Shown here: in pieces, positions 1 to 30,448 of the stretch
Position numbering within the stretch: position 1 is the stretch's first letter
Layout of the letters: each line of letters begins with the position of its first letter
Source of the DNA: a virus
Virus record (IMG/VR): IMGVR_UViG_3300032053_000344
Coordinates: 1-30,448 of that record
Length of the DNA: 30,448 nt
Reading direction: 5' to 3' (one strand)
Position numbers and translations under genes: made by a program
The notes under the pieces: model-generated
The model's database searches: none
What the model saw: only the letters and a program-made list of their open reading frames with translations
What the model was told of the DNA's origin: nothing

Positions 1-126
1 GGTAGCGGAATGGAAACGAAGATAAAACAGTTTTTAACCGGAGACGGAAACGGATACGGAAGCGGATACGGAAACGGAAGCGGAAGCGGAGACGGATACG
101 GAGACGGAGACGGATACGGAAACGGA
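1..126 (+). repeat. Terminal overlap, left copy
   Basis: Bases 1-126 are identical to 30318-30443. This means the sequence closes on itself (circular, or circularly permuted and terminally redundant DNA), giving a unique length of about 30317 bp. After base 126 the two copies diverge inside the hexamer repeat. Confidence 0.92.
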
Positions 127-918
127 TACGGAAACGGAAAAGGATACGGAAACGGAAGCGGAAGCGGAAACGGAAGCGGAAGCGGAAACGGAGACGGAAA
201 CGGAGACGGAAACGGAGACGGATACGGAAACGGAACCAGAACCGGAAGAGGATACGGAAACGGAAGCGGAAGCGGAAACGGAGACGGATACGGAGACGGA
301 GACGGATACGAAAACGGAAACGGATACGGAAACGGAAACGGAAGCGGGAACGTAAACGGAGACGGAAAAGGAGACGGAGACGGAAGCGGAAGCGGAAACG
401 GATACGGAGACGGATACGGAGACGGAGACGGAGACGGAAACAGAGAAAAACTTACGCTTTTCCAAAACAAACCAGCATATTACGTCGATTCAATTCCTTG
501 CATCTTTGAATCAGTGCATGATAATTGGGCATCGGTACTTGTGATCCAAAAAGAAGACTTTAGCACTAAAAAGGCTTTTATCGCTAAACTTGGTATTTAT
601 TTCGCTCATGGTGACACGATTAAAGAAGCCTTTGAAGCGTGCAATGAGAAAGTCATGGATAACATGGACTTTGACGAAAAGAAGAAAACCTTTTTTGAAA
701 AGTTCCCTTCTTTTTTAGAACAGTATAAAACCGCTGGTTTTTTCGATTGGCATAACTTTTTAACCGGTTCGTGTAAGTATGGGCGTGACCAATTTGTTGA
801 ACAAAAAGGAATTGATTTATCTGGAACGATGACAGTCAAAAACTTTATTTATTTAACGAAAGATTCGTATCAAGGCGAGTTGATAAAACAACTTGAAGAA
901 ATGTATGTACAAGATTAA
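10..918 (+). CDS. Gly-X repeat protein with conserved phage C-terminal domain
   Basis: The protein has 302 residues. Residues 1-10 are a short lead; residues 11-144 are almost pure Gly-X dipeptides in which X is Asn, Asp, Ser or Tyr; residues 145-302 form a globular domain. The C-terminal domain shows FAHG near residue 199, WHNFLTGSC near 255 and LTKDSYQGELIKQLEE near the end. I recognise this as a conserved phage domain of unknown function that often follows Gly-rich low-complexity tracts. The start is supported by the junction copy (ATG at 30327), which lies 16 bp inside the end of the upstream DUF6948-like gene behind GAGGTAGCGG. The repeat region differs in length between the two ends of the window. 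The role is unknown; the repeat is probably a flexible or cation-binding linker (inference). Confidence 0.85.
   Translation: METKIKQFLTGDGNGYGSGYGNGSGSGDGYGDGDGYGNGYGNGKGYGNGSGSGNGSGSGNGDGNGDGNGDGYGNGTRTGRGYGNGSGSGNGDGYGDGDGYENGNGYGNGNGSGNVNGDGKGDGDGSGSGNGYGDGYGDGDGDGNREKLTLFQNKPAYYVDSIPCIFESVHDNWASVLVIQKEDFSTKKAFIAKLGIYFAHGDTIKEAFEACNEKVMDNMDFDEKKKTFFEKFPSFLEQYKTAGFFDWHNFLTGSCKYGRDQFVEQKGIDLSGTMTVKNFIYLTKDSYQGELIKQLEEMYVQD
40..441 (+). repeat. 402-bp hexanucleotide (GGA-NNC) tandem repeat
   Basis: Sixty-seven consecutive 6-bp units run through codons 11-144 of the first gene. Each unit is usually a GGA glycine codon followed by AAC, GAC, TAC or AGC, with a few exceptions (AAA, ACC, AGA, GTA, GAA). 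The tract is purine-rich on the + strand. It keeps the reading frame because the unit is two codons. The partial second copy at the right end lacks 108 bp (18 units) relative to this one. Confidence 0.95.
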
Positions 919-1336
919 GGCGAACAAACGTAAAGAAGAAAGCACAGCCCTAAAAAACTTCTCACGGTTTATCAGGTTGCGAGATGCTATCAACACAACT
1001 GGCACGATGACAGACGCAAGATGTGTAACTTGTGGAAGCGTACTACCGATTAAGGATATGGACGCTGGGCATGGAATCCCTGGGAGAAGCAACGGCATAC
1101 TTTTCGATGAGGATTTAGTTTTTGCACAGTGCAGGGTATGTAACAGGCTTCACAGCGGTGAACAACAGATGTTTAAGCATATTTTAGTAAGCAAACACGG
1201 TTTAGAGTGGTTTGAAATGAAGTTGCAGGCGAGAAAAACACCGACTAAGCTGTCGGACATGGAGCTTCAAGTACTAAATGACAGTTACTTGAAGCGTATA
1301 GCAGATATGAAGAAACGGTATGAGGTAACGGAATGA
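905..1336 (+). CDS. ninG: NinG/Rap-like recombination endonuclease
   Basis: I chose ATG 905 (143 residues); a TTG at 893 in the same frame is an alternative. Counting from 905, the protein has a zinc-type pair C40-x2-C43, a DAGH motif at 53-56, and a second pair C76-x2-C79 inside CRVCNRLHSG. This pattern, followed by a Gly after the last helix, matches the lambda NinG family, HNH-like nucleases acting on recombination intermediates (Rap in lambda resolves or cuts branched DNA). It overlaps the upstream gene by 14 bp and hands over to the next by ATGA. It would act with the ERF annealing protein encoded at 24.8 kb. Confidence 0.8.
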   Translation: MYKIKANKRKEESTALKNFSRFIRLRDAINTTGTMTDARCVTCGSVLPIKDMDAGHGIPGRSNGILFDEDLVFAQCRVCNRLHSGEQQMFKHILVSKHGLEWFEMKLQARKTPTKLSDMELQVLNDSYLKRIADMKKRYEVTE

Positions 1337-1713
1337 ATCCAAAAGTAACGGATGAAATGAATAACGATGCGTGCAAGTGTAATAAAATGAAGTGTGGTGA
1401 TTGTTCTATTTACCAAAAACTTGAAACTGACAGCCGATGCGATTGTATCGAAAAACTCGCCAAAGCACTAAAAGCAGAACGTGCCGAACGAAAAGCAATG
1501 CACGATGTTTGGGAAGATGCACCGAAATGGGCGGATAAAACATATCAAGTTTACTATAATGAAGCTGGAAACAAGACTGCCACAACAAAGACAATCACCA
1601 GACAACTCCCAAAATCAAAAGAGCGATTGATTGCGGAGAAATATTTCATGCTTGAGGAAAGTATAAACGCTTGTGAAGAAGCCCTACTTGAACTCAAAGC
1701 AGGTGAAAAATGA
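1333..1713 (+). CDS. Small Cys-cluster protein, unknown
   Basis: The product has 126 residues. An N-terminal cluster of cysteines (CKCNKMKCGDC, then CDC) suggests metal binding; the remainder is charged and helical (AKALKAERAERKA). It overlaps the NinG-like gene by ATGA and the next gene by ATGA, so it is translated as part of one operon. I do not recognise a family. Confidence 0.7.
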   Translation: MNPKVTDEMNNDACKCNKMKCGDCSIYQKLETDSRCDCIEKLAKALKAERAERKAMHDVWEDAPKWADKTYQVYYNEAGNKTATTKTITRQLPKSKERLIAEKYFMLEESINACEEALLELKAGEK

Positions 1714-1895
1714 CAGTAAAGATAGCTCTGTTAAAAATACTTTTGTTTTCACTTATGCTTTTTCAATATCTTCTGTGTGGTGCTTTATTTTCTTTTTTGG
1801 TTAAAAACATTATAGAAAATAATTATGGAATGATGGCGATAAACTTTGGAGTGCTAATTATGGGTATAGTCAAAACTGTAAGAGGTGAAAAATGA
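1710..1895 (+). CDS. Small two-helix membrane protein
   Basis: The product has 61 residues with two hydrophobic stretches, roughly residues 8-32 and 40-54, and a short basic tail. It is likely an inner-membrane peptide. The start is preceded by AGGTGAAAA. The 16-bp string AGGTGAAAAATGACAG around this start (1701-1716) recurs exactly at the next start (1883-1898), so the two initiation regions are near copies. Function unknown. Confidence 0.65.
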   Translation: MTVKIALLKILLFSLMLFQYLLCGALFSFLVKNIIENNYGMMAINFGVLIMGIVKTVRGEK

Positions 1896-2236
1896 CAGCG
1901 ATTGAAGAGGTGAGGCGAGAAGCAAAAGAACACGGTTCAAATATTGGATATTCATGCTACGGCGAATTTGATATAACATTAAAACACGAACAATGTTCCG
2001 GATTGTGCCCGCACAGAAAAATATGCAAAATTGTATACCTAGCACTCACCGCCCTTGAAGCCGAAAAACCGACAGAGGATATTGAATTGCGTTGTCTTGT
2101 AAACAGAATTGATTCAATATGTAACATTCCTTCGTATGAGCCTAAAACAGATTCACGGGTTATGGATTGCATGAATTTAATAAAAGCCTATCACGAAAAA
2201 GAGTGTGCAAAGTGTGGGAAGAAGGAGAATATATGA
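1892..2236 (+). CDS. Cys-rich small protein, unknown
   Basis: The product has 114 residues. Cysteines include CSGLCPHRKIC in the middle and a C-terminal CAKC pair, consistent with metal binding. It starts at ATG behind AGGTGAAAA, overlaps the stop of the membrane peptide gene, and ends in an ATGA overlap with the next. No family recognised. Confidence 0.7.
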   Translation: MTAIEEVRREAKEHGSNIGYSCYGEFDITLKHEQCSGLCPHRKICKIVYLALTALEAEKPTEDIELRCLVNRIDSICNIPSYEPKTDSRVMDCMNLIKAYHEKECAKCGKKENI

Positions 2237-2403
2237 TATATAACACGTTAAAAACAAAAAATAGAGAATCGCTGAAATATTTTTATATTTTCCCTGTTTT
2301 TTCTATTTGTTATAACGATGCAAGAATCAAGGAATATTCTGGAATATTTCTGTATTTCGGATGGTTTCATATTGTTGCACAATGGAAGATCAAAAATGTT
2401 TAA
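2233..2403 (+). CDS. Small aromatic-rich protein, unknown
   Basis: This 56-residue product starts at ATG 2233, four bases before the upstream stop, behind a strong GAAGGAGA site. An in-frame ATG at 2167 exists but lies inside the upstream gene and has no ribosome site. The sequence is rich in Phe, Tyr and Ile (FYIFPVFSICY, IFLYFGWFHIV), so it may be membrane-associated. Function unknown. Confidence 0.55.
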   Translation: MIYNTLKTKNRESLKYFYIFPVFSICYNDARIKEYSGIFLYFGWFHIVAQWKIKNV

Positions 2404-2458
2404 CGGTATCGCTGTTTTAGTACTGATACTTTTAAGCGTGTGGGTTTGTGGATGTTAG
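2396..2458 (+). CDS. Possible 20-residue hydrophobic peptide
   Basis: ATG 2396 opens a 20-codon frame ending at TAG 2458, with GGAAGA seven bases upstream. The peptide is MFNGIAVLVLILLSVWVCGC, almost entirely hydrophobic with a Cys-Gly-Cys end, as in a tiny membrane peptide. It overlaps the upstream gene by 8 bp. Its stop codon lies inside the ATGTTAGGC at which the cassette-like array begins. It is short enough to be chance. Confidence 0.35.
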   Translation: MFNGIAVLVLILLSVWVCGC

Positions 2459-2460
2459 GC
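2454..2460 (+). other. Left junction core of cassette-like array (GTTAGGC)
   Basis: GTTAGGC fits the integron core site GTTRRRY. The 9-mer ATGTTAGGC (2452-2460) is repeated exactly at 3276-3284, and ATGTTAG again at 2874-2880, so all three borders of the two gene units share one core. I see no attC-like fold directly left of it, so it would be an attI-like or secondary target site. Confidence 0.45.
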
Positions 2461-2494
2461 TGAACAGTCTAATCTATGTTATGTCGATGCTTCA

Positions 2495-2514
2495 CCGTGT
2501 AACAAGTTACACGG
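2495..2514 (+). promoter_or_regulatory. Leader hairpin 1 (CC-GTG-TAAC AA GTTA-CAC-GG)
   Basis: A perfect 9-bp stem with an AA loop lies 20 bp before the ASCH gene start. The second cassette has the same hairpin with three base pairs changed on both sides (see 2893-2912). The flanks CACC and GGATWAT are also shared. There is no U tract, so it is not a terminator. Confidence 0.75.
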
Positions 2515-2534
2515 ATTAATCACGGGAGGGAAAA

Positions 2535-2828
2535 ATGCTTACTTTGCCTATAAAAAAGAAATGGTTTGATATGATTGTGAATGGTGAAAAGAGAGAAGAA
2601 TACCGAGAAATAACACCGTATTATACGGTGAGATTTCATAACCGAGAATCAGACGAAGAAAACATATCCGAGTGTATTTTACGCAATGGGTATTCAAAAG
2701 ATTCACCGTCTATTGGAATTGATTTCTGGTTAGATATTGGGAAGGGTCGCGAAGATTGGGGGGCAGAAAAAGGCAAGGTGTATTATATACTCGCAATAAA
2801 AAGAGTATGGAAAACAAAAGAAACATAA
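2535..2828 (+). CDS. ASCH-domain protein
   Basis: The product has 97 residues. It opens with LPIKKKWFDMIVNGEKREEYRE-type sequence, followed by RNGYSKDSP near residue 51 and WGAEKGKVYYILAI near the end. These are hallmarks of the ASCH fold (PUA-like, RNA-binding or nucleoside-processing), common as a single-domain protein in phages. GGGAGGG precedes the ATG. Its TAA stop (2826-2828) forms the first bases of the attC-like site, as is usual in integron cassettes. The exact substrate cannot be read from the sequence. Confidence 0.82.
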   Translation: MLTLPIKKKWFDMIVNGEKREEYREITPYYTVRFHNRESDEENISECILRNGYSKDSPSIGIDFWLDIGKGREDWGAEKGKVYYILAIKRVWKTKET

Positions 2829-2882
2829 CAACTTAATGAACTTGACAAAACAATAGTTTTGCAAGTTATCAAAATGTTAGAA
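2826..2882 (+). other. attC-like recombination site 1
   Basis: The segment folds as TAACA/TGTTA (2826-2830 with 2875-2879), a 2x2 AC/AA internal loop, TTAAT/ATCAA (one mismatch), an unpaired G2838, AACTTG/CAAGTT, an unpaired A2845, CAAAAC/GTTTTG, and a 4-nt loop AATA. The right core is GTTAGAA (2876-2882), close to GTTRRRY. The layout of R box, central spacer, L box with an extra base, and further extrahelical bases on one strand is that of an attC site. It is stepwise identical in geometry to the site at 3226-3284. Confidence 0.6.
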
Positions 2883-2892
2883 CGATAAAACA

Positions 2893-2912
2893 CCAGATAA
2901 CAAGTTATCTGG
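2893..2912 (+). promoter_or_regulatory. Leader hairpin 2 (CC-AGA-TAAC AA GTTA-TCT-GG)
   Basis: A perfect 9-bp stem with an AA loop precedes the 93-residue gene. Against the hairpin at 2495-2514, three consecutive pairs differ and every change is compensated. This shows the fold, not only the sequence, is kept. Confidence 0.75.
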
Positions 2913-2937
2913 ATAATTTACGAGGAGAAAAAGAATT

Positions 2938-3219
2938 ATGGATGGTTGCGGAATGGAAATGCCAAAGTATCAGAGTTTCAAGGTGGTTCACGCTCTCAAG
3001 ATTGCAAGGATCGTGCGTGATGGTGAAGGTCAAGATTGCGAAAGCGATGGTAGTGCGATGATGACTCCCGAAGATAAAGGATATACTCCCATGAAACTGG
3101 AACGTGAGTATATGAACAAGCACAAACCAGAAGTCGGTGGGTATTACGTTATGTATGAAGACGGATATAAGTCATTCAGTCCTGCCCTTGCTTTTGAATC
3201 AGGGTACAAAAGAATTTAA
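2938..3219 (+). CDS. Conserved phage protein of unknown function
   Basis: The product has 93 residues. Motifs MPKYQSFKVVHALKI, DKGY near residue 47 and GGYYVMYEDGYKSFSPA followed by FESGYKRI match a small conserved protein often seen in phage accessory regions; its function is not known to me. GAGGAG lies upstream. It is the only gene of the second cassette-like unit and is followed after 7 bp by the second attC-like site. Confidence 0.7.
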   Translation: MDGCGMEMPKYQSFKVVHALKIARIVRDGEGQDCESDGSAMMTPEDKGYTPMKLEREYMNKHKPEVGGYYVMYEDGYKSFSPALAFESGYKRI

Positions 3220-3225
3220 GATTTT

Positions 3226-3284
3226 CTAACAACTGCTTCAACATCGACAAAATAGTAATTTTGCGAGTTAAGCAAATGTTAGGC
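3226..3284 (+). other. attC-like recombination site 2
   Basis: Folding: CTAACA/TGTTAG (3226-3231 with 3277-3282), AC/AA internal loop, TGCTT/AAGCA, unpaired C3239, AAC/GTT, unpaired A3243, TCG/CGA, unpaired A3247, CAAAAT/ATTTTG, loop AGTA. All three extrahelical bases are on the same strand; on the bottom strand they read G, T, T, the bases known to guide IntI binding in attC sites. The right core GTTAGGC (3278-3284) fits GTTRRRY exactly. The left arm TAACAACTGCTTCAAC resembles the left arms of class 1 integron attC sites. Confidence 0.65.
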
Positions 3285-3320
3285 GAATCAAACATACCAG
3301 AACCGCCAAAGGAGTAATAA

Positions 3321-3590
3321 ATGAGAAACGAAAAAGAACTACTAGGCCATGGGACAACAGCCCAGTATGAGCGATTGACAGACCCGAAAAACAAGGTAAA
3401 GGGTGAGTTTGAAGAGAACATTGCTGTACTTTTTGACTTATTAGTTGACGAAGTTATAGAGCTTGAAACAGAGGTGGATACCGACAGGCCTGTATGGGGA
3501 CGAATAAGAGATGAAGCGGCTGACGTGGCCAATTATGCACACATGATTATACTTGCGTGTGATAAAAGGATAAAAGATGGGTCACTCTAA
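3321..3590 (+). CDS. MazG-like nucleotide pyrophosphohydrolase-like protein
   Basis: The product has 89 residues and is predicted all-helical. It carries EFEEN near residue 31, LVDEVIELETE near 43 and RIRDEAADVANYAHMII near 64. The ExxE...DEAADxAN pattern is that of MazG-like NTP pyrophosphohydrolases, which hydrolyse NTP or dNTP to the monophosphate. AAAGGAG precedes the ATG. The gene follows the second attC-like site directly but has no attC after it, since the next gene overlaps its end. Confidence 0.6.
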   Translation: MRNEKELLGHGTTAQYERLTDPKNKVKGEFEENIAVLFDLLVDEVIELETEVDTDRPVWGRIRDEAADVANYAHMIILACDKRIKDGSL

Positions 3591-3723
3591 ACTGGGAATA
3601 CCTCGGGCGGACTGTGAAAGAATCATGAAAATACAGCGTCCGGATAGTTGCGAGAAGTGTTTGTATAGAAAACAGCCTGAAAACTGCAAAAAATGCACAC
3701 ATAAAGGAGTGTATAAGAAATGA
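3577..3723 (+). CDS. 48-residue zinc-ribbon-like protein
   Basis: ATG 3577 (behind AAGGATAAAAG) opens a 48-codon frame that ends at TGA 3723. Cysteines are at 13, 25, 28, 37 and 40, giving two CxxC knuckles (CEKC and CKKC) nine residues apart, a compact zinc-binding arrangement. It overlaps the MazG-like gene by 14 bp and the next start by ATGA, so the frame is boxed between real genes. Function unknown. Confidence 0.65.
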   Translation: MGHSKLGIPRADCERIMKIQRPDSCEKCLYRKQPENCKKCTHKGVYKK

Positions 3724-4064
3724 AATGCAACCTTGAGACCATATCAGAACGACGAAAAGAGTTTATAAGACTGATTAAACAACCGGTATCCGTTACTGAT
3801 TTATCACTTAAAATGGAAATAACCAAAGAAGGTGTTTACAAGTTTAAGGACGCTTTGGCAAAGAATGGTGTTATAGTAATTAAAGAGCGTGTTAAAAAAA
3901 ATATGTACTTTCATCTTGAAGGTAATATTCAGGATGCACTAAAAAAGGTACGCTTTGAGGATTACGACTATTTAACCGGACGTGAAAAGAAGATAAGCCT
4001 ATCAGCGTATACAGGGGCTGGCTGGTTTGGTATACTAGCACGAAATGAACCGATAAGGATTTGA
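3720..4064 (+). CDS. Winged-helix-like DNA-binding protein
   Basis: The product has 114 residues. Residues 22-60 (VSVTDLSLKMEITKEGVYKF, then a wing-like NGVIVIKERV) look like a helix-turn-helix with a following wing. The rest is basic and aromatic. It may regulate transcription of the adjacent late genes (inference from position). Start ATG 3720 is coupled to the upstream stop; the 3' end overlaps a TTG start by TTGA. Confidence 0.55.
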   Translation: MKCNLETISERRKEFIRLIKQPVSVTDLSLKMEITKEGVYKFKDALAKNGVIVIKERVKKNMYFHLEGNIQDALKKVRFEDYDYLTGREKKISLSAYTGAGWFGILARNEPIRI

Positions 4065-4678
4065 CGCTGAAAACACTTTTAGAGCTTCAAGAGATATATG
4101 TACAAGACCGCACTGGAGAAGCTTACAATGAGCTTTACCGGGCGGTTTTGGTGTTATCAAGAGGAATAACTACAAACAAGCTAAAAAAAGCAAAGTGCTA
4201 CGACAGAGACAAGACTGATTTGTACGCTCTTGATGCAACGGCACAATTTATGATGATGTATGTTAAAAATCCAGACTGGCGGTGTAAGTTCTTTAAGACC
4301 AGGCTTGCTATGGACGTATTTCACGTATTACATAATAAATCAAAGTGCAACGATTATAGCTTCTATGCGAATACGACTGTTTTTACAGGAATGGAGACAG
4401 TTAAAGAGACGGTCAGGCAGTCAATTTGTATTATGGACGTTTTGAAAGAGGATAAAGACAGCAAGGCTATTCTACTTCTAAACTATAAAAGCGATACTTT
4501 TAGACTGTTCCTTCTAAACTTAGGCGAGATTAAGCCTATTTGGTGGATCAGGGAAAACCTAAAAGGTTTAGAAAGCTTATACAAACATACAAGGATAGAA
4601 AATGGGAAGACCAAAGATAGAAAACAAGAAAGAAACATTGTCTGTAAAGGTAAATCCACAGGTCAAAGCGTGGTTTGA
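4061..4678 (+). CDS. Sigma-factor-like phage protein, tentative
   Basis: This 205-residue frame begins at TTG 4061 in a TTGA overlap with the upstream stop; AAGGAT lies only a few bases before it, so the start is uncertain. Helical segments with ALDATAQFMMMYVKNPDWR and FFKTRLAMDVFHVLHNKSK resemble the region-2-like part of ECF-style sigma proteins found in phages, where a DAT...F...Y.K.P.W motif precedes a long helix. A late-gene sigma would fit its place just before the terminase. The last 77 bp overlap the next gene in another frame. The assignment is weak; a structure-based search would decide. Confidence 0.45.
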   Translation: MTLKTLLELQEIYVQDRTGEAYNELYRAVLVLSRGITTNKLKKAKCYDRDKTDLYALDATAQFMMMYVKNPDWRCKFFKTRLAMDVFHVLHNKSKCNDYSFYANTTVFTGMETVKETVRQSICIMDVLKEDKDSKAILLLNYKSDTFRLFLLNLGEIKPIWWIRENLKGLESLYKHTRIENGKTKDRKQERNIVCKGKSTGQSVV

Positions 4679-4757
4679 GACTCACTGTAAAGAGACAAAT
4701 CAATCAGCGGGAGTACTGATTGAAGAGCTGATACTTTATTATAAGGGGCTTGTATGA
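4602..4757 (+). CDS. Ribbon-helix-helix-type small protein
   Basis: ATG 4602 lies behind AAGGATAGAA and the frame ends at TGA 4757, giving 51 residues. The order is a basic N-terminus (MGRPKIENKK), a strand (ETLSVKV), then two helices (PQVKAWFETHCKETN and SAGVLIEELILYYKGL). This is the plan of Arc/MetJ ribbon-helix-helix DNA-binding dimers. It overlaps the preceding gene by 77 bp and the next by ATGA. It could be an autoregulator of the packaging operon (inference). Confidence 0.6.
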   Translation: MGRPKIENKKETLSVKVNPQVKAWFETHCKETNQSAGVLIEELILYYKGLV

Positions 4758-5254
4758 CAGAAAAGAAGCAGATTGGGCTTGAGATACTAACATGGATGAA
4801 CAAAGACCAGAACTATACCAGACTACTAATTCCCTACGCTCTAAGTATTGGGGCGATAACCGAGGAACAGGCAGAGATATGCAAGGCGGAGTTAGACCGG
4901 TACTATCAAGAGACTGGACAGACGGCAACACACAGAGATGAGGTTTTTATGGCGTTGATGCCTATTTTAGGGTTTTCTAAGTGTAAGATTCTTTATCAGT
5001 TAGTTATGCAGTTACCTAAATACCACTATGAAAGAACTACCTTCAAGGCTCACGATGAGGAAATAAGAAAGAGCTTTCCCGGTATGTCAACACACGTCTA
5101 TTTTAAGATTGTCAGGGAACTGATTGAAGATGGATATATCACAAAGGAATCAGGCAGAAACAAGGTTAAGTTGTATACCGTAAACTTTTCGGTTCTTGAA
5201 GAGAAGTATAGAGAAAGCGTAGTTAAAAACAACAAGGAACAAAATGCCGATTAA
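4754..5254 (+). CDS. Putative small terminase subunit or DNA-binding protein
   Basis: The product has 166 residues. The C-terminal half (FPGMSTHVYFKIVRELIEDG then YITKESGRNKVKLYTVN) looks like a winged helix-turn-helix. Its position immediately before the large terminase, with an 11-bp overlap, is the usual place for the small subunit, which recognises phage DNA. I see no diagnostic TerS motif. The large subunit itself has a TerS-like N-terminus, so this protein could instead be a regulator. Confidence 0.5.
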   Translation: MTEKKQIGLEILTWMNKDQNYTRLLIPYALSIGAITEEQAEICKAELDRYYQETGQTATHRDEVFMALMPILGFSKCKILYQLVMQLPKYHYERTTFKAHDEEIRKSFPGMSTHVYFKIVRELIEDGYITKESGRNKVKLYTVNFSVLEEKYRESVVKNNKEQNAD

Positions 5255-6860
5255 AAAAGGCGATAGGCTAAATCCAAACGGGAGACCTTTGGGATCAATC
5301 TCATATAAGAATAAAATTATGCAGTCGTTTCTTGACCTTATGGAGAAAGAAGTAAAGCTAAAAGACAGCGAAGGCGAGGAAACTGGAGAGACTGCTTTAT
5401 TTTATGACGCTTTCCTTGAACGTTTTATGAATGATGCCCTGTCGGGAAAGTACGCTGCACAAGAGTTTTTTGCAGAAAGGTTGCTCAAGCCAGATATCCT
5501 GGAGACTGTTGACAATTATATAAACCGAGGAGCTAGAGAAGATACCGACTTTCTATCGTATCGGATTTATAAAGACTGTCACGATGTACAGCAACAGATT
5601 CTACTGTCAAAGACAAAGTACATTTATCTTATGGCAGGCAGGCGAGCAGGGAAGTCTGCTGTAGACGTAATGAAGGGAACAGAGAAAGCAATCGTCAAGC
5701 CAGATGCAAGGATTCTTTATATAGGCTTGTCATTTACCCGTTGTCTGGAGCTGTTTTGGATACCTACTCAAAACCTATTGAAAGATTTAGGGATTAAGCC
5801 GAAAGAGTCGAGACGAACAGAGGGGCTAATAACCTTGCCGAATGACTCGCAGATTCACTTTGTAGGTAATACAACGGTTGACGAAAGAGACAAACTAAGG
5901 GGCTCGCAATGGGATTTGATAATCATAGACGAAGCACAGAGCCAGAAAGCCCTTGCTATCCTTACAGAGGAAATACTTGAACCCACTTTGATTGACCGTA
6001 AAGGGCAGATAATGTTTTCTGGTACTGGTCCAAAGATCAGAGGGACATACTGGGAAGAGCTTTGGAGCGATGAGGAACGCCACAGAGGCAAGCGGTTTAA
6101 CTGGAATATTGCAGACAATCCTTTTATTCCTGATTACCTGTCGGTTTTGGAAGCAATCAAAGAAGAAAAAGGCTTAACTGATTCAAGCCCCTTGTTTATT
6201 CGTGAATACCTTGGAAAGATATGCTATGACGATGATGCTCTAGTTTATCGGTTAGGATCGCAGAACTATTATACCGATGATGAGATTAAAGAATGGATCA
6301 ACTCGCAGCCAATAACCGATGTAAAGTTTACGGCTGGTTTAGACTATGGGTTTATAGATTCAGACGCTTTCGCTATAGTCATGTTTAGCTCAAGCAAATC
6401 AGAACGCTTTCTGTTATGGGAATATAAGGGGAATAGAACAGGCGTGACAGAGCTTGCCGATGCTATGCGAAAGGGAATTGAGTATATAAAGACAGCCGAA
6501 ATACTCAAGGCAATTCCTGAAAATAACAGATTCTTTTACATTTATGCCGATACTGGTGGGGCAGGGAAGAAAATATCAGCTGAATTGACAGCACAATACG
6601 GATTACCGATTATGGACGCTTTCAAGGCTTCAAAAGATTTTGCGGTTGAAATGCTTCAAGATGAGATAAGGACCGGACTATTCAAAGTGCCACAGCAAGG
6701 AATATTTGCAGATGAGTGTTTGAAAACGGTTTTCGCACGGAATGACAAAGACGAGCTAACCAGGGTAATAGATGACGAAGCCTTTCATCCAGATATGGTA
6801 GACGCTATTCTGTACTCTATGCGGTTCGTTTGGATAAATTACCTAAGTAATACTATATAA
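5244..6860 (+). CDS. terL: Terminase large subunit (ATPase and nuclease)
   Basis: The product has 538 residues. Residues 1-20 carry NPNGRPLGS, a motif common at the start of small terminase or DUF5681-type proteins; residues ~25-95 are a helical lead. Walker A is AGRRAGKSA (131-139), Walker B LIIIDE (225-230, E230 catalytic) and the coupling motif FSGTG (258-262). The RNase-H-like nuclease follows, with D367 (GLDYG), D374, D436 (YADTGG) and HPDMVDA (515-521). It pumps DNA into the prohead through the portal and cuts it. All expected catalytic residues are visible and the length is normal, with about 100 extra N-terminal residues. Confidence 0.95.
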   Translation: MPIKKGDRLNPNGRPLGSISYKNKIMQSFLDLMEKEVKLKDSEGEETGETALFYDAFLERFMNDALSGKYAAQEFFAERLLKPDILETVDNYINRGAREDTDFLSYRIYKDCHDVQQQILLSKTKYIYLMAGRRAGKSAVDVMKGTEKAIVKPDARILYIGLSFTRCLELFWIPTQNLLKDLGIKPKESRRTEGLITLPNDSQIHFVGNTTVDERDKLRGSQWDLIIIDEAQSQKALAILTEEILEPTLIDRKGQIMFSGTGPKIRGTYWEELWSDEERHRGKRFNWNIADNPFIPDYLSVLEAIKEEKGLTDSSPLFIREYLGKICYDDDALVYRLGSQNYYTDDEIKEWINSQPITDVKFTAGLDYGFIDSDAFAIVMFSSSKSERFLLWEYKGNRTGVTELADAMRKGIEYIKTAEILKAIPENNRFFYIYADTGGAGKKISAELTAQYGLPIMDAFKASKDFAVEMLQDEIRTGLFKVPQQGIFADECLKTVFARNDKDELTRVIDDEAFHPDMVDAILYSMRFVWINYLSNTI

Positions 6861-6867
6861 GTGAGGT
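6850..6867 (+). promoter_or_regulatory. Recurring motif TACTATATAAGTGAGGT, copy 1
   Basis: TACTATATAAGTGAGGT lies directly before the small gene between terminase and portal and contains its ribosome site (GAGG). The same 17-mer occurs at 10924-10940, and a variant (TACTATATATGGTGAAAGG) at 8842. It may be a short-leader promoter with the -10 next to the SD. Confidence 0.4.
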
Positions 6868-6872
6868 TTAAT

Positions 6873-7103
6873 ATGATAAAGACTATTTTTAGAATATACA
6901 AACAAGTAGCCGACGCACAGCGTAAACAAAAGGAACTTGACAGGCTCAAGGCTGTTCCTTTGAATTACGGGATCATTCGTGAGCTTGTTAATTCTGCACA
7001 GCATGGGGTGGCTATTGAAGTGAAGCTAATTGACGGCTCAAGCTTTACGATTAAGCAGGAAGTACAGGCGTTAAAAATGCCACAGTATGGGGAGAACTTC
7101 TAA
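6873..7103 (+). CDS. Small protein between terminase and portal, unknown
   Basis: I place the start at ATG 6873, six bases after GAGG; a GTG at 6861 is in frame but is part of the ribosome-site motif. The 76-residue product has a basic helical N-terminus (YKQVADAQRKQKELDRLKAV) and a beta-rich end (GVAIEVKLIDGSSFTIKQEV). Its position suggests a head-assembly accessory, but no family is recognised. Confidence 0.65.
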   Translation: MIKTIFRIYKQVADAQRKQKELDRLKAVPLNYGIIRELVNSAQHGVAIEVKLIDGSSFTIKQEVQALKMPQYGENF

Positions 7104-8834
7104 ATGAAACGAACACAAGAATATATTTTAACAGACTTGCAACAAATGGAGCAATATCTTTCCAGACGTGAACAAAAATACAGGCGTAATTACAACAGGT
7201 ATTATAATAACGGCAACAGATCAGAGGATATTTGGAATCTTTACGGCAATGTATTGGCTTATTATAACCAGTACGGTGCAAACACAGAGGATTTACCGTA
7301 CCTTAATGTTTTACGCTCTTGCGTGGATACCATGCTTTCTAAGCTGTCACAAACGAAGGTTAGACCTTTTTTTAATCCTGTAAATGGTACTTACAAAACA
7401 ACGAAGGTTTGCCGAAATGCTCAAGTTTTCTTTGATGAGTTTTACGACAAGCAGGATATATATAAAAAGCTTATTGCTTCAATGGGCGATGCCCTTATAT
7501 TTGACATGGGCGTTGAATGGATTGATGACGAAACAAGCACGGTCAGACGAATACCGCCTTGGGAATTTCATTTCGACGCTGGGGAAATGTCAATCGGTGA
7601 ATTGACTCGATGTGCAATAGTCAAAAAGCAGTATCCTTTAATCGCTCTAAGAGACAAGATAAAAGGAACTGAATACGAAAAAGCCATGAACGCTTCACCT
7701 AATGCGTATGTTTGTTACAAGCGATACTATGACCTTTTAGGTGGAATGGAATACCAGTACATTGGAACTACGCTGATTAGTGAAAGAAAGATCAAGTTTA
7801 CTGTACCGCCGTTTGTCTGGATTTACTACAAAGAGCCGATCAAAGGTGCTTTGTCCGATTCAATGATTGACTCTGTATATCAGATTCAACGAATGATTGA
7901 CGAACTAACATACAAGATCGCAACGGCTTCAAAGTTATCGCCAACAAATACTATTTTTATACCGAAAGGATCGGACATTAAGGCGAGTATTTATGCTTCA
8001 AGCAAGATCGGCGATGTTTTTGAGTACAATATCGCTGGGGCTGGAAGCTCTAACCCGATAACCGTAGCAACACCGCCAGCGATTGACAGCCAGTATATAC
8101 AGCTTTTGGAACTGTTTGAGGCTAAAATGTATAACTTAACTGGAGTTAGCCAGTTATCCGCACAGAGCAAAAAGCCGTCAGGTATCAATTCAGGCGTGGC
8201 GCTGCAAACACTGGAAGATGTTGAATCAGAACGTCACAATGTGGTTTTAAGCAACTATATCAGGTTTGCCAGAGACTTAGCAGAACGGATTATTGACGTT
8301 TACCCGGAAGATGAAGATGTTTTACCAAACAGACAGGGAAGAAATCAGACTAAGTGGAAAGACATAAAGAAAGAACGTGATATGTTTAACGTCCAGTTTT
8401 CTGCTTCCAGTTCTTTGTCAAAAGACCCAAAAGTAAAAATGGAACAGATCGAAAAGCTTCTATCAATGAAAGTGATTGACCCTTCAATGGCTAGTACCTT
8501 GCTTGAGATGCCAGACCTTGAGGGAGCATATTCAATTACGACAGCGGCATACAATTCTAATGAGAAGACGCTTGAAAGGATTGTTGAAAACCCGCCAGAT
8601 GCAGACGGGAAGTATCATTTCTTTGAATGTACAGACATTAACCTTTTATTCAAACAGTCGGTAAATCTGCTTTTACGGCTTGATGCTTCGGACGAAAACC
8701 CAGAGGTGCTTGAAAGATTAACTTTGTTTATCAATCAGCTAAAAGAAGGTATGGACGAACTTAATCAGGTAATTTTACCGCCTGTTCCTGTACAACCAAT
8801 GGCTCAAGAGAATGTTGCACCGCAAATAGCATAA
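7104..8834 (+). CDS. Portal protein
   Basis: The product has 576 residues and follows the terminase, as portals do. The N-terminal ~75 residues are rich in Tyr, Arg and Asn. Long helical and beta segments follow, with an SGINSGVALQTLEDVESERH stretch near residue 355 that resembles the portal crown/stem helix, and LLRLDASDENPEVLERLTLF near the end. The length fits podovirus-type portals. It would form the dodecameric vertex ring through which DNA enters and leaves. GGGGAGAA precedes the start. Confidence 0.85.
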   Translation: MKRTQEYILTDLQQMEQYLSRREQKYRRNYNRYYNNGNRSEDIWNLYGNVLAYYNQYGANTEDLPYLNVLRSCVDTMLSKLSQTKVRPFFNPVNGTYKTTKVCRNAQVFFDEFYDKQDIYKKLIASMGDALIFDMGVEWIDDETSTVRRIPPWEFHFDAGEMSIGELTRCAIVKKQYPLIALRDKIKGTEYEKAMNASPNAYVCYKRYYDLLGGMEYQYIGTTLISERKIKFTVPPFVWIYYKEPIKGALSDSMIDSVYQIQRMIDELTYKIATASKLSPTNTIFIPKGSDIKASIYASSKIGDVFEYNIAGAGSSNPITVATPPAIDSQYIQLLELFEAKMYNLTGVSQLSAQSKKPSGINSGVALQTLEDVESERHNVVLSNYIRFARDLAERIIDVYPEDEDVLPNRQGRNQTKWKDIKKERDMFNVQFSASSSLSKDPKVKMEQIEKLLSMKVIDPSMASTLLEMPDLEGAYSITTAAYNSNEKTLERIVENPPDADGKYHFFECTDINLLFKQSVNLLLRLDASDENPEVLERLTLFINQLKEGMDELNQVILPPVPVQPMAQENVAPQIA

Positions 8835-8840
8835 GGCTAT

Positions 8841-8860
8841 TACTATATATGGTGAAAGGA
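8841..8860 (+). promoter_or_regulatory. Recurring motif, variant copy 2 (TTACTATATATGGTGAAAGG)
   Basis: This lies between portal and scaffold genes and includes the AAAGGAG ribosome site of the scaffold gene. It shares TACTATATA with the copies at 6850 and 10924. Confidence 0.35.
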
Positions 8861-8867
8861 GAATCTA

Positions 8868-9455
8868 ATGGATGTTAGCCAATTAAGCCCGCAAGAAAAG
8901 GATAGATTACTGTCTATGCTTATTGAGAAGGCTGGAATTGAGCCAACTGTCAGCACTTCCGATGAAAGTCAGGATATGGCACAGCTTGAACCGCTTGTAA
9001 AAGTAATTCAAATGATATGCGATAAACTTGAACAGTTGGAAGAGAAAGTTGAAAATCTTGATAAACTTGTGACCGATGAGATAATCGGTGGTATTACTAC
9101 CCTTTACAAAGCGAAATCACGAATGGGCGGTATCGGTGAAATGACCGAAAAGTACAAAGACAAGTTTGACCCGTACAAAGATTTTTACAGCTCGATGACA
9201 GACGGTTCTGATTTGTATGAAACGCTCTTTGATGAGATTCAGAGCATGAAGGGAGATGGCTCTGCATGGAATGAAGAATCAGAGGGTTCTGCTATTGAAG
9301 GGATGTTGGGTCAGCTAAAAGCTAAGCACGACAAGATTAAGGGAACAGGCGAGCCAGTAGGCGTGTCGGTTGAGATAGAAAAAACAAGTGCCAATGAAGA
9401 TGGGCTTGATAAGATTCGGGCGATGAGAAAGAAAAATCCCGAAGTTAGATTTTAA
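8868..9455 (+). CDS. Scaffolding protein
   Basis: The product has 195 residues and is acidic and highly charged. A heptad-rich segment lies at residues ~45-70 (VIQMICDKLEQLEEKVENLD) and the C-terminus is basic (DKIRAMRKKNPEVRF), as in scaffolds whose basic tail binds the capsid protein. It sits between portal and major capsid protein, the classical position. AAAGGAG precedes the ATG. The call rests on position and composition. Confidence 0.7.
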   Translation: MDVSQLSPQEKDRLLSMLIEKAGIEPTVSTSDESQDMAQLEPLVKVIQMICDKLEQLEEKVENLDKLVTDEIIGGITTLYKAKSRMGGIGEMTEKYKDKFDPYKDFYSSMTDGSDLYETLFDEIQSMKGDGSAWNEESEGSAIEGMLGQLKAKHDKIKGTGEPVGVSVEIEKTSANEDGLDKIRAMRKKNPEVRF

Positions 9456-9467
9456 CAGGAGAAACAA

Positions 9468-10853
9468 ATGCCAGCAATTACTAGCGATGCAGGGCTGTTA
9501 CCAATTTACAAAGAATGGTATTCAGACAAGGAAATGGAACAGGTACTATGGAGAGCTTCTCCAGTACTTCGTGAACTCAAAAAAAACCGTGTAGGTGGTA
9601 AGTCCTACAACTTTGCTGCTAATTATGCGTCAGGTGGCGGTGCTTCTGGAGATGCAACAGTTGCCGCAACTAACGCTGCAAGCGGAATCAGCAAGTCTGC
9701 ACAGTTTGCCGTTACTCCCGGACAGCTTTTTAGCATCTTCTCGGTGTCTGCAAAAGACGTTTTGGCGTCTGAAAACATCCGTGGGGCTTTCGTCCCTGTC
9801 CCTGTAGTAAAGATGTTTGATGGTACAGCAGCTTTCCGCCGCTTGTTTGCCACTGCTCTTTATGGTATGGGATTCGGTGAAATCGGAAACGCAGGGATTG
9901 TTACAACTCAAGTTGGTTCAAATACCCTTGATTTGGTACAGTATTCAAGCGTCGTCAAACTTGATATTGGATCGGTATTCAATGTAACCAATGGTGCATT
10001 GCCTTCCAGTACCTTGCGAGCATCGGTAAATACCGTTACCGCAATCAATGGAACTACCATTACTTTCACTTCCACAGCGATTGAAACTTGGGCGGCTACT
10101 GATTGGATCGAAGTTCAAGGCTGTCGGTCGGGTGCAACTCCATTGCTTCCAGTAGGACTACCGGGATGGCTTCCAACTTTAGCAGCTCGCAGCGGTGGAA
10201 CGTGGACAACTTATATTGGAACAGCTTTTTACGGTGTAGACCGTTCTGTATTCCCTGATCGTTTGGCTGGTAATTACATTGCACGTAATACAGGCGGATC
10301 GGAAAAATACAAAGATTGTATAGTTAGAGCTATCCAGGCTGCACGTAATGCAGGTGGTAATCCAATGTGGCTTATTATCAATCCAGCCGATTATGCTACT
10401 GTACTCGGTGAGTTTGACGGCTTAACACAGCTTATGCAGTCAACTAATGTCGCTGGGGCAAAAGGTCAAAAAACCTCCGCTGTAGCAGGATTTGAAGAGA
10501 CGAAATACGCTTACAGCTCTTCATGGGTAGACAAAGTGTATGATGATCCTTTCTGTCCACGGTACACTGCTTATATTCTCGATGAGGAAACTATTGAATT
10601 CGCTATGCTTAGCAATGCCAATACTCCAGTGTCAGACGGAATCAACGCAAACAATCCGGGAAGCCAGAACATCAACGGCGTATCAACTCCTGATATGAAG
10701 TCTACTTACAGCTTCATTTTCGATGATTACGTGACTGTACAGCCTTCAACTTTGACCTCCGATGGCCCAGCCTTGCAGGTTATCCTACAGCTTTATGGTA
10801 ACTTTGCTGTAAGGGCTCCGGGAAAGAACGCTGTTATCAACTTTGTATCTTAG
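9468..10853 (+). CDS. Major capsid protein
   Basis: The product has 461 residues. It begins with a helix (YKEWYSDKEMEQVLWRASPV) and continues with Ala/Gly/Thr-rich beta sequence typical of capsid proteins. It follows the scaffold gene behind AGGAG and is followed at once by an intrinsic terminator, which suits a very highly expressed product. The beta-rich middle part (about residues 140-215) may be an inserted domain relative to the HK97 fold (inference). Confidence 0.85.
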   Translation: MPAITSDAGLLPIYKEWYSDKEMEQVLWRASPVLRELKKNRVGGKSYNFAANYASGGGASGDATVAATNAASGISKSAQFAVTPGQLFSIFSVSAKDVLASENIRGAFVPVPVVKMFDGTAAFRRLFATALYGMGFGEIGNAGIVTTQVGSNTLDLVQYSSVVKLDIGSVFNVTNGALPSSTLRASVNTVTAINGTTITFTSTAIETWAATDWIEVQGCRSGATPLLPVGLPGWLPTLAARSGGTWTTYIGTAFYGVDRSVFPDRLAGNYIARNTGGSEKYKDCIVRAIQAARNAGGNPMWLIINPADYATVLGEFDGLTQLMQSTNVAGAKGQKTSAVAGFEETKYAYSSSWVDKVYDDPFCPRYTAYILDEETIEFAMLSNANTPVSDGINANNPGSQNINGVSTPDMKSTYSFIFDDYVTVQPSTLTSDGPALQVILQLYGNFAVRAPGKNAVINFVS

Positions 10854-10872
10854 CAAATAGTCTAAGTAAACT

Positions 10873-10901
10873 GGGCTATCCTTAAGGGTAGCCCTTTTTT
10901 T
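10873..10901 (+). terminator. Intrinsic terminator after the capsid gene
   Basis: A 9-bp stem GGGCTATCC/GGGTAGCCC (one G-T pair) with a TTAA loop is followed by seven T. It ends the capsid transcript, probably partially, so the downstream tail genes are made at a lower level or from a fresh start at 10924. Confidence 0.9.
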
Positions 10902-10923
10902 GTATACTTTTATGTTTTACCCT

Positions 10924-10940
10924 TACTATATAAGTGAGGT
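10924..10940 (+). promoter_or_regulatory. Recurring motif TACTATATAAGTGAGGT, copy 3
   Basis: This is an exact copy of the 17-mer at 6850, placed just after the terminator and just before the adaptor gene (start GTG 10947). Its location after a terminator supports transcription starting anew here, though I see no good -35 box. Confidence 0.5.
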
Positions 10941-10946
10941 GGAAAA

Positions 10947-12296
10947 GTGAAATCGTCTGAAATAATTCTTAGAGCAAGATCTCTCGCAGATATACCGAAT
11001 AGTAAATATATAAACAATAACGATGAGCAAGAGTCTTTATGGGAATCATATAAAGATGTTTACACGAAATTGACTGACTCAAGCGATGATTATTTCATTA
11101 AAGAGTTTATTGTCGATACTTCTATAGGAGTTACTAAGCTTGGTGAATCAGAATACGAAATAACCATACCCGATGATGTATATAAACTTCGCTTTGTTGA
11201 CTATAAGCATGGCGGTATCTGGTACAACATGGAAAAGTTTAACACTAATCAGCGTAATAATATTGGCGGTTTACCAAAATACCGATGGCGTGGGGCTAAA
11301 CTCTGGGTAACAGCAGGGGCGGTTATGGGTTTACCGTCTGAAATTAGACTTGATTACTACCCTTCACCGATTAAACCGACAGTCCCTACGCTTTCTGTCG
11401 ATTATTGCCAGAGTTATGCAACTTATGACCTTAATAAGATCACAAGTAAGGTTTACACAGAGATAAACGGAGTCGATTATCTGCTTTATATCTATAATGG
11501 AGTAAATATTTATGTAGAAAGCAAGGTTTTGAACACTAAAACCCTACTTTATACCGGAACTGGACTGTCTGGGCTACAATATTACGCTGGTTACATTTAC
11601 TATATAAGCGGTGGAAAGATTTATAAGGCAAGTACAACGATGCTGGCAACAATTACACCTTCTGCTATTGTCTCGAGCGGAACGGTTACCGCTCTTTCAA
11701 TCACTGGTCAAAAACTGTATTACAATGACGCTGGAAGTTCATATACCGCAACACTTGCAGGCGGTACCATAACACTTTTTGGTGCTTTTACCATATTTGA
11801 TGTATGTACTATAGGTTCTTACATTGCTTATAGATCGGCTACTGGGTTTATCGTTGTAAACGGTGTTGCTTCAACTATTCAGGCGGTAAACATTGCAAGC
11901 GATGGCGTGTATTTATACTACTTAGACCTTGCAGGCGATGTTATCAGGGTAATAGATTATGGGCTTACAGCGCAGTCATTTGAGACGATAGGGTATGGAA
12001 TCAATATGTCAGGCGGTGACGTGCTACAGACAAGCCTAGTGCTTACAGGGGCAAGTTATGAAGTGTCAACTCTTTCAACTATTCCCGATACTGATTTTAG
12101 TTATCCAGTAAACGAAGCAAACGAGCTTATGGCGTACCAATCGGCAATCGACTTCAAGCGAAAAGCAAACGGTGAAACTTCTATTCTTCAAGCAAGGTAC
12201 AACGATATTTTAGCACGGTTTTTAATTCAGATAAAAAGAGACGAATACCAGACAGAAAGAAGATCGCCTGAATACTTTAGTCCGTACAACTTTTAA
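10947..12296 (+). CDS. Head-tail adaptor with inserted beta-propeller-like domain
   Basis: The product has 449 residues and uses GTG behind GAGGTGG. Residues 1-145 (helical start, then a beta region to GLPSEIRLDYYPSP) and residues 385-449 (a long helix with AYQSAIDFKRKANGETSILQ and IKRDEYQTERRSP) resemble the two halves of a podovirus head-tail adaptor. Between them, residues ~150-380 are short repeated strands such as YYAGYIYYISGGKIY, TGQKLYYNDAG and SDGVYLYYLDLAG, the style of YWTD/DUF5050-like propeller blades. The adaptor would join portal to nozzle, and the insert would project outward. Domain borders are estimates. Confidence 0.65.
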   Translation: MKSSEIILRARSLADIPNSKYINNNDEQESLWESYKDVYTKLTDSSDDYFIKEFIVDTSIGVTKLGESEYEITIPDDVYKLRFVDYKHGGIWYNMEKFNTNQRNNIGGLPKYRWRGAKLWVTAGAVMGLPSEIRLDYYPSPIKPTVPTLSVDYCQSYATYDLNKITSKVYTEINGVDYLLYIYNGVNIYVESKVLNTKTLLYTGTGLSGLQYYAGYIYYISGGKIYKASTTMLATITPSAIVSSGTVTALSITGQKLYYNDAGSSYTATLAGGTITLFGAFTIFDVCTIGSYIAYRSATGFIVVNGVASTIQAVNIASDGVYLYYLDLAGDVIRVIDYGLTAQSFETIGYGINMSGGDVLQTSLVLTGASYEVSTLSTIPDTDFSYPVNEANELMAYQSAIDFKRKANGETSILQARYNDILARFLIQIKRDEYQTERRSPEYFSPYNF

Positions 12297-12305
12297 GGGG
12301 AAAAA

Positions 12306-15300
12306 ATGAATATCGACATAGAACTGAAAACAAGTCTAAATACTGGTACTTTCAATCAGGATATTAAGAAGTTTGGAGAGAAGGGCGAAAACCTTATCAA
12401 CACAGGTATTGAACGAATGGGAGGGGTGACAAACGTCTATGAAACAGAGGAAGCTTTCCCTGAATTAGGTCAATATATCGTTGACGAAAATAACAGAGAT
12501 GTTTCTATTGTCGATTCAACGGTAGCAGATTACAAGATAGTCAAGGTTGACGGGCAGGCAGTCGGTCAAGTATCGGCTTATGGAATAGAAAAACAGAACG
12601 AAGTTAAAAGCGTTGACGATGTTTTCATAGAGACAGCAAGCTATACGACTTGTAACTTAGTAGATGCAACGATAACTATCTCAAAGTATGATTTATCAGA
12701 CACCTTGCTATTGTCTCGAACAGTTACCTTTACCAATCTCGCAACTTTGTTGCCATTCTTTACTTCGCTTTCTTTTGTACGTTACAACGGAATGACTTAT
12801 GCGGATTCTATGGAATGGTCGTTACGCTTAGGGGATCAGCATATTATTTTGAAGGAATCAACACCGACACAGACATTAACGCAAGCGGTGCAAAGTACGT
12901 CTGTTTTGGGTACGTCAAACGTCAATTGTTCTTTAGTCTATAACAATACAATAGTATTTGCAGGCGATAACGGTCGAGTAGGTTCTTTTGATGGTGTGGC
13001 GTGGAAAGATTATAACGGTAACGGAATGGGAACAGGCGTTTTTAATAACGGTGATTCTACTTTCGGAGTTATCGGGAATAGTAACATTTACTCGATGATT
13101 CTTGTAACGTATTCAGGAACTTCTTATTTAGTTATCGGTGGGGCGTTAGGGCGTGTCGGTAATTGGAACGGTTCAAACTGGGTAATTTACAGCACGACAG
13201 GCGGTCTGGCAAACTCTGGAAATGTCACAACTGGTGTAATCAGTACCGACGACGTTACAGCTATGATTCAAATAAACAATAACATAGTATTTGGCGGTTC
13301 TTTGGGAAAGATCGGTTCTTATGATTTTGAACAGAACTGGTTTAACAACTGGAACGTCACAGGGCTAAGCAATAACGCAACCATAATAGGGGCAGTAAAG
13401 ATATATGCCTTTGCTTTATATAACAGCACTACTATTTTAGTTGCTGGTGCTTCTGGAAGGGTCGGTAATTTTAAGATAAATAATGTATGGACGGCAACAG
13501 CAGGGAGCTTCCCTGTTGCATCAAAGTCATGGACAGATGTTTGCTACGGAAATGGGAAGTTTGTAGCTGTAAGCATCCAGAGCGACACAACCAGTCAGGG
13601 CGCATACTCTTTGGATGGGATAACATGGGTAATGGTAACTCTTCCCGCTCCAACATTGTCTGAATATGCAACGGTTTGCTATGGGAATGGGATTTTCATG
13701 GCGATTTCACAGAAAAATTCCATCGGGGCGGTTTCAACAGACGGTATTACATGGACGTACATGAAACCGCCTTTTAATGGATTGATTAAATACAAGCTTG
13801 TTTTTGGGAATGGGATTTTCTTTTATGGTGGATTTACATCAACAGATGGCACTGTTTGGACAAGAGGGACAGCCCCTAGTGGGTTTGCGTTTTATACAGT
13901 GGGTTTTGGTGATGGTAAGTTTGTTGCCGTTTTAGCAGGAACGTCAAGATCATGTTATTCAACAAATGGGATAGATTGGACAGAGACGGTTCTGCCTGCG
14001 ACAAAGGATTGGTATGGAGTTATATATGGAAACGGTAAATATATAGCAACAGCTAATACAAACTCTACTGTAGGCGCATACTCTTTGGATGGGATAACAT
14101 GGGTTCAAACCGTTATGCCGTCTGGCAATTGGCTTACGGTATCTTATGGTAACGGAAAGTATGTGGCTTTTTCTTATAACACCTCTGTGGCGGCTTATTC
14201 AATAGACGGTATAACATGGACGCAAACAGCATTGTCTACAAGTTCATACTATCGTTGCAGTGCCTATGGACTTGGCCGTTTTGTTGTGTTGGCTTCAAAT
14301 AACACAAACTTAAGCAATTATATTACGGTTTCAAACACAAACACAGCCTATACTACAGTTTCAAGCGCAACCTTTCCAACAAATAACGCCACAGTAATAG
14401 GCGCAAATACAATTCGTGGTATCTATAAATACGGCGCAAACTTTCTGTTTTTCGGGGGAGATACTACCGGATTGATCGGGACGCTAACTGGTGCGGGGAC
14501 GTGGTATGCTTACACGACAACGACCGCCGGTATAGTAACTGATAACAATACGCTCATTGTCGGTAATTCTATAAACACGATGACGGAATACAACGGATAC
14601 CTAGTTATGGGCGGTTCGGGAGGTTTAATGGCATCAATAACTGGGGCAGGCGTTAAACAGGTATATAATTCAGGGCTACTTTATACAAACAACGCAACGG
14701 TAATAGGGGATTTGGATATAAATGTGTTAGTTGTTTATAACTCGATTCTCTTTATATGCGGTCAATCGTCAACGGTAAACCTTATGCAAATTGGCGGAAG
14801 CTTCCCTTCTTTTTATATAAGCTCTAACGGTATTCTTGCAAACCTTTTGACCAACTTCAACACACTGGGTTACTTGTATACATACCGGTATGAAAACGGT
14901 TTATACATGATCAATCTTGTCGGTAACAGTAACGGAATAAGCTACACTTTAGACAATGCAACAAAGTCGGTAACGGTTCTTAATTGCACGTATGCTTTAC
15001 TTCAGGTATCAAGCGGAAAGTCTCGTCATATTACTACAACGCAAGATTATACAACGAATCACCTTTACGACAGCACGACAATCAAGGCGAGCGGATTAGT
15101 TGGGTACACTGATTTTACCAACTTCTCAAGCTCAATTGTATTTCCGACAGCAAACTATACACTCGGTAATGGGTATGTAAAGAAAAGTCAGTCAGGGTTT
15201 GGATACGCAGACTTTGACTTTCAACTGGCAACGTCAAGCGTGAATATTTTTAACTACACGCCACAGTTCCAGAACACAATGACGTCATTATTTCAGGTAA

Positions 15301-16928
15301 ACCAATCAAACAGCGACATACTTATCAATGCGTATGGGAAGATTACAAACAATATCGGTGTTGTTCCTTCAAAGCCTTTCGAGTTTAGAGTATGTTGGAT
15401 TGAAGGCGAGCAAGCTTATTTGTCATGTGCAATCATAGACGGTTTATCAAGTGACACTCTGGGAACTATGATTACAAATATTGGCAACTTTGACGGTGTG
15501 TATACTCCAATGATAATTAACGATAGCCAGATTCTTTATAAAGATAATGGCGTGTTTAGGATCACAAAGATTGGAAAGGCAGTACTAGAATATATCCAGA
15601 AAGTGACAGGAAATGTTTTTAAGATAAACACGATTACACCGACTAATATTTTAGATTCAAGTACTAAAACTTTAAGCCTGGGTAGCATTGATTTTAATAA
15701 CAGAATGATTTTTAACTCAAGCACGGCTGCTATTAAAACATCGGGAACGCTTGTGAGTTCGTTTGTTCAAAGTGATTATTCAAACAGCGTTGACACTGGA
15801 GACAAGATCATTTATCTGTTGAATCCTATAAAAGACAACATTGACGTGATAGGCTATAGAATACCGACATTGACAGCCAATCTTGATAATTACTTTGTTG
15901 ACACGTATGTTGATGGTTTATATTCGTACAGTACCATGAATAACGGTGCAGAACTGATAATACCTTCTAAAACCGATGTAATACACGTAGCAAGTGATTT
16001 AATTTCACCTTCTATTGGTGTTGAATACGGTAATGGTGTGGCACTAACAAGCGATTCAACGATATTCTTGAAGCCATTGTATGACGGTTCTGTTATCGGT
16101 AACGATATTCAAGGAAGATTTTCAACTTTTACACTATTCGGACAGCTTTATTTGTTTGACGGATCGGCAATTTATGCAGCCAATGTTAATGAAGTGACAG
16201 GGGCGTATACAAGTAAAACGCTTTTATGCGTAGGAAAGGGGCTTTCTTATATTTCCTCTTCACCGACAGAGATCACTTTTCTATCAAGTTTTGATAACTC
16301 CATTTATGTTTTTACAGGTGGACGGAATCTAGTAAAAGGGAAAAGATTCACAAGCCTTGAAGCCATTAAAAGCGGTTTGTTTAATGAAAAAGAGAACTCT
16401 TTAATACTTGATACGGCAAACACAATTATATTTGTGAGGGATTCTATCGCTTCATTGAACGCAAAGAAGGTAACGCAAACAGATTTAAGGTATTTTAGTA
16501 CGTCCGATGGCGTGGTTATGATAAACAACTCTAAAAAATGGCAGTATACTTATTATCCTACTCAAACAAGTACGGTTGTTCCTTTAGACCTGAAAACAAA
16601 CTACTACGGATTGGAGAATAATAATAAAAGTATACTGAAAAGTTTTGTCATTACTATATATAATGAAGCCAGATCAAAGGCGACTATTGACGTGACAAAT
16701 TACACGATTACAGAGGATACCGATAATTCACAGCTTGAAAGATGGGTAGTAATGCCGGGAGACTATAACTCCGGCGGGTATGCAAGACTTCGTTTATTGC
16801 CACAGTACCAGCGAACTTTGGGTTCAAGTCTCAGGCTTACGACAAATGACAAGATAGTTCTTGTTTCGATTAATGCAGAAGTAGAAGAGGGCGAAAAGAG
16901 CTTACCCTCAACAAATAGGACGGTTTAA
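12306..16928 (+). CDS. Giant tail nozzle-like protein with nested repeats
   Basis: The product has 1540 residues. It follows the adaptor behind AAGGGGA, the place of the T7 gp12 / P22 gp10-type nozzle. The N-terminal ~200 and C-terminal ~550 residues are beta-rich and would form the tube. In between are at least six degenerate repeats with a NNATVIG-like core followed by YN..L..GG (near 13050, 13205, 13365, 14385, 14545 and 14690). Splitting these, 13490-14320 codes for BNR-style blades with YGNGKFVAV and a YSLDGITW motif about every 45 residues. Blades of this type bind sugars in sialidases and tail proteins, so receptor contact is likely. A 32-bp exact DNA repeat lies in this part. Confidence 0.65.
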   Translation: MNIDIELKTSLNTGTFNQDIKKFGEKGENLINTGIERMGGVTNVYETEEAFPELGQYIVDENNRDVSIVDSTVADYKIVKVDGQAVGQVSAYGIEKQNEVKSVDDVFIETASYTTCNLVDATITISKYDLSDTLLLSRTVTFTNLATLLPFFTSLSFVRYNGMTYADSMEWSLRLGDQHIILKESTPTQTLTQAVQSTSVLGTSNVNCSLVYNNTIVFAGDNGRVGSFDGVAWKDYNGNGMGTGVFNNGDSTFGVIGNSNIYSMILVTYSGTSYLVIGGALGRVGNWNGSNWVIYSTTGGLANSGNVTTGVISTDDVTAMIQINNNIVFGGSLGKIGSYDFEQNWFNNWNVTGLSNNATIIGAVKIYAFALYNSTTILVAGASGRVGNFKINNVWTATAGSFPVASKSWTDVCYGNGKFVAVSIQSDTTSQGAYSLDGITWVMVTLPAPTLSEYATVCYGNGIFMAISQKNSIGAVSTDGITWTYMKPPFNGLIKYKLVFGNGIFFYGGFTSTDGTVWTRGTAPSGFAFYTVGFGDGKFVAVLAGTSRSCYSTNGIDWTETVLPATKDWYGVIYGNGKYIATANTNSTVGAYSLDGITWVQTVMPSGNWLTVSYGNGKYVAFSYNTSVAAYSIDGITWTQTALSTSSYYRCSAYGLGRFVVLASNNTNLSNYITVSNTNTAYTTVSSATFPTNNATVIGANTIRGIYKYGANFLFFGGDTTGLIGTLTGAGTWYAYTTTTAGIVTDNNTLIVGNSINTMTEYNGYLVMGGSGGLMASITGAGVKQVYNSGLLYTNNATVIGDLDINVLVVYNSILFICGQSSTVNLMQIGGSFPSFYISSNGILANLLTNFNTLGYLYTYRYENGLYMINLVGNSNGISYTLDNATKSVTVLNCTYALLQVSSGKSRHITTTQDYTTNHLYDSTTIKASGLVGYTDFTNFSSSIVFPTANYTLGNGYVKKSQSGFGYADFDFQLATSSVNIFNYTPQFQNTMTSLFQVNQSNSDILINAYGKITNNIGVVPSKPFEFRVCWIEGEQAYLSCAIIDGLSSDTLGTMITNIGNFDGVYTPMIINDSQILYKDNGVFRITKIGKAVLEYIQKVTGNVFKINTITPTNILDSSTKTLSLGSIDFNNRMIFNSSTAAIKTSGTLVSSFVQSDYSNSVDTGDKIIYLLNPIKDNIDVIGYRIPTLTANLDNYFVDTYVDGLYSYSTMNNGAELIIPSKTDVIHVASDLISPSIGVEYGNGVALTSDSTIFLKPLYDGSVIGNDIQGRFSTFTLFGQLYLFDGSAIYAANVNEVTGAYTSKTLLCVGKGLSYISSSPTEITFLSSFDNSIYVFTGGRNLVKGKRFTSLEAIKSGLFNEKENSLILDTANTIIFVRDSIASLNAKKVTQTDLRYFSTSDGVVMINNSKKWQYTYYPTQTSTVVPLDLKTNYYGLENNNKSILKSFVITIYNEARSKATIDVTNYTITEDTDNSQLERWVVMPGDYNSGGYARLRLLPQYQRTLGSSLRLTTNDKIVLVSINAEVEEGEKSLPSTNRTV
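13599..13630 (+). repeat. 32-bp exact repeat in propeller blades, copy 1
   Basis: The segment coding for GAYSLDGITW is identical over 32 bp to 14073-14104 and in the same frame. Recombination between the copies would delete 474 bp (158 codons) in frame. Confidence 0.9.
14073..14104 (+). repeat. 32-bp exact repeat in propeller blades, copy 2
   Basis: Identical to 13599-13630, while neighbouring blades have drifted in sequence. This suggests recent duplication or gene conversion. Confidence 0.9.
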
Positions 16929-16929
16929 C

Positions 16930-17811
16930 ATGGGTTTTTTTGACGATGTAGGGGAAACATTATTCGGCACGGCTTCAAAGGGTCGAGCCGATGCGGCGGT
17001 ACAAGAATCTTTAGCTTCCCAAAGGGCGGCAAGTCAGGCGGCTCAAGGCATACAAAAAGAACAGGGCGCACTTGCAGGTCAGTACGGTAAAGGGCTTCAG
17101 CAATCTATGGGGGCAAATGCCGCTGATTATATGAACCTTGCCAATCAGGCGGCACAGGGACAGGCGGCACAGTCAGCACAGGCAGGAACTACTCAAGCAA
17201 TCAGAAACGCTTTGCAGGCCTCACGGTCAAGCGGATTAAACAAAGGACAGTCGGCACTTGCAGGGGCACAGCAAGCAGGGAACGCCTATACAGGACTATA
17301 TCAAGGCGGTTTGGAGTCTGGTCGTAACCAGTACCAGAACGCTGCTAATACTTTCGGGGCTCAAACTAACCAGGCTACAGCCAATCAAATGAACGCCTTG
17401 AACACTCAAGCAAACATAGCCGCTGGACAGGGAACAAATGCACAGAATCAGGCTGCAAACGCTCAAGGGGCTTTCAATTCAACGATGGGGGCAATCGGAA
17501 AAGGTATCGGGGCTGTCGGTCAACTGCTTTCAGATAAGAACGCAAAGGAAGATATTAAAGGATCGTCAAGCCTTGATGAGATTATGAAAAAAATTAAGCC
17601 AGTAGACTTCAAGTATAAAGAAGGTACTGGAATGGATGGCGAAGACCGAACCGGAGTACTGGCACAAGACCTAGAGAAAACACCACTGGCCGCCGCCGTA
17701 ATGGACACGCCACAAGGGAAGCAGATAAACACGGATGAGCTTTCACCGGCCGTATTGAACCTTGTATTACAGTTAGCACAGAAGGTCAAAGACCTTGAGG
17801 GGAGAAAATGA
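16930..17811 (+). CDS. Ala/Gln-rich virion protein with S74-type chaperone end
   Basis: The product has 293 residues. Residues 15-185 are very rich in Ala, Gln, Asn and Gly with few charged residues, like internal or ejection proteins. Residues ~200-293 match the intramolecular chaperone domain of S74 peptidases: S201-D-K-N-A-K206 gives the Ser/Lys self-cleavage pair, followed by PVDFKYKEG, GVLAQDLE (242-249) and a C-terminal coiled coil (LVLQLAQKVKDLE). Such a domain helps trimer assembly and may then cut itself off. It overlaps the next gene by ATGA. Confidence 0.75.
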   Translation: MGFFDDVGETLFGTASKGRADAAVQESLASQRAASQAAQGIQKEQGALAGQYGKGLQQSMGANAADYMNLANQAAQGQAAQSAQAGTTQAIRNALQASRSSGLNKGQSALAGAQQAGNAYTGLYQGGLESGRNQYQNAANTFGAQTNQATANQMNALNTQANIAAGQGTNAQNQAANAQGAFNSTMGAIGKGIGAVGQLLSDKNAKEDIKGSSSLDEIMKKIKPVDFKYKEGTGMDGEDRTGVLAQDLEKTPLAAAVMDTPQGKQINTDELSPAVLNLVLQLAQKVKDLEGRK

Positions 17812-18530
17812 GCGACTTTTTTAACAAACCAAAGAATCCTATTAGCTCGGCCGCTGATTTGAAAATAGCTTCTGGCTTTGGCGCAGTTCCTAACACTCCA
17901 CAGACCGCTGAAAAGCTAAAACAGCTTGAGAAGCAAGCGATTATAGACCAAACGACACACACACCGAACCAGAATGATGAAATAGCGGTTCAGAGGGTAG
18001 AACAAAGAATTAAACCAACACAGGCCGAAGTACCAGTTGAAACAGTTAAACCGATTGAAAAAGTTGCCACCGTAAATGGCGTTCCAGTTCCAGAGGTTGC
18101 ACCAGTTGCTTCCGTTGCGCCTGTGAATGGTGAAGCACAAAAAGAAAAAGGCGTCGGCGATAAGATTAAAGACCTTGTTAAAAAATACGGCGTTGGATTA
18201 GCGTCTGTGCTTGAAGCAGGAGCAAAGGGTTATGTTGGAGACACTTCAAAGACAGCCTTTGAACTACGAAACGAACAGGCATATAAGGAAAAGGAAAACG
18301 AGTTTTTCAAGAAGCTTCAAGAGGATCAGGAAAAGCGTAATGCCGAAAGAGCTGTAAAAGAAGCAGGGCTTGAAGAAGAGATTTACAACAGGCGAGCAAG
18401 TGCTGAAAGAGCTTTTCAAGCGTCAGAGGCAGAAAAAGATAGAAACTTTCGTCTGGGTTTAAGTGTACCGGTACAGGCTCAAGAGCCCTTCACGAAAGAA
18501 GGGGCTGTAGGGAGTTTTCTAAATGAGTAG
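17808..18530 (+). CDS. Virion-associated coiled-coil protein, unknown
   Basis: The product has 240 residues. The central part (about 75-105) is a Pro/Val/Glu linker (VPVPEVAPVASVAPVNGE) and residues ~155-225 are a charged coiled coil (YKEKENEFFKKLQEDQEKRN). It lies between two ejection-type genes with overlaps on both sides, so it is probably also an internal virion protein. No family recognised. Confidence 0.55.
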   Translation: MSDFFNKPKNPISSAADLKIASGFGAVPNTPQTAEKLKQLEKQAIIDQTTHTPNQNDEIAVQRVEQRIKPTQAEVPVETVKPIEKVATVNGVPVPEVAPVASVAPVNGEAQKEKGVGDKIKDLVKKYGVGLASVLEAGAKGYVGDTSKTAFELRNEQAYKEKENEFFKKLQEDQEKRNAERAVKEAGLEEEIYNRRASAERAFQASEAEKDRNFRLGLSVPVQAQEPFTKEGAVGSFLNE

Positions 18531-20823
18531 TTACGCAGATATTCAAAAAGAGATCGCAGAACAGAAAGCTAAACAAGCAAAAGGGATGAGCATTGCTTCA
18601 ATGGACGCAATAAACTCATTTACTAGAGGGTATGCCGATAAGCTTCTTTCTGCAATCAATCCAGACGCTACAAAAAAGATGCAAGCCGAAAGGGAAGCCG
18701 AAAAAGCAAAGCGGGGCGATGCACAAAAGGTTGTCGATATTCTAGGAACAGCCGTCGATTCCGCAACAAACTCGGCACTTTTTGGCGTTCCTGACGTTAT
18801 CGCTAAATCATCAGGAAGCGATTACTATAAAAAACTGCAAGCAAGCCGAGAGGCAAATAAAGGAGCAGATACAGCAGGAAGTTTAGCAGGTATGTTTGCA
18901 CCTACAGGCGGGGCTTTATTTTCAGCCGCCGGTAAAGGTTTGGGCGTAGCGTCAAAGGCAGTGCCACAGCTTGCTAAAGGTGCTGATTTTCTCGCAAAGG
19001 CAGGAAAGCTTGTAAATACAGGCGGAAAGATTGGCAAGCTAGGACAGGTGGGTTCAGGCGTAGCCAGAGGGGCTTTAACATCCGTGGAGCAAATACTACC
19101 TAGAGCCTTAACCGGAAACACCGACTTAGGCGAAGCAGGTCTTGGCGTTGCAATCGGCGCAGGGCTTGGCGGTGCAGGAAGTGCGGTTTCAAAGTATCTT
19201 CCGGGAATCGTTAGGCAGTTGGGGATAAAAAACAAGGGAACGTCTTTTGTTGAACCTCTTTCAGAATCTTTGAGAGACAAAGAGCTTTCTTCTTTGGGTC
19301 TTTCTGGTTTAGACTTCAAACGTGCTATTAATGACACTGCAAGAACTTTTGGTGTAAACAAGACTGGTAGTGCAATAAACAATGCAGAAGGATTAAAAGA
19401 CCGTGCATTGTCTTTAATGAAGAAAGCGGACATATTAAATGCAGACGAAGCGCAGGACTTTATACAGGGAACTGGAAAGAAGTTTGAAGTCATGGGGAAG
19501 AAATGGGAAGATACCGGTTCAAGAGTGTCAGATTTTAAGGATAGCATTTATTCTGACCCAGTAGTAGTGCAGTTTATAGAAGACCATGGGGACGAAGGCG
19601 TAAAAAAAATAGAGTATTTTATTTCAGGCCTTGATAAAAAATCGAATGTAAACAACATTAAAACGGCACTCAACAAAGAGTCTAAGTTTTCAAATAATGC
19701 TACAGATAATCGTTTGCAGTTTGATTTTCAAGATGTTATACACTCAATCAAGGAAAACCTTGATGATGAAATCCTAAAGCTAGACCCTAAGTATCTTGAA
19801 TATAAAGCAGATTGGAGGGATTTACAACCACTACGCTATATGGTTGCAAAGGATAAGTTAGGAATACCAAAAAGCGTTGGCGGTTCAGGAACAGCAGAAA
19901 AAGCCGCTATGATGGAAATACTCTCAAGGATTGGAGGGAAAGGCGTTGGTTCAGGGCTAGGGATGGCTACGGTTGCACCTTTATCAGGGTATGACAAAGA
20001 TGACCCTAGCACCATTCTTCCCGCACTCGGGAAAATTGCGGCGGGTGGGTTAGCCGGTTCGGCCATAAACAAATATGCGCCAAAACTAAAAAACATAGCA
20101 GAAGGTCGACTCGCAGGGCTTATAAATAAACCAAAAATATTAGCAGGAATTGAAAAAGGTGTATCTTTTGCGGGTAAACTACCAGAACCGGCATTACAGG
20201 CGGCAGAACGTTTTCAGGCAGAACAAAGAGCAAGGGTTGAGCCTAAGCAAGCAGAAAAACAAATTTCAAACGATCTACAGCCGGAAGATTTACTAGTAAA
20301 AGCAGAACAAGCCACGGACGCAAAGCCGATAAACGAAAAGCTTATGGCTAAAATAGACCAGAAGCTTCAAGATGTTTATGCAAAGCGATTCGCCGACAAA
20401 ATGACGTATGAAGATTTTTACAATGAAGTATCTAGACAGACAGACGGTTTTGAACCTACGAAGTCGGCACGAATACTTTATGATGATAAGAAGCAACGTG
20501 CAAGGTTTGTAAGGGACTATAAAGCGGCGCAGAAGGTTTCTGGTTTTTCAGAAGCATACAAAGATGGCGGGTTCCTTGAAGACAAGGCTATTAAGAATCA
20601 AAAAGCTTTTACTAAAAAAGACATAGCCGATACTATTGCATCATTAACCACAGAGGACGGAAAAACACCGACAGCCGAAACGTCAAAGCGTGTACAAAAA
20701 GACCTTGACTTGATACTGTCTTTAAAACTACCCGATGACCAGAAAAAGATGATACTCTTGAAAAAGCTGTCTGATTCTTACGGTTTAGGGCTGGAAGATT
20801 TACAAAGCGTGGGGTTAGCATGA
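18523..20823 (+). CDS. Large internal virion / DNA ejection protein
   Basis: The product has 766 residues. It has Gly/Ala-rich hydrophobic stretches near residues 118-150, 205-225 and 480-515 that could insert in membranes, set in charged helical regions; the C-terminal third is highly charged. Size, composition and position after the nozzle match the ejection proteins of short-tailed phages, which leave the capsid to form a channel across the cell envelope. I see no lysozyme or transglycosylase motif. It overlaps its neighbours by 8 bp and by ATGA. Confidence 0.6.
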   Translation: MSSYADIQKEIAEQKAKQAKGMSIASMDAINSFTRGYADKLLSAINPDATKKMQAEREAEKAKRGDAQKVVDILGTAVDSATNSALFGVPDVIAKSSGSDYYKKLQASREANKGADTAGSLAGMFAPTGGALFSAAGKGLGVASKAVPQLAKGADFLAKAGKLVNTGGKIGKLGQVGSGVARGALTSVEQILPRALTGNTDLGEAGLGVAIGAGLGGAGSAVSKYLPGIVRQLGIKNKGTSFVEPLSESLRDKELSSLGLSGLDFKRAINDTARTFGVNKTGSAINNAEGLKDRALSLMKKADILNADEAQDFIQGTGKKFEVMGKKWEDTGSRVSDFKDSIYSDPVVVQFIEDHGDEGVKKIEYFISGLDKKSNVNNIKTALNKESKFSNNATDNRLQFDFQDVIHSIKENLDDEILKLDPKYLEYKADWRDLQPLRYMVAKDKLGIPKSVGGSGTAEKAAMMEILSRIGGKGVGSGLGMATVAPLSGYDKDDPSTILPALGKIAAGGLAGSAINKYAPKLKNIAEGRLAGLINKPKILAGIEKGVSFAGKLPEPALQAAERFQAEQRARVEPKQAEKQISNDLQPEDLLVKAEQATDAKPINEKLMAKIDQKLQDVYAKRFADKMTYEDFYNEVSRQTDGFEPTKSARILYDDKKQRARFVRDYKAAQKVSGFSEAYKDGGFLEDKAIKNQKAFTKKDIADTIASLTTEDGKTPTAETSKRVQKDLDLILSLKLPDDQKKMILLKKLSDSYGLGLEDLQSVGLA

Positions 20824-21089
20824 AAGAAGATAACATTTTTATGAAGCTTTTGCAGTTAGAAAAACCAGAGACAAAGCCAGTTGATACTAAAATAAGCCCT
20901 ACTCTTTCAAAGGTTTACAAAAGAACTCTAGGTTCTGCGTATTCAGCAGCCGAGGCTCAAAGGTTGTTCAATCCTTCAATGCCGTCAACAAAGCCGAAAG
21001 CTCCAACTGCTGCACAAATGAACGCAGGAACAACTTCAACTATGGATTTAGGCGGGTCGTGGGGAACTCCAGAGCGTGCAAATGGCTGA
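20820..21089 (+). CDS. Small virion-region protein, unknown
   Basis: The product has 89 residues, Pro/Thr/Ala-rich in its second half (TKPKAPTAAQMNAGTTST). It couples to the upstream gene by ATGA and overlaps the fibre gene by 14 bp. It could be a tail adaptor peptide; nothing decisive is visible. Confidence 0.5.
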   Translation: MKEDNIFMKLLQLEKPETKPVDTKISPTLSKVYKRTLGSAYSAAEAQRLFNPSMPSTKPKAPTAAQMNAGTTSTMDLGGSWGTPERANG

Positions 21090-21576
21090 TAAGTTTACAT
21101 CATGCGTTTTGCCACAAGATGCAACTCCAGACGAAATAAACAAAGGTATGCTTGATTTGCTCAAAAAGGCTAATCAGGTTCATACCGATTTAACAGAATC
21201 AGCAACGGCACAAACAGAGGCACTTGCGACTGTAGACAAGACATTGACTGATAAAATAGATGGTTTAGATTTTACAGCGTTGAAAGATGTAAACGGTTAT
21301 CAAAAATTACCAAGTGGTTTAATTATGCAATGGGGTGTTTATTCGGGAGTATTAGTACATGGAACTTCCTATACAGTTACTTTCCCTATTTCTTTTCCAA
21401 CAGCTTGCTTAACTGTTTTACCAAGCGTATTTCAAAATTCTCTAATATCAACAACCACAAGTCTGGGGTTTTTTAAGGTTATGACAAAACAAAAAACAGA
21501 TTTTACAGGGCAATGGGGATGGACAGCTGGAGGGTCAGCACAGACAGATTTTAATTATTTAGCAATAGGATATTAA
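21076..21576 (+). CDS. Short tail fibre, gp53-like C-terminal domain
   Basis: The start is GTG 21076 (GGGGAA 9 bp upstream) or ATG 21082; the length is 166 or 164 residues. A helical coiled N-terminus (residues ~15-60) is followed by GYQKLPSGLIMQWGVYSG, a fibre-tip signature, then FPISFPTACLTVLPSVF and the end FNYLAIGY. The pattern matches the C-terminal domain of gp53-like tail fibres, which is often a receptor-binding trimer. It is likely a host-recognition protein along with the propeller-bearing nozzle. Confidence 0.75.
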   Translation: MQMADKFTSCVLPQDATPDEINKGMLDLLKKANQVHTDLTESATAQTEALATVDKTLTDKIDGLDFTALKDVNGYQKLPSGLIMQWGVYSGVLVHGTSYTVTFPISFPTACLTVLPSVFQNSLISTTTSLGFFKVMTKQKTDFTGQWGWTAGGSAQTDFNYLAIGY

Positions 21577-21588
21577 AAGGATAGTAAA

Positions 21589-21909
21589 ATGGATAGCGAC
21601 ACGAAAAACAGCTTAGATTCTCTAAAGGAAATTATTTTAACAAAGTTTGAAGAACTGGAAAAGAGGTTATCAATGAGCGACGATGCTTTAAGTTTTCGAC
21701 TAGAAAGTATCTACATAAAAGAACGGGAGCAAGACGAAAAGATTTGTAAATTACAAACGATGCTTGATGAATTAAAAAATGCACCGAACGAAAAAAAGGT
21801 TTCTTACTTACGCAAAGGTATCGACTCACTAATACAGTGGGTAGTACCTTTCTGTTTAGCAGGGATATTGCTATGGGCTCAAGCTGGGTTTAAAACAAAG
21901 GGGTTCTAA
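21589..21909 (+). CDS. Coiled-coil protein with C-terminal membrane helix
   Basis: The product has 106 residues. Residues 5-70 are charged and heptad-like; residues ~82-100 (IQWVVPFCLAGILLWAQA) form one membrane helix with a short basic tail. This is the plan of XhlA-like hemolysin/holin accessory proteins. It lies in the virion gene block, so a tail-anchored structural role is also possible. Confidence 0.5.
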   Translation: MDSDTKNSLDSLKEIILTKFEELEKRLSMSDDALSFRLESIYIKEREQDEKICKLQTMLDELKNAPNEKKVSYLRKGIDSLIQWVVPFCLAGILLWAQAGFKTKGF

Positions 21910-22464
21910 ATGGGTGGATCAGAGGTTTTGAAGATACAAGAGGATCTTTATGTTACTGTTATGGCAACGTACAAAGAGATTGAGATTTTAAGGGGCGAAA
22001 CGTGGCGATTTAGTTCTGCGTATCGAACAGTAACAGCAACTAACGGTTATCTAACGATGAGTTTCACGACTCCAGCGACAGGGCAAGTCACGTATAACTT
22101 TGCAGCAATCTCTAAAACAGGGAATGAAGCAATCGTCAATTTAATTGAGGCTGGTACTTACGTTGACACTGGTTCGACTTTGTTGACTGGTTACAATTTC
22201 AACAGGAATATAGCTACATCCTGTCCAATTATCGACATGAAAGTCGGTTTATTAACAGGAGGAACTACTATTGCATCGGGTACTTCTCTTAGTGAAGATA
22301 TGGTACCGGGCACAAGTCAGGGCAACTTAAGGGCAGGTGGTACGGCAAGTTCTGGCAGTCTTGTTTTCTTAAAGCCAGCGACACGGTACACTTTGAAGAT
22401 TTTATCGGTTAGCGGTGCAATGACCGTTACTGCTAACATAGACTTAATATGGGAAGATGATTAA
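21910..22464 (+). CDS. Beta-rich virion protein, unknown
   Basis: The product has 184 residues of alternating Thr/Ser/Gly strands (VTATNGYLTMSFTTPATGQ; LVFLKPATRYTLKILSVSG), suggestive of an Ig-like or jelly-roll fold used in decoration or baseplate proteins. AAGGGG precedes the start. No recognised family; virion location is inferred from neighbours. Confidence 0.5.
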   Translation: MGGSEVLKIQEDLYVTVMATYKEIEILRGETWRFSSAYRTVTATNGYLTMSFTTPATGQVTYNFAAISKTGNEAIVNLIEAGTYVDTGSTLLTGYNFNRNIATSCPIIDMKVGLLTGGTTIASGTSLSEDMVPGTSQGNLRAGGTASSGSLVFLKPATRYTLKILSVSGAMTVTANIDLIWEDD

Positions 22465-22476
22465 AAGGGGTTTAAA

Positions 22477-23073
22477 ATGGCAAAGTATACGAAAATTGCA
22501 TCTTTAGCTGATGCAGAATTGTTTGACGGTTCAAAGACTAATGCAGACGCACTGGTTGTGTCATATCCGTCAATTATAAGCGTGGCAAAGGTTGAAAGTG
22601 TTTATCCCGTTTATACAGGAGCAAACTCTTTAACAGCAGGGGCAACAGGTGTTACTGGGTCTTTTGTGACAGACGAAGCAGGGAGTGCTACAGTAGCAGG
22701 AAAGGTAACAATGACCATTTCGCACGCCTGTACAACTTCGGGAGATTTAACAATTTCTATTTTGGGAAAAACGCTTGTTGTTCCTTGTTTGGATACAATG
22801 GATTCGGCAACAAAGGTGGCAACAGCAATAAGGGCAACGAAGTTTACAGGCTGGGTGCTTGCGGGTTCAAATGCAATTGTAACCTTCACAGTAGCACAGC
22901 CGAAAGACTCTGTATTAAATGTCACAAACCACCTAGGGAAAGTCATGAATTGTTACGCAACTAACTATATCGTTTTTAATACCGACATGAAGGTAGCAGG
23001 AATCACGACTAGCACGACTGAAATATGGGACGGCGTAAACTTTGCTAAGTATTACACCGCTGTACCGTCATGA
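22477..23073 (+). CDS. Beta-rich virion or decoration protein, unknown
   Basis: The product has 198 residues, Thr/Ala/Val-rich, with Ig-like strand patterns (VTMTISHACTTSGDLTISIL; NAIVTFTVAQPKDSVLN). It is paired with the preceding beta-rich gene and overlaps the endolysin start by ATGA. Two Cys near the middle could be structural. Function unknown. Confidence 0.5.
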   Translation: MAKYTKIASLADAELFDGSKTNADALVVSYPSIISVAKVESVYPVYTGANSLTAGATGVTGSFVTDEAGSATVAGKVTMTISHACTTSGDLTISILGKTLVVPCLDTMDSATKVATAIRATKFTGWVLAGSNAIVTFTVAQPKDSVLNVTNHLGKVMNCYATNYIVFNTDMKVAGITTSTTEIWDGVNFAKYYTAVPS

Positions 23074-23522
23074 ATAATTTAGATGCTCTATTACCGTCTG
23101 TTAAAAAGATGGCTCTTGAGTTTCTTAAAAAGTTAGACCTTGCAGGGATTAAGTATTCTGTAATAGAGACTCGCAGGAGTCAAGATGTACAAGATGCTTA
23201 CTTCTCGCAGGGTCGAGACTCTCCAGAGACGATAGCAGAGAAACGAAAAAAAGCCGGATTGTATGCAATATCAGACGCAGAAGCGAAAAGAATTGTAACG
23301 AAGGCTAAAGTTTCAAAGCACACAAGCGGGTCGGCAGTCGATATTGCACCAGTTATTGACGGAAAGATACCCTGGACTGTCGATACAAAAAAAAAGGCTG
23401 ATTTATGGCGTAGAATGGGCGAGATCGGGGAATCTTGCGGGCTTGTCTGGGGCGGTCGATGGATTCCGCTAGACTCTTTCGGGTTAGGTTGGGATTTGCC
23501 ACACTTTGAGGGGAAAGAATGA
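23070..23522 (+). CDS. Endolysin, M15 peptidase (VanY-like)
   Basis: The product has 150 residues. Zinc ligands fit S82-x-H84-x2-G-x-A-x-D91 (SKHTSGSAVDIAP) and H145 in WDLPHFE, with D142 as the likely catalytic residue. This is the M15C L-alanyl-D-glutamate / D-Ala-D-Ala peptidase plan, cutting the peptidoglycan stem peptide. There is no signal peptide, so a holin must release it. The start has no clear ribosome site and is coupled to the upstream stop (ATGA). Confidence 0.88.
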   Translation: MNNLDALLPSVKKMALEFLKKLDLAGIKYSVIETRRSQDVQDAYFSQGRDSPETIAEKRKKAGLYAISDAEAKRIVTKAKVSKHTSGSAVDIAPVIDGKIPWTVDTKKKADLWRRMGEIGESCGLVWGGRWIPLDSFGLGWDLPHFEGKE

Positions 23523-23731
23523 CAGAAAATACAGGAAATGTAGTGAGAACGGTACTATCCGTAAACACTTTAGACTATGTAATTAAACTAGGGTTTACCG
23601 CCTTTGTGGTCGTTGTTATAATCGTAGCCGCCGCATACTTTATCAAAACCACAAGAATTGAAAAAGTCGGGCTTGCGGGCGCAGAGTTTGACCCGGAAGA
23701 TGAAAAACCAGAAGAGACAGCGGGAAAATGA
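23519..23731 (+). CDS. Single-helix membrane protein, holin candidate
   Basis: The product has 70 residues with one strong membrane helix at ~24-44 (GFTAFVVVVIIVAAAYFI) and an acidic tail (DPEDEKPEETAGK). It lies between the endolysin and the spanin-like pair and starts behind GAGGGGAAAG. Size and context support a class III holin. Its TGA stop lies exactly between the two start codons of the following pair. Confidence 0.6.
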   Translation: MTENTGNVVRTVLSVNTLDYVIKLGFTAFVVVVIIVAAAYFIKTTRIEKVGLAGAEFDPEDEKPEETAGK

Positions 23732-24048
23732 ATGGGAATACTCAAAAAAGTATACTTGTTTGCCTGTTTTTTGGGTCTGTTTATGTGTTTTCTGGTTGCC
23801 AAAGTGTCCCCAGAAACATATCAGGTGACGGAGCTGGAGCTGTCGAGACTAGAAACAATATCGACGACATTAGAAACGGACAGACAGAACTTGCTATCAC
23901 AGGTGAGCGTATTGAAAACGGTAGCGACAGACTTGCAGACGGACTCAAAGAGCTTGACGGAACAATTGAAAAAGGACAGGGAGACATTGACGAATTTAAG
24001 GCAATCCTTCGAGAGATCAGAAGCAGAAAAACAAAAGACCTTGAATGA
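23728..24048 (+). CDS. Rz1-like outer-membrane lipoprotein (o-spanin)
   Basis: The product has 106 residues. The hydrophobic signal ILVCLFFGSVYVF is followed by the lipobox FSGC (Cys23), so a mature lipoprotein of ~84 residues is expected. The mature part is charged and regular (ERIENGSDRLADGLKELDGT). Almost all of the gene is read from the same DNA as the 149-residue frame starting 4 nt later. An embedded lipoprotein in the lysis cassette is the mark of Rz1, which fuses inner and outer membranes with Rz. It implies an outer-membrane host. Confidence 0.65.
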   Translation: MNGNTQKSILVCLFFGSVYVFSGCQSVPRNISGDGAGAVETRNNIDDIRNGQTELAITGERIENGSDRLADGLKELDGTIEKGQGDIDEFKAILREIRSRKTKDLE

Positions 24049-24181
24049 AAATGTCACGCTAAAAATTGAAAAAGGAAAGGTTGAAAATCAAAGGAATGTA
24101 TTCTTTTTTGTTTCAATAATTCTTGTTTTTCTCATAACAGGGTTTATTCTGCTACGATTAAAAAGGATGCTAGGCTTCTGA
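23732..24181 (+). CDS. Rz-like coiled-coil inner-membrane protein (i-spanin)
   Basis: The product has 149 residues. A signal anchor lies at residues 7-24 (VYLFACFLGLFMCFLVAK), then a long coiled coil (about 30-118, for example LSRLETISTTLETDRQNLL). Unlike classical Rz, there is a second membrane helix at ~122-142 (VFFFVSIILVFLITGFILL). It starts 4 nt after the lipoprotein start, so both genes share one ribosome-site region. The extra helix is odd for an i-spanin: the protein might be a two-anchor variant or something else using the same locus. Confidence 0.6.
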   Translation: MGILKKVYLFACFLGLFMCFLVAKVSPETYQVTELELSRLETISTTLETDRQNLLSQVSVLKTVATDLQTDSKSLTEQLKKDRETLTNLRQSFERSEAEKQKTLNENVTLKIEKGKVENQRNVFFFVSIILVFLITGFILLRLKRMLGF

Positions 24182-24247
24182 AACGTCACCAAACGCTTGA
24201 CGATTGATTTCCAGCGTACTTACAAGCAAAAACAACAAACTATCGGT

Positions 24248-24280
24248 AGCCCTGTAAAAGATGCTTTACAGGGCTTTTTT
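24248..24280 (+). terminator. Strong intrinsic terminator ending the late operon
   Basis: A perfect 11-bp stem AGCCCTGTAAA/TTTACAGGGCT with a 6-nt loop is followed by a T run. It separates the lysis genes from the early promoter at 24323. The 24182-24371 intergenic stretch otherwise holds only that promoter. Confidence 0.95.
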
Positions 24281-24322
24281 ATAACCTGAAAAAATATTGC
24301 AAAATAAATACAAAAAAAACGC

Positions 24323-24352
24323 TTGACTGTATAATACAATGTATGATACGAT
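24323..24352 (+). promoter_or_regulatory. Early promoter with paired GTATNATAC palindromes
   Basis: TTGACT (24323-24328), an 18-bp gap, then TACGAT (24347-24352) fits a sigma70 promoter for the recombination operon. Inside lie GTATAATAC (24329-24337) and GTATGATAC (24341-24349), two 9-bp palindromes 12 bp apart, suggesting an operator. GTATGATAC is also found at the 29998 promoter. Confidence 0.7.
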
Positions 24353-24371
24353 AGATTATTGAGGTAACGAA

Positions 24372-24551
24372 ATGCAACCAGTTGAGTGTACAAGAGAAAG
24401 CAGAATCTGTCCTAAAGGTTTGAAAGTGTGCTGTCGGTTTTGTGAATACAAAGAAAATCATGAAGAATGTAACGGTGACAAAGACTTTGGGTGTGGAGAG
24501 TGGGAAATAGTATACTATTGCAAAGACGAATCAGAAGGAGAAGACAAATGA
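24372..24551 (+). CDS. 59-residue Cys-rich protein
   Basis: This is the first gene after the early promoter, starting at ATG 24372 behind GAGGTAACGA. Eight cysteines (6, 13, 20, 21, 24, 33, 41, 50) including CCRFC suggest zinc binding. It ends in an ATGA overlap with the next gene. First-position early genes often encode host-takeover factors, but no function can be read here. Confidence 0.65.
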   Translation: MQPVECTRESRICPKGLKVCCRFCEYKENHEECNGDKDFGCGEWEIVYYCKDESEGEDK

Positions 24552-24685
24552 CATTTTATGAGTTTATCAAGGGAATGAGTGAAACAGCGGAAGCAATGCA
24601 GGGGGCTTTCCCTTCCGGGTACGCAAGTGGATTAAAGCTAACAATAGACATGATGACGATAGAAATCGCAGGTGCAGAAATATGA
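24548..24685 (+). CDS. 45-residue small protein, unknown
   Basis: ATG 24548 has the best ribosome site of the region (AAGGAGAAG). The product is MTFYEFIKGMSETAEAMQGA and a further 25 residues ending TIEIAGAEI, mostly helical. An in-frame ATG at 24491 lies within the upstream gene and has no site. Function unknown. Confidence 0.6.
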   Translation: MTFYEFIKGMSETAEAMQGAFPSGYASGLKLTIDMMTIEIAGAEI

Positions 24686-24777
24686 CAGACTTCTTCAATG
24701 AACTATTTATGAATCTATGTATAACTGTGGTTGTTTTTTCGACCATGTATTTTTTATTCAGTTATTTGGGGGTTTAG
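24682..24777 (+). CDS. 31-residue membrane peptide
   Basis: ATG 24682 overlaps the upstream stop (ATGA) and the frame ends at TAG 24777, just before the ERF start. The peptide has an acidic start and one membrane helix (LCITVVVFSTMYFLFSYLGV). The ribosome site is weak, so coupling would be needed. It could be chance, but its fit between two genes supports it. Confidence 0.45.
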   Translation: MTDFFNELFMNLCITVVVFSTMYFLFSYLGV

Positions 24778-24778
24778 T

Positions 24779-25342
24779 ATGAATGTTTATGAAAAATTAG
24801 CAGAGGCAAGGGTGCGATTTCAGTCAAGTAACCCGAAAAAATCAGGAAAGAATACTTTCGCAAAGTATGAGTACTTTGAACTATCGGACATATTACCAGT
24901 AATTAACGGACTAGGAAAAGAGTTAAAGTTTGTTTGTTCTGTAAGCTTTACCGAAAAAGATGCCGATTTAACTTTTATTGACAGCGAAAAAGTTCTGGAA
25001 AGAATAACTTTCACCTGTCCAATGGCTAAAGCAGAGTTAAAAGGCTGTCACGATGTGCAAAATCTTGGGGCGGTGATAACGTATATTAAGCGGTATTTGT
25101 ACCAGAACTGTTTTGAGATCGTTGAATCAGATTCGCTTGATAGCCAGACGGGAAACATTGAGCCGAAAAAAACAAACACGAATGAGATTATTGAACAGTC
25201 AACTATACTTGAGGGATACCTGGAGACAGAACTGTTCGATGATGCAAACAGGATTAAAGCCCAAAGGTCGATTGACTCAAAGAACCTTGAAAACATAAAA
25301 GCATGGATTGTCTGGGTGAAAGCTAAGGAAGACAAAAAATGA
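24779..25342 (+). CDS. erf: ERF-family single-strand annealing recombinase
   Basis: I place the start at ATG 24779 behind GGGGG; 187 residues. The N-terminus YEKLAEARVRFQSSNPKKSG, FAKYEYFELSDILPVIN (28-43) and the core QNLGAVITYIKRYLY (94-108) are typical of ERF proteins (P22 Erf type), which anneal complementary single strands during recombination and genome circularisation. The C-terminal ~60 residues are variable and charged. It groups with Gp157-like and SSB-like genes downstream. Confidence 0.88.
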   Translation: MNVYEKLAEARVRFQSSNPKKSGKNTFAKYEYFELSDILPVINGLGKELKFVCSVSFTEKDADLTFIDSEKVLERITFTCPMAKAELKGCHDVQNLGAVITYIKRYLYQNCFEIVESDSLDSQTGNIEPKKTNTNEIIEQSTILEGYLETELFDDANRIKAQRSIDSKNLENIKAWIVWVKAKEDKK

Positions 25343-25824
25343 TTAAACTCTATGAAATAATGCAACAATTTGATGCCTTAGCTTCTTTTGACATTGACGA
25401 AGAGCAGGACATGGTTGCCTTTCGGGAACTTCTCGCAGGGATTGTGGGAACTTTTGACGAGAAAGCTGAAAACTACTGCAAACTGATACGGTCGTTTGAA
25501 GCAGAAGCAGACGCTTTCAAAGAAGAAAAACTACGCTTAGAAAAGAAGCAAAAGGCGTTGAACGGAAAAGCAGACGCTTTGAGAACATACCTTGAATACG
25601 CTGCAAAACAGATCATGGAAACAGGCGAAAAAAGGGCGGTCGGTTCGTTTACTTTGAAGATTCAACAAAACCCTGAAAAGCTGAATATCTTTGATGCGTC
25701 AAAGATCGCAGGTTGTTACATGGTATCAACTCCAGACACGGCACAGATCAAGAGCGTATTAAAAGCAGGTGGAAAAATTGAAGGGGCGGAGCTTGTAAGG
25801 GCAACAAGCTTGAGAATATCTTGA
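25339..25824 (+). CDS. Gp157-like protein
   Basis: The product has 161 residues with a helical coiled-coil N-terminal two-thirds (EAEADAFKEEKLRLEKKQKA) and a beta end (VGSFTLKIQQNPEKLNIFD). This is the layout of the siphovirus Gp157 family, common beside ERF or RecT genes. Its exact function is not established; it is proposed to serve replication or recombination. Coupled on both sides (ATGA at the start, TTGA at the end). Confidence 0.8.
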   Translation: MIKLYEIMQQFDALASFDIDEEQDMVAFRELLAGIVGTFDEKAENYCKLIRSFEAEADAFKEEKLRLEKKQKALNGKADALRTYLEYAAKQIMETGEKRAVGSFTLKIQQNPEKLNIFDASKIAGCYMVSTPDTAQIKSVLKAGGKIEGAELVRATSLRIS

Positions 25825-26339
25825 TAGAATTAACAGCGTATTTTAGACTAAAAGATGGCTTTATAACCTTCAAGATACCAGAGGGCTATCTGGAACAAGT
25901 AAAACTAGAGCTTGCAACTTTGAAAACAGATCAGGCGTATTTGAAGTTTGGCAAGCCAAAAAAGCCCCGGACAATTGGAGAAGGATCGCAAAATAGTCAT
26001 GCGTGGGGGCATTGTACAGAGATCGCAAGGGCTTTAGGGAATGAGGTTTACGAAATCGAGTACATTGCAAAAGTGAGGGCTATTAAACGAGGTTATCCGG
26101 TTTCTATTTGTCTGGGGCTTCCAGTGGTAAAGAGTCAATCTGATATTGACACCGTAGAATGTGGCTATCTGATAGACGAATACCATCAAATAGCAGCCGA
26201 AAACGGAATAAGATTAACGGAAAATGAACCCGAAATTAAGGCAGAAAGAGTAAAGGCATGGTCTGAAATGACAAGGGCAGAACAGGCGATTAGTGACCCT
26301 GAAAGGTTTGATGCTGAAATGCAACTGGAGATATTTTGA
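25821..26339 (+). CDS. Conserved recombination-cassette protein, unknown
   Basis: The product has 172 residues and uses TTG 25821 in a TTGA overlap. Motifs SQNSHAWGHCTEIARALGN (58-76), RAIKRGYP and TVECGYLIDEYHQIAAENGI recur in phage proteins encoded near ERF. The style somewhat resembles NinB/Orf recombination mediators, but I would not name it. The SQNxHxxGH stretch looks like a ligand site. Confidence 0.6.
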   Translation: MIELTAYFRLKDGFITFKIPEGYLEQVKLELATLKTDQAYLKFGKPKKPRTIGEGSQNSHAWGHCTEIARALGNEVYEIEYIAKVRAIKRGYPVSICLGLPVVKSQSDIDTVECGYLIDEYHQIAAENGIRLTENEPEIKAERVKAWSEMTRAEQAISDPERFDAEMQLEIF

Positions 26340-26503
26340 AAAAGAAGATCAATAAAGATCCTTTGAAGATAAGGGATAATAACGGGAGAAGCCTTGCGGT
26401 TGCGATACCAAAGGCAAGCGGGTTTACAGAAAAAGACTTTGTAAACATCATACAAAAAGACGCTGATACATTGATTATACAGCGGATTAAAAAGGGGGAG
26501 TAA
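26336..26503 (+). CDS. 55-residue AbrB/SpoVT-like DNA-binding protein
   Basis: TTG 26336 lies 5 bp after GGAG and overlaps the upstream stop by TTGA; the frame ends at TAA 26503. KIRDNNGRSLAVAIPKASGF followed by TEKDFVNII and LIIQRIKK matches the swapped-hairpin AbrB fold found in MazE-type antitoxins and regulators. No toxin gene is adjacent, so a transcription role is more likely. Confidence 0.6.
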   Translation: MKKKINKDPLKIRDNNGRSLAVAIPKASGFTEKDFVNIIQKDADTLIIQRIKKGE

Positions 26504-26818
26504 GTGGAAGGAAAAATCTATTGTGGATCAGGGAAAGAAAAAACATTTAATGGGGGCGGTTCAATAATCGAGGTTTCTTTGACTCTTGATGGTATTGCTG
26601 AATTATTTAAACAATACGGATTTACTACAAAGGCAGGAAAAAAGATTATCAAGCTCAAGATTGGAAAGCGTAGAGAGATAGGTAATTATGGAGAAACGCA
26701 TACTGTCGAGATAGATACCTTTAAGCCGGAAGCAAAGCCACAGCGTGACGAAGTAACAAAGCATTATGCAAAAGATGATTCCGTACCGCCTGATTTTCCA
26801 GACGATATACCATTTTAA
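26504..26818 (+). CDS. SSB-like single-strand DNA-binding protein
   Basis: The product has 104 residues and uses GTG 26504 behind GGGGGAG, directly after the upstream stop. It is beta-rich (IIEVSLTLDGIAEL; KKIIKLKIGKRREIG) and ends in an acidic tail DDSVPPDFPDDIPF. The terminal DDIPF is the same tip by which bacterial SSB recruits replication and repair partners. It fits the ERF/Gp157 cassette. Confidence 0.75.
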   Translation: MEGKIYCGSGKEKTFNGGGSIIEVSLTLDGIAELFKQYGFTTKAGKKIIKLKIGKRREIGNYGETHTVEIDTFKPEAKPQRDEVTKHYAKDDSVPPDFPDDIPF

Positions 26819-26825
26819 TTAAACA

Positions 26826-26841
26826 GCCGGAGCAATCCGGC
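26826..26841 (+). promoter_or_regulatory. Hairpin with GCAA tetraloop before 26854 gene
   Basis: GCCGGA/TCCGGC forms a perfect 6-bp GC-rich stem closed by a GCAA (GNRA) tetraloop. No T run follows, so it is not a terminator. It sits between the SSB-like stop and the next ribosome site and may stabilise mRNA or tune translation. Confidence 0.65.
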
Positions 26842-26853
26842 AAAGGTTGCAAA

Positions 26854-27072
26854 ATGAATGAAATTGAGGTTTTGATGTATAATCAGTTTATTGGTAAGAT
26901 GCCAAAAGATGAACTTTACACGGAAACAATGACCGTAATAAGTCAACATCCCTGTAATGCTCCTCTGATTCACCTGTGTTATAACGAATGGAAAAACAGA
27001 GAAATGAATGATGTTTTTCTTGACGCTTATAATGAAGCGATTCACAAAGTAGTTGAGGAAATGACGGTATGA
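26854..27072 (+). CDS. Small acidic protein, unknown
   Basis: The product has 72 residues, mostly helical and acidic, with two Cys in the middle (HPCNAPLIHLCYNEWKNREM). AAAGG precedes the ATG. It overlaps the next gene by ATGA. No family recognised. Confidence 0.6.
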   Translation: MNEIEVLMYNQFIGKMPKDELYTETMTVISQHPCNAPLIHLCYNEWKNREMNDVFLDAYNEAIHKVVEEMTV

Positions 27073-27485
27073 AAAAACTACTTATAGCAGTATTCTTTTT
27101 TGTATCGGTTCTGTATGCAGAGGGTTTTACTGTATGTAAATTAAAAATTGATATGGTTGAACGTGATTGTCACACGGTTATGACAGCCGATGGGAATAGA
27201 CTTGAGAAGATAAGCGGTAATGAGTATGTATATTCAAAAGATACTGCATACGCTTATGAAGCTACTACCCTACTTTATTATAGAGGCAGGCTGCTAGAAT
27301 GGAGAAAGATCGTTTACCCTAAAACAGAAAAGGGAGCAAGATCCATGGTTGATGCAACTTGTATAAAGTATGGCGATTGGTCTAGCTATAAAGATGGGGC
27401 GTATACGTGGCGTAGAGATAATCAGATTTTCATGATAGTAGACTGGGGAGACGGGTCTTATAGTTTTGGTGTAGCAGAGTTATAA
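27069..27485 (+). CDS. Exported small protein, unknown
   Basis: The product has 138 residues. The first 17-18 form a Sec signal peptide (MKKLLIAVFFFVSVLYA) with likely cleavage before EGF; there is no lipobox Cys. The mature part is beta-rich with three or four Cys and Trp/Tyr-rich repeats (YGDWSSYKDGAYTW; DWGDGSYSFGV). A periplasmic phage protein in the early operon could act in superinfection exclusion or envelope change (inference). Confidence 0.65.
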   Translation: MKKLLIAVFFFVSVLYAEGFTVCKLKIDMVERDCHTVMTADGNRLEKISGNEYVYSKDTAYAYEATTLLYYRGRLLEWRKIVYPKTEKGARSMVDATCIKYGDWSSYKDGAYTWRRDNQIFMIVDWGDGSYSFGVAEL

Positions 27486-27494
27486 AAATAAACT

Positions 27495-27523
27495 TGTCAG
27501 GTTTATTGACAATATTCCTGACA
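27495..27523 (+). promoter_or_regulatory. Operator-like inverted repeat over the -35 box
   Basis: TGTCAGG (27495-27501) and CCTGACA (27517-27523) form a perfect 7-bp dyad around the -35 box of the antirepressor promoter. The arms are 22 bp apart centre to centre, about two helical turns, so a dimeric repressor could bind both on one face. It could also form a weak RNA hairpin for upstream transcripts. Confidence 0.6.
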
Positions 27524-27534
27524 GGGTTTATGAT
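27506..27534 (+). promoter_or_regulatory. Sigma70-type promoter for antirepressor leader
   Basis: TTGACA (27506-27511), 17-bp spacer, TATGAT (27529-27534): five or six matches in each box at ideal spacing. The start would fall near 27541, immediately before the two-hairpin leader. Confidence 0.8.
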
Positions 27535-27540
27535 AGAGAA

Positions 27541-27633
27541 GTAGAGAACGAATTAAAAAGACTCTCACCTTTTTTGTTCGTTTTTCATTCCTTTAGCCGT
27601 CTAGCGTGTGAGAGCGCAAAGACGGCTTTTTTA
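27541..27633 (+). ncRNA. Two-hairpin leader RNA with complementary loops and terminator
   Basis: Hairpin I pairs AACGAA (27547-27552) with TTCGTT (27577-27582) and AAAAAG (27555-27560) with CTTTTT (27569-27574), leaving an 8-nt loop ACTCTCAC. Hairpin II pairs AGCCGTCT (27595-27602) with AGACGGCT (27620-27627), followed by T residues, as an intrinsic terminator. The loop of II carries GTGAGAG (27608-27614), perfectly complementary over 7 nt to CTCTCAC in loop I. The RNA would be about 90 nt. It lies between the promoter and the KilAC gene, so it is an attenuator or a separate small RNA. Confidence 0.65.
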
Positions 27634-27650
27634 TTTTACAAGGGGAATAA

Positions 27651-28262
27651 ATGACTGACTTAATCACAGCTAAAGAAATGGCAAGCGTTTTTGGTACAGC
27701 AGAAAGTACAATAAGAAACAAGGCGAAAGAATTGTTTCCTTCACTAATTGAAAACGGTAAGAAGACTTACTTTAATCAAGATCAGGTTCAAATGATTAAA
27801 GACTCTTTGATACCTAGAGACCTTACTTTGAAAAGTAAGCTTGAATCAGTTTCAACCGACCTAGAAATGGAACGCAAAGCAATGGAAGTAATGGCGTGGA
27901 TGGGTCAAAAGATTCTGGTCATGCAGGCACAGTTAGTCGATGCACAACCAAAGATAGACTTCTATGATTCTGTTACCAGTTCAAAAGATGCTGTCGAAAT
28001 GAAAGATGCCGCAAAGGTTTTAGGTTTAGGAATAGGCAGAAACACTTTATTTCAGAAACTTAGAGATAAAAGTATACTTATGGATAATAACACGCCGTAT
28101 CAGACATACATAGATCAGGGATATTTCAGGGTAATTGAGTCTAAATGGGTAACTCCAGGCGGTGAAACAAGAATATCTTTCAAGACGGTTGTATACCAAA
28201 AAGGGTTAAACTACTTGCTAAAGGTTCTGAAAAAAGATATTGCAAAAGATTTAACTGTGTGA
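27651..28262 (+). CDS. KilAC-domain antirepressor
   Basis: The product has 203 residues. Residues 4-50 hold a helix-turn-helix (TAKEMASVFGTAESTIRNKA) followed by a wing; 55-95 is a linker helix; 98-193 is the KilAC domain (KIDFYDSVTSSKDAVEMKDA, LGIGRNTLFQKLRD, and Y-x-KGLNYLLKVL). KilAC proteins bind DNA and, in P1 and related phages, act as antirepressors that switch on lytic genes. No repressor gene is visible, so the target may be a host or prophage repressor. AAGGGGA precedes the ATG. It is flanked on both sides by a promoter plus structured RNA. Confidence 0.85.
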   Translation: MTDLITAKEMASVFGTAESTIRNKAKELFPSLIENGKKTYFNQDQVQMIKDSLIPRDLTLKSKLESVSTDLEMERKAMEVMAWMGQKILVMQAQLVDAQPKIDFYDSVTSSKDAVEMKDAAKVLGLGIGRNTLFQKLRDKSILMDNNTPYQTYIDQGYFRVIESKWVTPGGETRISFKTVVYQKGLNYLLKVLKKDIAKDLTV

Positions 28263-28292
28263 TACATTAAACAAGTCAAGAACTGGTAATCC

Positions 28293-28321
28293 TTGACGAT
28301 TACCTTATTAGAGGTGATAAT
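28293..28321 (+). promoter_or_regulatory. Promoter with internal operator before C4-like RNA
   Basis: TTGACG (28293-28298), 17-bp spacer, GATAAT (28316-28321). The spacer holds ATTACCT-TATTAG-AGGTGAT, an inverted repeat with one mismatch lying between the boxes, an excellent repressor position. Transcription would begin near 28328, exactly where the long RNA stem starts. Confidence 0.7.
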
Positions 28322-28327
28322 CAACAG

Positions 28328-28403
28328 AGCTTTTATTTATTGCTACGGTGCTAATACACTGGACACCGACTTACCATCGGGGCAATAGATAAAGGCTTTT
28401 TTT
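28328..28403 (+). ncRNA. C4-antisense-like small RNA, ~76 nt
   Basis: A 16-bp outer stem pairs 28328-28343 with 28382-28397 (two G-T pairs) and runs into seven T. Inside are two mutually exclusive hairpins: CGGTG/CACCG (28346-28350 with 28364-28368) and CCGA/TCGG (28366-28369 with 28377-28380), exposing CTAATACACTGGA or CTTACCA. With its own promoter, own terminator, size of ~76 nt and a place next to an antirepressor gene, it resembles the C4 antisense RNA of P1-like phages. The match is by architecture and memory, not by search. The rest of the 28263-28418 gap is its promoter and the next ribosome site. Confidence 0.6.
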
Positions 28404-28418
28404 ATTGGGGAAATATAA

Positions 28419-29153
28419 ATGAGCGACACAAAGAAGTATTACTGGTTAAAACTGCAAAGGGATTTTTTCAAACGTCACGATATACAGATAATAGAGAGTA
28501 TGCCTAATGGGGAAAAGTATTTAATTTTTTATTTGAAGTTGCTATGTGAAAGCGTAGATCACGACGGTAATTTAAGATTTTCAGAAGAAATTCCTTATGA
28601 AGAGGAAATGCTTGCAACGATAACGCACATGAATATAGACATAGTAAAGTCAGCCGTTAAATTATTCACAAACCTTAAGATGATGGAAATTATGGATGAT
28701 GGAACCTATTATATGAACCAAATCGAGAAGATGACAGGCAGTGCGACAAGCGATTCAATAAGAATGAAATTGGCACGAGAAAAAAACACTATATCTATAC
28801 AGAGTAATGACAAAGCGAACAATGTTCAAAAATGTTCAGAAATCGTTCACCAGAGTATAGAGTTAAGAGATAAGAGTAAAGAGTTAGATAATATTAAGAG
28901 TGTGCCTAACGTCACCAAACAAACATTTTCAAAACCTAAACTCGATGAAGTGAAAGAGTACTGTCAGGAAAGGAATAATTCTGTCGATGCTGAAAAGTTC
29001 ATAGACCATTATGAGTCAGTCGGTTGGAAAGTAGGTAGAAATCCAATGAAGTCATGGCAAGCGGCTGTCAGAACTTGGGAGAAAAGCGACTTTACAAAAA
29101 ACAAGCCTACAAGCGAGATAGATTACTCAAGGTATAAAGATTGGCGACTTTAA
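28419..29153 (+). CDS. Replisome organizer / replication initiator
   Basis: The product has 244 residues. The N-terminal ~110 (YYWLKLQRDFFKRHDIQIIE; GEKYLIFYLKLLCESVDHDG; winged-helix features) match the phage replisome organizer N-terminal domain. A low-complexity linker (about 125-170) is followed by a DnaD-like C-terminal part with AEKFIDHYESVGWKVGRNPM and SWQAAVRTWEK. Such proteins bind the origin and recruit the host helicase. The linker DNA holds iteron-like repeats. GGGGAA precedes the ATG, and the C4-like RNA terminator lies just upstream. Confidence 0.85.
   Translation: MSDTKKYYWLKLQRDFFKRHDIQIIESMPNGEKYLIFYLKLLCESVDHDGNLRFSEEIPYEEEMLATITHMNIDIVKSAVKLFTNLKMMEIMDDGTYYMNQIEKMTGSATSDSIRMKLAREKNTISIQSNDKANNVQKCSEIVHQSIELRDKSKELDNIKSVPNVTKQTFSKPKLDEVKEYCQERNNSVDAEKFIDHYESVGWKVGRNPMKSWQAAVRTWEKSDFTKNKPTSEIDYSRYKDWRL
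28811..28890 (+). other. Candidate replication origin inside the initiator gene
   Basis: Three direct repeats at a 10-bp period, AATGTTCAAA (28821), AATGTTCAGA (28831) and AATCGTTCAC (28841), are preceded by GAAC, so GAAC-AAT-GTTC is also a dyad. They are followed by four tandem 7-mers, TATAGAG, TTAAGAG, ATAAGAG, TAAAGAG (28856-28883), in an AT-rich tract that runs to ~28897. Binding iterons next to an easily melted repeat, inside the initiator linker, are the usual origin layout in phages with replisome organizers. Confidence 0.55.
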
Positions 29154-29170
29154 CTAAAAGATTGGTTTAA

Positions 29171-29208
29171 TGTGCCAATTTTTACGTTTAGAAGCATTTT
29201 GTGCCAAT
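29171..29208 (+). repeat. Direct repeat TGTGCCAAT, two copies
   Basis: TGTGCCAAT at 29171-29179 and 29200-29208, 29 bp apart, lie in the short gap after the initiator gene. ATTGG at 29161 is the inverse of the right half of the first copy. They may be protein-binding sites, but the evidence is thin. Confidence 0.3.
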
Positions 29209-29231
29209 ACTTGAAAAGGAGAAAACAGGCA

Positions 29232-29663
29232 ATGAAAACAATACCGGAGTTTATGACGAAAATTAGCGGATATTTTGGAGGGTTTCAAAACCAGACGGTT
29301 GCCGATATGGTTGCAAACGAATTGAGATATATTAAGCCGTCTGATTACGATTCACTGTTTAGACAGATTGCAATGACTTTACCGGCTGCATATAAGACAG
29401 ATTATAAAGCGATAGTTGAAGCTATTAAAATCTTGAAGCTTGAACAGCTAACGGAATCCGGGGCTGAAAGAGTCTGCAAGGTTTGTGGAACAGTCGATTA
29501 TACGTCTGGAGTCTGTTCTCTATGCAAATACGACGGCGGGGTAAAAGATGGCACTCCAGAGGAATATCGGGCATTTTGGGAAAACTGGAAAAATGGGGAT
29601 TATCCACGGTTTAATATCGCAGGAATAATGGCAAGCTTAGAATCAAAGGCGGTTGAAAAATGA
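29232..29663 (+). CDS. Zinc-ribbon replication-region protein
   Basis: I place the start at ATG 29232 (AAGGAGAAAACAGGC upstream); an ATG at 29172 has no site. The 143-residue product has a helical N-terminal two-thirds (MVANELRYIKPSDYDSLFRQ) and a zinc ribbon CKVCG...CSLCK (about residues 82-98), then a charged tail. Its place just after the initiator suggests a helicase-loader-like or accessory replication role. It ends in an ATGA overlap. Confidence 0.65.
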   Translation: MKTIPEFMTKISGYFGGFQNQTVADMVANELRYIKPSDYDSLFRQIAMTLPAAYKTDYKAIVEAIKILKLEQLTESGAERVCKVCGTVDYTSGVCSLCKYDGGVKDGTPEEYRAFWENWKNGDYPRFNIAGIMASLESKAVEK

Positions 29664-29821
29664 GCGAAGTAATGATTGAACTATATCGAGACTGGGTTAA
29701 AAATCTGGACATACGGCACTTCTCGCATGAGTATCGTAAGGTTATGGCTTTTAGAGACAGCCAGGATATCCTTGCAATGAAAAACATCTGTGCGACTGAA
29801 AAGCAAAGGAGGGGATTATGA
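29660..29821 (+). CDS. 53-residue small protein, unknown
   Basis: ATG 29660 overlaps the upstream stop (ATGA) and the frame ends at TGA 29821, again ATGA with the next gene. The product is helical and charged (SEVMIELYRDWVKNLDIRHF). It is boxed exactly between two genes. No family recognised. Confidence 0.6.
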   Translation: MSEVMIELYRDWVKNLDIRHFSHEYRKVMAFRDSQDILAMKNICATEKQRRGL

Positions 29822-29994
29822 TAACGTGTAGGGAAGCAGGAAACAAAGACTGCTTTGAAGGATGTACACACTTTGGACTTCATGAGCCTGTCGACGCTTA
29901 TGGAACAAGTGATAACTGTAAAAACTGGCACGTCTGCGAGCTTCTAGGGCTTCCTGTACGTTGTGTTGGTAAAAGTATACCAAAAGAAAAATAA
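29818..29994 (+). CDS. 58-residue Cys-rich protein
   Basis: ATG 29818 lies behind AAAGGAGGGG, one of the strongest ribosome sites in the genome. Six cysteines (4, 12, 16, 34, 40, 49) with CFEGC and CKNWHVC suggest a metal-binding or disulfide fold. It ends three bases before the -35 box of the next promoter. Function unknown. Confidence 0.65.
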   Translation: MITCREAGNKDCFEGCTHFGLHEPVDAYGTSDNCKNWHVCELLGLPVRCVGKSIPKEK

Positions 29995-29997
29995 CTG

Positions 29998-30026
29998 TTG
30001 ACAGTGGTTTTTAGTCGTGGTATGAT
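29998..30026 (+). promoter_or_regulatory. Strong sigma70-type promoter for right-end/left-end operon
   Basis: TTGACA (29998-30003), exactly 17 bp, TATGAT (30021-30026), with TGG before the -10 (extended -10). ACTGT-TG-ACAGT (29994-30005) is a perfect dyad over the -35, and GTATGATAC (30020-30028) over the -10 repeats that of the 24323 promoter. It should drive the genes that continue across the junction to at least 5 kb. Confidence 0.85.
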
Positions 30027-30054
30027 ACATAAACTTACTTAAAGGGGAATGAAA

Positions 30055-30342
30055 ATGGACGAAAGAAAGATTGTACGAACTAACAGATCCGGTGTATTTT
30101 TTGGAAAGATCGAAAAGAGAGAGGGTAGCACTGTTACTCTATCAAATGCTCGCCGACTATGGCAGTGGCAAGGAGCTTGCTCTTTATCAGAGCTCGCACA
30201 GTTTGGAACAGCTAATCCAAAAGATTGCCGTTTTCCTTGTGCTGTCGATGAAGTTGAATTACTTGATGTAATCGAAATACTTGGAGTAACCGAAGTTGCC
30301 GCAAAGTCGATTGACGAGGTAGCGGAATGGAAACGAAGATAA
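30055..30342 (+). CDS. DUF6948-like phage protein
   Basis: I choose ATG 30055 because AAAGGGGA ends only one base before the in-frame ATG 30049. The 95-residue product shows IVRTNRSGVFFGKIEKREGS, ARRLWQWQGACSLSELAQFG and VELLDVIEILGVTEVAAKSI, the pattern of the DUF6948 family seen in many phages, often next to Gly-rich repeat proteins as here. Function is unknown. It overlaps the Gly-X gene by 16 bp. Confidence 0.8.
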   Translation: MDERKIVRTNRSGVFFGKIEKREGSTVTLSNARRLWQWQGACSLSELAQFGTANPKDCRFPCAVDEVELLDVIEILGVTEVAAKSIDEVAEWKRR

Positions 30343-30443
30343 AACAGTTTTTAACCGGAGACGGAAACGGATACGGAAGCGGATACGGAAACGGAAGCGG
30401 AAGCGGAGACGGATACGGAGACGGAGACGGATACGGAAACGGA
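30318..30443 (+). repeat. Terminal overlap, right copy
   Basis: Identical to bases 1-126. After 30443 the sequence reads ACCAG, which matches 235-239 instead of 127-131, so 108 bp of hexamer repeat are missing in this copy. Confidence 0.92.
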
Positions 30444-30448
30444 ACCAG
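30327..30448 (+). CDS. Gly-X repeat protein, partial (continues at base 10)
   Basis: This is the same gene as at 10-918, cut by the window end after 40 codons. It shows the natural upstream context of that gene: the start lies within the DUF6948-like gene. Its repeat is 18 units shorter up to the GGAACCAG landmark. Confidence 0.85.
   Translation, partial: METKIKQFLTGDGNGYGSGYGNGSGSGDGYGDGDGYGNGT

Follow-up and report, generated by a model that had tools for sequence, protein, structure and literature searches.

How gene cassettes travel between integrons, and where they originate, is an old open question. The locus described here puts that question to a phage: does a viral genome carry an array of integron-type cassettes and, if so, what kind of site receives them and what could move them? 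The window, by which we mean the whole stretch of DNA analysed, is the source record of a 30,448-bp virus with 41% GC, in which the predicted genes all lie on the plus strand and a 126-bp direct terminal repeat is present at the record ends. Predicted genes include NinG, terminase, portal, a Peptidase_S74 protein, an M15 endolysin, ERF, a Gam-like protein, a KilAC antirepressor and a DnaD-like replication protein. The locus is situated in a region of small genes, with NinG on one side, terminase on the other and co-directional neighbours. The terminal repeat falls within a gene (window 1–918 plus the last 131 bases) whose product is built of short repeats rich in Gly (GNGYGDG-like); contig L002 has a relative of the gene at another place, with terminase on one side and portal on the other.

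We consider it likely, judging from the sequence, that window positions 2454–3286 represent an integron without an integrase, composed of an attI-like landing site and two one-gene cassettes that each end in an attC (Table 1). Comparative analysis at the sequence level demonstrated the structure and homology of the attC sites, the homology of the attI-like site, the exact G^TT boundaries, the lack of intI and the sharing of cassettes between phages.

Table 1. Predicted features of the cassette array (window coordinates)
Feature	Coordinates	Strand	Description
attI-like site	2454..2484	+	direct box GTTAGGC 2454-2460, TGAACA, inverted L box GTCTAA(T) 2467-2473, R box G^TTATGT 2478-2484; crossover 2478^2479
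Gene cassette 1 (398 bp)	2479..2876	+	flanked by G^TT in the attI-like site (left) and in attC 1 (right)
Leader hairpin, cassette 1	2495..2514	+	CCGTGTAA-CAAG-TTACACGG, just 5' of the Shine-Dalgarno; direct reading
Cassette 1 gene	2535..2828	+	97-aa protein, predicted ASCH fold (phrog_625); Pfam and Foldseek
attC of cassette 1	2822..2884	+ (bottom strand folds)	covariance model 45.5 bits, E 1.6e-8; DNA fold z -4.0; crossover 2876^2877
Gene cassette 2 (402 bp)	2877..3278	+	G^TT at both ends
Leader hairpin, cassette 2	2893..2912	+	CCAGATAA-CAAG-TTATCTGG; direct reading
Cassette 2 gene	2938..3219	+	93 aa (phrog_11049); modelled fold resembles phage L decoration protein
attC of cassette 2	3223..3286	+	covariance model 56.2 bits, E 5.3e-11; fold z -5.1; crossover 3278^3279

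Two hairpins of the attC type

A preliminary description had recognized an integron-type array from three boundary sequences and two hairpins, and had proposed a search of the region with an attC model. All three boundary sequences are present, ATGTTAGGC at 2453–2461 and from 3276, and ATGTTAGAA from 2874 (sequence check). The seed for bacterial attC was an exact 18-mer taken from the right hairpin, which matched 16 genome contigs, six of them from Treponema or other spirochaetes, and 6 viral contigs. The covariance model comprised 36 sites from bacterial genome contigs, with the window and the viral contigs left out; 94% of cells in the model structure were paired, and compensatory change was seen in 12 of the 21 pairs across these 36 sites. 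This bacterial-only model matched both hairpins, bearing out the attC array, and nothing else in the 30-kb window scored notably: the next hit was the reverse strand of 3223–3286 (E 0.05), followed by noise. The description had also suggested a search of host genomes for the same cassettes beside intI; attC of the same type do adjoin intI in bacteria.

The bottom strands of both sites fold as attC, and none of 200 shuffles was equally stable. Both sites contain R and L boxes, an unpaired 2x2 central spacer, extrahelical bases on one arm and a GTT core. The earlier claim that both follow the full attC plan holds for the fold, the spacer and the extrahelical bases, but not for the details of the middle site (attC of cassette 1). 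This weaker site lacks the extrahelical G that is present in 36/36 training sites, and the final Y of GTTRRRY is missing from its core, GTTAGAA. In the same site a left A and a right C are mismatched on the top strand and form a T-G pair on the bottom strand, a pattern in keeping with bottom-strand selection. The ASCH stop codon (TAA, 2826–2828) lies inside the left R box, as previously noted. The attC of cassette 2 shares 82% identity over 56 nt with an attC region of the Tetrasphaera phage TJE1 (record G409, 49,219 bp). The loop sequence ACAAAATAGTAATTTTGC was found at 16 loci in viral contigs, with an attC at L086 and none at the others.

With two attC 400 bp apart and no intI, the locus belongs to the CALIN class, and it lacks the intI gene of a complete integron. 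The preliminary description had stated that this genome has no integron integrase, and the TIGR02249 intI profile indeed found no match in the window record; the same was true of all 17 viral records searched.

An attI-like site at the array head

No hairpin was detected upstream of the first GTTAGGC by fold check. We considered GTTAGGC at 2454 as a cassette start, and this was ruled out by the leader and attI alignments, in which it is the outer box of the attI-like site instead. The leftmost of the three proposed boundaries is therefore not a cassette boundary. The crossover at 2478^2479 places the start of cassette 1 at 2479, so that the first of the two units originally delimited, 2455–2876, is reduced to 2479–2876 while the second, 2877–3278, is retained.

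The sequence TTAGGCTGAACAGTCTAATCTATG, 24 bp following the left G, also precedes the first cassette in further phage contigs, whose flanks differ. A 21-mer consensus derived from the attI of five Spirochaetota genomes found its best window match at 2461 with 3 mismatches, and none of 150 shuffles reached 3 or fewer. With leave-one-out position weight matrices (PWMs) built from other phages, the window site scored 35.9 bits against 10.3 for the runner-up, and the array head was top-ranked in 13/13 viral records tested. Two more viral records, G412 and G416, have a weak site or none. The TJE1 site is one base off the spacing that the matrix requires and was recognized by eye.

A phage-only PWM ranked the array-head site first in the genomes G377, G281, G075, G283, G296 and G009, and not in G002 or G004. 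The G377 site, GGAACAGTCCAATAAATG^TTAG, lies 400 bp downstream of intI and ahead of the first attC; in G281 intI is on the same contig with no attC in between, in G075 it is on the same contig, and in G009 it adjoins the site. The G296 site adjoins only an intI remnant, and that of G283 stands ahead of a cassette-like leader, with no intI seen, so that intact intI near the site was seen only in G377, G281, G075 and G009. By homology and by position, the array head qualifies as an attI, as a predicted site.

The same element has been read otherwise in TJE1, where positions 49197–49217 of HQ225832.1 (locus L308, 2698–2718) are annotated 'palindrome P1, putative terminator'. Positions 2455–2472 of the window are likewise palindromic, and could be a hairpin that terminates transcription or serves in regulation, with no more than a resemblance to attI, leaving a plain CALIN. 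We judge this very unlikely: a T-run is absent, the right half is conserved in the Spirochaetota sites together with the crossover while the left half of the palindrome is not, and the homologous bacterial sites occupy the interval from intI to the first attC. In TJE1 the palindrome GTTAGACCGATCGGTCCAAC is followed by CATG^TTGGATGGAC, the latter being a cassette leader, and P1 looks like an attI-like site heading an array with functional attC. The published 'terminator' would on these grounds be re-read as an attI.

A forward scan with a degenerate attI pattern returned nine further contigs, two of which (L310 and L313) have an intact attC directly downstream and two (L314 and L317) a cassette-type leader. 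The other five form one homologous family without the leader and were taken as a chance match. At L317 6354–6730, an attI-like site, a leader and a gene are followed by the left half of an attC only, as in a decaying cassette. Two phages each carry two separate attI-like sites (G403, at L186 3251 and L187 5806; G405, at L200 10646 and L177 5046); an attC array is headed by both sites of G403 and by one of the two of G405.

Cassette leaders and cargo

Phage cassettes mostly begin with TTAGnnnGAC/T, followed by a hairpin and then a Shine-Dalgarno sequence (window 2479–2534 and 2877–2937; L176–L190). The stems vary in sequence and keep their pairing, further examples being CCGCGTAA-CAAG-TTACGCGG and AGGCATAA-CAAG-TTATGCCT. 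Within their first 70 nt, 28/44 phage cassettes (2.4 expected) and 9/90 G377 cassettes (5.9 expected) have a perfect inverted repeat of ≥7 bp, the expectations coming from simple shuffles and the leaders not being independent of one another. The leader of cassette 1 has a match in a G405 phage cassette (L177 6335). Leaders up to 97–100% identical over ~71 nt stand before different genes, and for this reason the leaders appear to behave as modules. We speculate that the leader hairpin is a translation or insulation element. A promoter scan for Pc gave fewer matches than shuffled sequence.

Cassette 1 encodes a protein with an ASCH fold, according to profile and structural modelling. Pfam ASCH was found, weakly, in 17/19 members of its family (best E 0.0015), and Foldseek retrieved 3iuw (prob 1.0) and ZmASCH 5y6c (prob 0.94), with E above 0.001. 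The modelled cassette 2 protein (AlphaFold pLDDT 81) resembles the phage L decoration protein, with a Foldseek match to 6e3c (E 1.2e-4, prob 1.0) and a marginal profile match to the 6e3c chain (E 0.15). It had no match in 393 Spirochaetota genomes in a search run without a positive control, and relatives of the ASCH protein in 80 viral loci had no convincing attC beside them. Members of both protein families occur widely in viral contigs with no adjoining attC, and it therefore seems that phage genes have been made into cassettes.

Related arrays and the mobility of cassettes

Such arrays occur in at least 15 other viral contigs, and an attI-like site heads nearly all of them. Fifteen viral records contain 1–6 attC of the same type each, two of these records being overlapping contigs of one phage, and G418 adds another; several have clear terminase, portal or head genes from different families. 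Cassettes are common to otherwise different phages, as seen by sequence comparison: G407 and G414 share one (82% over the cassette) at differing array positions, G408 and G415 share one at 85%, and G405 and G406 also share one. One phage-array cassette, at L182 4744–5892 on the minus strand (G413), has a long gene (369 aa counted from the start codon) that by eye resembles RtcB (RNA ligase).

A relative of cassette 2 (67% amino acid identity) occurs in L227–L229 with the same leader type, its own attC and flanks unlike the window. The comparison of phages that had been proposed came out in favour of the array in that this unrelated phage has breakpoints at G^TT. Among close relatives, none was found whose array at the same spot is empty or different. 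The two candidates for an empty site, L002 and L003 (TerL 81–83%), were uninformative, as both flanking genes are missing there.

A piece of a host integron, consisting of attI and two cassettes, could have been captured once by illegitimate recombination and now be immobile, as the missing intI, the middle attC without its extrahelical G and the half attC of L317 might suggest. The layout recurs in different phages with different flanks and cassettes, however, cassettes are shared at differing array positions, and some phages (G403 and G405) have two attI-like sites; a single, frozen capture is accordingly improbable in our view. The sites are common to phages without intI, many of whose proteins are uncharacterized, so a different, phage-encoded recombinase could also be envisaged. 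This we regard as extremely improbable, given that 24 window proteins, compared by tblastn with the loci then collected, revealed no such gene in common with other array-bearing phages, and that TJE1 attC of the same family work with IntI1 alone (PMC9892861).

More than 12 other phage genomes carry integrase-less arrays too, and phages for that reason probably borrow host integrases to trade genes. Under the integrase-less integron reading, a host IntI would act in trans on the array, and the phage would acquire and shed cassettes, or swap them with arrays of the host and with phages infecting the same cell. The cassettes would probably be expressed from upstream phage transcription and may benefit the phage. 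A broader proposal, to which we give an even chance, is that many phages keep an attI of their own as an integrase-less integron able to use any host IntI, with compact attC and a leader hairpin typical of phages, and so form a common pool of phage-adapted cassettes that are exchanged with other phages and host arrays.

Phage CALINs are already known, and the phage as a cassette carrier, which the preliminary description had thought unusual, has a precedent in Qi et al. 2023 (PMC9892861), where IntI1 was shown to recombine TJE1 attC with attI1. Like the window, TJE1 has attC of the same family in an array without intI, with an inverted GTTRRRY palindrome at its head. Qi et al. described no attI for TJE1 and called the palindrome a predicted terminator (PMC9892861), whereas here the equivalent site is recurrent and homologous to host attI. 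Shewanella prophage M16-3 also has attI and cassettes in phage DNA, but is a cryptic prophage with its own complete integron, whose attI differs by one nucleotide from the Shewanella oneidensis attI (PMC9892861). The chromosomal (super)integrons of Treponema and other Spirochaetota (PMC3607928; G377) share the attC arms, attI core and cassette boundaries of the phage sites. They differ in possessing intI and, in G377, mostly long-loop attC of 110–130 nt, whereas phage attC are mostly ~53–67 nt, in arrays of few cassettes and no intI. We found no recurrent phage attI without integrase in the openly accessible papers searched, and to our knowledge it is new.

If this reading is true, phages that bring along a landing site of their own and a few small cassettes would serve as shuttle and as source of cassettes alike, an idea directly testable by existing IntI assays. 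The array would also constitute an accessory-gene site with base-exact edges, useful for finding phage accessory functions.

The host of the phage

G377, from the same phylum as the Treponema MAG G002, contains the same attC arms dozens of times in ~100 kb, and its intI adjoins the array (457 bits against TIGR02249). We considered a Spirochaetota host on the basis of attC type and found the assignment unsafe, as the same type occurs in TJE1, whose host is an actinobacterium; for the same reason the host cannot be fixed as Treponema. The only near-full-length Spirochaetota TerL match had 32% identity. At 23728–24181 the window has two overlapping frames, one for a coiled-coil membrane protein and one for a lipoprotein; this spanin-like pair suggests a diderm host.
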